DNA of 64,000 bases from Rhodothermia bacterium. Its GTDB lineage: Bacteria > Bacteroidota > Rhodothermia > Balneolales > Balneolaceae. This document shows, piece after piece, positions 1-64,000 of the stretch. The notes under the pieces were generated by a model. It did no database searches and had not been told where the DNA came from. It saw nothing but the letters and a program-made list of their open reading frames with translations. The stretch is from NCBI GenBank assembly GCA_030427885.1, contig JAUICM010000011.1, positions 1-64,000 of the forward strand. Direction: 5' to 3'. Both the position numbers and the translations under genes were made by a program. Numbering within the stretch: position 1 is the stretch's first letter; every line of letters begins with the position of its first letter.

Positions 1-322
1 CAAGGCCAAGAAGGTCTTGCTCGAGTTCAATGGATAGTTGAGTTTCACCGGAGCCGATATTAACAGGTGTTTCAAAAACCTGGTAGCCAACGAAAGATGC
101 CCGGAGGGTATAAGAACCAGTTGGTAAGTTTGTTATCGAGTAATTACCGTCGATATCGGTAGCTGTACCTCGTTGAAGCTCAACGATCTGTACAGTTGCA
201 GATGGTACGGGTTCGCCGCTTGCCGCGTCGAGGACCGTACCGGTTATACTTCCCGTTTGTGCTAAGGCGCTGGTTGTCAGCAAAAGCCCAAATAGGAAGA
301 GAACATGTATCTTCTTAAACAT
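1..322 (-). CDS. TonB-dependent receptor-type outer membrane protein, N-terminal part (partial)
   Basis: An ATG at 320-322 on the minus strand opens a frame that runs off the window edge, leaving 107 codons. The first 22 residues form a signal peptide ending in SALAQ. What follows is a carboxypeptidase-regulatory-like beta-sandwich: GSITGTVLDAASGEPVP, then DIDGNYSITNLPTGSYTL and an SFVGY motif. This is the standard N-terminal extension of SusC/CirA-type TonB-dependent receptors in Bacteroidota-like bacteria, which take up large substrates across the outer membrane. The plug and barrel lie outside the window, so another exported protein with the same domain remains possible. The gene is codirectional with the GWxTD lipoprotein gene upstream of it (163 bp gap). 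Confidence 0.75.
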   Translation of the reverse strand, partial: MFKKIHVLFLFGLLLTTSALAQTGSITGTVLDAASGEPVPSATVQIVELQRGTATDIDGNYSITNLPTGSYTLRASFVGYQVFETPVNIGSGETQLSIELEQDLLGL

Positions 323-461
323 AGATGACCTCTAATATTTAGTTATTGATTGAATAAATGAATAATTAAGTAGTGTATTTTATTCTGAACAGAAGTTCTA
401 ATGTACAAAACACCTGACAAAAGCTAATCGTTAGTTAACAAAAAAACAATCTTTGAATAAT

Positions 462-469
462 CAAATATA
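462..469 (-). promoter_or_regulatory. TAnnTTTG-like -7 box upstream of the receptor gene
   Basis: On the minus strand this reads TATATTTG, a match to the Bacteroidota -7 consensus TAnnTTTG. It lies about 140 bp before the receptor start, in an AT-rich gap with no other feature. No TTG element was found at the expected -33 distance, so the call is weak. Confidence 0.3.
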
Positions 470-485
470 AGAGAGAGGGGCCTAA

Positions 486-1937
486 CTACAGATTAACACG
501 TAATATAGTGCCGGTTCGCCAGTATTCTTTTTGTCTATATTCTATGTTAAAATAAGAGTTATCCCTATCCAGGATCATATTATCGAAGGGGTAATACTTG
601 GAATTAACCTTTGATCGAACGAAATAATAGTTGAATTCAGGGTCACTTTGGTCATAGGAATAAGACCAATGGGTAAATCTGAGGCGTTTATCTTCAAAGA
701 ATGGGTCTCCAAATAATATATATATCATGCCCATGTCGGTTTTCCAGCCTTCTTTAAAGTTAGAAAACTGCTTATTGGCCTGTTCTACTCTCTCGTAATA
801 TAATTCGATGACCTGACGGGCCAGAATAGCATTCTTGACATTATTCAACCAAAACCGGTCAACAGCCTCTTTTATTTCATCCTCATCATCTAAAGACATC
901 ATGGATTGATATTCATCATTGTCCATTAAATACACGAGAGGAGCAGCAAACTCTCTTGGAGTTTTTAAACTGGGGTAATTTTCACTTTTTACGCTAAAGT
1001 CTCTGGCACGGAAAAGTTCTTTACCTCCGGAATTCTTCACATTAGAAGATACCTCGAGTCGATAGTTTCCTCTTGCAAGCCCCGGAAATCCTAATTCGAT
1101 CAAAACGCTTCCAGGCTGGGTAAGAATTCTTCGAACAGAACTCACTACTTCAGGGAAGTCATAATCCACACCTTTATATGGTAAGCTGGATTGACTGTAG
1201 TCATTAAAAGTCATAGGACGTGCGGGTGTTGTATCAGATCTGAACTTCAAAAGCCGGGTGTCGAGGGTAATGGGTTTATCAGGATTATTATTAGTTACCT
1301 GAAATACGAATTTAATGGAATCGGCATTGTCACGTATATCATAGGTGGTTACAGGATTGAACTCTCCAATCTGTTCCGGGTTTTTACTAAGAATCTTAAT
1401 GTTTGTGATATTAGAAATCCTCCCGGTTGGATCAGGGATATAGAATTCATCAGTTCTGGAAGTTTCCTTATTTGAATTAAGATCCGTGAGTACAACGTTT
1501 ACTTTGTAGTTTCCGGGTTCAAGATCAATTTCCTCTTCAAAGAGATAGGTATCCTCACTCAATGAAATTCCCGGATCTCTGTCTTTGATAATAACAGGAT
1601 ATTGATAGCTATCCTGTATTCTCCTTGGATTATCCAGATTAATGATCTGAATATCCATCATTGCATTACTTTGAAAGACATTCTCAGTTTCAGACCTTTT
1701 ATATATAAGGCTCCCATAAACGATCTCAGCAGCGAGATTCAACTTCGTATTCTCATCCTCATCTATAAACCCAGTGGGAACCATTCTTATCTCCGGAAAT
1801 CCCGGGATATATTTGTAACCAGCACCACGCTCAATTTTGTTGACTTTTGAATTAGAGCAAGCCCCTATATATAATGTCAAAATGATAAGTAAAGCTGACC
1901 AATAAATGGAATTGCGGGGGGAGTCAGGTTTTAACAT
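486..1937 (-). CDS. GWxTD domain-containing lipoprotein
   Basis: This 483-residue protein starts with a hydrophobic segment and a lipobox (LYIGAC, Cys27), so it should be a lipoprotein. The middle carries beta-rich stretches. Near the C-terminus, around residues 400-410, is the motif GWKTDMG followed by YILFGDPF, which defines the GWxTD domain. That domain is of unknown function and is found mainly in Bacteroidota, Balneolota and related phyla, usually in secreted or lipid-anchored proteins. The ATG start is kept because it places the signal peptide at the N-terminus. The gene is divergent from pyruvate kinase across 141 bp. Function is not known; only the family and location are supported. 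Confidence 0.85.
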   Translation of the reverse strand: MLKPDSPRNSIYWSALLIILTLYIGACSNSKVNKIERGAGYKYIPGFPEIRMVPTGFIDEDENTKLNLAAEIVYGSLIYKRSETENVFQSNAMMDIQIINLDNPRRIQDSYQYPVIIKDRDPGISLSEDTYLFEEEIDLEPGNYKVNVVLTDLNSNKETSRTDEFYIPDPTGRISNITNIKILSKNPEQIGEFNPVTTYDIRDNADSIKFVFQVTNNNPDKPITLDTRLLKFRSDTTPARPMTFNDYSQSSLPYKGVDYDFPEVVSSVRRILTQPGSVLIELGFPGLARGNYRLEVSSNVKNSGGKELFRARDFSVKSENYPSLKTPREFAAPLVYLMDNDEYQSMMSLDDEDEIKEAVDRFWLNNVKNAILARQVIELYYERVEQANKQFSNFKEGWKTDMGMIYILFGDPFFEDKRLRFTHWSYSYDQSDPEFNYYFVRSKVNSKYYPFDNMILDRDNSYFNIEYRQKEYWRTGTILRVNL

Positions 1938-2016
1938 AGAGTGACTATTTAATTAAGAAATTTCAAAAGGATGTATTAATTCCAAAAAACATATGTATAG
2001 AAAGCTACATTTAGCC

Positions 2017-2024
2017 TATCTTTG
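2017..2024 (+). promoter_or_regulatory. Putative -7 box for pyk
   Basis: TATCTTTG matches the TAnnTTTG -7 consensus and lies 54 bp before the pyk ATG. No clear TTG is seen about 20 bp upstream, so this rests on one element and position only. Confidence 0.4.
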
Positions 2025-2078
2025 GAACCTTGTTTTAAATATTAAATCATAGAACTAACAAGTCCAAACATATACTTT

Positions 2079-3512
2079 ATGATTAAACCGCTGAGACGTA
2101 CAAAAATTGTTTGCACCATCGGGCCGAGCTGTAATACACAGGAAGCTATAATAGATCTTTTGCTTCATGGAATGAATGTAGCAAGAGTCAATTTTTCTCA
2201 TGGTACTCATGAAGATCATGAAAGGACTATTAAATACATTCGGAAAGCTGCGCGTACTTATAGCTATAGCGTTCCTGTGCTTATGGATCTTCAGGGACCG
2301 AAGATCAGAGTAGGCCAGATGAAAGACGGCGGACAAATTTTAAAAGACGGAAGCACTATAACTATTACCCCGGATGATGTGGAGGGAACCGATAAAATTA
2401 TTCCGATCGATTACGCTAAACTGGTGGAAGAAGCAGAGGTCGGAAACTCTATTTTACTGGATGATGGACTATTGGAGTTTACGGTTACTAAAAAATCGGG
2501 GAAAGATCTTGAAGCTAAAGTGGTAGTAGGCGGAATGATGAAGTCCCGAAAAGGGGTAAATCTTCCTAATGTAAAGATCTCAATCCCTTCACTCACCGAA
2601 AAAGATATAAAAGATCTGGAATTTGGCTTGAAGCAGGATGTGGATTATGTGGCTTTGTCTTTTGTAAGATCTCCGGAAGATGTAATAGATCTAAAGAAAA
2701 GGATCGCAGCAGCTGGCAGTGAAGCGAAAGTAATTGCAAAGATCGAAAAACCTGAGGCAGTAGAAAATATCAAAGAGATCATCAAAGTTTCAGATGGAGT
2801 GATGGTAGCACGTGGTGATCTGGGTATCGAGATTCCAACAGAGGAAGTTCCTATTGTTCAAAAGATGATCATTGAGCAGTGCCGTAAAGCAGGCATACCA
2901 GTAATTACTGCTACTCAAATGCTGGATTCCATGATCCATAACCCGCGACCAACCAGAGCCGAAAGTTCTGATGTGGCTAATGCAGTACTTGATGGAACCG
3001 ATGCGGTGATGCTTTCCGGGGAAACAGCTTCCGGGAAATATCCGAATGAGGCAGTAAATGTGATGGATAAGATCTGCAGAAAGATTGAGGAGCGCCGAAA
3101 GAAACTGTACAACAGTCTTGAGTATAAAAAACCCAAGCTTTCAGAGAAAGAGATCATCGAGTCTATTGCATACTCCTGTATTTTTATGGCTGATAACACC
3201 GGAGCTAAAGTGATCGGTAGTATAACCCATACCGGAAGTACAGCCAGAAGAATTGCTAAATTCCGTCCGAAAGTACCGATCTTTGCTTTCACAGAAAGTC
3301 AAAAGATTCGCCGACAACTTAATCTGGTGTGGGGTGTTCACTCGGTAAGGCTCGATAAACTCTTTGATACCGACAAGAGTGTGAAGTTGATGGAGGAATA
3401 TCTTCTGGATAATGGGATGGTTAAAAAGGGAGATCGCGTAGTAATGGCCGCCGGAGTTCCAACCACACAGAGAGGCCATACAAATATGGTAACCGTAAGT
3501 ACGATAGAGTAA
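2079..3512 (+). CDS. pyk: Pyruvate kinase
   Basis: Catalyses phosphoenolpyruvate + ADP to pyruvate + ATP, the last step of glycolysis, in the cytoplasm. The 477-residue length fits the short bacterial form without a PEP-utiliser C-terminal domain. Seen directly: the N-terminal RRTKIVCTIGPS, the MDLQGPKIRVG strand, the active-site block IAKIEKPEAVENI followed by MVARGDLGIEI, and ATQMLDSMI with PRPTRAESSDVANAVLDG binding Mg and phosphate. A C-terminal allosteric-type domain follows. The ATG start has no Shine-Dalgarno but is preceded by a TAnnTTTG box. The gene is monocistronic or leads into the TPR lipoprotein gene 45 bp downstream. Confidence 0.97.
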   Translation: MIKPLRRTKIVCTIGPSCNTQEAIIDLLLHGMNVARVNFSHGTHEDHERTIKYIRKAARTYSYSVPVLMDLQGPKIRVGQMKDGGQILKDGSTITITPDDVEGTDKIIPIDYAKLVEEAEVGNSILLDDGLLEFTVTKKSGKDLEAKVVVGGMMKSRKGVNLPNVKISIPSLTEKDIKDLEFGLKQDVDYVALSFVRSPEDVIDLKKRIAAAGSEAKVIAKIEKPEAVENIKEIIKVSDGVMVARGDLGIEIPTEEVPIVQKMIIEQCRKAGIPVITATQMLDSMIHNPRPTRAESSDVANAVLDGTDAVMLSGETASGKYPNEAVNVMDKICRKIEERRKKLYNSLEYKKPKLSEKEIIESIAYSCIFMADNTGAKVIGSITHTGSTARRIAKFRPKVPIFAFTESQKIRRQLNLVWGVHSVRLDKLFDTDKSVKLMEEYLLDNGMVKKGDRVVMAAGVPTTQRGHTNMVTVSTIE

Positions 3513-3557
3513 GAAACTTCGTTTCTGCAATATCTATTTATACCTTATTATATATAC

Positions 3558-6284
3558 ATGCGGAAATTAGTTTGCCTGATTTTATTGATAAGCCTCGTAT
3601 CGGGATGTAAGTCATCCCTGCGCACGAACTTCAATAACTTCAATGCATACTATAACACCTTTTACAATGCCAAGAAGAGCTACAGGCAGGGTGTTGATAA
3701 AAGTGAAAGCCAAACCCGTAAGTATAATGCTCTCCAACCTATAAGAATCTATGAAACCCCGCTTGGGGCTGGGGCAGCTGAATTTCAAGGCGCCATTGAT
3801 AAAGGAGCTGATATTCTTCGTAAATACGAAGAATCTAAATGGGTTGATGATGCACTCGAAATAATCGGGAAGTCCTACTTTTACCGTGGTGAATATTTTT
3901 CAGCGGACCAGAAGTTCGATGAATTGTATGTGTCGAGTAAAAACGATCTTTTGAAACAAAGGGCGGTTTTCTGGAAGGGCAGGGTATATCTTGAACTGGA
4001 ACTCTATTCTCAGGGCATTCAATACCTGGATGATCAGCTGGCCGAGATCGAAGATTGGAATGAGGGGCTGAAATATGAGGTAACAACTATAATGGCCGAG
4101 TTATATGTTGAACGGGAGAACTGGAACGCAGCTCTGGACCTTTTGAATGAGTCGGTTGATCACCTACCAAAGAAAGAGTATAAGGAGAGAGGATATTTTC
4201 TGATCGGGCAGCTTAATGAACTTCTGGGGGACCTTGGAGGTGCTTTCAGGGCATATGACAAAGTTGAGGATCATTACACAAAATATGAATTACAGTTCGA
4301 GGCTAAGAAAAAGAAGGCGGAAGTAGCCAGAAAGCTGGGCAATTCTGAGGATGCCTATAAAGTTTTCTCATCAATGGTGAAAGATGATAAGAACACCAAT
4401 TTTGTAGCTGAGCTTAAATATGAACTCGGACGAACAGAGCAAGACCGTGGAAATGCCAAACAAGCAGAAAAGATCTATCTGAGTATTCTTTCAGATAAGA
4501 TCGAACGTCCAGAGCCTAAAACAAAAGCGTTGGTGTATAATGCACTGGCGGAGATCTATCGTTTTGATTACAACGACTTTAATCTGGCGGCTACTTATTA
4601 CGATTCGGCTTCAACTATCAAAATACCAGAAGCAGAAACTCCCGAAGGATACAACGCAAAAGACCTAGCAATTTCATTTGGTGAATATGCGAAGTTGAAA
4701 TCAGAGATCCACAATCAGGATAGTTTACTAAGATTGGGTCAGTTGCCTAAAGAAGAATTTGACTCAGTTCTAGTAGAGCTGGAAAACAGAAGGAGGGAAG
4801 AGATAGAACAAATGATAAAGGACCAGGAGTCCAAACAGAATACTTTTATCAACCTGGCCGCTGGAAATAATGATAAGAACAATCAGGGCAGTGAGAAGTC
4901 AGGTTTCCTGAATGTTAAAAGTCCTGTGTTACTTGCAGATGCCTCCCAGCAGTTTAAAGGAATTTGGGGAAACAGACCTTTGGTTGATAATTGGCGTGTC
5001 GCTTCCATTATGTCAGTTGCTCAGCTAAATGACAGTACAAATTCGAATAAAGGATTATTGGATGAAGGGCAGGGAACCGAAGAGATCTTTGTTTCTATTG
5101 ATATAAGCCGGGTACCATTTACAAAAGAAGCTCAGGATTCGGTTCGGGAAGAGATCGCGGCCGACCACTATGAACTTGGTAATTTATTTTTTCTTTCTTT
5201 GGATATTCCGGACAGCGCTATCTACTATTTCAATCTCTCATTAGATGAAGCTCCAGACAGCAGGGTTGCTTCCGTCTCATTGTATTCTTTGTCAGAAGTA
5301 CATTCAATTCAAAATAATGAAGAACAAGCCCTGGAAGTTGCAAAACGGCTGATCGATAAATATCCGAACTCGGTATATGCAGACCGTTTGGTGGAACGGT
5401 ACGATCTGGAACGGGTATTACAGAAAGAGGAAGAGGTATTAAGTTTATCAGAGCAGTACAAGCTCATAGATGAGGACTCTGTTTCACAAACGACTAAAGC
5501 CGATCAATTAGTAGAACTAGCCAAGGGTAATCCTGAAACAAATATTGGAGCATTAGCTCTTTACGACGCTATTCAGATATATGTGAAACTGGGAATGAAA
5601 GACACTTTATTTCGCTCTGAGTTTGAGGCATGGCAGAGTGCACACGAGCATTTTCAAAGCAGAGTTCAGGATCTGAAGCAACAACAGGATTCTGCCAAAT
5701 CAGTACTTAGTGATACCCTTCAGGTGGTAAGTGCTCAGGACAGCTTGTATTATACAGGATTAATAGATTCGAGTCTGACAAAACCAGATTATTCTGAATT
5801 ATTCCCTTACACCGGGGTGTATTGGGATTCTACACGAGCAAAGATCGCGAGCTACAAAAGTATGTTCCCCAAAGGAGCTCAATTAAATAAGGTGAATAAG
5901 CTTGAAAGTGAATTTAAAGTTCCGGAGAAAGAAGAACTAGCAGACCAGGCTGAAGTCGCTCAGGATGAGGAACAGCAGGAGGAAGAGTCAGAATATCTGA
6001 AATGTACAGATATAGGCCAGGAATTGTACGTGAGAGGCGGTCGAGATAACTTTCTCAGATCCGTAACAATTCCCGAAGGAATTCGGGAAAGAAGGATCAT
6101 CTTTCTGTTTTATGTAAATCAACGGGGAATAATTGATGAATTTAAACTGGCTTCCAATAATCAAAATCAGGAACTGATAGATAACTTTATTTCTGCTATT
6201 GATAACGGATTATCATTCGAACCTGTGTTAGTGCAGGGAGAGGCAAAACCAGTTCAGTGCCAGTTCGAATTCCCTATTCGATAA
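3558..6284 (+). CDS. PorW/SprE-like TPR lipoprotein with TonB-C-like tail
   Basis: This 908-residue lipoprotein (lipobox LVSGC, Cys17) begins with a segment around YYNTFYNAKKSYRQG. Tyr/Asn-rich segments like this open the SprE/PorW lipoproteins, which are accessory components of the type IX secretion system. TPR-like helical repeats fill most of residues 70-640 (for example ALEIIGKSYFYRGEYFSA and ALVYNALAEIYRF). An acidic linker rich in Glu and Gln follows near residue 800. The last 85 or so residues (IIFLFYVNQRGIIDEF ... ISAIDNGLSFEP) resemble a TonB C-terminal fold. The stop codon abuts the stop of convergent pyrD with no gap. The T9SS role is inferred from N-terminal resemblance and from the T9SS cargo in this window. 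Confidence 0.7.
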   Translation: MRKLVCLILLISLVSGCKSSLRTNFNNFNAYYNTFYNAKKSYRQGVDKSESQTRKYNALQPIRIYETPLGAGAAEFQGAIDKGADILRKYEESKWVDDALEIIGKSYFYRGEYFSADQKFDELYVSSKNDLLKQRAVFWKGRVYLELELYSQGIQYLDDQLAEIEDWNEGLKYEVTTIMAELYVERENWNAALDLLNESVDHLPKKEYKERGYFLIGQLNELLGDLGGAFRAYDKVEDHYTKYELQFEAKKKKAEVARKLGNSEDAYKVFSSMVKDDKNTNFVAELKYELGRTEQDRGNAKQAEKIYLSILSDKIERPEPKTKALVYNALAEIYRFDYNDFNLAATYYDSASTIKIPEAETPEGYNAKDLAISFGEYAKLKSEIHNQDSLLRLGQLPKEEFDSVLVELENRRREEIEQMIKDQESKQNTFINLAAGNNDKNNQGSEKSGFLNVKSPVLLADASQQFKGIWGNRPLVDNWRVASIMSVAQLNDSTNSNKGLLDEGQGTEEIFVSIDISRVPFTKEAQDSVREEIAADHYELGNLFFLSLDIPDSAIYYFNLSLDEAPDSRVASVSLYSLSEVHSIQNNEEQALEVAKRLIDKYPNSVYADRLVERYDLERVLQKEEEVLSLSEQYKLIDEDSVSQTTKADQLVELAKGNPETNIGALALYDAIQIYVKLGMKDTLFRSEFEAWQSAHEHFQSRVQDLKQQQDSAKSVLSDTLQVVSAQDSLYYTGLIDSSLTKPDYSELFPYTGVYWDSTRAKIASYKSMFPKGAQLNKVNKLESEFKVPEKEELADQAEVAQDEEQQEEESEYLKCTDIGQELYVRGGRDNFLRSVTIPEGIRERRIIFLFYVNQRGIIDEFKLASNNQNQELIDNFISAIDNGLSFEPVLVQGEAKPVQCQFEFPIR

Positions 6285-7319
6285 CTAAGCTCGTTTCGAG
6301 AGTGCTTTGTTTATCTTTTTAATGAGTCCTGGTCCTTCATAGACCATACCCGAGTATATCTGAATTAAGCTGGCACCGGCTTCAATTTTTTGGATCGCTG
6401 CTTCAGGGCTGTCAATACCGCCTACACCGATAATAGGCTTTGATCCTTTGAGGATATCGCTTAACCAGGAAACAATACGGGTACTTTGTTCAGCAATTGC
6501 ACGGCCACTTAATCCGCCATTACCAATTTCAGAAAGTCTGGTTTCAGAAGTCTTCAGGCCAGTTCTGTTCGAGGAGGTATTGGTCGCGACATATCCTGAT
6601 ATTCCATGATCTTCACAGATATCAACCAAAGAGGCAAGCGTAGCCTGATCAGTGTCAACGGAAAATTTGACGAGGGTAGGAACTCTGCCTGATTTATTGG
6701 GTTCAAGGGCTTCAAGTAGGGAGCTAAGTGCTTCAGGGTCTTCGAAGGTCTTACCTTCTCCAGTATTAGGGCAGGATATATTCACCGTGATATAATCCGC
6801 AACTCCATTGGCAAGTTCATAACTAAAGAGGTAATCCTGAAGTGCTGCATCCCCATGAATGGAAGGATCGTTTGTTTTAGCAATATTGACTCCCATAGGG
6901 ATGTTCAATTTCAGTTTATTAAGCCGATCGACAACAACTTCTGCCCCCTGATTATTTAGTCCCATTCTGTTGATCAGAGAACGGTCTTCAGGCAGGCGAA
7001 ACGCACGTGGTTTTGGATTACCAGAAGAAGGTCTGGCCGTAATACTTCCGATCTCTACAAAACCAAAACCCAAAGCCTGCATAGCAACAGGAGTTTCTCC
7101 GTTCTTATCGAAACCGGCGGCTAACCCAACAGGATTCGGGAAAGTTAATCCGAACAGTTTTTGTTCAAGCTTAGGAAATTTGGTGCCGTACATCATTCCG
7201 GCCATAGAACTTAATAGTTGGGACCGACTGGTGAGAGAAGATAATCTGACAGTAAATTCGTGAGCCGATTCGGCGTCTTTACGGAAGAGAAGAGGTTTGA
7301 ATAAGGATTTATATAACAT
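6285..7319 (-). CDS. pyrD: Dihydroorotate dehydrogenase, class 2-like
   Basis: Oxidises dihydroorotate to orotate in pyrimidine synthesis; class 2 enzymes are membrane-associated and quinone-linked. The class 2 scaffold is visible: the amphipathic N-terminus (MLYKSLFKPLLF, then HEFTVRLSS), the FMN-site segment GLAAGFDKNG, NRMGLNNQG, ATNTSS, and the C-terminal IQIYSGMVYEGP. The frame extends 22 codons upstream as a hydrophobic stretch, but ATG 7317-7319 matches the usual class 2 start and has GGGAG upstream. Oddity: the active-site block reads NISCPNT, with Cys where class 2 enzymes have the catalytic Ser (SSPNT). The gene is divergent from pabB. Confidence 0.92.
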   Translation of the reverse strand: MLYKSLFKPLLFRKDAESAHEFTVRLSSLTSRSQLLSSMAGMMYGTKFPKLEQKLFGLTFPNPVGLAAGFDKNGETPVAMQALGFGFVEIGSITARPSSGNPKPRAFRLPEDRSLINRMGLNNQGAEVVVDRLNKLKLNIPMGVNIAKTNDPSIHGDAALQDYLFSYELANGVADYITVNISCPNTGEGKTFEDPEALSSLLEALEPNKSGRVPTLVKFSVDTDQATLASLVDICEDHGISGYVATNTSSNRTGLKTSETRLSEIGNGGLSGRAIAEQSTRIVSWLSDILKGSKPIIGVGGIDSPEAAIQKIEAGASLIQIYSGMVYEGPGLIKKINKALSKRA

Positions 7320-7393
7320 CTGAAAAATTTTGCTCCCGAAGATACAGAAAAGCTGCAATAAAATTAGGATAAGCCTTATCATCATCCCTGTTT

Positions 7394-8656
7394 ATGAGCC
7401 ATGCAAACAAACATATTCAAAGACTGATCCAATACTATCAGGCCAGAGGCGAATTGATCTTTCTGGAATCCCAGAAAAAAGATCATCCTGCTAGTACTGT
7501 AAGTTATCTCGCGGCTGAGCCCCGTTCATGGATAAAGTATAGAAATGGTAGGATCCGGATTTCGAGAGCTGGCAGAGCTAATGAGATCAAAGAGGGTAAT
7601 GTTTGGGATGAATTACAGAGATACCAGAATGATAGTTCAGGATGGTTGTTTGGATATTTGGGCTATGATCTGAAGAATGATATCGAAGATCTGTGCTCAC
7701 AAAATAAGCTACTGAGTTCTGTACCGGATATGTTTTTTATGGAACCAGGCGTGCTTATCAGAATAAGTGGAGATGACAAGCCAGAAGCATTGATGGGTGC
7801 ACTACCAGAATTTGAAACTGAAGAGCATATCGATCTGGAATTTAGCATAGAAGAAGGTCAAAAGATTTCAAAAGAAGAGTATGTTGAGAAGGTCAAAAGA
7901 GCTCAGAATCAGATCGCTGAAGGGGATTACTATGAGGTTAACCTTTCGCATCCTCTTACATTTAATTTTGAAGGATCGGAATTAGGTTTGTATCAAAAGA
8001 TGAAGGAAATGGGCCCTGTACCTTTCGCTTCATATTTATCAGTAGATGGAATCAAGATCTGTTGTTCTTCTCCGGAACGATTTCTAAGCCGGAAAAATAA
8101 CATCGTATGGTCTCAGCCAATTAAAGGTACAAGTTCCAGAAACGGAGAAGACGATAACCATTCCATAAATGCACTGCAATCATCTGCCAAGGAAAGAGCT
8201 GAGAATTTAATGATCGTTGATCTGGTACGAAACGATCTGAACAGGATAGCGAAAACAGGGACAGTGCGGGTAAAAGATCTGTTTGAGATCCAAAGTTTTG
8301 AGACTGTACATCAAATGGTTTCTACGGTAGAATGTGAAGTTGATCCTGATAAAAATTCGATTGAGATCATTAAAGCCTGTTTCCCAATGGGATCGATGAC
8401 AGGAGCCCCAAAAATAGCAGCAATGAAAGCTATTGAAGAGCTTGAAGAGTACAAGCGAGGACTCTATTCAGGAGCAATTGGATATATTAAACCTGATGGT
8501 GATTTCGATTTCAATGTTGTGATAAGAACAGCTATCATAGAGAATAAACTATTGATCTACCCGGTAGGAGGGGCGATCACAAGCGATTCTGTTCCTGAGG
8601 ATGAATGGCAAGAAACACTGGTTAAAGCCCGTGCATTGACCAATTCGATAAAATAA
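7394..8656 (+). CDS. pabB: Aminodeoxychorismate synthase component I
   Basis: Converts chorismate, with ammonia from a PabA partner, to 4-amino-4-deoxychorismate for folate synthesis. The 420-residue chorismate-binding enzyme has PIKGT at residues 242-246. The Lys in this motif is typical of PabB; TrpE has PIAGT. Also present are MIVDLVRNDL (about 273-282), FPMGSMTGAPK (330-340) and RGLYSGAIGY (355-364), all part of the chorismate pocket. No pabA or pabC lies next to it, so the glutaminase must be encoded elsewhere. An isochorismate or anthranilate synthase is the main alternative, but the PIKGT motif argues against anthranilate synthase. The gene is divergent from pyrD. Confidence 0.9.
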   Translation: MSHANKHIQRLIQYYQARGELIFLESQKKDHPASTVSYLAAEPRSWIKYRNGRIRISRAGRANEIKEGNVWDELQRYQNDSSGWLFGYLGYDLKNDIEDLCSQNKLLSSVPDMFFMEPGVLIRISGDDKPEALMGALPEFETEEHIDLEFSIEEGQKISKEEYVEKVKRAQNQIAEGDYYEVNLSHPLTFNFEGSELGLYQKMKEMGPVPFASYLSVDGIKICCSSPERFLSRKNNIVWSQPIKGTSSRNGEDDNHSINALQSSAKERAENLMIVDLVRNDLNRIAKTGTVRVKDLFEIQSFETVHQMVSTVECEVDPDKNSIEIIKACFPMGSMTGAPKIAAMKAIEELEEYKRGLYSGAIGYIKPDGDFDFNVVIRTAIIENKLLIYPVGGAITSDSVPEDEWQETLVKARALTNSIK

Positions 8657-8724
8657 ACAGTTCTCAGTGAATGAAATTTATTCAGCAAGAGTTAGGAAAT
8701 AAATTCATTGATTAGATAGAGAAG

Positions 8725-10230
8725 ATGAAATCACTACACACAAAGGTTAATACTCTCGGCGAGTTAAAAAAAAGCGGCTGGAAATCGGTATCAGTTAAAG
8801 ATGAGATCAGGAATAACCTGATCAATAAGATCAAAAAGAAAGAGCCTGTTTACGAAGGGATTTTGGGATATGACAAAACGGTGATACCACAGGTGCAGCA
8901 TGCTATTCTCTCACGGCATGATATGATATTACTGGGTCTGAGAGGTCAGGCTAAAACCAAGATGCTGCGCATGATGGTTGAATTTCTGGACGAGTATATG
9001 CCGATCGTGGCAGGTTCTGAGATTAATGATGATCCGTACAAACCACTCTCTAAATTTGCTAAAGATCTCATCCGTGAAAAGGGAGATGATACTCCTGTCG
9101 AGTGGGTACATCGTTCTCTTAGATATGGTGAGAAATTGGCTACCCCTGACACCACCGTTGCCGATCTGATCGGTGATATTGATCCCATAAAAGCGGCAAC
9201 TCAGAAAATAAATTTGGGAGATCAGAATGCGATCAATTTTGGGTTAATTCCGAGAGCAAACCGAGGTATTTTTGTGATCAATGAGCTTCCGGATCTACAA
9301 CCAAGGATACAGGTGTCTCTTCTGAATATTATGCAGGAGAGGGATATACAGATCAGAGGGTTTAATGTGAGGATCCCGCTTGATATTGCTATGGCATTTT
9401 CGGCGAACCCGGAAGATTATACGAACCGGGGAAATATCATCACTCCGCTAAAAGACCGGATTGATGCTCAGATCATCACTCACTATCCAAAAGAACTTGA
9501 GATCGGGATCAATATCACTAAACAGGAATCCTGGACGGAACGAGGAGAAGGGCCAAAAGTAATAATACCTGAGATCTTCAGAGAAGTGATCGAACAGGCT
9601 GCATTTGAAGCGAGAGAGTCGGAATATGTAGATCAGAAGAGTGGAGTCTCCACACGAATGACTATAACCGCTATGGAGCATTTGATCTCTTCGGCAGAGC
9701 GCAGAGCAATAGTAAACGGAGAATCCGAGACCTCAGTTCGTGTATCCGATCTGTTTCATATAGTGCCGGCACTAACTGGTAAACTGGAATTAGTTTATGA
9801 AGGGGAACAAGAGGGTGCCATTAGTGTGGCAAAGCATATAATTGGAAGAGCCATAAGTAAAACACTCAAGAAACATTTCCCGGATCCGCAAAGTCGCTCA
9901 GAAGAAGAGAAGAGCAGCTATAAAGAGATCACAGATTGGTTCTCAAAAGGGAATGAAATTACCATACCAGATACACTTGGGTGGAAAGATTATAAGAAGG
10001 TACTCGATAAAGTTGCGGGCCTGAAGGAATTGATAAAAAAGAAGCTAAAGTCCAATAATGATCTTGAATTATATTCCTGCATGGATCTGGTTCTTGAGTC
10101 TTTACATCAGAATTCAATGCTCAGTAAAATGGATGTAGATGACCATTTTGTGTATACAGATATGGTTGGTTCTATGTTTTCTTCATTTGGAGATCTGGGA
10201 GAAGATGATTTCGAAGATTTTGATGTATAA
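8725..10230 (+). CDS. Magnesium-chelatase-like AAA+ ATPase (no VWA partner adjacent)
   Basis: This 501-residue AAA+ protein has the Walker A motif GLRGQAKT (71-78), a Walker B-like strand GIFVINEL (181-188), and the sensor region SANPEDYTNRG. The motif set matches ChlI/BchI and MoxR-type ATPases, but this organism shows no sign of chlorophyll synthesis. Such proteins normally act with a VWA-domain protein on protein complexes. Here the neighbours are pabB and rpmE, and no VWA gene is next to it. The C-terminal region ends in an acidic tail (DLGEDDFEDFDV). Cytoplasmic; the biological substrate is unknown. Confidence 0.85.
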   Translation: MKSLHTKVNTLGELKKSGWKSVSVKDEIRNNLINKIKKKEPVYEGILGYDKTVIPQVQHAILSRHDMILLGLRGQAKTKMLRMMVEFLDEYMPIVAGSEINDDPYKPLSKFAKDLIREKGDDTPVEWVHRSLRYGEKLATPDTTVADLIGDIDPIKAATQKINLGDQNAINFGLIPRANRGIFVINELPDLQPRIQVSLLNIMQERDIQIRGFNVRIPLDIAMAFSANPEDYTNRGNIITPLKDRIDAQIITHYPKELEIGINITKQESWTERGEGPKVIIPEIFREVIEQAAFEARESEYVDQKSGVSTRMTITAMEHLISSAERRAIVNGESETSVRVSDLFHIVPALTGKLELVYEGEQEGAISVAKHIIGRAISKTLKKHFPDPQSRSEEEKSSYKEITDWFSKGNEITIPDTLGWKDYKKVLDKVAGLKELIKKKLKSNNDLELYSCMDLVLESLHQNSMLSKMDVDDHFVYTDMVGSMFSSFGDLGEDDFEDFDV

Positions 10231-10235
10231 AATCA

Positions 10236-10266
10236 TTGAATTCGCCAAGATATAATCTTATATTTG
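10236..10266 (+). promoter_or_regulatory. Putative promoter of rpmE (TTG-N20-TATATTTG)
   Basis: TTG at 10236-10238 and TATATTTG at 10259-10266 are separated by 20 bp. This fits the Bacteroidota -33/-7 promoter architecture. The -7 box lies 35 bp before the rpmE ATG. Confidence 0.6.
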
Positions 10267-10301
10267 TTGCCTTTCGCAGAAACTGAAGGAAGAGCATTAT
10301 T

Positions 10302-10514
10302 ATGAAAAAAGGAATACATCCAGATTACAAAGAAGTGACTGTAGTTTTGAGTGACGGTTCTGAGATCCAAACCAGAAGCACTCTGAAGGCTGCTGATGGT
10401 GTGTTTAAACCTGAGATCGACTCAAGAAACCACCCATTCTACACAAACAAAGCTTTTACTGCTAAGGCTGGTCGTGTTGACCGCTTTAAGCGCATGTACG
10501 ACAAAAAGAAGTAA
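10302..10514 (+). CDS. rpmE: 50S ribosomal protein L31, cysteine-free form
   Basis: A 70-residue basic protein starting MKKGIHPDYKEV, with TRSTLKA, HPFYTNKAF and a C-terminal GRVDRFKRMYDKKK, all characteristic of bacterial L31. It has none of the zinc-binding Cys residues (CxxC) of the zinc-containing L31, so it is the zinc-independent type. Its length is closer to type A than to the longer type B. A putative promoter lies upstream and a strong intrinsic terminator downstream, so the gene is probably transcribed alone. AAGGA lies about 12 bp before the ATG. Confidence 0.93.
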   Translation: MKKGIHPDYKEVTVVLSDGSEIQTRSTLKAADGVFKPEIDSRNHPFYTNKAFTAKAGRVDRFKRMYDKKK

Positions 10515-10539
10515 ATTCTTTTTTAGACCAAAGATTTTG

Positions 10540-10573
10540 AAAGGATGCATCAGCAATGGTGGCATCCTTTTTT
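10540..10573 (+). terminator. Intrinsic terminator of rpmE
   Basis: AAAGGATGC (10540-10548) pairs with GCATCCTTT (10562-10570) over a 13-base loop and is followed by more T residues. It lies between the rpmE stop and the MBL hydrolase start. Confidence 0.85.
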
Positions 10574-10584
10574 AATTTAAGCAT

Positions 10585-11220
10585 ATGAAGATCACTACTT
10601 TTGAAACCGGCCCCTTTCTGGAGAACACTTATCTGCTCTCAAAAGGAGATGCTGCTCTTATAATAGACCCAGGATTTTCTAACGAAAGCGAGTATTCAGC
10701 TTTCAAGGTAAAACTTCAGAATTCAGGTTCAGAGCTGCAAGCTGTTGTACTAACCCATGCTCATGTAGATCATGTGCTCGGTCTGCAGAGATTGCTTAAA
10801 GATTTTGATATACCTGTTTATCTGAACACTTCGGACCTCTTTCTCTGGGAGAATTTTGGAAGTCAGGCTACCATGTTCGGCCTGAATCAGGTTGGGTTTA
10901 GTTTTACTCCCGAAAGTCTTCCCGTTGATGGTAATTTCAAAGCAGGTGATTTTGAATTTGAGTGTCTATTTACTCCCGGACACGCTCCTGATCATACTGC
11001 ATTGTATTTCAAAAATGAGCAACTTGTGATTGCAGGGGATGCTTTATTCAGGGAAAGTATAGGAAGAACAGATCTTTATAAAGGAGATTTTAATGTGCTG
11101 GAAAAATCGATCAAAGAAAAGTTATACACTCTCCCGGATGAAACAGTAGTATACCCCGGACACGGAGGTACAACTACCATTGGTTATGAAAAAAGATCAA
11201 ATCCCTTTGTTAAAGCTTAA
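10585..11220 (+). CDS. MBL-fold metallo-hydrolase (glyoxalase II-like)
   Basis: This 211-residue single-domain metallo-beta-lactamase-fold protein carries the metal-binding motif THAHVDH (57-63), then TPGHAPDHTA, the GDALF Asp ligand and the C-terminal YPGHGG His. This pattern fits glyoxalase II and other thioester or phosphodiester hydrolases binding two metals. The substrate cannot be read from the sequence. The protein is cytoplasmic, with no signal peptide. The stop codon overlaps the stop of the convergent TPR gene (shared TTAA, 4 bp). Confidence 0.85.
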   Translation: MKITTFETGPFLENTYLLSKGDAALIIDPGFSNESEYSAFKVKLQNSGSELQAVVLTHAHVDHVLGLQRLLKDFDIPVYLNTSDLFLWENFGSQATMFGLNQVGFSFTPESLPVDGNFKAGDFEFECLFTPGHAPDHTALYFKNEQLVIAGDALFRESIGRTDLYKGDFNVLEKSIKEKLYTLPDETVVYPGHGGTTTIGYEKRSNPFVKA

Positions 11221-11825
11221 TTGGATTTAAGCTTCGAGATCTCTGTGGTGTAGATGTCGGCCTTATCTTCATTAACCACGATCAGACGCTCATACATTTT
11301 AATCGCTTCTGATTTATTACCTTGAGTTACGTGTATCTTGGCCAGCGTTTCAGAGACAATATCCTCAACCGAATTAGCTCCTTCACTCAAGTCAGAATCA
11401 TCAAATTCTTCGTCGTCCATCGGAATGCGAATTCGTTGTGATTCCACCGCTTCGAGCATCTCGATCAACCGGTCAAGATCAAGTATAGGAGAGGTTCTTG
11501 AAGCCTGAAGCAGTTTTTTATCAGTACTGTATTCTGTTTGGGGAACAATAGCATTAAAAAGCTCGGGATGTACCAGAAAATAATGCAGATGTTCCATTAA
11601 TGGGCTCCCGGGTGCATAAGTTTTGGCTATCAGAGCTTCTTTTATCGCTTTCTGATTTTGATCCTGAAGATGAAAAAACCAGGCCAACAGAAAATGTCCG
11701 ACAGCATCCGGATCACGTTTTTTAACATGGCGCTGAAGCTTCTTGATCGCTTTGTCCGGAGCATCATCAAATGTCTCTACATAAGAGGACAAAGATTTCG
11801 GTATGTTGAATGGGAGTTCCTGCAT
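11217..11825 (-). CDS. TPR-like hypothetical protein
   Basis: A 202-residue soluble protein with helix pairs like tetratricopeptide repeats (AVGHFLLAWFFHLQDQNQKA near residue 45; ETLAKIHVTQGNKSEAIKMY near residue 165) around an acidic low-complexity stretch (MDDEEFDDSDLS). There is no signal peptide. It follows lptE on the same strand after about 50 bp, so it may be the last gene of the sigma-54-regulator/lptE operon. Proteins of this type are found in Bacteroidota without a known function, perhaps as scaffolds. Confidence 0.6.
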   Translation of the reverse strand: MQELPFNIPKSLSSYVETFDDAPDKAIKKLQRHVKKRDPDAVGHFLLAWFFHLQDQNQKAIKEALIAKTYAPGSPLMEHLHYFLVHPELFNAIVPQTEYSTDKKLLQASRTSPILDLDRLIEMLEAVESQRIRIPMDDEEFDDSDLSEGANSVEDIVSETLAKIHVTQGNKSEAIKMYERLIVVNEDKADIYTTEISKLKSN

Positions 11826-11876
11826 AGTTTAATGTATTGCAATAATACTGTGCCCTGCTATTAGTTTCAAAGTGAA

Positions 11877-12392
11877 TTACCAACTACTTACTGCATCGCT
11901 GAACATATTATTAGCGATCTGTTCGAGAGCACCATCCGCGGCTTCTCTCTCCCCGTTAATTGGATCCTCCGTAGGATCAAAAGTAAAGCTTCCTTCGAAG
12001 GATTTGTCATATACGGCTTCAGGCTCATTTTTATATACAAAACTTGCACCGACCCGGATCACAACCTGGTTCTGGTTCGCCTGTTCATTTCCCCCGATAC
12101 TGAAAGGGCGGTTACTATAACTGCTAATGGTTCCGTCGAGAATAGCATCAGCATCTTCTTCGTTACTGGCAAGCTGTAACTTACTCTGATTTATAAAACG
12201 TTCGATCAGGGCCTGATTGAGTCGGTCACTAAGATCACTTAATCCACTATTTGATTGATCCGGGAAAAATGGAATATAAACGGTGTTCACACCCTCAGGG
12301 ATTGATGTTCCTGTAAAACTGTACCTGATACATCCAGAATTGACTACGATGAGAACAAGCAAGCCCCAAAAAAGTGATCTAGTCGAGGCCAT
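11877..12392 (-). CDS. lptE: LptE family lipoprotein (LPS assembly)
   Basis: LptE plugs the LptD barrel that inserts lipopolysaccharide into the outer leaflet of the outer membrane. The frame is open upstream of this start, but the ATG at 12390-12392 places a lipoprotein signal (LLVLIVVNSGC) at the N-terminus. The body shows the Bacteroidota LptE pattern: YSFTGTSIPEGVNTVYIPFF, then LNQALIERFI and DAILDGTISSY. The start overlaps the 3' end of the sigma-54 activator gene by 14 bp, suggesting translational coupling. Length is 171 residues, normal for the family. Confidence 0.85.
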   Translation of the reverse strand: MASTRSLFWGLLVLIVVNSGCIRYSFTGTSIPEGVNTVYIPFFPDQSNSGLSDLSDRLNQALIERFINQSKLQLASNEEDADAILDGTISSYSNRPFSIGGNEQANQNQVVIRVGASFVYKNEPEAVYDKSFEGSFTFDPTEDPINGEREAADGALEQIANNMFSDAVSSW

Positions 12393-13683
12393 ATTGATCC
12401 AGTTTTCTATATAACGTTCGTTCACTGATCCCAAGCGTCTCAGAAGCTTTGCGGCGGTTTCCATCGTATTTTTCAAGCGCTCTGCGGATCAGGAATTGCT
12501 CAGTTTCTTCGATTGATGGAATTTCATCATTATCCAGAAAATGAGATAAGTCGGTTTCATCATGCTGTATGATCTCAGGTTCATCATCGTCTTCATCGTG
12601 ATGAGGCATGGATTTCATTCCCAGCGAAGCCTGATTTCCAAGGTCAATATTTAAATTCCCGGCCAGGTTAGTTACTTCATCACGTACTGCAGGCGGGAGA
12701 GCTTTTACATTTTTGTTTGAAAGCGTAGAGTAAAGAAAGTTACCCAACATCTGTTTTACATCGCCTATATCATTGCGGAGTTCCACCAGGGCACGATACA
12801 CCAACTCCCGATCACGCCGGTCGAAGTCTGAATTAGCATTATCGCCGGAAGATGAGGATTGATCCGCGACCATAGGCAAATTATCAGCGGAGCCTTCGTG
12901 TTGACGGCCTTTAAGGTATTTTTGTAAACGTTCTTTATCAATGAATTGGGACTTCTCGAGTACAACCAGTTGCTCAGCAATATTACGAAGTTCACGGATA
13001 TTACCCGGCCAGCGATAGGAGATCAGAAGCTCCCGCGCTTCGTCTGAAAATCCTTTGAACACAGAATCGTAACGAGCGGAAAAGTCTTGTACAAACTTTC
13101 GGAAAATAGGGATGATATCATCCTGGCGTTCTCTCAGCGGAGGAAGATGAATCTGAACAGTATCCAGCCGGTAATAAAGATCTTCACGGAAGGTGCCGTC
13201 CTTCACTAATTGCCAGAGATCGAGATTGGTGGCGGCAATGACCCGCACATCGGTGGTTTGAACTTTACTGGATCCTACCCGGAAGAATTCTCCGTTTTCA
13301 AGAACCCGCAGCAGCTTGACCTGAACATTTTTAGGAGTGTCACCGATCTCATCAAGAAAAATTGTACCGCCGTTGGCCTTTTCAAAATAACCCTGGCGGC
13401 TGTCGTTAGCTCCGGTAAAAGCTCCTTTCTCATGTCCGAAAAGCTCACTTTCGATAATTCCTTCCGGAATAGCACCACAGTTAACGATCACAAGATCGTT
13501 ATGCTTTCGTTCGCTCATTCCGTGAATTGCACGGGCAGTAACATCTTTTCCAACTCCACTTTCACCCTGTAATAATACAGTAATGTCGGTCCTGGAGACC
13601 TGCATTATTTTATCAACAACCTGCCTGATAGCGTTGGATGTTCCTATTAAACCGAATTGTTCCTGAAATACTTCGCGATCCAT
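12379..13683 (-). CDS. Sigma-54-dependent transcriptional activator, no receiver domain
   Basis: A 434-residue bacterial enhancer-binding protein that begins almost directly with the AAA+ domain. Walker A is GESGVGKD (40-47), the sigma-54 contact loop is GAFTGA (87-92) and Walker B is GGTIFLDE (105-112). A long acidic linker follows, then a C-terminal Fis-type helix-turn-helix (NRRKASETLGISERTLYRKL). There is no N-terminal response-regulator or sensing domain, so control must come from expression level or partner proteins. The 3' end overlaps lptE. Bacteroidota-type genomes often carry this gene just upstream of lptE. Confidence 0.92.
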   Translation of the reverse strand: MDREVFQEQFGLIGTSNAIRQVVDKIMQVSRTDITVLLQGESGVGKDVTARAIHGMSERKHNDLVIVNCGAIPEGIIESELFGHEKGAFTGANDSRQGYFEKANGGTIFLDEIGDTPKNVQVKLLRVLENGEFFRVGSSKVQTTDVRVIAATNLDLWQLVKDGTFREDLYYRLDTVQIHLPPLRERQDDIIPIFRKFVQDFSARYDSVFKGFSDEARELLISYRWPGNIRELRNIAEQLVVLEKSQFIDKERLQKYLKGRQHEGSADNLPMVADQSSSSGDNANSDFDRRDRELVYRALVELRNDIGDVKQMLGNFLYSTLSNKNVKALPPAVRDEVTNLAGNLNIDLGNQASLGMKSMPHHDEDDDEPEIIQHDETDLSHFLDNDEIPSIEETEQFLIRRALEKYDGNRRKASETLGISERTLYRKLDQYGLD

Positions 13684-13765
13684 AACTTACTTTTGGTCTG
13701 TCATAATGTCGTAAGTTAACGAATCTAACGGTGTTTATTAACTTTTTATTTAGCTAATACACAAG

Positions 13766-14245
13766 TTATTTGATCATCTCAGTTGCTTGTTCAATGGGAA
13801 GGGCTCTTGTTTCTTTAAAACTGGAAAGTACAAGGTTTGAGCGGGTTTTGTCTACTCCTTCCCATGATTGGATCTTGGATAATAAACGCTCAAATGAGGC
13901 AGTGTTCTTTGTTCTGACTTTCAGTAGATGCGAACCGTCTCCGGTTATAGAGTGACATTCGAGAACTTCGGGTTCATTGGTCACCTTTTCTACAAATTCA
14001 GGATAGTGTTCTGAGCCGTCAACCTGAACAAACAGGAAAGCGGTAATGTCGAAATTAAAGTCTTTGCTGTTCAGGATTGCGTAATATCCATGGATAAGCC
14101 CACGCTCCTCAAGTTTTTTCATTCGTTCTGATACCGATGGAACGGAGAGGTTTACTAACTCAGCGATCTTATTTCTTTGCGCTCGTCCGTTTTCCTGAAG
14201 ATGATTGAGGATAGCGATGTCTATGTCATCTAGTAGGTGAGTCAT
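13766..14245 (-). CDS. Lrp/AsnC family transcriptional regulator
   Basis: A 159-residue protein with an N-terminal winged helix-turn-helix (IDIAILNHLQENGRAQRNKIAELVNLSVPSV is the readable core, residues 8-40, quoted here in parts: ILNHLQENGRAQ and ELVNLSVPSVSERM) and a C-terminal RAM ligand-binding domain (residues 65-150, with VLECHSITGDGSHLLKV). Lrp-type proteins are DNA-bending dimers or octamers that respond to amino acids. The target genes are unknown. It precedes the sigma-54 activator on the same strand with an 82 bp gap, and an inverted repeat lies upstream. Confidence 0.92.
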   Translation of the reverse strand: MTHLLDDIDIAILNHLQENGRAQRNKIAELVNLSVPSVSERMKKLEERGLIHGYYAILNSKDFNFDITAFLFVQVDGSEHYPEFVEKVTNEPEVLECHSITGDGSHLLKVRTKNTASFERLLSKIQSWEGVDKTRSNLVLSSFKETRALPIEQATEMIK

Positions 14246-14292
14246 GTGCTTTACCCGTTTTTCCTAAAAATTCTATGATAATTATAATGTAG

Positions 14293-14307
14293 CCTAAAAA
14301 AATTAGG
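14293..14307. repeat. CCTAA-N5-TTAGG inverted repeat upstream of the Lrp gene
   Basis: A 5-bp perfect inverted repeat with an AT-only spacer lies about 50 bp upstream of the Lrp start, in the 185 bp gap to serS. Lrp-type regulators often bind AT-rich imperfect palindromes and autoregulate. Operator function is inference from position only. Confidence 0.3.
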
Positions 14308-14430
14308 TAGCAAAATTAGAGAAGCGCTTTCACAAATAAAAGATGAAATTTTTTAAAGCACTAAAAAAATGTAAATGAAAAGCGGAATTGCTCTTATCTT
14401 TAGCACTTTAATAAAATCAAATTTGTAGGA

Positions 14431-15699
14431 ATGCTGGATATAAACTTCATCAGAGAAAACAAGGAACTTGTTGAAAAGGGAATGCAGAACAAGGGCGAAA
14501 AAGATGTATCTATTGTCGCTCAGGTTTTAGCAAAAGATGAAGAATGGCGCTCATTGGTTCATAAAACTGATCTGCTAAGAAGCGAAAGTAATACGAAAGC
14601 CAAAGAGATCGGTGCGCTGATGGGGCAGGGAAAAAAGGAAGAAGCCCAGGCGATCATTAAAGAAACCGGTGCACTGAAAGAAGAAGTTAAAGAGCTGGAA
14701 GAGCAATTGAAGGTGCTTCAGGAAGAAAGAGAAAGTATGCTTCTACGTATTGCCAATGTACCACATCCAAGTGTTCCAGTTGGAGCTAGCGAGAACGATA
14801 ATGAAGTTTTTGCAACCTGGGGAGAACCGGATCAGGCAGAGTGGAGAAAGCCTCACTGGGAAATTGTTGAGCGTTACGGCTGGGTGGATTTTGAACGTGG
14901 AGTAAAGGTAACCGGTGCTGGATTTCCATTTTATATCGGGCCGGTTGCGCAGCTGCAAAGAGCCTTGATCAACTATTTCATAAATGAGGCTGCAAAAGCA
15001 GGATATATTGAATTACAGGCTCCGTATTTTGTAAATGAGGATTCAGCTCGTGGTACAGGACAGATTCCTGACAAAGAGGATATGATGTATGTGGTTCCAA
15101 GAGATGAATTCTTTGCGATCCCGACTGCGGAAGTTCCAGTTACTAACTTCCACCGTGATGAGATCCTGCCCAAAGAAGATCTGCCTGTGAAGTACGTATG
15201 CTATACTCCATGCTGGAGAAGAGAGGCCGGCTCATATGGAAAGGATGTAAGAGGTTTGAACCGTCTTCATCAGTTTGATAAGGTTGAGCTGGTCAAGATT
15301 GTTAAGCCTGAGACATCTTATGAAGAGTTGGAAAGTTTACGTGAGCATTCTGAGTCTTTGCTGCAGGCTCTGGGTTTGCCTTATCGTACTTTGCTGATGT
15401 GTACCGGAGATATGGGATTCACACAGAGTAAAAAGTATGATCTGGAAGTTTGGAGTCCCGGACAGAAACGGTGGCTGGAAGTAAGCTCGTGCTCTAATTT
15501 CGAAAGTTTTCAGGCTCGCCGTATGCAACTTCGCTATCGAAAAGAAGAAAAGAGTACGGAAATGGTTCACACACTCAATGGCTCAGCGTTAGCACTTCCG
15601 CGGGTGGTTTCAGCTATCTTGGAGGCGTATCAGGAGGAGAATGGGAAAGTAAGGGTTCCTGAAGTCTTGAAAGGATTTATTGGAAGGGATTATTTGTAG
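14431..15699 (+). CDS. serS: Serine--tRNA ligase
   Basis: Charges tRNA-Ser (and tRNA-Sec where present) with serine in the cytoplasm. The 422-residue class II synthetase has the N-terminal antiparallel coiled-coil arm for the tRNA long variable arm (residues about 30-105, Lys/Glu-rich). Motif 2 is FxxxCWRREAGSYG followed by GLNRLHQFDKVEL. Motif 3 is HTLNGSALALPRVV. Serine-pocket residues in FAIPTAEVP are present. TAGGA directly precedes the ATG. A strong terminator follows. Confidence 0.97.
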   Translation: MLDINFIRENKELVEKGMQNKGEKDVSIVAQVLAKDEEWRSLVHKTDLLRSESNTKAKEIGALMGQGKKEEAQAIIKETGALKEEVKELEEQLKVLQEERESMLLRIANVPHPSVPVGASENDNEVFATWGEPDQAEWRKPHWEIVERYGWVDFERGVKVTGAGFPFYIGPVAQLQRALINYFINEAAKAGYIELQAPYFVNEDSARGTGQIPDKEDMMYVVPRDEFFAIPTAEVPVTNFHRDEILPKEDLPVKYVCYTPCWRREAGSYGKDVRGLNRLHQFDKVELVKIVKPETSYEELESLREHSESLLQALGLPYRTLLMCTGDMGFTQSKKYDLEVWSPGQKRWLEVSSCSNFESFQARRMQLRYRKEEKSTEMVHTLNGSALALPRVVSAILEAYQEENGKVRVPEVLKGFIGRDYL

Positions 15700-15714
15700 A
15701 TTTGATTCAAATTC

Positions 15715-15762
15715 ATAATTGTAGAGATGTAAGATCTTATGTTTCTACAATTATTTCTTTTT
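15715..15762 (+). terminator. Terminator of serS
   Basis: ATAATTGTAGA (15715-15725) pairs perfectly with TCTACAATTAT (15744-15754) around an inner TAAGATCTTA palindrome. A T-rich run follows. The hairpin overlaps the stop codon of the convergent 66-residue gene. Confidence 0.75.
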
Positions 15763-15951
15763 AGCAAAATGCCAGATCGCCCATCCTATTGCAATAAGCA
15801 CAAGAGCAATTCCGAATCCACCTAAAAAGGCATACATCAGATAAGGAATGATCAGGCTTACAACAATTCCTGTAATTGCTTTGATAGGGGAAGCAGCAAC
15901 ACCTGCTGTACCCATAAATGATTTTAAAACACGTGCTAATCTGGCTAACAT
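15751..15951 (-). CDS. Small membrane protein (66 aa), unknown
   Basis: A 66-residue protein with an N-terminal amphipathic stretch (MLARLARVLKSFM), a glycine- and alanine-rich segment, two hydrophobic helices (about residues 25-43 and 45-60) and a basic C-terminus (HFAKKK). AAGGAG lies 6 bp before the ATG, a good ribosome binding site that supports a real gene. It follows dusB on the same strand after 60 bp. I recognise no family. It could be an inner-membrane microprotein. Confidence 0.6.
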   Translation of the reverse strand: MLARLARVLKSFMGTAGVAASPIKAITGIVVSLIIPYLMYAFLGGFGIALVLIAIGWAIWHFAKKK

Positions 15952-16011
15952 TGCGAACTCCTTTTTTTGAACAGAAGTGGAGTACGGGGCTTCACAGGAA
16001 AAGATTCAAAG

Positions 16012-17001
16012 TCAAACGACTGCGAAAAATTCTTCCTCTTTGTAATTCAAAAGGATCTCGAGAATAGGGTCCATGGTATCGTGTTCCATGAGTTTCATCC
16101 GGAGTTTTTTACCATTTCTTATGCCTTTGAGGTACTGTCCGTAGTGTTTTTTCATAATGATCACACCGTAACGCTCACCCTGATGATCCACGGAGAGTCG
16201 AAGCTGTTCTGCGCACAGTTCAAGACGCTCTTTTAAGGTCGGTTCTGGTAATAATTCACCGGTCTCAAGGTAATGTCGGGTTTGTTCAAAGATCCATGGA
16301 TTACCAATGGCTCCACGGCCAATCATAACTCCATCTACCCCGGTTTCATCAAACATTTTCTTAGCCAGTTCAGGTGAAGTGACATCACCATTGCCAATGA
16401 TCGGGATCTCAAGTCCGGGAGTATTCTTTAATTTTTTAAGCCAGTTCCAGTCCGCTTCACCTTTATACTTTTGACATCGGGTACGGGCATGAACGGTAAG
16501 TGCTTTAACTCCGAGCTTCTGAAGCATCAGAGCCACTTCCTGAATACGAATGGTTGAATCATCCCATCCTAGTCTGGTTTTAACGGTAACAGGTTTGGTC
16601 TTTACGGCATCAACCACGGTTCCGGCCATACGTTCCATCATATCCATGTCTTTGAGGCAGGCAGCTCCGGCACCTTTGTTTACCACTTTGTACACAGGGC
16701 AACCAAAGTTGATATCCACCAGATCAGGATTACTGCTCTCTGCAACTTTTGCAGCGCCTTCCATAGCTTCTTCGCGGCCACCGAATATCTGAATACCAAA
16801 TGGACGTTCCTGTTCATCAAAACTCATTTTGTGCAGAGCGATGTCCGAATCCCGGATTAGAGCCTCCGAACTGATGAATTCAGTGAATACAATATCGGCC
16901 CCTTTTTTTCGACAGATCCTCCGGAAGGGAGAATCTGTTACATCTTCCATGGGTGCAAGGAACAGGGGGTGCTTAGGCAGCTCTATGTTTTCGATCTTCA
17001 T
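16012..17001 (-). CDS. dusB: tRNA-dihydrouridine synthase B
   Basis: FMN-dependent reduction of specific uridines in the tRNA D-loop, in the cytoplasm. A TIM-barrel protein of 329 residues with LAPMEDVTDSPFR at the N-terminus, the catalytic Cys101 in NFGCPV, KTRLGWDD, VHARTR, NGDVTSPE and MIGRGAIGNPW, all hallmark Dus segments. The C-terminal helical domain (MKKHYGQYLKGIRNG) binds tRNA. DusB is the most widespread Dus type and the motifs fit it best. A role in tRNA position 17 modification is known for E. coli DusB but is inferred here. Confidence 0.93.
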   Translation of the reverse strand: MKIENIELPKHPLFLAPMEDVTDSPFRRICRKKGADIVFTEFISSEALIRDSDIALHKMSFDEQERPFGIQIFGGREEAMEGAAKVAESSNPDLVDINFGCPVYKVVNKGAGAACLKDMDMMERMAGTVVDAVKTKPVTVKTRLGWDDSTIRIQEVALMLQKLGVKALTVHARTRCQKYKGEADWNWLKKLKNTPGLEIPIIGNGDVTSPELAKKMFDETGVDGVMIGRGAIGNPWIFEQTRHYLETGELLPEPTLKERLELCAEQLRLSVDHQGERYGVIIMKKHYGQYLKGIRNGKKLRMKLMEHDTMDPILEILLNYKEEEFFAVV

Positions 17002-17130
17002 GCAACAAAAATACAGGTTTTAACACCCAGAATCATCAGTGTAATTAAAGTGAAGAGTAAATGAATTCTGGTAGATTATATTTCTGTTTCAAAGGAAGTT
17101 CTCTTTAGCCATTTGCAATACGAAGCCGTA

Positions 17131-17138
17131 TATTTTTG
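17131..17138 (+). promoter_or_regulatory. Putative -7 box of fbaB
   Basis: TATTTTTG matches TAnnTTTG and lies 31 bp before the aldolase ATG. A TTTG at 17112-17115 is closer than the usual -33 spacing. Confidence 0.4.
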
Positions 17139-17169
17139 CCCACTCATTCGAAAATTAAATATATAGGCT

Positions 17170-18246
17170 ATGTCACTTGATACATCAAAGATAGAAGAGC
17201 TACTTGGCGATGAAGCTTCGTATCTTTTAAATCACGAAAGTAAAACTATAAGCAAGGATAAACTTCTTCTTCCAACTGCTAATTATGTAGACGATGTTTG
17301 GTACCACTCTGACCGAAATAACAGGGTGTTGGGGAATCTGCAGTGGATGTTTGAACATGGAAGATTAGGCGGAACTGGTTTTCTATCAATCCTTCCTGTT
17401 GATCAGGGAATTGAACACTCAGCAGGTGCTTCTTTCGCTCCTAACCCGGATTATTTTGATCCTGAGAATATTGTAAAGCTGGCAATGGAAGCTGGCTGTA
17501 ATGCAGTTGCTTCTACATTCGGAGCTCTTCGTTCCGTTTCGCGCAAATATGCGCACAAGATTCCTTTCATTGTAAAGATCAACCACAATGAATTGCTTAC
17601 TTATCCAAACACATTCGATCAGATCATGTTTGGTACTATCGATCAGGCGTATGATATGGGAGCTGCAGCTGTGGGAGCTACAATCTATTTCGGTTCTGAA
17701 GAATCAGGCCGCCAGATCCAGGAAGTTGCTCAGGCTTTTGCTTATGCACATGAACTGGGTCTTGCTACTATTCTGTGGTGTTACACCCGTAACAACGCAT
17801 TCAAAGTAGATGGGGTTGATTACCATACTTCAGCTGATCTTACTGGACAGGCTAACCATATCGGTTCAACTATTGGTGCTGATATCGTTAAGCAGAAGCA
17901 GCCAACCAATAATGGTGGTTATAAAGCACTGAATACCGGTGATTCAAGCTATGGTAAACTTGATGAGCGTATCTATACTGAACTTACTACTGACCACCCA
18001 ATTGATCTGACCCGTTATCAGGTGATCAATTCATTTATGGGCCGTGCAGGGTTGATCAACTCAGGTGGAGCTTCCGGCGATAACGATTTCGCTGATGCTG
18101 TTCGCACTGCTGTTATCAATAAACGTGCCGGTGGTATGGGACTTATCAGTGGCCGTAAAGCGTTCCAACGTCCTTTAGGTGAGGGAGTTAAGCTCCTTAA
18201 CACTATTCAGGATGTATATCTGAACGACGATGTTACGGTAGCGTAA
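17170..18246 (+). CDS. fbaB: Class I fructose-bisphosphate aldolase (FbaB/DhnA type)
   Basis: Reversibly cleaves fructose 1,6-bisphosphate to dihydroxyacetone phosphate and glyceraldehyde 3-phosphate by a Schiff base, without metal. The 358-residue length and the blocks [28 protein letters not shown] and [10 protein letters not shown] match the bacterial/archaeal FbaB family (E. coli FbaB is similar in length). [16 protein letters not shown] carries the phosphate-site segment. A perfect-stem terminator follows, so the gene is probably monocistronic. Confidence 0.95.
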
Positions 18247-18262
18247 ATTTTATAAAATATTT

Positions 18263-18296
18263 AAAGCCTTGCAGGAAACCCTGCAAGGCTTTTTTT
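18263..18296 (+). terminator. Strong intrinsic terminator after fbaB
   Basis: AAAGCCTTGCAGG (18263-18275) and CCTGCAAGGCTTT (18280-18292) form a perfect 13-bp stem with an AAAC loop, ending in a run of seven T. It occupies what would be the first codons of the longest frame of the next gene, which rules out that upstream start. Confidence 0.95.
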
Positions 18297-18322
18297 ATAC
18301 TAGGTCAACTAACCCCAATTTG

Positions 18323-19381
18323 TTGAGTAACGACGGAAGCAATATAACACAGCCGCAAAATCTCTTTTCGAAGCGATATCTGGTACTGTCCATTTCGCTG
18401 AGCCTGGCAACAATGGCTGCGGTTATTTATTACACGTATACCCCTGGAGTACTCGATCACCTCGCTCCCAAAAGGTTACCTGGATTAGTAATAGCATTGG
18501 TGGTTTCTTTTCTCAGAGTTTGGTTTTCAGCAGCAAAGATCCGGTTTCTCTCTGGAGAAGTGATTAGTTGGGCTGGTGCATTCCGTACTATATTAGCCTG
18601 GGACTTCACTTCAGCAGTTACACCCTCAACTATAGGCGGGGCTCCTATGGCAACTTATGCTATGACCAAAGAAGGTCTGAATCTGGGTGAATCCACAGCA
18701 ATAATTTTATACAGTGTGTTACTGGATCAGATCTGGTTTGCTATAGCGATCCCTATCTTGCTGGTTTCAGGGATATTTCTGAATGTCGTTCCTGAATCAG
18801 TGGGGCTTATTGGAACGGCATCAATGGCTCTGGTATATGTGTTATTACTTAGCTATGCAGCATTGCTGGCCTATGGGGTTTTGATAAATCCTGCGGCCAT
18901 AAAAAAAGTAGTTAAGTATGTATTCAATTGGCCAATACTCAGGCGACACAAAGATAAAGTGTATGCTGAGGCAGAGAATCTCGAGAGCTATGCTCATGAG
19001 TTAAGAAAGAAACCTTCAAGTTTTTTCAGAAAGGCCTTTTTCTTTTCCACGATGTCATGGCTGGCGAGAATAGCTTTGGCACCTATAGTAGTACTCAGTT
19101 TATTACCGGCTAATGAGATTTTGCTTGTGCTTCGAAGCCTTGCGATGAACCTCGCTTTTCTGTTGGTACCAACACCGGGTGGAAGTGGTGGTGTAGAAGG
19201 TTTGTTCGTGGTATTTCAGGGATCTCTGATCACACGCGAAGCTTTTATAGGACTTGCCTTATTCCTGTGGAGGATCATCAGTTACTACATCACCATTGCA
19301 ATGGGAATGTTTGCCACCACCTGGTACATCAACAGAAAAGTGGTTGAGATCTCAAACAAAACAGAAGATGGCGAAGACTAA
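18323..19381 (+). CDS. Flippase-like / lysylphosphatidylglycerol synthase TM-region family protein
   Basis: An integral membrane protein with about eight hydrophobic helices, including SISLSLATMAAVIYYTY and VIALVVSFLRVWFSA. The conserved blocks TPSTIGGAPMATYAM and LLVPTPGGSGGVEG are signatures of the UPF0104/LPG-synthase TM (AglD-like) family. These domains are thought to move or flip lipids. No LPG synthetase catalytic domain is present, so it is not an MprF enzyme. The TTG at 18323 is chosen because the terminator stem covers earlier codons; the exact start is uncertain. The 3' end overlaps radA by 14 bp. Confidence 0.8.
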   Translation: MSNDGSNITQPQNLFSKRYLVLSISLSLATMAAVIYYTYTPGVLDHLAPKRLPGLVIALVVSFLRVWFSAAKIRFLSGEVISWAGAFRTILAWDFTSAVTPSTIGGAPMATYAMTKEGLNLGESTAIILYSVLLDQIWFAIAIPILLVSGIFLNVVPESVGLIGTASMALVYVLLLSYAALLAYGVLINPAAIKKVVKYVFNWPILRRHKDKVYAEAENLESYAHELRKKPSSFFRKAFFFSTMSWLARIALAPIVVLSLLPANEILLVLRSLAMNLAFLLVPTPGGSGGVEGLFVVFQGSLITREAFIGLALFLWRIISYYITIAMGMFATTWYINRKVVEISNKTEDGED

Positions 19382-20702
19382 AACCCAGTTTGAATGCAGA
19401 TCCTGTGGTCATATATCTCCTAAATGGTTAGGGAGTTGTCCGTCCTGTGGGGAATGGAATACTTTTGAAGAGAGAACTTCAGCAGCAAAAGAGGTAGAGC
19501 ACAAAGCCAGGGTATCAGGGCTGGAATCGAATGAGAAACCACAAAAACTTTCTGAGGTTGAGACCTCGGAGAAATCCAGATTTGAAAGTGGGATAGCAGA
19601 ATTTGACAGGGTATTGGGTGGCGGATTTTTGCCAGGTGCCTATGTATTGATCGGGGGAGAACCCGGAATCGGAAAAAGTACGCTCACGCTTCAGATCGCG
19701 AAATCAAATCCACAATTGAGTATTCTGTATTGTGCCGGAGAAGAATCTGCAGGCCAGATAAAACAACGGGCACAACGGTTGGGTGTTCAATCAGATAAGC
19801 TTTTGGTGTTCAATGAAACTCAGGTAGATAAGGTAATAGCCGAAGCACAGAAAGTGAATCCGGATCTGTTGATAGTAGATTCAATTCAGACGGTGTATAG
19901 AACAGAATTGTCAAGTATGCCCGGAAGCATTCAACAAGTGAAAGAGTGTGCGGCTTTATTTCAGCAACTGGCCAAGAAAAAGAACATCACCACGGTAGTG
20001 ATCGGTCATGTTACCAAAGAGGGAGATATTGCAGGTCCCCGTGTTTTGGAACATATGGTGGATACGGTTCTCCAGTTTGAAGGGGACAAGAACTACACCT
20101 ACCGATTATTAAGAAGTTTGAAGAACCGCTTTGGTCCTGCCCAGGAAGTTGGCGTGTTTGAGATGAAAGAGGATGGACTTACAGAAGTATCAAATCCTTC
20201 AGAACTTTTTATTTCAGATAAAACAGAGGGGGTGAGTGGTAATGCCATTGTTTGTACAATGGAAGGATCCAGACCTTTATTGATAGAAGTTCAGGCCTTA
20301 GTAACGGCGGCTTCATATGGAACGCCTCAACGGACTGCCAACGGATTTGACCGGAACAGACTGGCTTTACTGTTAGCAGTACTGGAAAAGAGGGCTGGTT
20401 TCAGTTTTGCAAATCATGATGTATATCTGAATATCGCAGGGGGGTTCAGGCTAAGCGACCCGGCAGGAGATCTGGGAGTTTGTTGTGCTTTGGTTTCTTC
20501 TCTGTTGGATAAACCCATTAATCAGCAAACTGCCTTTATCGGTGAAGTAGGGTTGGGAGGTGAATTGCGTACTGTTCCGCACATTGAACAACGTAAGAAA
20601 GAGGCTGCTAAGCTTGGATTCGGGAATGCCATTGTAGCTTCAGGAAAGGGAACGAATGGAGAGCGGTATATTCGTGATGCCATAAAAAAAGCCCTTGGCT
20701 AA
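19368..20702 (+). CDS. radA: DNA repair protein RadA
   Basis: A RecA-like ATPase with a helicase role in processing recombination intermediates. From ATG 19368 the protein is 444 residues: a zinc finger (CRSCGHISPKWLGSCPSC), Walker A GGEPGIGKST, the RadA motif KNRFG, and a C-terminal Lon-protease-like domain (AGGFRLSDPAGDLGV, FIGEVGLGGELR). The frame extends 38 codons upstream inside the flippase gene, but the zinc finger directly after the ATG marks the true start. It is translated from an overlap with the membrane gene. Confidence 0.96.
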   Translation: MAKTKTQFECRSCGHISPKWLGSCPSCGEWNTFEERTSAAKEVEHKARVSGLESNEKPQKLSEVETSEKSRFESGIAEFDRVLGGGFLPGAYVLIGGEPGIGKSTLTLQIAKSNPQLSILYCAGEESAGQIKQRAQRLGVQSDKLLVFNETQVDKVIAEAQKVNPDLLIVDSIQTVYRTELSSMPGSIQQVKECAALFQQLAKKKNITTVVIGHVTKEGDIAGPRVLEHMVDTVLQFEGDKNYTYRLLRSLKNRFGPAQEVGVFEMKEDGLTEVSNPSELFISDKTEGVSGNAIVCTMEGSRPLLIEVQALVTAASYGTPQRTANGFDRNRLALLLAVLEKRAGFSFANHDVYLNIAGGFRLSDPAGDLGVCCALVSSLLDKPINQQTAFIGEVGLGGELRTVPHIEQRKKEAAKLGFGNAIVASGKGTNGERYIRDAIKKALG

Positions 20703-20717
20703 AAAACCAAAGGCTTT
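20688..20717. terminator. Hairpin between convergent radA and rpsU
   Basis: AAAGCC-C-TTGG pairs with CCAA-A-GGCTTT with one mismatch, an A-rich loop, an A-run on the left and TTTATAAAA on the right. It can act on both strands. It overlaps the last codons of radA. Confidence 0.55.
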
Positions 20718-20749
20718 ATAAAATGTTGTGATAACAACAAGTGAACTAA

Positions 20750-20944
20750 CTAGTAGTTCTCGCGCTGACGGCGACGCTGTTCACGAACGGCTTTTTTCAT
20801 AGCCTCGCGACGTTCAAAAGAAGGTTTGGTGAACTGCTGTCTGTCCTTGTACTCATTAAGAATACGAGAACGAGTTACCATCTTCTTGAAACGATTGATC
20901 GCACGTTCAACACTTTCGTTGTCTTTAACTTCAACGCCTAGCAT
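20750..20944 (-). CDS. rpsU: 30S ribosomal protein S21
   Basis: A 64-residue, very basic protein: MLGVEVKDNESVERAINRFK at the start, the KMVTRSRIL helix, and an Arg-rich tail (REQRRRQRENY). bS21 sits near the anti-Shine-Dalgarno on the small subunit. The leader carries AAAGGAAGTGAGG just before the ATG, a stronger SD region than most genes here. In Flavobacterium, bS21 is known to influence SD-dependent translation and its own synthesis; autoregulation here is inference. Convergent with radA. Confidence 0.95.
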   Translation of the reverse strand: MLGVEVKDNESVERAINRFKKMVTRSRILNEYKDRQQFTKPSFERREAMKKAVREQRRRQRENY

Positions 20945-20990
20945 TGAGCCTCACTTCCTTTCATTTAGATTAATCCCATAATTGGGCTTG

Positions 20991-20998
20991 CAAATATA
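20991..20998 (-). promoter_or_regulatory. Putative -7 box of rpsU
   Basis: On the minus strand TATATTTG matches TAnnTTTG, 46 bp before the rpsU ATG. The leader between contains a short CCCAATTATGGG hairpin. No well-spaced TTG is seen. Confidence 0.45.
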
Positions 20999-21048
20999 CA
21001 AAAAATGTGGGTTAATAGAAGGGTTTCAAAACACCTTAAAAACGGGCT

Positions 21049-21813
21049 ATGTCATCAGAAAAAGAATCATTTGAGAATAAAGAAGAAGAAAAGGGATTGG
21101 TCGAAGACCTGCTCGGAGATCTTTTAAATCTGGACCGGGGACTTCCAGCTACGATATTTCTCATGTTCAAAAGCCCGGGCGTAGTTATTGATAGCTATTT
21201 CACTGATCGTAAAAGATTCGTAAACCCGATTCGGTTTACCATTTTCATACTTGCAGTGGTTACAACCATATCAACTTTTTTTGTGGATTATGAACAGTTG
21301 TTTAAACAAGCGATGGAAAGTGGTTCTCAGGGAAATATGGATAAGGCGATCGAGCAACTTGAAGGTATCAGTGATTTTAACTGGCGGGGATATTTTGATA
21401 AAGTTCAGGAGATCTCAGTTCTAATCACCACAAAGCTGAATCAGGTATTGTACATACTTATACTGGCGCCACTAATGGCCTTTTTCAGTCGCCTGATATT
21501 CAGGTCTAAAGAATCTGAGTTCAGAAAGCATTTCGTGATGTTTCTATATCTGCTCGCTACTTTTTCTCTCTTCAGTATTCTGTTGATACCACTAATGGTG
21601 GCATTTGGTATGAGTTCGGCTTATGTCTCTATTGCAATTTTTACTCAACTCGTATTCACCATCTTTGTGCAGGTGAACTACCTGAAACTTTCGGGATTTA
21701 AAGGATATTTCCTGGCACTAGTAAATTTTATTCTTGGGTATGTGGCATATACATTAGCAACCCTGATCATTGTTTATGTAGGTGCGTTTATCTGGGTGCT
21801 GGTGAGCGGTTAG
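21049..21813 (+). CDS. DUF3667-like membrane protein
   Basis: A 254-residue protein with a charged N-terminus, then LLNLDRGLPATIFLMFKSPG with SYFTDRKRFVNPIRF. This motif pattern belongs to DUF3667, a Bacteroidota membrane family without known function. Four to five hydrophobic helices follow (for example FTIFILAVVTTIST and YILILAPLMAFFS). The stop overlaps the stop of the convergent propeller gene (TTAG, 4 bp). The family assignment rests on the motif seen by eye. Confidence 0.7.
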   Translation: MSSEKESFENKEEEKGLVEDLLGDLLNLDRGLPATIFLMFKSPGVVIDSYFTDRKRFVNPIRFTIFILAVVTTISTFFVDYEQLFKQAMESGSQGNMDKAIEQLEGISDFNWRGYFDKVQEISVLITTKLNQVLYILILAPLMAFFSRLIFRSKESEFRKHFVMFLYLLATFSLFSILLIPLMVAFGMSSAYVSIAIFTQLVFTIFVQVNYLKLSGFKGYFLALVNFILGYVAYTLATLIIVYVGAFIWVLVSG

Positions 21814-22952
21814 ATCTTAATAGTGTATTTTCGAATTGAATCACCAGTTTCCGGGCTGTTATGTACTGTATAGATTGTATTGTCGGTAAAGTATTTCACT
21901 TCGTCCAACTCTGACAGTGTGATTTTGCCCAAAGTATTTCCATCGTAATCTACGACAGCAAAATCTTTCCCTTCTGCAGATTCATTGGTAAGAAAAAGTA
22001 TATGCTGTTTTGTAGCCCACATTGATAAATAAGGAGGCTTGAATTCTGTAACTCTGTTTTCAATTTCTGAACGAATAGGTTGATCAGTATCTCCTAGTTC
22101 ATACTCAAGATCAGAAGGAGTTACGGCTCTTGGAGTTACCTTAAACTCGATGATTTTGGAAATAGAATGGTCTCTATCATAAAGTGTTATAGTACTACTG
22201 TCAGGGCGTGCTATCAGATAGGTACCATCTCCAAAGGAATGGAATTTATCGGTCCACTGAAAAGGGATATCGTCAAAACGAAAACCTCTTTCAATGAGGG
22301 TCATGTGACTGACCGGGTTCTTCAGTGAAAGAACAGAATCTTTCACAACGTTACTTTCTTTGTCAATTATTGAAAGGTACGCTGTCCTGAAATTGTCTTT
22401 ATTGTATTCATTTGCATCGGGACGGCCATCCATAACCATTATATTATTGGCAAAATACTCACCATCCTGAAATTTTGAAGAAATCGAAAGTCTTCTTTTC
22501 GGTGGAATCTCGGGCATAAAAGATTCTTTAAATGAATACAATCCATTTTCATTTTTTGAATAGAAAAGCATTGAATTAGGGAACATAAAAACCATAAATG
22601 AACCATCTCCGAGATTCGCAAACTGATAGAAACGTTGCAGCTCTCCCGGGCCACGTCCTTCCTTAGCAATGCGACCTTCATAATTACCTTCTTTATCAAA
22701 CTGATCGATTGCAATGCTTGACTGTCGGTCTGTAACAATAATATCTCCGTCCGAATCAGCAAAAACTTGATCAATTTCACCGGGAATGAATTCTTCAGTT
22801 TCGCCGATTTCCAATTCCAGAGTTATGGGAATATCTGCTAAGGTACTATAGTCAATTCCTGTACCGACAGTAGAGGAATTGTTATCACGACAAGAGATTG
22901 ATAGGGACAGCAAAGCCATAAGAATAATGGCTGCTCTTGATGAATGAATCAA
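21810..22952 (-). CDS. 6-bladed beta-propeller lipoprotein
   Basis: A 380-residue lipoprotein: the signal ends in LSLSISC (Cys21). The body has the NHL/6-bladed propeller pattern found in many Bacteroidota proteins, with the key segment EGRGPGELQRF after IDQFDKEGNY and repeated blade ends such as YDRDHSIS and VVDYDGNTLGKI. The start is TTG (22950-22952); the next ATG would remove half of the signal peptide. Surface or periplasmic location is expected. The ligand is unknown. Confidence 0.75.
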   Translation of the reverse strand: MIHSSRAAIILMALLSLSISCRDNNSSTVGTGIDYSTLADIPITLELEIGETEEFIPGEIDQVFADSDGDIIVTDRQSSIAIDQFDKEGNYEGRIAKEGRGPGELQRFYQFANLGDGSFMVFMFPNSMLFYSKNENGLYSFKESFMPEIPPKRRLSISSKFQDGEYFANNIMVMDGRPDANEYNKDNFRTAYLSIIDKESNVVKDSVLSLKNPVSHMTLIERGFRFDDIPFQWTDKFHSFGDGTYLIARPDSSTITLYDRDHSISKIIEFKVTPRAVTPSDLEYELGDTDQPIRSEIENRVTEFKPPYLSMWATKQHILFLTNESAEGKDFAVVDYDGNTLGKITLSELDEVKYFTDNTIYTVHNSPETGDSIRKYTIKI

Positions 22953-22965
22953 AATATAAAACTAT

Positions 22966-23778
22966 TTAATTAGTATTAATGAGTTCGTAATTATACGCGC
23001 CCAATCCAAATAAAGCAAAATCATATTTAGCTGGATCTTTGGGGTCCAGGGTCTGAAGTTTCTCATTGAGTTCGAGTACCGCCTTCCAGTCGTTTTGTTT
23101 ACGGGAAAGCAGCCCAAGATTACGAGCCTGATTCCCAACATGAACATCCAGTGGAATCTTTAATTCAGCAGGGCTGATGAAGTTCATCGTTCCGGAATCC
23201 ACCTCACTTTTGCGAATGCACCAACGCAGATACATATACAGTCTCTTGCAGGAGCTGTTTTTTTCCGGATTTGAGATATGTTTGCGGGTTCGTTGGGGTG
23301 TTTCCGGCTGCATTGCAAAGAATTCTTCATGAAAGACTGCGATGAGTTCACGGTTCTGATTTTTTGATCTTAGATAACAAAACTCCCAAAATGCTTCAAA
23401 AGTTTTGAACTCTTTAATAATACTTTGCAGAATCTTTACCAGCCAGTAAATATCAATGGGTTTGAATGTTCGGTGCTTGAATCCATCAAATACTGAGGCA
23501 TTCGATTCCGAAAAATTATAGATGAAATCAGCAGGTCTGTAATCCATTCGTCTGAGCAGGTCATCCACTTTATTGATCACGATATCCCGGCGCCCCCAGG
23601 CCATGATCGCTGCAAAGAATCCCGCCAGCTCCATATCGTTCTTCTCCTGAAAGGCATGCATGAACTGAACCGGGTCGTTGTCGATGAAGCCCGGAGTCTC
23701 GATTTCTTCAACAAGCCGATCGAGCTGGGGTTTGAGTTGCAGGAGTTTTTTCTTAGAAAGTAGTCTGTTTTTTGGCAT
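22966..23778 (-). CDS. TIGR02757 (DUF2400) family protein
   Basis: A 270-residue cytoplasmic protein with ETPGFIDNDPVQFMHAF, IMAWGRRDIVINK, a Cys/Trp-rich MYLRWCIRK block and PLDVHVGNQARNLGLL near the C-terminus. These are conserved segments of TIGR02757. The family has a helix-hairpin-helix-like fold reminiscent of DNA glycosylases, but its function is not established. The frame opens 2 codons earlier with TTG; ATG 23776-23778 is chosen. It lies downstream of the CPBP gene's divergent start and upstream of the propeller gene on the same strand. Confidence 0.8.
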   Translation of the reverse strand: MPKNRLLSKKKLLQLKPQLDRLVEEIETPGFIDNDPVQFMHAFQEKNDMELAGFFAAIMAWGRRDIVINKVDDLLRRMDYRPADFIYNFSESNASVFDGFKHRTFKPIDIYWLVKILQSIIKEFKTFEAFWEFCYLRSKNQNRELIAVFHEEFFAMQPETPQRTRKHISNPEKNSSCKRLYMYLRWCIRKSEVDSGTMNFISPAELKIPLDVHVGNQARNLGLLSRKQNDWKAVLELNEKLQTLDPKDPAKYDFALFGLGAYNYELINTN

Positions 23779-23925
23779 GTCCAAAGATAGGGTTCACAGA
23801 TGAATAAGTCCCTTTTGAAGGGGAGATATCTGTATGGTGCGGATACACCAAAATCAAAACCGAATTTAAGTAACTTCAATAAGACAACTTCGTAGTTGGG
23901 TTTCAATATCAACTAATACCATCCA

Positions 23926-24654
23926 ATGGCGATTGAAAATATTTCTTCAATTCACAAAACTGCACTACCAAAATGGAAATGGGTTGCAGCACTGTTAACC
24001 GGGTTTTCTCTGGGATTGATCGCCGATTTTTCGTCCCAAGTAATTCCTCAAGTCATTCTGGATATGCCTTTGGAAGGAATCACATTTGCGTTAGTTGGAG
24101 TTCTAAAAATGATATTGGGTTTAGTTGCGGTGTGGGCAGGGCTCCGTGTTGCAGGGCTTCGTTTCAGGGACGTTGGTTTAGTAACAGATCATCTGTCAAA
24201 GGATGTCAGTATTGGTATCGTATTAGCAATCATTTATGCTGCAATTCAATTCTTGATCATAATACCATTGACAGGGGGAGCCGGACGCGAAGATATCATT
24301 GTCGAAAGTACAAGAATAGGGAAATCTGTTTTAGGACTATCTGGTTTTGTTATTCTTGCCTGGACCGGTGTTTTTTATGAGGAACTTCTGTTTCGTGGAC
24401 TTATTTTCAGAACGATTAGTGAAATCCTGGGCAGTTCCCGAATGGCTCTGGTAATAACAGTTCTATTTACAGCAATGACCTTCTCTTTGCTACATGGCTA
24501 TCAAGGGATAGCAGGAATGATAGACACTGGTCTTTTTGGCGGTTTAGGACTTACTCTGGTTTATTTGTGGCGGGGAAGGAGGTTAGCCGCACCGATTGTT
24601 CTCCATGCTCTGTGGAATAGTATTGCTCCTGTTGGGATCTATCTTTGGTACTAG
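23926..24654 (+). CDS. CPBP family intramembrane metalloprotease
   Basis: A 242-residue polytopic membrane protein with the CPBP (Abi/CAAX protease-like) motifs: EELLFRG (EExxxR), FSLLHGYQG, and LHALWNS near the C-terminus. These Glu and His residues form the active site in the family. Members process prenylated or other membrane peptides, or act in self-immunity to bacteriocins; the substrate here is not known. It is divergent from the TIGR02757 gene. Confidence 0.88.
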   Translation: MAIENISSIHKTALPKWKWVAALLTGFSLGLIADFSSQVIPQVILDMPLEGITFALVGVLKMILGLVAVWAGLRVAGLRFRDVGLVTDHLSKDVSIGIVLAIIYAAIQFLIIIPLTGGAGREDIIVESTRIGKSVLGLSGFVILAWTGVFYEELLFRGLIFRTISEILGSSRMALVITVLFTAMTFSLLHGYQGIAGMIDTGLFGGLGLTLVYLWRGRRLAAPIVLHALWNSIAPVGIYLWY

Positions 24655-24717
24655 TTGCTGAAAGATAGACCGGCTGTATTTAACATAGGAGAATTCAGAT
24701 GCTTAAATAAAAGACGA

Positions 24718-26199
24718 CTATTTAATCAAAAGTAGTTTTTCAGATGCAGTGAAGGATTCAGTTTTCAGTCGGTATATATAGAATCCTGAGGCGAATCCAG
24801 ACGCATCCCACTCAATTTCATGGTTGCCCATAGTCATATTTTTATCTATCAAAGTCTCTATAAGCTGCCCTGTGGAGGAATAGATACTAAGCTTAACCAT
24901 CCCTGATTTACCCAACTGAAAAGGGATAACAGTAGACGGATTGAACGGGTTTGGATAATTCTGACCAAGGCTGAATGAATTAAGGCCATCATTAAGTTCT
25001 TCAACAGAAGTACCTACAAAGGAAGTTTCATTTGAAAAATCAGATTGAAACCCCATTACATCTGTCATAGTAACTTTATAAGAATATGATCTATCGGGAT
25101 CGATAGTTGTATCAGTGAAAGCCTGAGTAAATGCAGATGCGTGGATCTTTTCGAATTCTCCATTGTCCTCACTTCTGTAAACAGTGATATTTTTTATGGC
25201 CTCTGATGATCCTTCCCACGTTAGGCTGATGCTATTGTCACCTTTCGAATGCTGAAGGTTTGAAGGAGGTTCGGGGCGGTCTAATGGGCCAAGATCTATT
25301 TTATAAAGGCCCGAAAAATTAGTGATGAACAGGGTAAGTCGCTCATTTCCACCCCAACCAAGATTAGTTGTTGATCCGGGTACGTTGATAATATCCAATA
25401 CATCTCCATCCGGAGAAAAAATAATCACACCTTCTGAACCTGTAGCCCATACATTTCCGGCTTTGTCCACTTTCATTCCATCAGCACTTGTTTGGTCAGG
25501 ATTGCCATGCTCATTTGCAACACCAAAGACTTTGCCATTGGCAAGTGTCGAATCATCAATAACATCGAAAACATGGATCTTACTATTATTTGTTTCGGCA
25601 ACGTACAATTTTGATTCATCGGGTGAGAAAGCAATTCCGTTTGGATAGGAAAGAGAATCCACTAATAATTGAGCTTCACCTCCATCTGGTGGAATTCTGA
25701 ATACTCCGTGGAAATCGAGTTCAGCGGGGTTTCCTCCCCATGGCGGATCGGTAAAGAAAACTGCTCCATCAGATTTGACAACCAGATCATTCGGACTATG
25801 GAATTTAGAACCATCATAGGTAGTTGCCAAAGGTGTAGTGTTAGTGAAGTCTGAAGAAAGTCGACTAATACGACGTGCACTGTGCTGAGCTATAATTACA
25901 TTTCCATACAAATCTCCGGTAATCCCGTTCGTTTGGCCTGAAAATAATTTTACGAGCTGCACTCCTTCATCTTCTGTCCATTTGTAAATCCTGCTCTCAG
26001 ATACATCACTAAATAGAAGGTAGCCATCAAGATGCCAGTATGGGCCTTCACTGAGGCTGAATCCATTGGCAATTAATTCGACACTAGCCGTATCAGGAAC
26101 AGGTGATTGGGCGTGTATTTTGAAGTTACTGCTCATCATAATCAGAGCAAAAGTGAACAGTAAACGGTTAAAACTAAAACCGTGTGGTCGATGAAACAT
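24718..26199 (-). CDS. SMP-30/gluconolactonase-like protein with T9SS sorting domain
   Basis: A 493-residue exported protein. After a signal peptide ending in KIHAQ come SMP-30/LRE-type beta-propeller motifs (GPYWHLDGYLLFSDV, FHSPNDLVVKSDGAVFFTDPPWGG, YPNGIAFSPDESKLYVAET), which bind a divalent metal in lactonases. A fibronectin type III-like domain (about 315-395) follows. The C-terminal 85 residues are a type IX sorting domain (NYPNPFNPSTV ... SGFYIYRL ... KLLLIK). It should be exported by T9SS and kept on the surface or released. Sugar lactonase activity is plausible but inferred. Confidence 0.85.
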   Translation of the reverse strand: MFHRPHGFSFNRLLFTFALIMMSSNFKIHAQSPVPDTASVELIANGFSLSEGPYWHLDGYLLFSDVSESRIYKWTEDEGVQLVKLFSGQTNGITGDLYGNVIIAQHSARRISRLSSDFTNTTPLATTYDGSKFHSPNDLVVKSDGAVFFTDPPWGGNPAELDFHGVFRIPPDGGEAQLLVDSLSYPNGIAFSPDESKLYVAETNNSKIHVFDVIDDSTLANGKVFGVANEHGNPDQTSADGMKVDKAGNVWATGSEGVIIFSPDGDVLDIINVPGSTTNLGWGGNERLTLFITNFSGLYKIDLGPLDRPEPPSNLQHSKGDNSISLTWEGSSEAIKNITVYRSEDNGEFEKIHASAFTQAFTDTTIDPDRSYSYKVTMTDVMGFQSDFSNETSFVGTSVEELNDGLNSFSLGQNYPNPFNPSTVIPFQLGKSGMVKLSIYSSTGQLIETLIDKNMTMGNHEIEWDASGFASGFYIYRLKTESFTASEKLLLIK

Positions 26200-26281
26200 T
26201 CGATAAATAATTGAGTGAAGGTGATTAATGGGCTGAAAGTATAACCAATCTAAGTTGAAATAAATATTCAGAATAACGAAC

Positions 26282-27361
26282 TCAATTGGGAGTTGAGTCA
26301 GAAATCAACTTCTCTGTTAATTGTTTGTTCGCCTTCGGAAAGGGATACTCTTCCAGTTCCGATATATCCACCCACCGTATCTCCTGACTGCTTTTGGGTT
26401 TGGGTTCACCGGATAGCAGCTTACAGTTCCAGGCATGAAGAGTAATAGAGAAATGTGAATAGACATGCTTCAGGCTCATAAACTCTTTGAAGGCATGCAC
26501 TTTAACCCCAAGTTCTTCCAGTAATTCACGTTCTACTGTTTGTTGTATGCTTTCGCCTTCTTCCTGCTTACCGCCTGGGAATTCCCATAGTCCACCCAGC
26601 ATCACGTTTTCTGGTCTGAGGGCGATAAGTACTTTTCCATCTTCCCGTTCAATGATACCTACCCCAATATGTTTATGAGGTTTTTTCTTAGCGGGTGATT
26701 TGTATGGGATGGTATCTGTTTTGGCCATTTTAGTGGCTACACACCCCGAGAAAATAGGACATTCTTCACAGTTGGGTTTAGTAGGAGTACAAACGACCGA
26801 TCCGATCTCCATCAATCCCTGGTTAAACTCAGCAGGATTTTCATGGCTGATCAATTCATTCACATGTGCCTGAACCTGTTTGGTGGTTCCGGTCTTTCGA
26901 ACATCCTCTTCGATCCCGAAATATCGGGTGATCACCCGGATCACATTTCCGTCAACTACTGCGTTGGGTTTTCCAAAAGCGATACTGGTTATTGCAGCAG
27001 CGGTATAAGGACCGATTCCTTTTAATTTTATGATCTCATCGTATTCTTCCGGAAGCTTTCCGTCAAAATCCTCAACGATCATCTTAGAGGCAGCATGCAA
27101 ATTACGGGCCCGACTGTAATATCCTAATCCTTCCCAGGCTTTTAGGACTTTCTGCTGCGGAGCTTCGGCCAGATCATAAACAGTGGGGAATTGAGAAATA
27201 AAATTCTCAAAATAAGGCCATGCCTGATCAACCCGTGTTTGCTGAAGCATGATCTCCGAGATCCAGATCTTGTATGGGTCTTTAGTTTCCCGCCAGGGCA
27301 TTTCACGACGGTGCTCCGCGAACCAGTTCAATATCTGTTCTGCAAATTGAGCTTCGGTCAC
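26282..27361 (-). CDS. mutY: A/G-specific adenine glycosylase
   Basis: Removes adenine mispaired with 8-oxoguanine in base excision repair. The 359-residue protein has the catalytic Glu36 in SEIMLQQT, the helix-hairpin-helix LKGIGPYTA, Asp137 in VVDGNV, and the [4Fe-4S] ligands Cys191-x6-Cys198-x2-Cys201-x5-Cys207. A C-terminal Nudix-like 8-oxoG recognition domain keeps a full Nudix box (264-286), which is often degenerate in MutY. The start is GTG. It lies 6 bp after the Ig-domain gene on the same strand. Confidence 0.96.
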   Translation of the reverse strand: MTEAQFAEQILNWFAEHRREMPWRETKDPYKIWISEIMLQQTRVDQAWPYFENFISQFPTVYDLAEAPQQKVLKAWEGLGYYSRARNLHAASKMIVEDFDGKLPEEYDEIIKLKGIGPYTAAAITSIAFGKPNAVVDGNVIRVITRYFGIEEDVRKTGTTKQVQAHVNELISHENPAEFNQGLMEIGSVVCTPTKPNCEECPIFSGCVATKMAKTDTIPYKSPAKKKPHKHIGVGIIEREDGKVLIALRPENVMLGGLWEFPGGKQEEGESIQQTVERELLEELGVKVHAFKEFMSLKHVYSHFSITLHAWNCKLLSGEPKPKSSQEIRWVDISELEEYPFPKANKQLTEKLISDSTPN

Positions 27362-27367
27362 AGTTGG

Positions 27368-28909
27368 TTACTGACCTCCGCCGGAAATATCGATCACATT
27401 CAGGGTGATGTCCTGAGAGGAAGCAGCACCAAGTTCATCGGTGGCAATTACGCGGAAAGTTGATTCACCAACCTGTCGTTCTGTGGGGGTCCATTTGAAT
27501 AAACCGGTTTGTTCATCCAGTGTTGCTCCGTCGGGAAGATCAACTCCCAGGTAGCGAATGATGGAATTGGCAGGATTTTCAGGATCTACTGCGTTCAGTT
27601 GTAATTGATACGGGTCGTTTACTACAATAGATGATGAACGGACCGGACTAAATCGGGGGGGAGCGTTAAAGGTTCGAACATCAACCGTAAATCGTGTACT
27701 ATCGATCTGTCCGTTTGAGTTATTTGCTATGATAGTGAAAGAATTATATCCCACCTGATTGACTGTTGGCTGCCAGTAAAAGCCTTGTCCTTTGATCGTA
27801 GCATTACCAATATTTGAGTGGTAAGTAAACTCAACATCATTAGCTGGATAGTTTCCTTCGAGCTCTATTCCCAATAGTAATGGTTTTGGGTAAGTGAGAA
27901 CAAGGTTATTGATTGGTTTCAGCTTGAAAACACCTGAAACAGGAACATTCTGATTGGTCTGAGTGGAACTGGTGATCTTGAGTGGCCCAAGTTTGTTGTA
28001 AACACTTATCCAGACGTTATAGCCACTCTTGGTGATGAAATTCCCGGCTGATGCATCTTCTTTCCAGGGAATAAAAGGACGTTCGTTTTCGGAAACCCAG
28101 ACTTTTCCGGATATACCTCTCACAAACAGTCGGTTTCTCCAGTTTATCAGATCTGATATTTTCTCGCCAACAGCACCGATCCGTTTCCCAAGACCATTCG
28201 AGTTTACTTCAAAAACTTCTCCACGGTTAGTGGCACCCCAAATAAGTCCTTCATCAAGAAAGATCCTGTGAATCTGAGTACTGAGTCCAACAGTAGAGGA
28301 AAATTCAAGTGTTGAATCTTCGGATGTAAAAACGTGAATACGCGAATTGTCTGTTAACACAAAAAGCTGGTTCCCAATTAGAGAGGAAGCGACGTCTAAC
28401 ACATTCGCTCTGCCTATCACATCATTTGCGATGATCTCGGCTTCCGTGTCTACTGTTTCGGGAGTTTCAAGTGAAAGCTTACCAAGTCCGGCTGAACCCA
28501 GCGCGATGAAAAGTTCATTTTTGAGTCGCGCAATTCCTTTTGGTACTTCTGGCAACAGGGTAGATGAATACACACCTAATACTGAAGTTGGCTCCAGGAC
28601 AGTAAGTCGTTTGGTATCACCATAGAGATAAGCAAAACGGATATCAGTCTCGATTTTATCACCTCTTCGCTGCATCCCCGACGAAGTGTAAAGCCATTGA
28701 AGTGAATCGGCATAGACACGAAAAACAGCCATTCCTTCCGATTCTGAAAGAGCATACAGGTGTGATGTGGAGGCTTGTAAGGCTTTTAAGTTCGGGATAG
28801 TGAGCAGTCGGTTGTAATCCTGAACAACCTGGGATTGGGCGTTAACGAACCCGCTGAAGGCAGATGATACTACAAATAAAGCAAATAGGTGTTTTATCAG
28901 TTTCCGCAT
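27368..28909 (-). CDS. Exported protein with propeller-like region and cadherin/Ig-type domains
   Basis: A 513-residue protein with a signal peptide (VNAQS cleavage region). Residues about 25-310 read as repeated short strands of a beta-propeller (LKALQASTSHLYALSESEG, LIGNQLFVLTDNSRIHVF, LFVRGISGKVWVS). Residues about 320-513 hold two Ig/cadherin-like repeats, including DGATLDEQTGLFKWTPTE, typical of putative-Ig (He_PIG) domains. No T9SS C-terminal domain is present, so it may stay periplasmic. Its function is unknown. It is downstream of the SDR gene, separated by 6 bp, and upstream of mutY. Confidence 0.65.
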   Translation of the reverse strand: MRKLIKHLFALFVVSSAFSGFVNAQSQVVQDYNRLLTIPNLKALQASTSHLYALSESEGMAVFRVYADSLQWLYTSSGMQRRGDKIETDIRFAYLYGDTKRLTVLEPTSVLGVYSSTLLPEVPKGIARLKNELFIALGSAGLGKLSLETPETVDTEAEIIANDVIGRANVLDVASSLIGNQLFVLTDNSRIHVFTSEDSTLEFSSTVGLSTQIHRIFLDEGLIWGATNRGEVFEVNSNGLGKRIGAVGEKISDLINWRNRLFVRGISGKVWVSENERPFIPWKEDASAGNFITKSGYNVWISVYNKLGPLKITSSTQTNQNVPVSGVFKLKPINNLVLTYPKPLLLGIELEGNYPANDVEFTYHSNIGNATIKGQGFYWQPTVNQVGYNSFTIIANNSNGQIDSTRFTVDVRTFNAPPRFSPVRSSSIVVNDPYQLQLNAVDPENPANSIIRYLGVDLPDGATLDEQTGLFKWTPTERQVGESTFRVIATDELGAASSQDITLNVIDISGGGQ

Positions 28910-28915
28910 AGATGA

Positions 28916-29893
28916 TTATAGCCAATTGTGTTTTTTATACCAACGAATGGTTCTGGAGATCCCTTCCTGAATGCTGATCTTAGGAGCGTATCCGAGTTCT
29001 TCGATGGCTTTATTGGAAGAACAAACCCACTCGAGCACCATCTCATTAGCTTTTTCTTTGTTTACAACGGGGTATTTGCCAAATAATGATGCGCCACCTT
29101 CAATAACTGCAGCGATCTTTTTAACCCAATCAGGTTTCAATTTCAAAGTTAGTGGTTTTTTGTTCAATACTATAGAAGTGATCTCACGGATCTCATTCCA
29201 TGAATATGAATCCCGGGGGCCACCAAGGTAATAGGTATGTATTCCAGTGTCTGTTTTTTTTGAAGCAAGCATAATTCCGTCGACCAGATCCGAAACGTAT
29301 ACCATTGAAACCAAAGGATGGTTCCCGTCACCAACAATTGGACATAATCCTTTGGAAAAAGTTTTAAAGAAGGTGTAGATATCTGTTTCTCGCGGGCCAT
29401 ATACAGCGGGCGGGCGGATGATCTTAATGCTGTCGGAACTGCGTGCTACTTTATGGATCATTTCCTCCATTGCTTTCTTTGATTCGCCATACATACTCAC
29501 CGGCTTCATCGGTTCATCTTCCTTTTTGGGGATTCCTGAACTGGGTCCGGCTCCTGCAAGGGAAGAGAGGATCACAAAGTTCTTTACTCCTTTCTTTTGA
29601 GCGAGCCTGATCAGATTTTCGGTGGCATCCACATTTGAGCGCGTGAATTCCTTTTGTGACTTCGCCATGAGTACAGCTGCATTATGGAAAACGATATCCA
29701 CATCATCAAGAGCTTTACTGATCTCAGTGATAGCTGTAAGATCTCCTTTAACTTTTGTAAAGGTCTTTCCGGAAAGCCATTTATCGGAACTCCGCACCAA
29801 ACATCGTACTTCAGAGTAGTCTCCTGACGATATTAATTGTTCGACAAGATGACTGCCAACAAAACCTGTTCCGCCGGTAACAAAGGCTTTCAT
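28916..29893 (-). CDS. Extended SDR (NAD-dependent epimerase/dehydratase), candidate ceramide reductase
   Basis: A 325-residue extended short-chain dehydrogenase: the Rossmann motif TGGTGFVGSHL at the N-terminus, the catalytic YGESK (YxxxK), and IRPPAVYGPRETD. Sequence alone gives a general epimerase/3-beta-HSD-like reductase. Its position, divergent from two glycosyltransferases, a serine palmitoyltransferase and a GNAT protein, fits the ceramide reductase (CerR) of bacterial sphingolipid pathways, which is this type of enzyme. That role is inferred. The start region is shared with the divergent GT gene (104 bp). Confidence 0.8.
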   Translation of the reverse strand: MKAFVTGGTGFVGSHLVEQLISSGDYSEVRCLVRSSDKWLSGKTFTKVKGDLTAITEISKALDDVDIVFHNAAVLMAKSQKEFTRSNVDATENLIRLAQKKGVKNFVILSSLAGAGPSSGIPKKEDEPMKPVSMYGESKKAMEEMIHKVARSSDSIKIIRPPAVYGPRETDIYTFFKTFSKGLCPIVGDGNHPLVSMVYVSDLVDGIMLASKKTDTGIHTYYLGGPRDSYSWNEIREITSIVLNKKPLTLKLKPDWVKKIAAVIEGGASLFGKYPVVNKEKANEMVLEWVCSSNKAIEELGYAPKISIQEGISRTIRWYKKHNWL

Positions 29894-29997
29894 AAATGTG
29901 TATATTAAGAAGATTAATTAAGTGAGAAATTCGAGCAGAATTTGTAGCCCTCCACAAAGCCGGAAGATACGAATCTGGTCTTTGCTTTTAAACTTTT

Positions 29998-31158
29998 ATG
30001 GCGGAACTAAGAGTAGCCCTTTTTACAGGTAATTATAACCATATCAGAGATGGAGTTTCTCTGACCCTGAACAGGTTGGTTGAATATTTAGAAAGCAGGA
30101 ATATTCCGGTTCTTGTATTTGGGCCAAGCAGTAAGGATCCTGATATTAAAGACCACCCGGGGGAGCTCGTTGTCACTCCTTCCATTCCAATGCTGGTACC
30201 CGGAAGAGATGAGTACAGAATCGCGACCCGTTTCCCAAGAAGTGCAAAAAAAAGGCTCGAAGAATTCAACCCAACTTTGATTCATGTGGCTACGCCGGAT
30301 GGTCTTGGTATAGGAGCTGTCCGTTGGGCAAAGAAGCATAATGTGCCATTGGTTACCTCATATCACACTCACTTTCTGAGCTACACCAAATACTATAAAT
30401 TCTACCTTGAACCATTTAAGTATCCATTCAAAATGATGATGCTCTGGTTCTACCGCCAGTTTGAGCATACCTATGTTCCAACTCCATCCATGATCGAAGA
30501 GCTTAAGAACGAAGGCATCAAAGCGAATATGAAGATCTGGGCCAGGGGTATCAATACGACATTATTTTCTCCCGAAAAAAGGGACATGGGATGGAGACGA
30601 AGTGTGGGCTTTGCTGATGATGATATTGTGGTCAGTTTTGTTTCAAGATTAGTGTGGGAAAAAGAACTGGGTACATTTATCGAAGCCATTAAAGAGTTGA
30701 AAAAGAAGAATTCTAAGGTTAGGGCCTTGGTTGTCGGGGATGGACCAGCGGGTGAAGAAGCGCAGGAATTGCTACCAATAGCTCATTTTACGGGTTTTGC
30801 AACAGGGGAAGATCTGGCCAGAGCATACGCCAGCAGCGATATTTTTCTATTTCCATCACATACAGAAACTTTTGGCAATGTAACGCTGGAGGCAATGGCG
30901 AGTGGACTACCGTGCCTGGTTGCAGATGCTATCGGCAGTAAGTCTCTGGTGGATGATGGTGTGAATGGGTTTCTTGCCAATCAACAGGATGTGAAAGACT
31001 TTTCCGATAAGTTAGAGAAACTGGTATCTGATGCTGATCTGAGAGCCCGGATGGGTAAAGCTTCCCGTGATAAAGCGATGGAGTATCAGTGGGAAAGGAT
31101 CAATGGTGGTTTGGTGGAAAACTATCTGGAAGTATTAAATAAGCACGAAACAAAATAA
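29998..31158 (+). CDS. GT4 glycosyltransferase (MgtA/SqdX-like)
   Basis: A 386-residue GT-B glycosyltransferase. The N-terminus has VALFTGNYNHIRDGVS with a following SYHTHF motif, as in GDP-mannose-dependent and sulfoquinovosyl (SqdX-like) transferases. The C-terminal domain has VSFVSRLVWEKELGTF and the nucleotide-sugar EX7E motif in HTETFGNVTLEAMASGLP. It is likely a cytoplasmic, membrane-associated enzyme that glycosylates a lipid. The downstream GT4, sphingolipid synthase and acyltransferase make ceramide a reasonable acceptor; this is inference. Confidence 0.85.
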   Translation: MAELRVALFTGNYNHIRDGVSLTLNRLVEYLESRNIPVLVFGPSSKDPDIKDHPGELVVTPSIPMLVPGRDEYRIATRFPRSAKKRLEEFNPTLIHVATPDGLGIGAVRWAKKHNVPLVTSYHTHFLSYTKYYKFYLEPFKYPFKMMMLWFYRQFEHTYVPTPSMIEELKNEGIKANMKIWARGINTTLFSPEKRDMGWRRSVGFADDDIVVSFVSRLVWEKELGTFIEAIKELKKKNSKVRALVVGDGPAGEEAQELLPIAHFTGFATGEDLARAYASSDIFLFPSHTETFGNVTLEAMASGLPCLVADAIGSKSLVDDGVNGFLANQQDVKDFSDKLEKLVSDADLRARMGKASRDKAMEYQWERINGGLVENYLEVLNKHETK

Positions 31159-31164
31159 GCGGGT

Positions 31165-32298
31165 TTGAGGATACTTTATATATCACATCTTCATCCGCCG
31201 GAAGGGGCACCACTTAAGAGTATTGGTGGTATGCAGCGTGTAAGTATGCAATTGGTTAAGGAACTTGAAGCCCGGGATGATATTGAAATAAAAACGATCA
31301 TCCAGCATGCTCCATGGAAAGGAATTGAGATCAGAACAACCTTCTTTCTTTTGAAGCTGGTATTCAAACTTCCAAAGATCGTTGAGGAATTTAAGCCGGA
31401 TGTGATCCTGTTCTCATCAATGGTCACAGCAAGTCTGGCCCGATTCACCAGAAAGAAGATCAATGTTCCAATGGTTACTATTAATCATGGGCAGGACGTT
31501 AAGATGCCCATCGGCTTTTATCAAAAGCATGTACCCAAAGTGTTTGAAGCTTTGGATGGTGTGATATCTGTTTCCAGAGCTACCCGGGAGGAATGCATCA
31601 AAAGAGGAATGGATCCGGAAAAAGGGGTTGCGCTGCCCAATGGGTTTAATATGAGTAATTTGAAAAATACTCCTGATAAAGAGCAATCCCGACAGGCCAT
31701 GGAGGATGCTTTCTCCTTTGATCTTATTGGAAAGAAACTGCTCCTTACTGTTGGCCGACAGGTGAAAAGAAAGGGGCACGAATGGTTTATAAAAGAGGTG
31801 TTCACTAAAATTAAATCGGATGTTGTTTACCTGGCAATTGGAGATGGTCCGGAACATCAGAATTTGAAAGACACCTGGTCAGAGCTTCCATATCGGGGTA
31901 AGATTTTTTTGGTGGGAAAGCAGCCAGACGAGATCTTAAAAAAAGCATATGCAGCCGCGGATGTTTTTATCATGCCGAATATTCCGGTACCGGGAGATAT
32001 GGAAGGTTTTGGAATTGTTTTACTGGAGGCTAATTTATCTTCAACTCCTGCGATAGCAGCTGACCTGGAGGGTATTAAGGATGTAGTGAAGGATGGAGAA
32101 AACGGGTATAAAGTACCTGTAAGAGATGCAGATCAGTTCGCTGCAAAAGTAGATCAGGTTCTGGGGGATGAGTACGATGAGCTCAGTATAAGAAGCAGAA
32201 ACTTCGTGGAAGAAAACTTTACTTGGAATAAAGTTGCTGAGCAGTATATTTATTACCTTAACGGAGTTATTGGAAACTACGGAACAAAGCGGAACTAG
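31165..32298 (+). CDS. GT4 glycosyltransferase
   Basis: A 377-residue GT-B protein starting at TTG (31165), 6 bp after the preceding stop. It starts MRILYISHLHPPEG and has the glycine-rich SIGGMQRVS donor/acceptor loop and the EX7E motif in MEGFGIVLLEANLSS. GDGPEHQNL and VGKQPDEIL mark the C-terminal Rossmann half. Similar to GT4 enzymes that extend lipid-linked glycans. It likely acts after the first transferase on the same lipid. Confidence 0.85.
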   Translation: MRILYISHLHPPEGAPLKSIGGMQRVSMQLVKELEARDDIEIKTIIQHAPWKGIEIRTTFFLLKLVFKLPKIVEEFKPDVILFSSMVTASLARFTRKKINVPMVTINHGQDVKMPIGFYQKHVPKVFEALDGVISVSRATREECIKRGMDPEKGVALPNGFNMSNLKNTPDKEQSRQAMEDAFSFDLIGKKLLLTVGRQVKRKGHEWFIKEVFTKIKSDVVYLAIGDGPEHQNLKDTWSELPYRGKIFLVGKQPDEILKKAYAAADVFIMPNIPVPGDMEGFGIVLLEANLSSTPAIAADLEGIKDVVKDGENGYKVPVRDADQFAAKVDQVLGDEYDELSIRSRNFVEENFTWNKVAEQYIYYLNGVIGNYGTKRN

Positions 32299-32382
32299 CA
32301 GTATCTTTACACTAATTTGATGACAAATTAATACTGCCTATATTTCGATGTTTATTCAGAAAAATTGCTAAGGATATACCGC

Positions 32383-33615
32383 ATGGGCGATAATAGAAAG
32401 GAAGCCAAAAACGATATTTTTTCAAAAGCATTTGGCTTTACTGAAGCTGACGAAGTAAGAGAAATGGGCTTATACCCATTCTTCAAGCCTTTGGAAGCGA
32501 CTGACGGAACAATTGTGGAGATCGAAGGTCATGAAGTTATCATGGCTGGTTCCAACAACTACTTAGGGCTTACCAACGACCCACGGACTATCGAAGCAGC
32601 CCAAAAGGCTCTTACAAAATATGGAACCGGTTGTACTGGCTCCAGATTTCTAAATGGTACTCTCGATATTCACTTAGAGCTGGAAGAAAAACTGGCTACT
32701 TTCATGAGGAAGGAAGCCTGTGTTCTTTTCAGTACCGGATACCAGACCAATGAAGGCACTATTCAGACTATTGCGGGTCGTAATGATATTATCTTTTCCG
32801 ATAAGGATAACCATGCCTGTATCGTAGTTGGAACCCAATGCTCTGTGGCTGAGACCAAAAGATATGGTCATAATGACATGGCTCAACTCCGTAAGCAACT
32901 TGAACGTTCTGATCCGAATGCCGGTAAAATAATAATCAGTGATGGCGTGTTTTCGATGTCGGGAACCCTTGCTAAAATTCCTGAGCTTGTTTCACTTGCA
33001 AAAGAATTCGGAGCACGCTTGTATCTGGATGATGCTCATGCAGTAGGTGTTATTGGAGATGGAGGACGTGGATCGGCTTCTGTGTTTGGATTACTTGATG
33101 AAGTTGATCTTGTAAGTGGAACTTTCTCAAAATCTTTTGCATCACTTGGTGGATTTCTGGTTGGGGATCGTTCTGTAATAGAATATGTAAGACATCATTC
33201 TCCAGCTCATATTTTTAGTGCTTCTATGCCTCCGGCAAATGTTGCCACTGTATTGAAGGCTCTTGAGATTCTGCAGGAAGAGCCAGAAAGACTTGCAAGA
33301 CTCGAAGAGATCTCAGTATATATGAGGACAGAATTAAAGAAGCTTGGCTTCAACGTATGGACCAGCCAAAGCCCGATCATTCCTATTGTAATAGGTGAAC
33401 AAATGGAATGCTTCAAATTCTGGAAAGATCTTTTTGAGGAAGGAGTATATACTAATGCGGTAATTCCTCCGGCAGTGCCTCCTGGTCAGGCTTTATTGAG
33501 AACAAGCTATTCTGCAAGTCATACTGATGATCATCTGAACAGGATCCTCGAAGCGTTTAGAAAAATTGGTATCAAACATGGATTGATCGATAACAACGGT
33601 CATTCCGCAAAATAA
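32383..33615 (+). CDS. spt: Serine palmitoyltransferase-like alpha-oxoamine synthase
   Basis: A PLP enzyme of 410 residues that condenses an acyl thioester with an amino acid. The PLP lysine sits in SGTFSKSFASLGGF (Lys250), the form typical of bacterial serine palmitoyltransferases. GTGCTGSRFLNGTL and LYLDDAHAVGVIG are also conserved. ATG 32383 has AAGGA 8 bp upstream, so the 6 extra upstream codons (TTG) are dropped. Serine palmitoyltransferase makes 3-ketosphinganine, the first step of sphingolipid synthesis. 8-amino-7-oxononanoate synthase or glycine C-acetyltransferase are alternatives, but no biotin genes are nearby. Confidence 0.85.
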   Translation: MGDNRKEAKNDIFSKAFGFTEADEVREMGLYPFFKPLEATDGTIVEIEGHEVIMAGSNNYLGLTNDPRTIEAAQKALTKYGTGCTGSRFLNGTLDIHLELEEKLATFMRKEACVLFSTGYQTNEGTIQTIAGRNDIIFSDKDNHACIVVGTQCSVAETKRYGHNDMAQLRKQLERSDPNAGKIIISDGVFSMSGTLAKIPELVSLAKEFGARLYLDDAHAVGVIGDGGRGSASVFGLLDEVDLVSGTFSKSFASLGGFLVGDRSVIEYVRHHSPAHIFSASMPPANVATVLKALEILQEEPERLARLEEISVYMRTELKKLGFNVWTSQSPIIPIVIGEQMECFKFWKDLFEEGVYTNAVIPPAVPPGQALLRTSYSASHTDDHLNRILEAFRKIGIKHGLIDNNGHSAK

Positions 33616-33628
33616 ATCTTTTTCAAAT

Positions 33629-34750
33629 ATGAGTACGAGCGGAGTAACCGTTGTCACAACAGATAGCGAGCGAAAGCAGTTCATAGATTTTCAGTATACA
33701 CACTATGCAACGGATGGTCATTTTATACCACCGCTCAGAATGGATCAGAAGAAACTGATTGATGAGAAAAAGAATCCTTTCTACCAAAACGCAGAAATCA
33801 AGCTTTTTCTGGCTGAACATAATGGTGAGATAGCCGGAAGAATTGGAGCAGTTGTTGATCACCGTTTCAATGAATATCACAACACCAAGACCGGGCATTT
33901 TGCTTTTTTTGAATGCATAGATCATCAACCCACAGCTGATCTTTTACTTCGGGTAGCAGAAGACTGGCTCCGCGATAAGGGAATGGAGGATGTTCTCGGG
34001 CCCACAGCTCCCGGAATGATGGATGTTATCGGTTTTCTGGTGGATGGCTTTGATAAAGACCCCTACATTCTCATGCCTTACACAAAACCGTTTTATGAAA
34101 AACTGGTTACGAATGCCGGGTATAAAGGAGAGATGGACTTGCTGGCGTATATCGTTCATAAAGATACCGTTTCACTGGAGCGGGGACAGCGGGCAAAAGA
34201 GATCGTAAAAAGAAGAATTCCAGGTTTGGTTGTACGACCAGTGAATCTGAAGAATATTAAGTCGGAGATAGATATCGTCGGAGATATTTACAACGAGACC
34301 TGGAAAAATAACTGGGGTTTTCTTCCTATAACCAAAGAAGAGTTTGCAGCACTGGCAGAAGACCTGAAGTTAGTGCTTGACCCCGACCTTGCCCATATCG
34401 CTGAAGTAGATGGAAAACCGGTGGCCTTTTCGGTGGGTATCCCCGATCTGAATCAGATTTTCAAAACTATGGACGGTAAGTTATTTCCATTCGGCATTTT
34501 CAAGATCCTGTTTCAGAGAAAGAAGATAAACCGTTTCAGAACTGCGTTGATGGGTGTGATACCTGAATATCAGGGAAAAGGAATTGATGCCTTATTACAT
34601 CAGGCTGCCATTGAGAAAGCACTTCCCCGGGGAATTCATGAATCAGAATTAAGCTGGATCCTCGGGAATAATCAGGAAATGATACGGGTAGCGGAGAAGA
34701 TCGGTGGGCGACTGGATAAGACCTACCGGATGTTCAGTAAAAAGCTGTAA
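33629..34750 (+). CDS. GNAT-like N-acyltransferase, candidate bacterial ceramide synthase
   Basis: A 373-residue protein with an N-terminal GNAT-like half (LFLAEHNGEIAGRIGAV, DVLGPTAPGMMDVIGFLVDGF) and a C-terminal GNAT-like core (VIPEYQGKGIDALLHQ). It starts 13 bp after the serine palmitoyltransferase stop, so the two are probably co-translated. In Caulobacter the bacterial ceramide synthase (bCerS) is a GNAT-type enzyme encoded near serine palmitoyltransferase. That makes N-acylation of sphinganine the best guess, but the substrate is not visible in the sequence. Confidence 0.7.
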   Translation: MSTSGVTVVTTDSERKQFIDFQYTHYATDGHFIPPLRMDQKKLIDEKKNPFYQNAEIKLFLAEHNGEIAGRIGAVVDHRFNEYHNTKTGHFAFFECIDHQPTADLLLRVAEDWLRDKGMEDVLGPTAPGMMDVIGFLVDGFDKDPYILMPYTKPFYEKLVTNAGYKGEMDLLAYIVHKDTVSLERGQRAKEIVKRRIPGLVVRPVNLKNIKSEIDIVGDIYNETWKNNWGFLPITKEEFAALAEDLKLVLDPDLAHIAEVDGKPVAFSVGIPDLNQIFKTMDGKLFPFGIFKILFQRKKINRFRTALMGVIPEYQGKGIDALLHQAAIEKALPRGIHESELSWILGNNQEMIRVAEKIGGRLDKTYRMFSKKL

Positions 34751-34829
34751 GCTTCATCCGTTTTTCATACTAATTCATCATTTATAGAAAGTCTTTCTTA
34801 AGCACGCCAAAGCGTTGTTAAAATTGCTA

Positions 34830-34837
34830 TATTTTTG
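34830..34837 (+). promoter_or_regulatory. Putative -7 box of fumC
   Basis: TATTTTTG matches TAnnTTTG, 21 bp before the fumC ATG. AGGAG lies 2 bp before that ATG. No well-spaced TTG was found. Confidence 0.35.
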
Positions 34838-34858
34838 AGTCATTAAAATTTAGGAGAC

Positions 34859-36250
34859 ATGAGCGAATACAGAATTGAAAAAGACTCCATGGGAGAAGTT
34901 AAAGTGCCATCAAATGCACTCTATGGAGCACAAACCCAACGTGCACACGATAACTTTCCGATCAGTGGAATTAAATTCAGTCGGAAGTTTATTCAGGCAC
35001 TTGGACTGGTTAAAAAATCGGCTGCATTGGCTAATGGTAAACTGGGATTATTAGACTCCGATATTGCAGAAGCTATCAATCAGGCAGCCCAGGAAGTTAT
35101 AGACGGGAAGCACGACGAACAGTTTGTGATAGATATCTTTCAGACAGGTTCCGGTACTTCAACAAACATGAATGCAAATGAAGTGATCAGTCATATCGCA
35201 AATGAACTCAAAAACAATGATGAGATTTCTATTCATCCTAACGACCATGTGAATTTTGGTCAGAGCTCAAATGATGTGATCCCGACTGCCATTCGCATAG
35301 CAGCAGTGCTTGCTGTTAAAAATGATCTTATCCCGGCGCTTAAGCATCTTCAGGAGACATTCCTCAGCAAAGGAAAGGAATATGCTGATGTGGTTAAAAC
35401 CGGACGTACTCACCTTATGGATGCCATGCCTGTAACAATTGAGCAGGAATTCAGTGGTTATGCTCGTCAGGTTGAGCTTGGTGTTAAGCGTGTGGAAGCA
35501 GCCCTTGAAAGAGTAAGAGAATTACCACAGGGTGGTACCGCCGTTGGTACCGGTATTAATACCCATCATGATTTTGGGAAAGTATTCGCAGAACGGGTTT
35601 CGGATTTGTCGGGAGAATCATTCATAGAAGCAGAAAACCATTTTGAAGCTCAGGCAACTGTGGATGCTCCGGTTGAATTAAGCAGTCAGCTTAAAACGAT
35701 CGCCGTTAGTTTCATGAAGATATCCAATGACCTTCGCTGGATGAACTCTGGTCCTAACAGTGGAATTGGAGAGGTTCAGCTAGCCGCGCTTCAGCCCGGA
35801 TCTTCCATCATGCCCGGTAAGGTGAATCCTGTGATCGAGGAGTCAGTAAATATGGTTTGTGCTCAGGTAATCGGTAATGATGCTGCAATCACAGTCGGAG
35901 GTTTGAATGGTAATTTTGAACTGAATGTGATGTTGCCGGTGGTGGCTCATAATTTACTTCAGTCAATTCAGATACTGGCTAATGCAGCAAGAAACCTGGC
36001 TGACCGTTCAGTTTCTCAACTTACGGTTCGCAAAGAAGAGATTGCCGATATGGTGGGAAGGAACCCGATCCTGGTTACAGCGTTAAATCCTATCATTGGA
36101 TATGATCTTGCAGCTAAGATCGCAAAGAAAGCATTTGCTGAGAACAGACCGTTGAAAGAGGTAGCAAAAGAGATGACGGATCTGTCGGATGAAGAACTTG
36201 ATCAGGCACTTGATCCGATCAAGATGACAAAAGGTGGATTTACCGAGTAA
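34859..36250 (+). CDS. fumC: Class II fumarate hydratase
   Basis: Reversible hydration of fumarate to malate in the TCA cycle. The 463-residue protein shows the aspartase/fumarase signature GSSIMPGKVNP (314-324), with the catalytic Ser in the mobile loop. TGRTHLMDAMP (181-191) carries the active-site His, and GSGTSTNMNANEV (98-110) completes the site. Length and motifs fit fumarase; aspartase is possible but less likely. It precedes the E1 gene by about 150 bp. Confidence 0.93.
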   Translation: MSEYRIEKDSMGEVKVPSNALYGAQTQRAHDNFPISGIKFSRKFIQALGLVKKSAALANGKLGLLDSDIAEAINQAAQEVIDGKHDEQFVIDIFQTGSGTSTNMNANEVISHIANELKNNDEISIHPNDHVNFGQSSNDVIPTAIRIAAVLAVKNDLIPALKHLQETFLSKGKEYADVVKTGRTHLMDAMPVTIEQEFSGYARQVELGVKRVEAALERVRELPQGGTAVGTGINTHHDFGKVFAERVSDLSGESFIEAENHFEAQATVDAPVELSSQLKTIAVSFMKISNDLRWMNSGPNSGIGEVQLAALQPGSSIMPGKVNPVIEESVNMVCAQVIGNDAAITVGGLNGNFELNVMLPVVAHNLLQSIQILANAARNLADRSVSQLTVRKEEIADMVGRNPILVTALNPIIGYDLAAKIAKKAFAENRPLKEVAKEMTDLSDEELDQALDPIKMTKGGFTE

Positions 36251-36399
36251 ATACGCATTTAATTAACTATAAAAACTATTACTTACGAGTTAATCCTTTA
36301 ATGGGGCAGGCCGGATTATTTCTTTAAAATCTGGGTGATATGTTCTATATTGGGTGCCCTTTCGTTGGGTAAAGAAACTCATAAACACAAATAGTTGCC

Positions 36400-38820
36400 A
36401 TGGCTGAAGTTAAGGCTCAAAATGCCCGAAAAACCTTTACTGCTGCTCAGAAGAAAGAGATTCTCGCCGACTATAAATTAGGTTGGGTGAGTCGCTATAT
36501 GTCTCTGATCGGAAGAAAAGAGGTGTTATCGGGTAAGGCCAAATTCGGCATCTTTGGGGACGGTAAAGAAATTCCTCAGATAGCGTTATCAAAAGTGTTT
36601 AAAGAGGGGGACTTCAGGTCCGGTTATTACAGGGATCAGACCTTTATGCTTGCTACTGGTAACTCGACCATTGAACAGTTCTTTGCTCAGCTTTATGCCC
36701 ATCCGGATGAGAATGCCGATCCCTTTTCAGCAGGCCGGCAAATGAATTCTCACTTCGCCACCCGGCTTATCGATCAGGATGGCAACTGGATAGATCAAAC
36801 GAAGTCTAAAAATACGGTCGCAGGCATTTCTCCAACAGCTGGTCAAATGGCACGGCTTGTTGGCCTTGCTCAGGCTTCGAAGGTATATCGCAACAGTAAG
36901 AAATTGCAAACCGGCGAATGGAAGAAATTTTCAAACAAAGGTAATGAAGTCGCTTTTGGTACTATTGGTGATGCCAGTACTTCAGAAGGAGTGTTCTGGG
37001 AAACCATCAATGCAATTGGAGTGCTTCAGCTCCCTTTTGTGATGTCTGTTTGGGATGACGGATACGGAATTTCCGTTTCCAAGAAATATCAAACCACGAA
37101 AGAAAGTATCTCAAAAGCCTTGAGTGGTTTTCAGCGAAAAGAAGATGAGCCCGGATACGAGATATTCACTGTGAAGGCTTGGGATTATATGCAGTTAATA
37201 GAAACGTATGAGCAGGCCGCTGAGATCGCCCGAACTGAACATGTTCCGGTTTTAGTGCATGTTGAAGAAGTAACTCAGCCCCAGGGACATTCAACCTCAG
37301 GTTCACATGAGAGATACAAAAGTAAAGAACGTCTTGAGTGGGAAGTTGAATACTGCTGCCTCAATCAAATGAGGAAATGGATCCTGGCTAAGAAGATTGC
37401 CAATGTAGCTGAGTTGGATCAGATTGAAACCGATGCAATGACAGAAGTTTCGAAAGCAAAGAACAGAGCCTGGGATGCTTATATCTCTCCGATGAAGAAG
37501 GAGAAGACGTTTGTGATGGAGCATATAAATAAACTGCATGCCGAAACGGGTGACGAACGTTTCAACGAACTTATAAAGAAACTGAAGATCACCCCGAATG
37601 CAATTCGTAAAGATTTTATTCCCGTAGCACGTAAAGCTGTTCGGTATACAATTGGCAAAAACCTAAAAGCCAGACAGGAATTGATCAAATGGCTCAAAGA
37701 TAATGAGTCTTTAAATGAGGAAAGATATAACTCCCATTTGTTGAGTGAGACACCGTATTCTCCTCTGAAGGTAAAACATGTACCCCCCACATTTGCCAAA
37801 AAGACTGAAATGGTGGATGGCAGAATTGTGATCAGGGATAATTTTGAGAAGATCTTTGAAAAGTACCCAAACACACTTGCCTTTGGAGAAGATGTGGGTG
37901 CTCTTGGCGATGTTAACAAAGGCATGGAAGGACTTCAGGAGAAATATGGGGAGTTAAGAGTTTTTGATACGGGGATCCGGGAAGCTACTATTCTTGGTCA
38001 GGGTATTGGAATGGCTATTCGCGGATTACGCCCGATAGCTGAAGTTCAATATCTTGATTACCTGTTGTACTGTTTCTTTGTGTTGAGTGATGATCTTGCC
38101 ACAATGAGATACCGTACCAAAGGCGGACAGACCGCACCAGTTATTATTCGTACACGCGGGCACCGTCTGGAAGGAATATGGCATTCAGGTTCTCCGATGG
38201 GAGTGATCATGAGTGGAGCCAAAGGAGTTCATCTTTGTGTGCCAAGAAATCTTACTGAAGCAGCAGGGTTTTATAATACGCTTCTGCAAGGTGATGACCC
38301 GGCCATCGTGGTTGAGCCATTAAATGCATATAGACTTAAGGAGCAGCTCCCAACAAATCTCGGTGAGTTTACAACTCCACTGGGTATTCCTGAAGTATTG
38401 AATGAAGGGAAAGACATTACAGTAGTATCCTATGGATCTACGTTGAATATCGTTCATTCAATGATCCCACAATTTGAGGAAGTAGGTATTTCGGTGGAAC
38501 TGATTGATGTGAGAACCCTGATGCCATTCGATATCAATCACTCAATCGTTGAATCTCTTAAGAAAACCAACAGATTGCTGGTTGTAGATGAAGATGTTCC
38601 GGGTGGTGCTTCGGCTTCTATTCTGAATCATGTTCTCCAGGATCAGAAAGGGTATTACTATCTGGATTCAGAACCTCAATGCCTTACAGCAAAAGCTCAT
38701 CGCCCGGCATATGCTTCTGACGGAGATTACTTTTCAAAACCCAACGCAGAAGAGATCTTTGATAAGGTATATGCTATTATGAGAGAAGCGGAGCCTAAAC
38801 GGTTTCCTGAGATTTACTAA
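36400..38820 (+). CDS. 2-oxoacid dehydrogenase E1, fused alpha and beta subunits
   Basis: An 806-residue thiamine-diphosphate enzyme that joins the alpha (about 1-440) and beta (about 490-806) subunits of branched-chain or pyruvate dehydrogenase E1 in one chain. The thiamine-binding motif is GDASTSEG (190-197) with WDDGYGIS. The beta part has FGEDVGALGDV, RVFDTGIREA and the RTRGHRLEG substrate region. It decarboxylates a 2-oxoacid and passes the acyl group to a lipoyl E2. No E2 or E3 gene is adjacent. The substrate (pyruvate or branched-chain) cannot be settled here. Confidence 0.88.
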   Translation: MAEVKAQNARKTFTAAQKKEILADYKLGWVSRYMSLIGRKEVLSGKAKFGIFGDGKEIPQIALSKVFKEGDFRSGYYRDQTFMLATGNSTIEQFFAQLYAHPDENADPFSAGRQMNSHFATRLIDQDGNWIDQTKSKNTVAGISPTAGQMARLVGLAQASKVYRNSKKLQTGEWKKFSNKGNEVAFGTIGDASTSEGVFWETINAIGVLQLPFVMSVWDDGYGISVSKKYQTTKESISKALSGFQRKEDEPGYEIFTVKAWDYMQLIETYEQAAEIARTEHVPVLVHVEEVTQPQGHSTSGSHERYKSKERLEWEVEYCCLNQMRKWILAKKIANVAELDQIETDAMTEVSKAKNRAWDAYISPMKKEKTFVMEHINKLHAETGDERFNELIKKLKITPNAIRKDFIPVARKAVRYTIGKNLKARQELIKWLKDNESLNEERYNSHLLSETPYSPLKVKHVPPTFAKKTEMVDGRIVIRDNFEKIFEKYPNTLAFGEDVGALGDVNKGMEGLQEKYGELRVFDTGIREATILGQGIGMAIRGLRPIAEVQYLDYLLYCFFVLSDDLATMRYRTKGGQTAPVIIRTRGHRLEGIWHSGSPMGVIMSGAKGVHLCVPRNLTEAAGFYNTLLQGDDPAIVVEPLNAYRLKEQLPTNLGEFTTPLGIPEVLNEGKDITVVSYGSTLNIVHSMIPQFEEVGISVELIDVRTLMPFDINHSIVESLKKTNRLLVVDEDVPGGASASILNHVLQDQKGYYYLDSEPQCLTAKAHRPAYASDGDYFSKPNAEEIFDKVYAIMREAEPKRFPEIY

Positions 38821-38835
38821 TGTAACTCTTTAATG

Positions 38836-38862
38836 GTCATCCTGAACTTGTTTCAGGGTCTT
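38836..38862. repeat. Short hairpin-forming intergenic repeat
   Basis: GTCATCCTGAACTTGTTTC is the left part; CCTGAA (38841-38846) and TTCAGG pair around CTTGT. This word type (TCATCCTGAACTTGTTTCAG) recurs as a dispersed intergenic element in many genomes, which I recall but could not check here. Only one copy was seen in the window. It lies just after the E1 stop and before the convergent DUF58 gene. Confidence 0.55.
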
Positions 38863-38894
38863 AGTGTATGCAGAGAGGCATTTTGTTCATCAAA

Positions 38895-40229
38895 TTAAAT
38901 CAACCCCCGCGCCTTCAACTCAAGATATTTATTGATAGCATTCACGGATAACTCTTTGGGTGGGGTGAGGATGGAGTGAATACCCCTTTGATTCAGATCT
39001 TTCACGATCTGGCGCTTTTCATAATCAAATTGTTCGGCTACTGTCTTTACATAAATATCAGAAATAGTATTTGATTCCTCTTTTAGCAAACCAGTTAGCT
39101 CCGTGTTTTCGAAAAAGACCACTACCAACAGATGATCTTTGGCGATCTGCTGTAGGTAGGGGAGCTGTCGCTTCATCCCGCTCAGAGTTTCAAAATTAGT
39201 ATACAGTAAAACCAGACTTCGCTGATTAAGATGAGTCTTCAGTCCAACCAAAAGCCGCTCATAATTTGATTCCAGGAAGTTCGTGTCAAGATTATAGAGT
39301 GCTTCCTGAATTCGCTGGATATGAGTCCGGCGCTTTTCGGGCCTAACAGCAGTGACTCTATTATTTGTGAAGGTGAGTAACCCTGCCTTATCATCTTTAA
39401 TAAGGGCAATGTTCGAGATCACAAGACTGGTATTGATGGCGTAATCCAGCAAACTAAGTTTGTCGAACGGCATTTTCATCACACGACCCATATCGATCAC
39501 ATTCACTACCTGCTGGGAACGCTCATCCTGATACTGGTTTACCATCAGATTTTGAGAACGGGCTGTGGCTTTCCAGTTAATGGATCGAACATCATCTCCG
39601 CGTACATACTCCTTTATCTGATCGAATTCCATTGTATGACCGATCCTTCGGATCTTTTTTATACCCAGATCGGTCAGACGGTTTGAGATAGCATACATTT
39701 CAAATTTCCTCATTTGAATGAAGGAAGGGTAAACCGGAACCATGGTAGCAAGATCGATTCGGGATCGCCTGGTGATCAATCCAATAGAAGAACGGGAGTA
39801 AATATGAACAGCACCAAAATGATATTCACCCCGTTCTGTTGGTCTGAGTTCATAGGTCAGTGTTTTCTTTTGTCCGGGTTTCAGGGTTAATCCAAGCTCG
39901 AAATCTCTTACCTGGAACTGAAAGGGAATCTCGTCAATAATATCTAAGGTAACTTCAAACGGATAGTAACTCTCGATGGTAAGCTGGATCTTATTATCAT
40001 CACCGTTTGAAAGACGTTGGGTCATCATACGCTGTACATCCACTGGATCTTTAATCCGGAAAAGGATGTACAGATCTATGAGTGATAATGAAAAGATCGC
40101 CAAAACAGCCAGTTGAGCAAAGGCCATCACCACCGGATACAAATACGAAAACAGAAAGAGTATAATGGTACCAAACAGGCACCAGAGTAACTTTGAAGGG
40201 AGGAATATTTGTGAGAAAAAGCGTCTTAT
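38895..40229 (-). CDS. DUF58 domain-containing protein, apparent AUA start
   Basis: DUF58 proteins act with MoxR ATPases in membrane- or envelope-linked systems. The signature GDDVRSINWKATAR and the VWA-like part (VNVIDMGR) are clear. The only canonical start for the frame is TTG at 40140-40142, giving 415 residues but cutting through the first transmembrane helix. Upstream the frame stays open and encodes a basic, hydrophobic N-terminus (MRRFFSQIFLPSKLL..., then GTIILFLFSYLYPVV) that completes the usual DUF58 start. The only plausible initiator is ATA at 40227-40229, with AGAGG 7 bp upstream, overlapping the MoxR stop as ATAA. That gives 444 residues. The residue at the ATA is written M by inference. 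Confidence 0.8.
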   Translation of the reverse strand: MRRFFSQIFLPSKLLWCLFGTIILFLFSYLYPVVMAFAQLAVLAIFSLSLIDLYILFRIKDPVDVQRMMTQRLSNGDDNKIQLTIESYYPFEVTLDIIDEIPFQFQVRDFELGLTLKPGQKKTLTYELRPTERGEYHFGAVHIYSRSSIGLITRRSRIDLATMVPVYPSFIQMRKFEMYAISNRLTDLGIKKIRRIGHTMEFDQIKEYVRGDDVRSINWKATARSQNLMVNQYQDERSQQVVNVIDMGRVMKMPFDKLSLLDYAINTSLVISNIALIKDDKAGLLTFTNNRVTAVRPEKRRTHIQRIQEALYNLDTNFLESNYERLLVGLKTHLNQRSLVLLYTNFETLSGMKRQLPYLQQIAKDHLLVVVFFENTELTGLLKEESNTISDIYVKTVAEQFDYEKRQIVKDLNQRGIHSILTPPKELSVNAINKYLELKARGLI

Positions 40230-41254
40230 CTCGGTACCTCTATTTTTTCAAGAGTAATATTAATGATTTGGTCAGGATGTATGCCCTCCATCTCTTTTTC
40301 AGGAGTAAGAATGATCCGGTGCCTCAGTACTGGTCCGATTATATTCTTGACATCCTCAGGAGTGATGAAATCACGTCCCTGGATTGCTGCCCAGGACTGA
40401 GCTGCTCTCATTACGAACACTGAAGCACGAGGGGAAGCACCTACTGAGATAGAACTTGAATTCCGGGTTCCCTGTATGATCTCAGCAATGTATTTCATCA
40501 GGCTGGCCTCAACATGTACTTTGTTCACAATCTCTTTCTGCTTCTTGATATCAGATGCGCTGGCTACTTTCTGAAGTGAACTCAGATCCAGGATATTTCC
40601 CCGGTCATAGCTTCCCCGTATGATCTTGATCTCATCCTCCAAAGAAGGATAGGGAACATCAATTTTGAAAAGAAACCTGTCCAATTGAGCTTCTGGTAAG
40701 CGGTATGTTCCTTCATGCTCAATCGGGTTCTGTGTGGCAACAACCATGAATGGAGATTCCAAAATGTGGGTTACCCCATCAATGGAAACCTGGCGTTCCT
40801 CCATAGATTCAAATAATGCAGATTGTGTTTTTGCAGGGGAGCGGTTGATCTCATCTATGAGAACAAGATTCGAGAATATTGGACCTTTTTTGAACTCGAA
40901 TTCAGTGGTCTTAGGATTAAATATCGAGGTACCGATTACATCGGCAGGCATAAGATCGGGGGTGAACTGAATTCGTGAAAAGTCAATATCGATGACCTGT
41001 GCCAGTAATTTGGTGGTGAGGGTTTTTGCCACACCGGGAACGCCTTCGATCAGAACATGGCCATCCGCAAGCAGGGCAGTAATTAAAAGATCTATCATTT
41101 GTTGCTGACCCACAATTACCTTTCCGATCTCGGTTCGTATATCCTGAACCAGTTTTTTTACACCACTCAGATCAACTCTGGAGTTAAAAGAAAGTTCTTC
41201 TGAGGAGTCATTGGTCGGTTCGGACGTATTATTTAGTTCTTCTTGTTCACTCAT
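40226..41254 (-). CDS. moxR: MoxR family AAA+ ATPase
   Basis: A 342-residue AAA+ ATPase: Walker A GVPGVAKT (71-78), Walker B LVLIDEINRSPAKTQ, sensor 1 ATQNPIEHEGTYRLPEAQLDRF split as ATQNPIEHEGTY and LPEAQLDRF, and a C-terminal lid. MoxR proteins remodel protein complexes together with VWA or DUF58 partners. Here it sits between DUF4350 (start overlap ATGA) and DUF58 (stop overlap ATAA). ATG at 41252-41254 is in the overlap. Cytoplasmic, probably working on the membrane proteins of this operon. Confidence 0.93.
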   Translation of the reverse strand: MSEQEELNNTSEPTNDSSEELSFNSRVDLSGVKKLVQDIRTEIGKVIVGQQQMIDLLITALLADGHVLIEGVPGVAKTLTTKLLAQVIDIDFSRIQFTPDLMPADVIGTSIFNPKTTEFEFKKGPIFSNLVLIDEINRSPAKTQSALFESMEERQVSIDGVTHILESPFMVVATQNPIEHEGTYRLPEAQLDRFLFKIDVPYPSLEDEIKIIRGSYDRGNILDLSSLQKVASASDIKKQKEIVNKVHVEASLMKYIAEIIQGTRNSSSISVGASPRASVFVMRAAQSWAAIQGRDFITPEDVKNIIGPVLRHRIILTPEKEMEGIHPDQIINITLEKIEVPR

Positions 41255-42444
41255 CGCTGACTGTTTTTATAAAATTGATTGATATTATCGGTTACTAATT
41301 TCAATTCTGTATCACTGATCTTTTCGGATCTCTGTGTGAGCTCAATCAGATCAAAAATTTTATTTATCTGAAGGAGTTCAATCCCGGATCTGGCTGCAAT
41401 ATCGGTTTTGAAAGCTTCTGAATCCTGCTCAGGATCAAGGCGGAGATTGGTCTTTATATAATCAAAAAAGAACTGAACTTTTTTATCAAAGATATCTTTG
41501 TGAGTTCCCTGCTCCACATATAGTTGTCCGATCGTCTTAGCAAAATTAAGACTTGAGTTTTCGGGTGCTTTCAGGATGGGAATGATACGTTGAACCCGTT
41601 TGGATTTGAAGATCATGAACAGGATCAGTGTAAAAAAGGCAAGTTGCCAGGCATACCGGAGACTTTCTGTAGAAAAGATCACAGCAAGCGGTGAACTTAA
41701 GCCCACTTTGCCATCTTTATAATATTCATCCCAGACGGTTGTTTGAACGGGTAAACGGGACAGTGCCGAAAAAGCATAAGGAGCCAGATCAGGATCTCTT
41801 AGGTAGTAGTTTGTGAAAAGCTCCGGATTACTATGGATGAATATTCGTCCTTCGCCCCACTTAACAACTATGAAATTAAGCATCTCATATTCTTCCCATC
41901 CGCCAAGTTCGGTTGTAATGGAAGTATCGTAGGAAGTAATATGAAAAAAGGTCTCACGGGTACTCAGTTTCCAACCATCATCTTTAACATAAGCGGGATC
42001 ATTGAAAGACAGATGAAGGTCTTTCTCAAAAGTTATGCTGTCAAAAATACTATAAAAATACTCATAACTCAGGTTGAGGGTATCTGCCAGTACACCCTCG
42101 ACCATCCCCGCAAGAAAGGCATCATCACCCATATAAACCTGGTCTAAGAGAATATCGGTATCATATTGATCGAAGGGCAAAGTGGAGTTGATGAAGATCC
42201 AGTTTCGGGAATAAGAATCTATCTGCTCCTGAAATTCATACAAGGTTTTAGAATTCTCCTGGATCTCTGAACCCGGGAAAAGGGTGCTCAGTTCTTCATG
42301 CAGTATTTTTGAAGCATATGGGATGGTCTTATACTGAGTATAATCGGTTGACCAGTCAACCGGCTTCGGCTTTAGCAATTCTACTGCAACAAAGACGATG
42401 ATCGAAGCTGCCATAAAAAGAATATAGATACGATCTTTCTTCAA
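41251..42444 (-). CDS. DUF4350 domain-containing membrane protein
   Basis: A 397-residue protein with an N-terminal transmembrane helix (IYILFMAASIIVFVAVELL), a periplasmic GATase-like/DUF4350 domain (TIPYASKILHEELSTLFPG ... GEGRIFIHSNPELFTNYYL) and a second helix around residue 280 (AWQLAFFTLILFMIFK). The start is TTG (42442-42444) overlapping the preceding gene's stop as TTGA. Family proteins occur next to MoxR and DUF4129 in many phyla, without a known activity. Confidence 0.8.
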   Translation of the reverse strand: MKKDRIYILFMAASIIVFVAVELLKPKPVDWSTDYTQYKTIPYASKILHEELSTLFPGSEIQENSKTLYEFQEQIDSYSRNWIFINSTLPFDQYDTDILLDQVYMGDDAFLAGMVEGVLADTLNLSYEYFYSIFDSITFEKDLHLSFNDPAYVKDDGWKLSTRETFFHITSYDTSITTELGGWEEYEMLNFIVVKWGEGRIFIHSNPELFTNYYLRDPDLAPYAFSALSRLPVQTTVWDEYYKDGKVGLSSPLAVIFSTESLRYAWQLAFFTLILFMIFKSKRVQRIIPILKAPENSSLNFAKTIGQLYVEQGTHKDIFDKKVQFFFDYIKTNLRLDPEQDSEAFKTDIAARSGIELLQINKIFDLIELTQRSEKISDTELKLVTDNINQFYKNSQR

Positions 42445-43160
42445 TTCTGGCCTCCGGTGACGGCTTTGAACCGGTTATAAACCTTCTCTATAGTCTTGAA
42501 ACGGATCTCGTCGATCTCAAAATCACCATAATCTATATACTCATAAAAATAGGTGAGCCGGCTGAAATAATCAGCACTTGGGTGGTCTTTCAGTTCATAC
42601 AAATAATCGTGGTTCGTTTTATCAGTTCGCCAGTTTATCAGGTCTAAGTCTTTGAGTATGTGCAAAGACTTCTGGTAGATGAATCTCACCGCAAGAGAGT
42701 AATCGCTGTCAGCAATGGCTTTACCTATCAACTCATCAAGTTTTTCGGATGACTCGGTAATAACTGTTGACCGGAGATTTAACAAATTCCGATCGCCACG
42801 GCGGGTCAGTGCACTTTTAAGTTCACCCATCCGCATTTGATTAATGAAGAGTACAAGAACAAGAACAAAAGCCAGGGCTGCAGTGATTTTGAGGAACAGT
42901 TGAACACCTTCTGAAGTGATCCAGGTTCCAAACAGATCTCTGAGCCATTGAATAAAACGATCCCACAGAGTCATCTCCTGTTTTACTTCCTGATAATCAT
43001 AGCGGCTGTCCTCGCTGATCTCCTGAAGTCGGGCTTCACCAGGAACACGTACTACCTCCTCGAAAGATCGCGAAACGGAATCTTGCTGCCCCCTCACAGG
43101 CGTTGTGAAGAAACTGAACAGAAAAACCAGAAATAGGGCTTTTCGAAGGAGAGCAATCAT
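42441..43160 (-). CDS. DUF4129 domain-containing protein
   Basis: A 239-residue membrane protein with an N-terminal signal-like helix (MIALLRKALFLVFLFSFF), a transmembrane helix around residue 98 (ALAFVLVLVLFI) and a cytoplasmic DUF4129-type domain with ALTRRGDRNL and AVRFIYQKSLHILKD. The frame also has a TTG start 10 codons earlier; ATG 43158-43160 is chosen because the signal helix then starts at once. DUF4129 is a partner of MoxR operons. Confidence 0.8.
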   Translation of the reverse strand: MIALLRKALFLVFLFSFFTTPVRGQQDSVSRSFEEVVRVPGEARLQEISEDSRYDYQEVKQEMTLWDRFIQWLRDLFGTWITSEGVQLFLKITAALAFVLVLVLFINQMRMGELKSALTRRGDRNLLNLRSTVITESSEKLDELIGKAIADSDYSLAVRFIYQKSLHILKDLDLINWRTDKTNHDYLYELKDHPSADYFSRLTYFYEYIDYGDFEIDEIRFKTIEKVYNRFKAVTGGQN

Positions 43161-43193
43161 ATAAGATGATATGTTCGTTCTTTCATTCAAGTA

Positions 43194-44030
43194 CTATAAA
43201 CTTCCAAGAGAATCGATCTTGGCCGCAAGTCCCCGCCCGCTTTTACGCTCATCCAGATTGAAATATACCAATCCCTGTGAAATGATCGGTACAAAGTAGA
43301 GCACAGCAATAACGGTAATAAAGAGCCCGTAAATAATACTGAAAGCCATAGTTAATGACTGGGGATCAGAACTGGCTCCCGAAGCAACAACGAAGATGGC
43401 AAGCAGATATAATGGGATCATGACCACATAGGAAATTGCATTAACGATAAGCGATACCACGAAATTAACCCCAAAGGTGTGCCACCAGTAATTGCTTGTA
43501 ATACTCCACGATTTACCCAGCGCCTCGCCAAAATCTTCCTTTTCAATAATATAGATCGCCGGAGCAAGAGATAATTTTACAGAGATATAGAAACCCGGAA
43601 TGATCAGTGCTAATGCTCCGATCAGGGTAGCAGTACCAATGACGATAAACAAACCTATGAGACCGAAGAAATTTCGCGCAAAATCTTCCATCAGCATACT
43701 CATGTCAATGTCTTCTTCGCCGCTATCCACCAATTGCATGTGCTTAAGCACTACCATACTGATCACGACAAAGGAAAGCATGAAAACGATCATTCCGATA
43801 AACATTTGTGAACTCAGAGCGACCATCTGATTAGGGTCTCCGCTGGCCATTTGTGCAGCTAACATTGATCTGAATGCGGTTCCGATCAATGCTGCAGAAA
43901 ATATTACCATAGGTAAGGAAAAGAAAAGCAGGCCTTTACCAAGACTTTTAAAATGAACCCTCAGGTAAGAAAAAGTAGCCGAAATGATATCTCCAAAATC
44001 CCTGCTTTGGCGCAGCACTAAATTATTCAT
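43194..44030 (-). CDS. Polytopic membrane protein of MoxR operon, unknown
   Basis: A 278-residue protein with six or so hydrophobic helices (LLFFSLPMVIFSAALIGTAF, IVFMLSFVVISMVVLKHM, FFGLIGLFIVIGTATLIGAL and others). It starts MNNLVLRQSRDFGDIISATFSY, like the glycerophosphodiester-phosphodiesterase-type membrane domain proteins (YciC-like) found in these operons. The ATG overlaps the SpoIIM stop by 8 bp. No catalytic motif is visible. Confidence 0.7.
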   Translation of the reverse strand: MNNLVLRQSRDFGDIISATFSYLRVHFKSLGKGLLFFSLPMVIFSAALIGTAFRSMLAAQMASGDPNQMVALSSQMFIGMIVFMLSFVVISMVVLKHMQLVDSGEEDIDMSMLMEDFARNFFGLIGLFIVIGTATLIGALALIIPGFYISVKLSLAPAIYIIEKEDFGEALGKSWSITSNYWWHTFGVNFVVSLIVNAISYVVMIPLYLLAIFVVASGASSDPQSLTMAFSIIYGLFITVIAVLYFVPIISQGLVYFNLDERKSGRGLAAKIDSLGSL

Positions 44031-44985
44031 AATTCAATTGTTTACGTTTTGATTGTGGCAGGAATACATAATAGTAGAGTATAAATGCCAGTGATCCCCC
44101 GATGATCATCAGACTTAAAATGGCAGGCATATCAGTATATCGAGTGACAAAAGATTCTAAAAAACCTGCAAGAATAAAAACAGGAACGAGGCCTATTACC
44201 ATTTTAACTCCTTCCTTGGATCCCCTTAAAAAGGAGTCATAACGACTGTATGTACCCGGAAATATAAAACTGTTTCCCATCACAATGCCAGCTGCACCTG
44301 CTATTACGATCGCAGAAAGTTCGAGTGTACCATGGATCATCACTACCATAAGTGCTTTTTGCAGCAGCGAATACTGATAGAAGAACTGAAAGAAAGTACC
44401 AACCATAATTCCGTTATAGAATAAGATCAAACCGGAGCCAATTGCGGTTAGCAACCCTAACATGAAAGCATTAAATGAAACCCTGACGTTATTGAAGGTG
44501 ATTCTTATGAACATACTAAACATGTTATCATCTTTATACACAGCCAGCGGATCTCCATCTTTTATATTCTCCAGCGTCATATTCATATAAGAATCACCAA
44601 TGACGGATCGTACAAAGGTATCATCGAGGTAAGAAGAGATCACTCCAATGCTGATCGCAATCGCAAAAATAGTGAATGCATATAGAAGTTCTTTTTGTCT
44701 TCGGCTGAAGATAACTGGAATATCGTGGGTCCAGAACCTTACAATATCACGGAAACTCATTTTCTTATTCTTGTAAAGCGTGTTATGAGCTTTAATCGCC
44801 AGGTCGTTCAGATAAGCAGCCGTTCGGCTGTCTGGGTAGTTACTTTGAGCAAAAGCCAGATCATTCGATACCTCGATATAGAGGTCGGCTATAGTATCGG
44901 CTTTTACATTTTTAGGATCAGTAAGTAAGGCTTCAAATGACTGCCACTTCTCTGAATTTTTCTTCAGGAATGCAACTTCCCTCAT
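44023..44985 (-). CDS. SpoIIM (stage II sporulation protein M) family membrane protein
   Basis: A 320-residue protein starting MREVAFLKKNSEKWQSFE, with six to seven hydrophobic helices (for example LLYAFTIFAIAISIGVISSY and IFPGTYSRYDSF region). SpoIIM-type proteins are widespread outside spore formers, as members of MoxR operons; a sporulation role is not implied. The frame is open for 22 more codons upstream, but MREVAF is the normal family start. The start leaves 85 bp to the divergent RDD gene. Confidence 0.82.
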   Translation of the reverse strand: MREVAFLKKNSEKWQSFEALLTDPKNVKADTIADLYIEVSNDLAFAQSNYPDSRTAAYLNDLAIKAHNTLYKNKKMSFRDIVRFWTHDIPVIFSRRQKELLYAFTIFAIAISIGVISSYLDDTFVRSVIGDSYMNMTLENIKDGDPLAVYKDDNMFSMFIRITFNNVRVSFNAFMLGLLTAIGSGLILFYNGIMVGTFFQFFYQYSLLQKALMVVMIHGTLELSAIVIAGAAGIVMGNSFIFPGTYSRYDSFLRGSKEGVKMVIGLVPVFILAGFLESFVTRYTDMPAILSLMIIGGSLAFILYYYVFLPQSKRKQLNYE

Positions 44986-45070
44986 AGTAGTTAGCTTTTG
45001 TACTTTTCTTTTGAACGCTTGGGATGTACTTTCAATAGTACCTGATTTCATCTTAAATAAAAACCTACAG

Positions 45071-45820
45071 ATGTCAAAAATAGGAGTTGAGACCGACCAG
45101 CATGTAATGCTGAACTATAAACCTGCGGGGGTAGTAGAACGTATTCTTGCTTATATCATCGATGCGTTTGTTCTTGGAGCATATTATTTAGTACTAACGG
45201 CACTATCAGAACTGGGGCGTTCAGCTGATGTAAATCCGATCAGCCCCGAATCTGCAGCCGTGAGTGTGATCATCTACATCATGCCGATCTTTCTATACCA
45301 TTTGGTGATCGAAGTGCTATGGAACGGATATTCCGTTGGTAAATGGTTTATGGGGATCAGAGTGGTAAAGCTGGATGGCACCCGCCCGAGATTGAGCAGT
45401 TATTTTTTGAGGTGGCTGCTAAGGCCTTTCGAAATAAGCATGACTTCAGGAGGGATAGCTCTGATGGCAATTCTAATCAATGGAAAAGGACAGAGACTCG
45501 GAGATATAGCAGGTAAAACCTGTGTGATCAAAGTAAGAAAGAATGCAAGGTTATCAGATACTATGCTGAAAAGTGTAAGTGATGACTATCAGCCAACCTA
45601 TCCTCAAGTGGCAGAACTGAGCGATGGAGATATATCAGTGATAAACGAGGTATTAAAAAGCAGGGATAAATATGATTATGCCACCTGGCTGAAAATGGTG
45701 AGTAAAACCAGAAATCTCATACAGGCAAAAATGGGAATAACAGAGGCAAGAAGGACCGATCAGGGGTTTTTAGATCTTGTAGTACAGGATTACAACGCCT
45801 TACATGGTAAGGTGAATTAG
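45071..45820 (+). CDS. RDD family membrane protein
   Basis: A 249-residue protein with the RDD domain: RILAYIIDAFVLGAYYL (the R..D pattern of helix 1), NGYSVGKWFMGIRVV and LRPFEI, then a cytoplasmic tail. RDD proteins are membrane proteins of unknown or transport-related function and are routinely linked to MoxR/SpoIIM clusters. ATG 45071 is chosen because the RDD domain follows directly; the longer frame has an atypical N-terminus. Its stop overlaps the heme o synthase stop (TTAG). Confidence 0.85.
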   Translation: MSKIGVETDQHVMLNYKPAGVVERILAYIIDAFVLGAYYLVLTALSELGRSADVNPISPESAAVSVIIYIMPIFLYHLVIEVLWNGYSVGKWFMGIRVVKLDGTRPRLSSYFLRWLLRPFEISMTSGGIALMAILINGKGQRLGDIAGKTCVIKVRKNARLSDTMLKSVSDDYQPTYPQVAELSDGDISVINEVLKSRDKYDYATWLKMVSKTRNLIQAKMGITEARRTDQGFLDLVVQDYNALHGKVN

Positions 45821-46719
45821 AATAAACGATCGATAAAAACGGCCAGCCAAACTAATGGGAGGTATGCAATGGATGCAAACATCAGTTTTCGTGCATTCGC
45901 TTTGGTTCTGTCATTCGCGAATTTGATACCATAAGCAAAAAATCCGGTCGCAAGTAGCAAACTCAATATCAGGAACACCATCCCTGAAATATTCAGTGTA
46001 TACATCAAAACACTTACAGGAAACAGTAAAACAGTACAGAAAATAGCCCAGAAAGAAGTTTTGGCTCCCTCGGTGTCTCCTTTGGGTAGCATCTTAAAAC
46101 CAGCTCCGGAATAATCATCTTTACACATCCAGGCGATTGCCATTACATGAGGGACCTGCCATAGAAATACGATCCCGAAAAGTACCCACATGCCGGGATC
46201 TGCAATAGTACCGGTTGCAGCAGCCCAGCCACCAACAGGAGGTAGTGCCCCGGGTATAGCCCCGATAAGAATGTTAAAAGCGGAGATCTGTTTCATTGGT
46301 GTATATGCTGCCAGATAGATAAGGGCAGTAGCAAAAGAAACCATACCCGCGACAGGATTCACCATAAGAACAAGGTAGGTCAGTCCGGTAAAGATCAGTG
46401 TAAGTGAGAATATCTTTCCGTGACTGGCTGAAATACGATGAGCCGCTAGTGGACGCTCCTTTGTTCGGTTCATGAGCTTATCCAGATTACGTTCCATAAA
46501 CTGGTTATGCGCACCTGTTCCGGCAGCGATCAGATAGGTACCCAGCAATACATGAAACATCAACAAGTAATTGATATCGCCGGCACTACCTAAAATAAAA
46601 CCAACAAGCATACTGATCAGCACAGCTAATGTGATGCCGGGTTTGGTAAGTTCGTAATAATCTGATATAACAGCGGAAAAGGAACGCTTTACAAGACTTT
46701 TATCTTCTGCTAAACTCAT
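45817..46719 (-). CDS. cyoE: Protoheme IX farnesyltransferase (heme o synthase)
   Basis: Attaches a farnesyl group to heme b to make heme o, in the inner membrane. The UbiA-type prenyltransferase has nine helices, with the polyprenyl-diphosphate/Mg motif NLDKLMNRTKERPLAA and the second Asp-rich block CKDDYSGAG. ATG 46719 (MSLAEDKS) is preferred over the ORF start 16 codons upstream because the extra segment is not typical. It lies divergent from the heme A synthase (77 bp), which would use the product. Confidence 0.92.
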   Translation of the reverse strand: MSLAEDKSLVKRSFSAVISDYYELTKPGITLAVLISMLVGFILGSAGDINYLLMFHVLLGTYLIAAGTGAHNQFMERNLDKLMNRTKERPLAAHRISASHGKIFSLTLIFTGLTYLVLMVNPVAGMVSFATALIYLAAYTPMKQISAFNILIGAIPGALPPVGGWAAATGTIADPGMWVLFGIVFLWQVPHVMAIAWMCKDDYSGAGFKMLPKGDTEGAKTSFWAIFCTVLLFPVSVLMYTLNISGMVFLILSLLLATGFFAYGIKFANDRTKANARKLMFASIAYLPLVWLAVFIDRLF

Positions 46720-46796
46720 GTAATTCTCTAAATAGAAGCGTATTTTTAGGGGAGCAAAGTTAACCATTTTCAGAACATATTTGTAATCTATTTCTC

Positions 46797-47726
46797 ATGA
46801 AATTGAACTCCTATCAAAAGACCGCTATAACTACTGTATTAGCTACAATATTTCTCATCCTTGTAGGTGGACTTGTGAGAGCTGCCGGAGCGGGGCTTGG
46901 ATGTCCTGACTGGCCTAAATGTTTTGGAAGCTGGATTCCTCCTACATCAGTTACAGAACTTCCGGCAGGCTTTGATGCTTCCCAGTTCAATGCGGTAAAA
47001 ACCTGGATAGAATATATAAACCGTCTGGTTGGTGTTGTGATCGGCTTGCTGATCACTGCCACATTCGTGTTATCCTTCAGATACAGAAAGTCGAAACCAT
47101 CCGTTTTTTATAGCTCCGTTGCAGCATTCATCTTAGTGTTGTTTCAGGGATGGTTAGGCGGTCAGGTTGTTAAGTCTGAACTGTCTCACTGGATGATAAC
47201 CATTCATATGATTCTTGCACTGATCATCATGATGGCATTATTGTACGCCGCTTTTAAAGCAACTCAGGAATTCGTGAAAGTTGAGATATCAGATTCAACC
47301 AAAAAGAAAATGTATGCAGCAGGGATAGTATTACTGGTCCTCACAGTGGTTCAGCTTGTTCTGGGAACTCAGGTCAGAGAGGAAATAGATATCATTAAAG
47401 AAGCGGCGTTCGTCCCGGAACGCTCAACCTGGCTGGAATCAGTCGGTAGTATATTCCTGATACACCGCAGTTTTTCGTGGATCATTCTTCTTTCAGGATT
47501 ATATCTTAGCTGGATCGTGTACAAAGATAAGATCAGTGGTTTGATCTCAAAACTAAGCTATTCTAATCTCGCATTGATCTTTCTACAGATACTGATCGGA
47601 GTTGGACTGGAATACCTGGACATGCCTCGAGTATTGCAGGTTGTACATTTGGTAGGAATCGCACTAATGGTGTGTATTCAGTTTTTATTACTGTTGGTTC
47701 TGAGGTTAAGGGCGATAAAGAGCTAG
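46797..47726 (+). CDS. ctaA: Heme A synthase (CtaA/COX15)
   Basis: Converts heme o to heme a in the inner membrane for the aa3-type cytochrome oxidase. The 309-residue protein has eight helices and the histidines expected for heme ligation, in SHWMITIHM, LIHRSFSW and VVHLVGIAL. The N-terminal GGLVRAAGAGLGCPDWPKC is the family signature. Paired with cyoE, it supports an aerobic respiratory chain with heme a. Confidence 0.93.
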   Translation: MKLNSYQKTAITTVLATIFLILVGGLVRAAGAGLGCPDWPKCFGSWIPPTSVTELPAGFDASQFNAVKTWIEYINRLVGVVIGLLITATFVLSFRYRKSKPSVFYSSVAAFILVLFQGWLGGQVVKSELSHWMITIHMILALIIMMALLYAAFKATQEFVKVEISDSTKKKMYAAGIVLLVLTVVQLVLGTQVREEIDIIKEAAFVPERSTWLESVGSIFLIHRSFSWIILLSGLYLSWIVYKDKISGLISKLSYSNLALIFLQILIGVGLEYLDMPRVLQVVHLVGIALMVCIQFLLLLVLRLRAIKS

Positions 47727-47802
47727 TGGAAGAGTGATTACTTGTTTCTTTGTAAGGCCAAAAAATTGAGGATCAACGGATTAGATGATTATCGATTTGA
47801 AC

Positions 47803-48129
47803 TTAAAGCTTCTCCAGAAGCTGATTCAGGAACACCTTCATTTCAGTCAGGTCTTTTTTCATGTCGGCTGAAACACTATTGGAAGCGGATGCGGGTTGGT
47901 TTTCTCCATTCAGTACCTTTTTAACGCCATCGCTGGTAAAACGTTTAACCTCAACCAATTCCTTGATCTTAAAAATCAGATTTACCTCTTCTTCACGATA
48001 TGCTCTGTTTCCAGCACTGTTTTTCTTTGGTTTTAATTGAGGATATGTTTTTTCCCAGTTTCTGAGGACGTGAGGAGCTAATCCAGTCAGCTTGCTTACT
48101 TCACCCATTGAGTAATACAATTTTTTCAT
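47803..48129 (-). CDS. MerR family transcriptional regulator
   Basis: A 108-residue protein with an N-terminal MerR-type winged helix (YSMGEVSKLTGLAPHVLRNW, YPQLKPKKNSAGNRAY) and a short C-terminal helix likely for dimerisation. No metal-binding cysteines are visible, so it is not a classic metal sensor. Its targets are unknown; it is divergent from a GT2 gene. Confidence 0.9.
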   Translation of the reverse strand: MKKLYYSMGEVSKLTGLAPHVLRNWEKTYPQLKPKKNSAGNRAYREEEVNLIFKIKELVEVKRFTSDGVKKVLNGENQPASASNSVSADMKKDLTEMKVFLNQLLEKL

Positions 48130-48144
48130 ACCGAGGAGAAAGTG

Positions 48145-48152
48145 TATTTTTG
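48145..48152 (+). promoter_or_regulatory. Putative -7 box upstream of GT2
   Basis: TATTTTTG matches TAnnTTTG, 55 bp before the GT2 start, in the 78 bp gap to the divergent MerR gene. Confidence 0.35.
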
Positions 48153-48207
48153 CTAAGTTATTTGCTTACGGAAGTAAACCATTTCTAAACTATTTTAAAA
48201 GGCACTT

Positions 48208-49161
48208 TTGGAAGAACTCGAAGAAAAATACCCAGTTGACATAAGCGTAGTGATCCCGCTTTATAACGAAAGAGAATCATTACCTGAACTTCAGCAGCAG
48301 ATCCATGCTGCTTTATCGGAAGAATTTTCTTTTGAGATCATTTTCGTAGACGATGGCTCAACAGATGGATCATGGGATGTTGTGCGTGAGCTCAGTTCAA
48401 CAGGGGACTATATCAAAGGGATATCTTTCCGCAACAATCAGGGTAAAAGTGTGGCGCTCCAGGCCGGGTTTAAGAAAGCAACCGGCAGGTATGTGGTCAC
48501 AATGGATGCCGACCTTCAGGACGATCCCGCCGAAGTCCCTGACATGATAGCAATGCTTAAAGGTGGACTTGATCTTGTAAGCGGTTGGAAAAAAGAACGT
48601 TATGATCCGATCTCAAAAACAGTTCCTTCAAAATTTTTCAATTTTGTAACCAGAGTATCCGCGGGTATTAAGCTGCATGATTTCAATTGCGGGTTGAAGG
48701 CCTACAAAAGTGAGGTTGTTAAGAACATTTATTTGTATGGAGAGCTTCACCGTTATGTACCCATGCTGGCTAAGAGAGAAGGCTTTGGAAAGATAGGGGA
48801 GAAAGTGGTGAAACATCATCCCCGTAAGTACGGACACACCAAATTTGGTTTGTCAAGGTTCATAAATGGCTTTCTGGACCTGATCACAATTCTATTTGTA
48901 CAGAAGTACTTACAGAAGCCCATGCATTTCTTTGGTACCATTGGGGTTCTATTATTAGGTGCGGGTGGGGTGATCAATGTGTATTTAGCCTATGAAAAGA
49001 TCATTCTGGGGCAAGGTATTGGAAACAGACCGCTCTTATTTCTGGGTATTCTGTTAATGGTACTTGGGGTTCAATTCTTTTCAACCGGACTACTAGGTGA
49101 ATTGATCAATAAACACAATGTTGAAAAACAAAAACCTGGTATCAGTTCTGAAATAGGATAA
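48208..49161 (+). CDS. GT2 family glycosyltransferase (DPM1/GtrB-like)
   Basis: A 317-residue GT-A protein with the donor motif FVDDGSTDGSW, the DXD-like MDADLQDDP, and two C-terminal transmembrane helices (GTIGVLLLGAGGVINVYL; GILLMVLGVQFFSTG). This layout is that of polyisoprenyl-phosphate glycosyltransferases (GtrB, ArnC, DPM1 types), which make an undecaprenyl-P sugar donor. The start is TTG with AAAGG five bases upstream. The sugar is unknown. Confidence 0.88.
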   Translation: MEELEEKYPVDISVVIPLYNERESLPELQQQIHAALSEEFSFEIIFVDDGSTDGSWDVVRELSSTGDYIKGISFRNNQGKSVALQAGFKKATGRYVVTMDADLQDDPAEVPDMIAMLKGGLDLVSGWKKERYDPISKTVPSKFFNFVTRVSAGIKLHDFNCGLKAYKSEVVKNIYLYGELHRYVPMLAKREGFGKIGEKVVKHHPRKYGHTKFGLSRFINGFLDLITILFVQKYLQKPMHFFGTIGVLLLGAGGVINVYLAYEKIILGQGIGNRPLLFLGILLMVLGVQFFSTGLLGELINKHNVEKQKPGISSEIG

Positions 49162-49227
49162 AATCCGGTAGCCAAAGAGAAATTCCTGAGTCAGTACCTG
49201 GTATAGAATTGCAGTGACAATAGGAAA

Positions 49228-49263
49228 TAAAAAAAGCATCTATTCAAAAAAGAACAGATGCTT
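49228..49263 (-). terminator. Terminator of the tRNA operon
   Basis: AAGCATCT (49234-49241) pairs with AGATGCTT (49256-49263), with three further bp beyond a mismatch. On the minus strand it is followed by a T run (49228-49235). It sits just past the CCA end of the last tRNA-Glu. Confidence 0.85.
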
Positions 49264-49264
49264 C

Positions 49265-49340
49265 TGGTACCGCGTACGGGATTTGAACCCGTGCTACCGC
49301 CGTGAAAGGGCGGCGTCCTGGACCCCTAGACGAACGCGGC
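49265..49340 (-). tRNA. tRNA-Glu (UUC)
   Basis: Cloverleaf from 49340 down to 49268. The acceptor GCCGCGT pairs with ACGCGGT, D-arm and T-arm match tRNA-Glu, and the anticodon loop CTTTCAC gives anticodon UUC. The 3' CCA is encoded at 49265-49267. The acceptor begins with a G-U pair. Identical to the second copy at 49589-49661. Confidence 0.95.
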
Positions 49341-49360
49341 GTATAATCAATAAAAGAAAG

Positions 49361-49435
49361 GGAGCCTGATGGGATTTGAACCCACGGCCTCTGGTGCCAC
49401 AAACCAGCGCTCTAACCAACTGAGCTACAAGCTCC
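49361..49435 (-). tRNA. tRNA-His (GUG)
   Basis: The cloverleaf runs from 49435. Anticodon GUG lies in loop TTGTGGC. An extra 5' G (G-1) pairs with discriminator C73, the identity element of tRNA-His. The CCA is not encoded. Confidence 0.95.
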
Positions 49436-49461
49436 ATTTAAAATCAGTAATTCAACGACAA

Positions 49462-49572
49462 CTAATCAGATTTGTCATCATAATTGGAATTGGTTCTGGT
49501 AATTAAAACCCAGTAACCAATTGTACATATTATGAAGACCACGACAATGAAGTAAATAATACTTGTTGGCAT
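49462..49572 (-). CDS. Candidate small membrane protein (36 aa) inside the tRNA operon
   Basis: ATG 49570-49572 opens a 36-residue frame ending in TAG: MPTSIIYFIVVV..., a single hydrophobic helix (residues 4-24) and a polar acidic C-terminus (SNYDDKSD). It lies between tRNA-His and tRNA-Glu, on the same strand. AGG is only 2 bp before the ATG, a poor SD. The frame is read with a clean helix and tail, but no family is recognised. It could be a real microprotein or chance coding. Confidence 0.4.
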   Translation of the reverse strand: MPTSIIYFIVVVFIICTIGYWVLITRTNSNYDDKSD

Positions 49573-49588
49573 AACCTGAAAAACTAAG

Positions 49589-49661
49589 TACCGCGTACGG
49601 GATTTGAACCCGTGCTACCGCCGTGAAAGGGCGGCGTCCTGGACCCCTAGACGAACGCGGC
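49589..49661 (-). tRNA. tRNA-Glu (UUC), second copy
   Basis: Same sequence and anticodon (UUC) as the copy at 49265-49340. The 3' CCA is not encoded here: TTAG-like sequence follows the discriminator A. Confidence 0.95.
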
Positions 49662-49696
49662 ATTAAAATCAATAATTCAAAATAACCTCGTGGTTG

Positions 49697-49767
49697 AGGC
49701 GACAGGCGGATTCGAACCGCCGTACGAGGTTTTGCAGACCTCTGCCTAGCCACTCGGCCATGTCGCC
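49697..49767 (-). tRNA. tRNA-Cys (GCA)
   Basis: Cloverleaf with acceptor GGCGACA/TGTCGCC, anticodon loop CTGCAAA (anticodon GCA) and discriminator U73, typical of tRNA-Cys. The CCA is not encoded. Confidence 0.95.
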
Positions 49768-49779
49768 TTATACTAGTTG

Positions 49780-49853
49780 TACGCCCATCAGGACTCGAAC
49801 CTGAAACCTATTGCTTAGAAGGCAATTGCTCTATCCAGTTGAGCTATGGGCGC
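49780..49853 (-). tRNA. tRNA-Arg (UCU)
   Basis: Cloverleaf with acceptor GCGCCCA/TGGGCGT, anticodon loop CTTCTAA (anticodon UCU, reading AGA/AGG), T-loop TTCGAGT. The acceptor starts with a G-U pair. The CCA is not encoded. Confidence 0.93.
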
Positions 49854-49863
49854 CTAAAATCAC

Positions 49864-49930
49864 TTGCGCCACAATGCTCCAAAGCCAGATCACGGTTCTG
49901 AGAGCCGGAAATGAGCATGTTGGCGCTCAA
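49864..49930. repeat. Imperfect long inverted repeat between tRNA-Arg and tRNA-Pro
   Basis: TTGCGCCACAATGCTC (49864-49879) and GAGCATGTTGGCGCTCAA (49913-49930) are nearly complementary with small bulges, around a 33-base region that itself contains GCC/GGC words. No gene explains it. It might be a spacer hairpin processed from the tRNA precursor. Confidence 0.55.
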
Positions 49931-49943
49931 TTTTCATTAAGTC

Positions 49944-49973
49944 AAAACAGGGAAATCCATTGCTGAATTTCCC
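49944..49973 (-). terminator. Weak terminator-like hairpin after tRNA-Pro
   Basis: On the minus strand GGGAAAT...ATTTCCC (positions 49950-49956 with 49967-49973) forms a 7-bp stem, 10-base loop, followed by TGTTTTG. It is downstream of tRNA-Pro and upstream of tRNA-Arg, so it may be an attenuator or a processing signal rather than a full stop. Confidence 0.4.
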
Positions 49974-49979
49974 TTGATG

Positions 49980-50053
49980 TCGGGGAGACAGGATTTGAAC
50001 CTGCGACCCTTCGCTCCCAAAGCGAATGCGCTACCGGACTGCGCCACTCCCCG
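49980..50053 (-). tRNA. tRNA-Pro (UGG)
   Basis: Cloverleaf with acceptor CGGGGAG/CTCCCCG, anticodon loop TTTGGGA (anticodon UGG), D-loop and T-loop conserved, discriminator A. It is the promoter-proximal gene of the operon. The CCA is not encoded. Confidence 0.95.
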
Positions 50054-50067
50054 ATTTGGAAAGACCA

Positions 50068-50099
50068 CAAAGATAAGGTTTTCTTATCTCCGTTACCAA
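50068..50099 (-). promoter_or_regulatory. Promoter of the tRNA operon with overlapping inverted repeat
   Basis: On the minus strand TTG (50097-50099) and TATCTTTG (50068-50075) are separated by 21 bp. The -7 box lies 14 bp upstream of the tRNA-Pro 5' end. AGATAAG and CTTATCT form a perfect 7-bp inverted repeat across 50071-50089 that includes part of the -7 box. It could bind a regulator, or reflect AT-rich chance. Confidence 0.65.
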
Positions 50100-50142
50100 C
50101 TCCAAATCACAAAAATTTTATAAATTTTCTAAGTGTATCAGA

Positions 50143-51411
50143 CTATTTATTTAGGATCGCTGATACGTAATTATCCCAGCTCATATCTGCTGCAGCTTCG
50201 CTGACATTCTGTTTTGGTAAAGGATGTTCCAGGAATTTGATCATTTGCTCAGCCATGGAATCTATATCCTCAGGTTCGGCTAAATAACCATTAAAGCCAT
50301 CTTTGATGGTTTCCGGAAAATGTCCTACGCGGGTAGCGAGAATGGGTAGCTCAAAATTATACGTCAGGGATTCAACTCCCGAAGGAGTGGCAGTGAGGTA
50401 GTATAAAATACTGCAATCCGAGACCTGGAAGTATTTATGAACATCCTCATTTGGTACAAATTCATTCTTCACCACCACAGAGCCATCAAAACCCAATTCA
50501 TTAACAAGGCTGAGCGGGCGGTAATCCTGTTCGCTTTCTTTATTTTTCAGCAAGAGCTTCTGTGCAATACCAAAGATCCCGCGTTTAAGCTTAGTCGTAA
50601 ATTTACTGGTATCCAGTGTAGCCCAGAACTCTTCACCGCAGATCAGGAAAGAAACATCATCCCTCTGCTCAGAAACTTTTTTGAATGCCCTGATCGCATT
50701 ATGAAGGCCTTTGTATTTGCGTATAAAGCCGAAAAACAGAAATACATTTTCTTTCAGTCCCAGACTTTCTTTGAACCCATCAATATCGAAATCGGGATCA
50801 GGCTGATACAGGTCATAAACCGGATGAAACAGCTTTATTACGGTAACAGAATTATTCTTTGAGCGTTCACCGGTTTCATTAACCAAATAGGAAGCCGAGG
50901 GAAATAATTGTTTAAGCTCATCTACTGTCTTATAGGCATGGGTGATATAAGTATCTGCATGTCTGATGCCCATTTTAGTTAGCTTGCCATCGATGCTGCT
51001 GCCTTCTTTCTGAATAACAAAATGCAGATCAAATATGATCTCTGCATTGGAATGCTTTTTCAACCATTTTGCTATCGAACCCATTGGAATACCCTGAATG
51101 GATATAGCCCACTGGAAAATTACGATATCAGGCTCAAGAGACTTGATGTATCTTGCAGTCTGCTTCCAGCTAAATGGATTATTATAATTTGTGAGGTACT
51201 TAACCTGAATACCAGTACCCTCCATGAAATCAGAGCCACTTGTTTTATCAACAAATTCGCGGGGAATAATAGAAGGATACTGGTTGGTCCAGGATACGAT
51301 ATGGACCTCATTATCAGGATTCTTATCCAGGGTTTTTGCAAGGGAGGTATTGTAATTAGAGATACCCCCTTTGAATTTAGGACCCGGACCGAAACAAACA
51401 ATCGTTGGCAT
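50143..51411 (-). CDS. GT4 family glycosyltransferase
   Basis: A 422-residue GT-B protein: CFGPGPKFKGGISNYN (donor-side Gly-rich loop), FFGFIRKYKGLHNAIRAF in the C-terminal domain, and the EX7E-like ESLTYNFELP with the adjacent ATRVGHFPE. Membrane-associated sugar transfer to a lipid or glycan is expected; the sugar is unknown. It follows an epimerase gene on the same strand by 4 bp, so they are probably one polysaccharide-related operon. Confidence 0.85.
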   Translation of the reverse strand: MPTIVCFGPGPKFKGGISNYNTSLAKTLDKNPDNEVHIVSWTNQYPSIIPREFVDKTSGSDFMEGTGIQVKYLTNYNNPFSWKQTARYIKSLEPDIVIFQWAISIQGIPMGSIAKWLKKHSNAEIIFDLHFVIQKEGSSIDGKLTKMGIRHADTYITHAYKTVDELKQLFPSASYLVNETGERSKNNSVTVIKLFHPVYDLYQPDPDFDIDGFKESLGLKENVFLFFGFIRKYKGLHNAIRAFKKVSEQRDDVSFLICGEEFWATLDTSKFTTKLKRGIFGIAQKLLLKNKESEQDYRPLSLVNELGFDGSVVVKNEFVPNEDVHKYFQVSDCSILYYLTATPSGVESLTYNFELPILATRVGHFPETIKDGFNGYLAEPEDIDSMAEQMIKFLEHPLPKQNVSEAAADMSWDNYVSAILNK

Positions 51412-51415
51412 GAGA

Positions 51416-52459
51416 TCAGGTGTATTTCTTAACTGCTACATCATACACACGACGCATACCTTCTTCCAGAGAAAGTTTAGGTTTCCAGCCGAGTCGTTCA
51501 CTTACATAATCCATATTACCATAACGGGAGTGAACACCCACCGGTTTGTCCAGCAAAGGTTTTATATCCGGGGTGTATCCTGCAAATGAAGTGAAAACCT
51601 TGATCAGATCCAGAAATGAGGTGAGTTTACCACTACCAATATTAATTGCAGATCCATCAGTGATGTGATCCATTGCAAGCAGTGTGCAGTCCATAACATC
51701 CTCAATATGAACAAAATCACGGCCTTGTTTTCCGGATCCCCACACTTCGAATGGGTTTTCTTTAAGTGCTGCTCGGCGTGCAATAGCAGGAACCGGGTAG
51801 GAAAGGTCCTGATCTTCCCCATATCCGGAGAATGGACGAATACAGGTTACCGATACATCATAATATTTTGCAGCAACGGAAGCCAGATATTCACCCGTCA
51901 GTTTAGACCAGCCGTAGGTCATATCGGGTTGTCCCATTTTACTGAAGTCGATATCACTTTCACTAAGCGCAATTGCATCAGATTCAGTTTGAAGATCGAT
52001 CGGATAAGCCGCACTTGAACTTGGGTACAGAACACGCTCAGGTTTACTCAAGCAGATCCATCTGAAAAATAGCGCGTCAATAGCCAGATCCAGTGCAACC
52101 TTCATAGGATCACCATCAATTGTAGCTCTTCCACCTACAATGGCCGCAAAATGGAATACATCCTTGAACTTTGGAATATCAAGACCATAAGAGTTTTTAA
52201 AAAATTCAGGGTCATCAATCAGGCAATCAAGGATAAAACGGATATCTCTTTTCAGGAAGATCATGCGTTCGTCTTCCCCAAAATACTCCAGTCCATTTTC
52301 TTCACGGGAAGGAGTTCCTTCCGGCAACCATGTCGAAGGGTGGGTACCCACCGAAAGATCATCGATGAATAGTATAGTATCGTTAGTAGTTCGGTGAATC
52401 CTTTTTACAAAATTACGGCCAACAAAACCGCAGCCACCGGTAATAAGATGATAGTTCAT
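51416..52459 (-). CDS. NAD-dependent epimerase/dehydratase (sugar nucleotide)
   Basis: A 347-residue extended SDR: the Rossmann motif TGGCGFVGRNF, catalytic TYGWSKLTGEYLAS (YxxxK in YGWSK), and IGSGKLTSFLDLI. It resembles dTDP-glucose 4,6-dehydratase/UDP-sugar epimerases that make activated sugars for the neighbouring GT4. The precise sugar cannot be assigned. The start ATG lies 118 bp from the divergent secreted protein gene. Confidence 0.85.
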   Translation of the reverse strand: MNYHLITGGCGFVGRNFVKRIHRTTNDTILFIDDLSVGTHPSTWLPEGTPSREENGLEYFGEDERMIFLKRDIRFILDCLIDDPEFFKNSYGLDIPKFKDVFHFAAIVGGRATIDGDPMKVALDLAIDALFFRWICLSKPERVLYPSSSAAYPIDLQTESDAIALSESDIDFSKMGQPDMTYGWSKLTGEYLASVAAKYYDVSVTCIRPFSGYGEDQDLSYPVPAIARRAALKENPFEVWGSGKQGRDFVHIEDVMDCTLLAMDHITDGSAINIGSGKLTSFLDLIKVFTSFAGYTPDIKPLLDKPVGVHSRYGNMDYVSERLGWKPKLSLEEGMRRVYDVAVKKYT

Positions 52460-52577
52460 ATTTATTTATCTGATTATTCCGCTAAAGATAGCCAATTTCG
52501 AAAAAAGCCTGACGAAAAGAAGCAGGTTAATTTTAAAATCCCGTTCTTTACTGGCGACTCAAAAGATAACACATAGT

Positions 52578-53549
52578 ATGAAGAGATTAGGAATTTTATT
52601 GGGATCGTTGATCCTTTCTGCAACGGTACATGCACAAAGCCTTGAAGTTAATGGGACAGCCACTAACCTGAAGCCTATTCTGGCTCAAGTGAATTCTTCA
52701 GGAGTTGTGATCAGTGATTCAGATGGGGCTACCTTAATTACTGCAGATTACAAAGCGGATGGATCAGATCCTTCGGTTGAAGCTTATCCAATTGTGGGTG
52801 GCTCATTTATTGTTCGGGAGAATATTGCCAATTTCCTGATCTTTGATTCCTTTGGAAAGGTAAAGAAGTCGGTTTCCAACAGTTCACAAAGTGAAGGCGG
52901 AGAGTCGATTTCAGAACTGGCAATGGACCCAAATGGTAAAACCATAGTGCTGTACAATCCAAAGATAGTGAATGGAGGTAATACGGGATCAGGAGCAAAA
53001 AAGATAAGTTTGAGTAGGTCTGATGTGAATCTGTTTTATAGCAGAGATCGTGCTTTAACATCTGTTGAAGTTTCACCAAATGGTGAGTTTATAGCTTTTG
53101 CTTCAGTTAAGTCAGGTTCTGATGACCAGGTTCAGCTCATGGATCGTTTTGGAAATATTCTGAATACAATTGATTTCGATCAGGATGTAAAAGGAGTGAG
53201 CTTTTCCGAGAGCGGCTTGTATGTTACAATATACTCAGGCGGACGTGCTGCCGTATTTGAGGTTCGTTCCGGTGAAAGAGCAGGTAGTACCAGTTTCAGG
53301 GGTACTTCTTTGGTATATGCCAATTACTCACCAGAAGATAAAACTATAATAGGGCTTACGGGTTCAGGAACCTCAACCATAAGTGATATTCAGTTGCATG
53401 CAGTGAATGTGTCCGCACGAAAGATAGCGAGAGAGGACTTCAGCGGTAATTTGACAAGGATAGGAGCAGCTGGCTTCGAACGAAAAGGTTCTGGTCGGTA
53501 TTCCATTTCCGGCTTTGATAAAGAGCTTAATTTGAGGGCAAGGTTTTAG
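52578..53549 (+). CDS. Secreted WD40/propeller-like protein, unknown
   Basis: A 323-residue protein with a signal peptide (LILSATVHAQ). The body has short repeating strands resembling beta-propeller blades (LTSVEVSPNGEFIAFASV, VQLMDRFGNILNTIDF, VKGVSFSESGLYVTIY). It lacks a T9SS sorting domain and has no visible catalytic motif. It is codirectional with the large cohesin-type genes after 120 bp and may act with them. I do not recognise the family. Confidence 0.55.
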   Translation: MKRLGILLGSLILSATVHAQSLEVNGTATNLKPILAQVNSSGVVISDSDGATLITADYKADGSDPSVEAYPIVGGSFIVRENIANFLIFDSFGKVKKSVSNSSQSEGGESISELAMDPNGKTIVLYNPKIVNGGNTGSGAKKISLSRSDVNLFYSRDRALTSVEVSPNGEFIAFASVKSGSDDQVQLMDRFGNILNTIDFDQDVKGVSFSESGLYVTIYSGGRAAVFEVRSGERAGSTSFRGTSLVYANYSPEDKTIIGLTGSGTSTISDIQLHAVNVSARKIAREDFSGNLTRIGAAGFERKGSGRYSISGFDKELNLRARF

Positions 53550-53669
53550 TTTCAAAGAAATTTAGATAATAAGCCTTTGATTTAACCACTACTTTTTTTT
53601 ATTTCTCCGAGGTTTTCAATTCATGGGCATGCTGTTTGACTGCTCCCATACACAATCTATCAACTCATT

Positions 53670-56600
53670 ATGAGACATTTATTCGGGGTAGCAGTAATCT
53701 GGCTTTGCTTTGCTACTAATATTTATTCAAGTCCAGTATCTTATTTTTCTATTCCCGTTCTAAATCGAAACGTTTCAAACTCTGAAATTTCAAGCGAAAA
53801 CTTAGAAAGTAGAAACAGAGTTTCTGATGCTAATGAAACTAAATTTAAACCTTTGGTTTTATATAATATCACTTTTGAAGTTGATCTGAGTGAAGAAATA
53901 TTAAAAAGAAACTTTGACCCGGAAAATGAAAACCATAAAATCTCAGTAGCTGGAGAATTCAACGGTTGGAGTACAACAGAAAATTACTTAGTCCAAACTG
54001 GAGCATTTAATAAATACAGAGGAGAGGTTGATATTTATGACACGGCAATTCCCGACACTTATCTGTATAAATTTGTTCTCGATAATGGAGATTTAGTTTG
54101 GGAAAGTATTGAAGAAAGAGTGATTTCCGTCTCAAAATCAGATTCTTTGGACGGTAAATTTCAGAAACTAAATTATTTACGTAAGGTACCTGTATTTGAT
54201 AAAATAGGTGAGCCCGATTCGGTAAATCAATGTGATTCAGTTACAAAGCCATGCTTTGAAGACAAGTTTGTTTTATTCTTAAATGGCGTGAATGTACATA
54301 TACCGTCAATTGATGGAGAAGTTGTTCATGACCCAAAAGATATAACAGGAGATAATCGTGTTTTTAAAATTAGTTATTCTAATTGGGCCGAAAGTGGATT
54401 CAGATGGCCGGGTATTGGTGATAGAGACACAGTAGGATTTGACGCAAGTTCCTGGACTGCAGATAACTATGGAGATACAGATACACTATTCTTCCGGCTA
54501 CTATCAAGCCCGGTAAATGAAGGTCAGGACGACTTTTTAGCATTCTTCGATTCACAATCAGAACATGATCCTTTTGCTGGAGTTGATGATTTACCTTTTA
54601 GATTGCGTTGGAAAATTCCTGACTGGGCTCATGATGGAGAATGGCATGATTTTGCAGTACCACTCCCTCCACGTACGGCCGCTTTGTTAGATTCAGCAAA
54701 AGCAGGAAAGAATTATATCGGAGAGGATTTGGAGATTGAGGTCGATAGCTTGTTTATGAATTGGGAATATTCAGGTGCCTGGGCTTCAGGGTCGGCAACT
54801 TTTGTAATGAATAGGACAGATCCAAATTGGGATGAGTTTGATTGGCAGTCAGTAAAATATATTGGTCGTCATGCTGATCATGCTAATGGAGGTGATCCCA
54901 TATACCTTGATTACTTTTCTGTTGGAGTAAGTCCTGAAGAACTAATTGATGAGAAAACAGGCTCTGTAGAAAATGTAGATGTAATGGCAATAAATGGGAT
55001 CAATTCGATCTCATGGAGTGGGTTAGAGGAAGCATTTGGATACAATATTTATTTCAGTGAGTCACCAATCCCGGAAGTTTTTAATCCGGATGATGTTACT
55101 TTAATAGGGTATTTAACGAAAGATGAACAGCTTACAATTGATCATGATCTTATTGCTCCTTATGCAGGTTTTAATGAGAATTTTACTGCTTACTATGGAA
55201 TTACTGCACTTTCAGAATTTGGCTCAGAAAGTAATATTGTAACAACTTCAATAACTTCTGACCTGGAAATTGAAGAAAGTTATGCTTTTGGACTAAATAG
55301 TGCTTCAATTAACGATATTTACCAATCTTTTGCCTCCTCCGGTGAGGATGAAATTTCTCTTTCGGGAGTTGAGATCAGGAGTATGTTTCCTTCGGGGTAT
55401 AAACCGTTTTCAATAAATGAAAACAGAAAAATCATCGAAAATGGAACTGGCGGGGATGATGATGAAGATCTTTCCGGGAAATTTTGGATAGGATTCGGTT
55501 CAACAAATAACGAATTGATTGTTTATGCAGAGATCAAAGACGACTCGTTGGTATTTTTGAATTCGCCGGAAAGTCCAAATTCCAGTTGGGCTTATGATGG
55601 CTGGCAAATAGGGATCGGTAATTATACGCCCTCTTCTTTTATAAAATCTTCAACACATGATCCATTTCAACGTGGTGCGGAACCTGACTACCAACTTAGA
55701 GCAAGTAATATATTAGGAGGGAATCCATTTATTTATGAAGCATACACTTCTGAAGTTGTACCCAATTCACAAACTATATTTGAAGAAACCGATTATGGAT
55801 ATCGGTTGTTAACTATCATTAATACGGTACATCTAACAGACAACGTAATCACACAAAATGATACATTATTCAATTTTCCAGATTCTTCAGAAATAGCATT
55901 ATATCCATTCAACATAGCTATAGATGATAATGATGGAGTAAATGGAATCCGTGATACACAAGTATCCTGGTCAAGACTGGCAGGAGATGATACCTGGTGG
56001 AGAGACCCAACTCAATGGCAGACCATAGCATTTGTAGGGAAAAACAGAGTACAGAGTTTAAGCCATTATACAAGTTCATTACTTGGTTTAGAATCCAAAG
56101 AGGGGTTTCTGAGTGATACTATGAGTTTTGGGATCGAACTTTCAAAACCGGGTGATGAGCCCATTGAATCATTTCAGTTTGATATAGAGTTTGACACATC
56201 GAAGGTGAGTCTAGAGTCTATTGAACAAGATGGATTCTTGTCCGAAGGCTTTACTATCGTAACAAATGACTCCATTCCAGGAGTCCTGAAAGTATCTGCC
56301 GCTGGAGCTTCCGGCGTCGAAACAGAGGGTATTTTATATGGAATGCATATAATTCCTAAAACAGCAGACGAAAGTAATGTTTCACTTAAGGAAATATTCA
56401 TCAATGAAGAGAAGCATGACCCATTGAGTGCCACTCTTAAGTTTTTTGAGCGACTTTGTGGAGATGTTACAAATGATCGTTCTATAAGTGCTCTGGATGC
56501 AACGTTTATTCTTCGAAACACGGTTTTCCTTGAGCCTCAGTTTCCATTGGTTGAATTGGATTCAATAGCCGCCGATGTAACAGGTAATGGCGACATCACC

Positions 56601-57308
56601 GCCTTTGATGCTGCAAAAGTGCTTCAATACGATATCGGGCTTATAGAAACATTATCGTGCGGAGGAAGCCTTGGAAAGTCAGCACAGGCAGCTTCAAAAG
56701 CCAGATGGGAAATTGTTTACGAGGATGAGTCAAGCCTTGAAGTTATGATCGATTATTCTGCGAGTAATCTGGAAATCAGCTCTATGGAACTTCTGCTAGA
56801 ACTTCCAAACGAAATTAGCTTCAAAAATATTGAGGGTCTTCAAAAGGGCTGGACAGAAACTTCGAATACGAAAAATAGAAAGTCATTCATCTCAGCATTT
56901 GGCCTGGCTCCACTCGAGAAGAAAACAATGAAAGCAGTGTTCACCAAGAACAACAATGAATTGGTATCTGGATTAGAGGGAGAGTTGATGTTCAATGAAT
57001 CTGTCCCTGTGAAACTACCTAAGATATTGCAGACTGAAATTCCGGAAGAATTTGCTTTGGAGTACAATTATCCGAATCCATTCAACCCGGAAACGAATAT
57101 TGCCTATGCCTTGCCTGAGCGGGTAAAAGTTGAATTGTCGATCTATAATATACTTGGCCAAAAGGTAGCTGAATTGGTGAACACAGTTCAGGAACCGGGC
57201 AAATACAGCGTAAGATGGGATGCATCTCGGATGTCAAGCGGTGTTTACTTTTACAGGATCTCTGCAGGTAAATTCGCTTCCTCTAAAAAAATGATGTTGA
57301 TCAAGTAG
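53670..57308 (+). CDS. Multidomain T9SS exoprotein with CBM-like, cohesin and dockerin modules
   Basis: A 1212-residue exported protein. After a signal peptide there is a CBM48-like glycogen-binding module (about 66-168, AGEFNGW), a large beta-sandwich (about 196-420) with GDDP-type sequence, an FN3-like domain (436-525) and a CBM9-like domain (about 540-795, DDNDGVNGIRDTQVSWSR). Residues 812-925 resemble a cohesin. Residues 928-995 hold two dockerin repeats (GDVTNDRSISALDATFILRN; ADVTGNGDITAFDAAKVLQY). A second short beta domain (1010-1115) leads to a T9SS sorting domain (NYPNPFNPE). No catalytic domain was identified. Binding to polysaccharide and to a partner is the best inference. Confidence 0.75.
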   Translation: MRHLFGVAVIWLCFATNIYSSPVSYFSIPVLNRNVSNSEISSENLESRNRVSDANETKFKPLVLYNITFEVDLSEEILKRNFDPENENHKISVAGEFNGWSTTENYLVQTGAFNKYRGEVDIYDTAIPDTYLYKFVLDNGDLVWESIEERVISVSKSDSLDGKFQKLNYLRKVPVFDKIGEPDSVNQCDSVTKPCFEDKFVLFLNGVNVHIPSIDGEVVHDPKDITGDNRVFKISYSNWAESGFRWPGIGDRDTVGFDASSWTADNYGDTDTLFFRLLSSPVNEGQDDFLAFFDSQSEHDPFAGVDDLPFRLRWKIPDWAHDGEWHDFAVPLPPRTAALLDSAKAGKNYIGEDLEIEVDSLFMNWEYSGAWASGSATFVMNRTDPNWDEFDWQSVKYIGRHADHANGGDPIYLDYFSVGVSPEELIDEKTGSVENVDVMAINGINSISWSGLEEAFGYNIYFSESPIPEVFNPDDVTLIGYLTKDEQLTIDHDLIAPYAGFNENFTAYYGITALSEFGSESNIVTTSITSDLEIEESYAFGLNSASINDIYQSFASSGEDEISLSGVEIRSMFPSGYKPFSINENRKIIENGTGGDDDEDLSGKFWIGFGSTNNELIVYAEIKDDSLVFLNSPESPNSSWAYDGWQIGIGNYTPSSFIKSSTHDPFQRGAEPDYQLRASNILGGNPFIYEAYTSEVVPNSQTIFEETDYGYRLLTIINTVHLTDNVITQNDTLFNFPDSSEIALYPFNIAIDDNDGVNGIRDTQVSWSRLAGDDTWWRDPTQWQTIAFVGKNRVQSLSHYTSSLLGLESKEGFLSDTMSFGIELSKPGDEPIESFQFDIEFDTSKVSLESIEQDGFLSEGFTIVTNDSIPGVLKVSAAGASGVETEGILYGMHIIPKTADESNVSLKEIFINEEKHDPLSATLKFFERLCGDVTNDRSISALDATFILRNTVFLEPQFPLVELDSIAADVTGNGDITAFDAAKVLQYDIGLIETLSCGGSLGKSAQAASKARWEIVYEDESSLEVMIDYSASNLEISSMELLLELPNEISFKNIEGLQKGWTETSNTKNRKSFISAFGLAPLEKKTMKAVFTKNNNELVSGLEGELMFNESVPVKLPKILQTEIPEEFALEYNYPNPFNPETNIAYALPERVKVELSIYNILGQKVAELVNTVQEPGKYSVRWDASRMSSGVYFYRISAGKFASSKKMMLIK

Positions 57309-57310
57309 CT

Positions 57311-59200
57311 ATGAAAAAAACGATATTATTATTGCTGATTCAGTTATTTGGGGTTGTGTTGCATGCACAGGTAAACCTGAGTATGCCAGATACAGTAATC
57401 AGCAGAGAATTGGAACAACTAATGATCCCTGTAAAAATCTCTGATATAGGTGAGGATGATATTTACGGTTTTTCGTTAGAGCTTGGTTTCGATCCTGAAG
57501 TTATATCTATAACAGGTTTTTCTCAGGAGAACACGTTAAGTCCTTCCTTTCTAATATTTGATAATGCAGGTAATTACGGATTATATCTTATTTCAGGGGC
57601 AGGTTCGGAGGCGATTGGTCACGAAGGAGTGCTGATTGTTCTGGAGCTTGCTATTCTTGATACTGGTTCTACCACATTGGAGTTTTCCCAAGTCAAGCTG
57701 AATGAAGGATCCCCCGCTGTAAACCCAACTGATGGTCTGATTAAAATTGTGCAGCCTCCGGCTAGCCCGGATCTTCAATCTCCAAAAACAGAGGGACTGG
57801 TAGAGAAAGATCTTACCCTGCTATGGTCTGCCGAACCAACAGCGAAAGAGTATAACATTCAGGTCTCGACAAATAGCAATTTTGACGTACTGGTGATGAA
57901 CCAGCAGCTGGAAACCAATGAGATCGCTCTGAGTACTCTTGATTTTGATACCCAATATTACTGGAGGGTTCGTACTCAGAATGAATTAGGTTATAGCAAT
58001 TGGTCCGGATCGAGAAGTTTTACAACACGTAAACAGATTCCGGGAGCTCCATCTCTGATTGGCCCTGAGGATGTAGCTGGGGATCAGAGTACAGAATTGA
58101 GTCTGATCTGGAGTCAGTCTGCTCGTGCAGATTCTTTCCGCGTGCAGGTTTCACTTCAGGATGACTTTACAAGCCTGATGACCGATTCTGTGGTGACAGA
58201 TTCCATACTTTTTGTATCGGGATTAGATTTCCTGCAAACCTATTATTGGAGGATAAAGGGATTGAATAATGGGGGAGAGAGTGAATGGTCAGAAGCGTTC
58301 TCATTTACAGTCATGGAAAAGCCCAATACTTTTCCTATCGTTTCTTCTCCGCTAGGGAAACGTATACTTTCAGAAGACTTTGATGAATTTATAATTGCAA
58401 AGCTCGATACCGTATTTTCAGACCTTGAGTCAAATTCTTTGAATTATGAAATACAAATACTTGACGAAGAGATCTTAAGAATTGGACTCAATGGGGGGCA
58501 ACTTCGTCTGATTCCGATAGAAAATAGTTATGGTAATACAGAAATAATTGTAAAGGCTACGGATGGAAACCAGGCTTCAGTATTTGATACCTTAACAATA
58601 ACTGTAGAGTCAGTAAATGACTTGCCATATATAGGAGAGCTTCCGGATACTGTTGTGTTTATTGCTGGAGAAATATACAAACTTGAGGGTTTGCTGGATC
58701 TGATAGGGGATATAGAAAATCAGATAAATGATTTGATTCTAAGTATTGAATTGGAAAGTAATTTTGACTTATTGGCAACTCTGGACCAAACCGAAGGTTC
58801 GGTTACAATAACAGGGGAAGTGGGTACGGGAATCCTAAAGATAAAGGTAACTGATCAGGATGGAGGTGAAGCAACAGCATCGGTACAAATTGAAGTAATA
58901 TTACTGGAATCATCAGAAGATCAGCCAGCTATTGCTGAAAAAGTTACACTTTCTCAAAACTACCCAAACCCTTTCAACCCGTCTACAATTATCAGTTTTA
59001 CACTTCCGCAATATTCTGAAGTAAGTTTAAAGGTATTCGATCTGGCAGGGAGGCAGGTTATAACAGTTATTGATAAGAGAATGGGGGCAGGGAAACATTC
59101 TGTTTCATTTGATGCTTCAAAACTAACTTCAGGTATCTATTTTTACCGTTTGGTGACGAGTGGTTTTACTGAAACGAAACAAATGATGCTGATCAAATAA
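57311..59200 (+). CDS. T9SS exoprotein with cohesin, FN3 and Ig-like domains
   Basis: A 629-residue protein that starts 2 bp after the preceding stop, so it is in the same operon. Signal peptide 1-20, a cohesin-like domain (about 22-148, with PVKISDIGEDDIYGFSLELGF), two FN3 domains (about 160-240 and 255-335, both with YYWRV/YYWRI strands), two cadherin/Ig-like domains (337-435, 440-530) and a T9SS sorting domain (NYPNPFNPST ... GIYFYRL ... MMLIK). No enzyme domain. With the dockerin in the upstream protein it could form a surface assembly. Confidence 0.75.
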   Translation: MKKTILLLLIQLFGVVLHAQVNLSMPDTVISRELEQLMIPVKISDIGEDDIYGFSLELGFDPEVISITGFSQENTLSPSFLIFDNAGNYGLYLISGAGSEAIGHEGVLIVLELAILDTGSTTLEFSQVKLNEGSPAVNPTDGLIKIVQPPASPDLQSPKTEGLVEKDLTLLWSAEPTAKEYNIQVSTNSNFDVLVMNQQLETNEIALSTLDFDTQYYWRVRTQNELGYSNWSGSRSFTTRKQIPGAPSLIGPEDVAGDQSTELSLIWSQSARADSFRVQVSLQDDFTSLMTDSVVTDSILFVSGLDFLQTYYWRIKGLNNGGESEWSEAFSFTVMEKPNTFPIVSSPLGKRILSEDFDEFIIAKLDTVFSDLESNSLNYEIQILDEEILRIGLNGGQLRLIPIENSYGNTEIIVKATDGNQASVFDTLTITVESVNDLPYIGELPDTVVFIAGEIYKLEGLLDLIGDIENQINDLILSIELESNFDLLATLDQTEGSVTITGEVGTGILKIKVTDQDGGEATASVQIEVILLESSEDQPAIAEKVTLSQNYPNPFNPSTIISFTLPQYSEVSLKVFDLAGRQVITVIDKRMGAGKHSVSFDASKLTSGIYFYRLVTSGFTETKQMMLIK

Positions 59201-59235
59201 AAAAAGCCCGATTCAAAGAACCGGGCTTAATTCGT
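59198..59235. terminator. Terminator shared by clpC and the cohesin operon
   Basis: AAGCCCG (59204-59210) pairs with CGGGCTT (59222-59228). On the minus strand, T-run TTTTTTATT follows, placing the terminator after the clpC stop (59274). It can also serve the + strand gene that ends at 59200. Confidence 0.8.
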
Positions 59236-59273
59236 AATTTGTTAATCCTTATTCAGGATTCATTCATTATTCT

Positions 59274-61886
59274 TCAGGCTTCTTTAGCCTCTTCAGATTC
59301 GTCTTTCGTTTCCTCTGATTCGGACTCAGCCCCAGACTTATTGGAAGATTTTGTTTCTTCAGCAGCTTTTGTATCAGGTTTGGTCCAATCGAACTCAAGA
59401 TCATCACGTGATTTGTTCATCTTGATCTTGATGGTAGAACCTGTTTCCTTCTTATGCTCAAGCAGCTCTTCCGCTAAAGGGTCTTCAATGTATTTCTGGA
59501 TGGCACGTTTAAGTGGACGAGCTCCATACTTTTGATCGAATCCTTTTTCAGTGATGAAGTCTTTTGCACCTTTAGTGATTTCGATATTGAATCCAACATC
59601 ACGGATCCTGGCAAAGAGTTCTTCACTAAGAATATCGATGATCTGGAAGATATCTTGTTTCTCCAGTGGCTTGAATGTGATCACATCATCGATGCGGTTC
59701 AGGAATTCAGGGTTGAACACTTTTTTAAGTGCATCCTGAATAGTGGTCTTCATCTTTGCGTAATCGAACGCTGTTTCGTTCACATCACCAAAACCAATTC
59801 CTTTACCCATGTTACGGATATCCCGTGCTCCGATATTGGAAGTCATGATAATAATGGTGTTCCGGAAGTCTACACGGCGACCAAGGCTGTCGGTGAGGAT
59901 ACCATCGTCCAGAACCTGTAACAGGATATTGAATACGTCAGGGTGTGCTTTCTCGATCTCATCAAGAAGTACAACACTGTAAGGCTTACGGCGTACTTTT
60001 TCAGTAAGTACTCCACCTTCTTCATACCCTACATAGCCCGGAGGGGCTCCGATCAATCGGGATACGGAGAACTTCTCCATGTACTCACTCATATCAATTC
60101 GGATGAGCGTGTCATCTTTATCAAACAGATATTTAGCAAGAACTTTGGCCATCTCAGTTTTACCAACTCCTGTTGGTCCTAAAAAGATGAACGAACCAAT
60201 CGGTCTGGATGGATCTTTCAATCCGGCTCGGGTTCGTTGGATAGCTTTGGTTAGTTTGACGATCGCTTCTTCCTGCCCTATCACTTTACCAGCAAGGCTT
60301 TCCTTCATTTTCAGAAGTTTCTGACCTTCATTTTGGCTGATCTTATTCACAGGTACGCCACTCATCATGGCAATAACAGAAGCAACGTCATCTTCGGTAA
60401 CATCAAAAACGATGCTTTCAGATTCTTTTTCCCACTCACGCTGTGCAACTTCAAGATCTTCGATAAGTCTTTTCTCTTTATCACGGAGTCTTGCAGCTTC
60501 TTCAAAGCGCTGTTTTTTTACCATTGAGTTTTTCTCAATGCTGGTACTTTCAATTTCTTCTTCCAGCTCGATGATATGTTTTGGAACGGTAATGTTTGCA
60601 AGATGAACCCGGGCTCCTGCTTCATCAAGAGCATCAATAGCTTTATCCGGAAGGAAGTGGTCGGTAACGTATCGATCGGTGAGTTTAACACACGCTTCGA
60701 TTGCTTCAACACCATAATTCACGCTATGGTGCTTCTCGTACTTTCCTTTGATCTGATTCAGGATCTCAATGGTTTCTTCTGCTGTGGTAGGATCAACCAT
60801 GATCTTCTGGAAACGTCGCTCTAATGCACCGTCTTTTTCAATGAACTGACGATATTCATTTAGCGTGGTAGCACCAATTGCCTGGATATCGCCACGGGCA
60901 AGAGCCGGTTTAAGCATATTTGAGGCATCAAGTGAGCCACTGGCTCCACCAGCTCCTACAATAGTATGAAGCTCATCAATAAACAGGATCACATTATCGG
61001 TTTTTTCCAATTCTGTCATCACTGCTTTCATGCGTTCCTCAAATTGACCGCGGTATTTTGTTCCGGCAACCAGAGCTGCTAGATCAAGGGCGATCACTCT
61101 TTTATCGTAGAGAACACGCGATACTTTTCGCTGAATAATACGGGCTGCAAGTCCCTCAGCAATAGCAGTTTTACCAACACCCGGTTCCCCGATAAGAACA
61201 GGGTTGTTCTTTTTACGTCTGCTCAATACCTGAGCAACACGTTCAATTTCTTTGTCCCGGCCAATGATAGGATCTAGTTTTCCCTCTTCGGCCATTTGTG
61301 TGAGGTCGCGCCCGAAATTATCGAGCACGGGTGTTTTTGATTTATCCATTCGCTTTTCTCTCGCACTACCTGTTCCTGATGATCCCTTAGGTGAAGGAGA
61401 AGAGGTGCTCGCTGAAACTGACGAAGCATCGTCGAATTCTTCCCGGGATTTGCCTGAAATAATAAGATCCAGTTCTTCACGAACTGCATCATAAGAAACG
61501 CTGAACTGCTGAAGGATCTGAGCAGCAATATTTTCATCATCTCTTAACAGAGATAGTAACAGATGTTCTGTTCCGATGGTGTCACTCTTATAGAGTTTTG
61601 CTTCCAGATAAGTGATACGTAATACTTTCTCAGCCTGCTTGGTTAATGGAATATTACCAACAGTAACTGATCCTCCGGTTCCACGAACTGTGTCTTCGAT
61701 GGTCTTTTTTAGTTTAAAAAGATCGCAATCAAGATTCTTTAAAATGCGAACCGCAACGCCGTCTCCTAAACGAACAATTCCTAATATTAAATGTTCTGTT
61801 CCAATATAGTCGTGCCCCAAGCGCAGAGCTTCTTCTCTGCTAAACTGGATAACATCACGAACTTTACTTGAAAAATTACCCTCCAT
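59274..61886 (-). CDS. clpC: ATP-dependent Clp protease ATP-binding subunit ClpC
   Basis: An 870-residue Hsp100 unfoldase that feeds substrates to ClpP. Clp_N repeats (residues 5-145), AAA1 with Walker A GEPGVGKT (233-240), a UVR-like coiled-coil insert (about 430-470, [13 protein letters not shown]), AAA2 with GPTGVGKTE and a C-terminal D2-small domain. It ends with an acidic, Ser/Lys/Glu-rich tail of about 35 residues ([13 protein letters not shown] region). AGAGGA lies 8 bp before the ATG. Confidence 0.96.
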
Positions 61887-62021
61887 GTGATAAGTCCTCT
61901 TAAATGATAAAATAATTCTATTCTTCTAGGGCAAAAAACGAGCCAAACGTCAATTTAGTTCATTCTGAAACGAATGTAGTAGAGCAGGTAAGTAAAAGCA
62001 AACAAAATGAAGGAGTATTCT

Positions 62022-63539
62022 CTAAAAAAGAGGCTTTCCTGTCATTTCTTCAGGCTGTTCCACACCCATGAGCTTTAGTAGAGTAGGAGATACATCTGCC
62101 AGTATTCCGGGTTGCAGATCGATCTCATCCGGGTAGTTTACGATGATAGAAGGAACCGGGGCCGTAGTATGTGCTGTATGTGGACTTCCATCTGGTTTGA
62201 TCATGCAGTCGGAGTTACCGTGGTCGGCAATGATCAGAGTTCGGTATCCGTGCTCAGTAGCCGTTTCAACTACACGTTTAAGCTGAACATCCACAGCTTC
62301 GACAGCATCGATAGCTGCTTGCATAATTCCGGTATGACCAACCATGTCTGTATTGGCAAAATTCAGGATCACCAGATCGTATTGCTCTGACTTTAACTTT
62401 TCAACGAGTGCATCTCCAACTTCGGGAGAACTCATTTCTGGTTGAAGATCGTAGGTGGCAACTTTAGGGCTTGGGATAACCAGGCGGTCTTCCCCTTCAT
62501 TTGGAACTTCTTCGCCACCATTAAAGAAGTAAGTAACGTGAGGATATTTTTCAGTTTCAGCAATTCGAAATTGTTTCAGTCCTTGCTTGCTCACCCATTC
62601 CCCAATAGTATTTCTGAGAATTTGTGGGGGATAGGCAACTTTCACCCATTCGAAGGTTTCGTCATATTGAGTGAAGCTGAAATAATTCAGATTCAGATCG
62701 CCTTTGGTTTCAAATTCAGAGAATCCTTCCTGAGAGAGTGAACGGGTAATTTCACGGGCACGATCGCCTCGGATATTATAGAAAAGAACAGTGTCATCTT
62801 TGCCTATCCTTGATTCCGGGGAATCATCCAGAATCACAGGTTTTATAAACTCATCGGTAACATCATTTGCATAGGAGGCATCAAAAGCATCATCCGAATG
62901 CTCAAATTTTTCACCAATACCATTCACCAAGAGATCATAAGCAAGCTTAACACGTTCCCAGCGGTTATCTCTGTCCATGGCGTAATAGCGGCCAATTACA
63001 GAAGCCAGTTTTCCTGTACCGATCTCGTCTGCTTTTTTATTGAATTCCTGAGCATAGCCTTTGCCCGATTGAGGAGCAGTGTCTCGACCATCGGTAAAAG
63101 CGTGTATGTACACATTTTCAATACCATGATTTTTACAAAGCTTCAGGAGAGCAAAGAGATGATCGTTATGGCTGTGTACTCCTCCGTCGGAAAATAATCC
63201 CATCAAATGGATCTTATTTTTCTCTTTAGCCTTTTCAATAGCTTCCAGAATAACTTCATTCTCAAAGAACCCGCCATCGCGAATATCTTTATTCACTCTT
63301 GAAAGGGCTTGCCATACAATTCGGCCAGCTCCAATATTCATATGGCCAACTTCGGAATTACCGAATTGACCATCAGGCAACCCTACGCTTTCGCCACTCG
63401 CAATTAAATGGCTATGCGGACAGGTTGCAATGAGATGATCGTAAAAGGGTTTGTGCGCTTTATCAATAGCGCTAACAGAAGGGTCAACAGCGATTCCGAA
63501 CCCATCTAAAATTACAAGTAGTGCTTTAGATTGTCCCAT
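62022..63539 (-). CDS. gpmI: 2,3-bisphosphoglycerate-independent phosphoglycerate mutase
   Basis: Interconverts 3- and 2-phosphoglycerate using two Mn ions. The 505-residue alkaline-phosphatase-like protein has the catalytic Ser62 in QFGNSEVGH, DGFG at the N-terminus with metal Asp, HSHNDH (sequence GVHSHNDH), HAFTDGRDT and the C-terminal ADHGNSD. The GGAGGA SD lies five bp from the ATG. It follows rpsT on the same strand. Confidence 0.97.
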   Translation of the reverse strand: MGQSKALLVILDGFGIAVDPSVSAIDKAHKPFYDHLIATCPHSHLIASGESVGLPDGQFGNSEVGHMNIGAGRIVWQALSRVNKDIRDGGFFENEVILEAIEKAKEKNKIHLMGLFSDGGVHSHNDHLFALLKLCKNHGIENVYIHAFTDGRDTAPQSGKGYAQEFNKKADEIGTGKLASVIGRYYAMDRDNRWERVKLAYDLLVNGIGEKFEHSDDAFDASYANDVTDEFIKPVILDDSPESRIGKDDTVLFYNIRGDRAREITRSLSQEGFSEFETKGDLNLNYFSFTQYDETFEWVKVAYPPQILRNTIGEWVSKQGLKQFRIAETEKYPHVTYFFNGGEEVPNEGEDRLVIPSPKVATYDLQPEMSSPEVGDALVEKLKSEQYDLVILNFANTDMVGHTGIMQAAIDAVEAVDVQLKRVVETATEHGYRTLIIADHGNSDCMIKPDGSPHTAHTTAPVPSIIVNYPDEIDLQPGILADVSPTLLKLMGVEQPEEMTGKPLF

Positions 63540-63573
63540 GGGCTTCCTCCGGGAGAGTTCGGATATGATCTGT

Positions 63574-63825
63574 TTATAAGTTGTTTACTCGTTTGGTCAA
63601 TTGAGCTTTCTTGCGTGCAGCATTGTTCTTGTGAATAATGCCTTTAGTACTCATTCTGTCTAGGAATGCAGTAGCTTCTTTAAGAGCCGCTTCAGCAGTT
63701 GCTTTATCAGTAGCAGTTTCTACTTTTCTGATGAGAGTTCTCATTCGTGAGCGACGAGTACGGTTTTGCTCGTTTCTTGCCTTATTCTGACGAGTACGTT
63801 TTTCTACAGATTTATTTCTTGGCAT
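63574..63825 (-). CDS. rpsT: 30S ribosomal protein S20
   Basis: An 83-residue, highly basic, helical protein (MPRNKSVEKRTRQNK at the N-terminus, TLIRKVETA, and GIIHKNNAARKKAQLTKRV at the C-terminus), fitting bS20, which binds 16S rRNA. It precedes gpmI by 34 bp. Confidence 0.95.
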   Translation of the reverse strand: MPRNKSVEKRTRQNKARNEQNRTRRSRMRTLIRKVETATDKATAEAALKEATAFLDRMSTKGIIHKNNAARKKAQLTKRVNNL

Positions 63826-63954
63826 GGATTTACAGTCGTTTTATTCTTTTCTAAGTCCAAAAATTGTTCAGAACATAAAATTACGGCTTCCTTAAATCTT
63901 ATACAAGAAAGGATTGAATAATTAATGGAATAAACTTAATTTAGCTGTTCTGTT

Positions 63955-64000
63955 ATGATAGTGGTAATTGATGGCCCCGCAGGTTCGGGAAAAAGTTCAA
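63955..64000 (+). CDS. cmk: Cytidylate kinase, N-terminal start (partial)
   Basis: ATG 63955 opens MIVVIDGPAGSGKSS, then the window ends. The P-loop GPAGSGKSS is the N-terminus of bacterial CMP kinase. Only 15 codons are visible, so the assignment rests on this motif; it is divergent from rpsT. Confidence 0.75.
   Translation, partial: MIVVIDGPAGSGKSS

Follow-up and report, generated by a model that had tools for sequence, protein, structure and literature searches.

The complex of AfuDoc75 and AfuCoh76 from Archaeoglobus fulgidus forms in vitro (PMC9705933), and in Ca. Stygibacter (Cloacimonadota) a T9SS-anchored scaffoldin with dockerin-bearing enzymes has been proposed (PMC8542988). These two systems are the nearest precedents for the adjacent genes described here, designated A and B, which lie in the window, that is, the whole stretch of 64,000 nucleotides that was analysed. 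The Archaeoglobus pair, whose genes we take to be adjacent, is likewise a non-cellulosomal dockerin and cohesin from neighbouring genes, and 2XDH was the best PDB match of our cohesin profile; in contrast to A and B, it is archaeal and without T9SS, and we know of no CBM payload in either of its proteins. The Stygibacter system resembles the present locus in combining cohesins and dockerins with a conserved C-terminal domain for attachment to the surface, whereas its scaffoldin is a single 3755-aa protein with multiple cohesins, accompanied by hydrolases and peptidases that carry dockerins, and A and B form a two-gene unit without a dockerin enzyme.

Other known systems are related in part. 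The module families and the calcium-loop layout are those of the clostridial cellulosome (type I), but a scaffoldin and enzyme-borne dockerins are absent here and the genome holds one dockerin. As in the Ruminococcus bromii amylosome, the dockerin occurs alongside starch-binding modules, although it is not carried on an amylase and export is by T9SS. The Clostridium perfringens GH84/GH33 cohesins (2JH2, 2VO8, 2W1N) are non-cellulosomal cohesins of secreted proteins and include the top structural match of the A cohesin (Z 15.0), but they are attached to glycoside hydrolases.

Non-cellulosomal cohesins and dockerins are thus already a known kind and have long been recognised from sequence, while their partners and purpose are obscure in most lineages. 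In the open-access literature, outside which most subscription journals lie, we found no earlier description of a two-gene T9SS unit of this sort or of Balneola-type cohesin/dockerin proteins. A conserved two-gene unit supplies an obvious candidate partner for each dockerin, so that direct testing becomes feasible in many families, and it offers new candidate orthogonal cohesin–dockerin pairs for protein engineering.

Modules of proteins A and B

Genes A and B are separated by 2 bp on the same strand, with B downstream, and are probably co-transcribed (Table 1). Promoter and terminator scans scored no better than shuffles, and comparison with phage records gave no match. In A, the CBM20/48-like module, region 186–430, the FN3-like module and the CBM9-like module precede a C-terminal end of cohesin, dockerin, cohesin-like module and T9SS sorting domain, and in B the cohesin is followed by two FN3 modules, a cadherin/Big-like region and a sorting domain.

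Table 1. Positions of genes A and B and of their modules in the window
Feature	Residues	Coordinates	Strand	Basis
Gene A, T9SS exoprotein	1212 aa	53670..57308	+	ORF list, domain searches
CBM20/CBM48-like starch-binding-type module	A 61-185	53850..54224	+	phmmer to relatives' repeats, family profile
Beta-rich module common to PUL-type T9SS proteins	A 186-430	54225..54959	+	sequence; model poor here
FN3-like module	A 431-540	54960..55289	+	Foldseek FN3 matches
CBM9-like module	A 541-800	55290..56069	+	Foldseek, sequence
Cohesin (predicted)	A 805-926	56082..56447	+	family profile, AlphaFold model, fold comparison
Type I dockerin, two calcium loops	A 931-987	56460..56630	+	Pfam Dockerin_1 (PF00404)
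Second cohesin-fold module, directly after dockerin	A 1006-1128	56685..57053	+	hhalign 98.5% to cohesin profile
T9SS type A sorting domain	A 1134-1209	57069..57296	+	Por_Secre_tail 44 bits, TIGR04183 42.6 bits
Gene B, T9SS exoprotein	629 aa	57311..59200	+	ORF list, domain searches
Cohesin	B 21-150 (Pfam stretch 37-126)	57371..57760	+	Pfam PF00963, profile
FN3 modules of B		57803..58315	+	PF00041, two stretches
T9SS type A sorting domain	B 551-624	58961..59182	+	Pfam, TIGR04183

The dockerin of A scored 30.4 bits with Dockerin_1 in the protein search and 35.7 bits in the genome search, against a cut-off of 22.9. Its calcium loops are DVTNDRSISALD and DVTGNGDITAFD, and in both of them oxygen-bearing residues occupy loop positions 1, 3, 5, 9 and 12, a pattern conserved across the clade to which A belongs. 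Among PDB entries, the dockerin profile matched Amy16 and Amy10 of R. bromii. An A-[F/L] pair, which we take to be the recognition pair used by C. cellulolyticum dockerins, precedes the last Asp in both repeats. According to a review (PMC12484212), type I dockerins show a dual binding mode; the internal symmetry of the A dockerin would allow such a mode, which we regard as a lead. Cys930 (56457-56459) and Cys997 (56658-56660) bracket the dockerin (span 56457..56660, plus strand). Neither residue varies among the six closest proteins, which suggests a possible disulfide clasp linking the dockerin ends. AlphaFold left the dockerin unresolved (pLDDT <50 with 18 sequences), and no cis contact could be read from the model.

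Region 805–926 of A scored 13.8 bits with Pfam Cohesin (PF00963), under the cut-off of 24.1, whereas it reached 51 bits against the family profile. Its AlphaFold model (pLDDT 88-97) matched known cohesins with Z 13-15 (2VO8 15.0, 2XDH 14.3) over about 120 residues at an rmsd of 1.9-2.7 A. Profile and model together indicate that this region is a true cohesin with the cohesin jelly-roll fold despite its sub-cut-off Pfam score. Among the homologues of region 1006–1128, 3 of 17 are called Cohesin by Pfam, and the copy in A is without a Pfam match of its own. The cohesin of B passes the Pfam cut-off with 26.5-29.9 bits. In the PDB, the cohesin family profile retrieved solved cohesins at E 5e-6 to 2.5e-12, the best being the non-cellulosomal 2XDH of Archaeoglobus (E 2.5e-12).

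Por_Secre_tail/TIGR04183 scores exceed the cut-offs in both A and B, so that both proteins classify as T9SS type A substrates, and the genome encodes the T9SS translocon SprA (TIGR04189, 1499.6 bits). Another T9SS protein, with an SMP-30/gluconolactonase-like propeller, is encoded at 24718-26199 of the window on the minus strand.

The preliminary description of this locus agrees well with these results, and both ORFs lie where it placed them. The dockerin repeats that it placed at A 928-995 correspond to the PF00404 match over residues 931–987, and they are not repeats devoid of calcium-binding dockerin residues, since the ligands are present in both loops. Its cohesin-like segment at A 812-925 was confirmed by the family profile and the AlphaFold fold, though Pfam stayed below cut-off; it had listed one cohesin-like module in A, to which region 1006–1128 adds another. 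The cohesin-like domain that it saw at the start of the next gene scores above the Pfam cut-off, the T9SS sorting domains that it assigned to both C-termini were recovered, and the CBM-like modules that it noted in A are the CBM20/48-like and CBM9-like ones. Chance or low-complexity repeats were ruled out as a source of these matches by the curated cut-offs, the profile matches to solved dockerins and cohesins, and the conserved calcium positions.

Conservation of the gene pair

In an order-level sample of 59 genomes, dockerin loci were located by Pfam and their neighbours were scored with cohesin, dockerin and T9SS profiles. The tree of 54 dockerins placed A in a clade of 21 (support 0.979), and 18 of these 21 adjoin a same-strand cohesin gene, 17 of them downstream and one upstream, a count of related loci that measures conservation and not independent events. 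One of the remaining members lies at a contig end and two are without a cohesin neighbour; in each of these two cases a pair is present elsewhere in the genome. Of the 33 dockerins that fall outside this clade, 1 has a cohesin neighbour; a cruder split into two dockerin types gave a weaker contrast (18/30 vs 3/19). Because cohesin matches amount to about one per genome (65 in the 59 genomes), a cohesin neighbour would be expected by chance in approximately 0.1% of cases. Where a genome has additional dockerin genes without an adjacent cohesin gene, it contains a pair as well in several cases.

The pair extends beyond the order. A phylum search with the dockerin-X profile covered 296 genomes, 55 of which were positive. 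Forty loci outside the order were taken by dockerin similarity alone, with their neighbours disregarded; L165, L170 and L173 gave no dockerin ORF with the HMM and were left out. Among the 37 loci counted, 28 are followed directly downstream by a cohesin-bearing gene on the same strand and 9 are not, the same reading of counts from related loci applying here. Most of the downstream genes encode one to three cohesins together with a T9SS tail. The dockerin/cohesin pair was also seen in MAGs named as Balneola or Balneolaceae.

The pairing persists though the A-type proteins share only 19-37% identity with A even inside the order. Their C-terminal part is constant, comprising dockerin, cohesin-like module and sorting domain, and the cohesin-like module follows the dockerin throughout the clade, while the N-terminal payload varies. 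Starch-binding payloads occur in genomes G010, G022, G025 and G027, beta-helix payloads in G048, L136, L160 and the second pair of G025, ASH/HYDIN Ig payloads in L140, L146 and L151, and a cadherin-like payload in L153. Many paired A-type proteins are without the upstream cohesin.

Several further arrangements were observed. The order has a second dockerin family (PGDTNNDG...W, 66-70 aa; L065, L066, L082, L091, L096, L098 and others), which is carried on stand-alone T9SS proteins. These usually have a cohesin at their own N-terminus and almost never a cohesin gene alongside. Members of a third subgroup (mostly YGD...AD; L067, L081, L085, L101, L109) adjoin T9SS proteins resembling zinc metalloproteases (HExxH). 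At L044-L049 (G010, G025, G027), two dockerin/cohesin pairs lie about 30 kb apart or less, with response regulator-like and sensor-kinase-like genes nearby.

Proposed docking of A on B and competing readings

Considering the above results, we propose, with a probability of roughly 60%, that A and B constitute a two-gene surface module in which the dockerin of A docks on the cohesin of B and displays an exchangeable payload. Both proteins would be exported via the SprA translocon, and type A sorting would retain them at the surface or release them. The calcium-loaded dockerin of A would plug into the N-terminal cohesin of B at the cell surface, and the payload of A (CBM20/48-like, FN3, CBM9-like) would be held with the FN3/cadherin stalk of B in a non-catalytic complex. 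The unit of a dockerin gene and a cohesin gene with exchangeable payload would be a standing module of the phylum. Because the upstream cohesin is missing from many paired A-type proteins and B retains one to three cohesins, the B cohesin appears to be the constant partner, and binding of the A dockerin to it, rather than to a cohesin-like module within A itself, is the most economical reading of the sequences. Such a system suggests that T9SS bacteria may build multi-protein surface complexes by the docking chemistry of cellulosomes without enzymes.

Docking between A and B is weakened as a reading by the 9 of 37 loci outside the order without the neighbour, and by the separate sorting domains of A and B, with which it is unneeded for anchoring either. 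Its main rival is binding in cis, which the position of the dockerin beside cohesin-fold modules of its own chain makes possible. The dockerin would bind region 805–926 or 1006–1128 of the same chain, forming a rigid stalk ahead of the sorting domain, and B would be a separate adhesin of the same fold. The constancy of the module after the dockerin across the whole clade agrees with this, as do the single-gene proteins of the second dockerin family, which hold both modules without a cohesin neighbour, and a 5280-aa protein of the same genome in which a dockerin-like stretch is followed by a cohesin and a T9SS end. However, binding in cis leaves unexplained why a cohesin gene stands beside the dockerin gene at 18/21 and 28/37 loci, and we consider it possible but unlikely. 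Alternatively, A would polymerise, each chain inserting its dockerin into the cohesin of its neighbour, and so build a fibre or array on the surface that B would terminate or root. This draws on the presence of both modules in A and on a relative (G016) whose single chain combines three cohesins with two dockerin stretches, but the upstream cohesin is absent from many paired A proteins, which makes this reading improbable. A broader scheme is doubtful: a phylum-wide T9SS-exported "plug and payload" system of non-catalytic arrays, in which A chains would also join head-to-tail via their own cohesins into a calcium-dependent glycan-binding coat.

A system of cellulosome or amylosome type, to which A would contribute a subunit without catalytic activity and whose enzymes would be encoded elsewhere in the genome, would accord with the starch-binding-type modules and with the Amy16 and Amy10 matches of the dockerin profile. 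This reading is largely refuted and only a very slight chance is left to it, since by Pfam the genome, which is 98.7% complete, encodes one dockerin and two cohesins above cut-off, none of them on an enzyme. The dockerin is that of A, and the cohesins are in different proteins, one in B and one near the C-terminus of the 5280-aa T9SS protein. Pfam found no multi-cohesin scaffoldin and no dockerin-bearing catalytic subunit above cut-off in the genome, no catalytic domain on A, and no glycoside hydrolase in scans of the main window ORFs. As the sole dockerin above cut-off sits on non-catalytic A, the system is not a cellulosome, and a cellulosome or amylosome as such was ruled out.

The genome-wide search for cohesins and dockerins had been suggested by the preliminary description, whose remark that the window contains no catalytic subunit is upheld by the Pfam scans. 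Its proposal of a surface-displayed, non-cellulosomal assembly fits the T9SS signals, SprA, the occurrence of the one dockerin above cut-off on a protein that is not catalytic, and the phylum-wide conserved gene order. The 5280-aa giant (G000:C4:187600-203800; L134; L056 9617-19999) ends in a degenerate dockerin-like stretch, the cohesin and a sorting domain, and the A dockerin may have a further partner in this cohesin.

Payload of A and its possible ligand

The payload of A is predicted, from fold similarity, to be glycan-binding here. Region 61–185 is without a Pfam match of its own, but by phmmer it matches repeats in relatives to which Pfam assigns CBM_20 or AMPK1_CBM, and it retains the FNGW and YKF..VWE motifs in the alignment; the profile of such modules reaches GlgB/starch-branching enzymes, glucoamylase and CGTase (E 0.0017-0.04). 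For region 541–800, Foldseek ranked 1I82 first (E 2.3e-9, TMt 0.65), which is the CBM9 module from xylanase Xyn10A of T. maritima. Sequence comparison also led to the 1I82 chain (E 0.14) and showed the C-terminal signature of CBM9, FN..NDA..GR...SW...W..PS.

Residues 192-795 of A show 52% identity to a T9SS protein encoded on contig C5 of this genome. The gene of that protein, in the locus L057 4336-13008, adjoins a TonB-dependent receptor, with a GH3 enzyme and a LacI-like gene close by. A role in binding polysaccharide, as proposed in the preliminary description, is therefore plausible for A, given its two CBM-like modules and this related protein in a GH3/TonB-receptor locus, but it does not hold in general, since relatives carry beta-helix, ASH/HYDIN or cadherin payloads instead. 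Judged by gene sizes and start sequences, a setting like that of L057 also occurs in two other genera (G007, G021).
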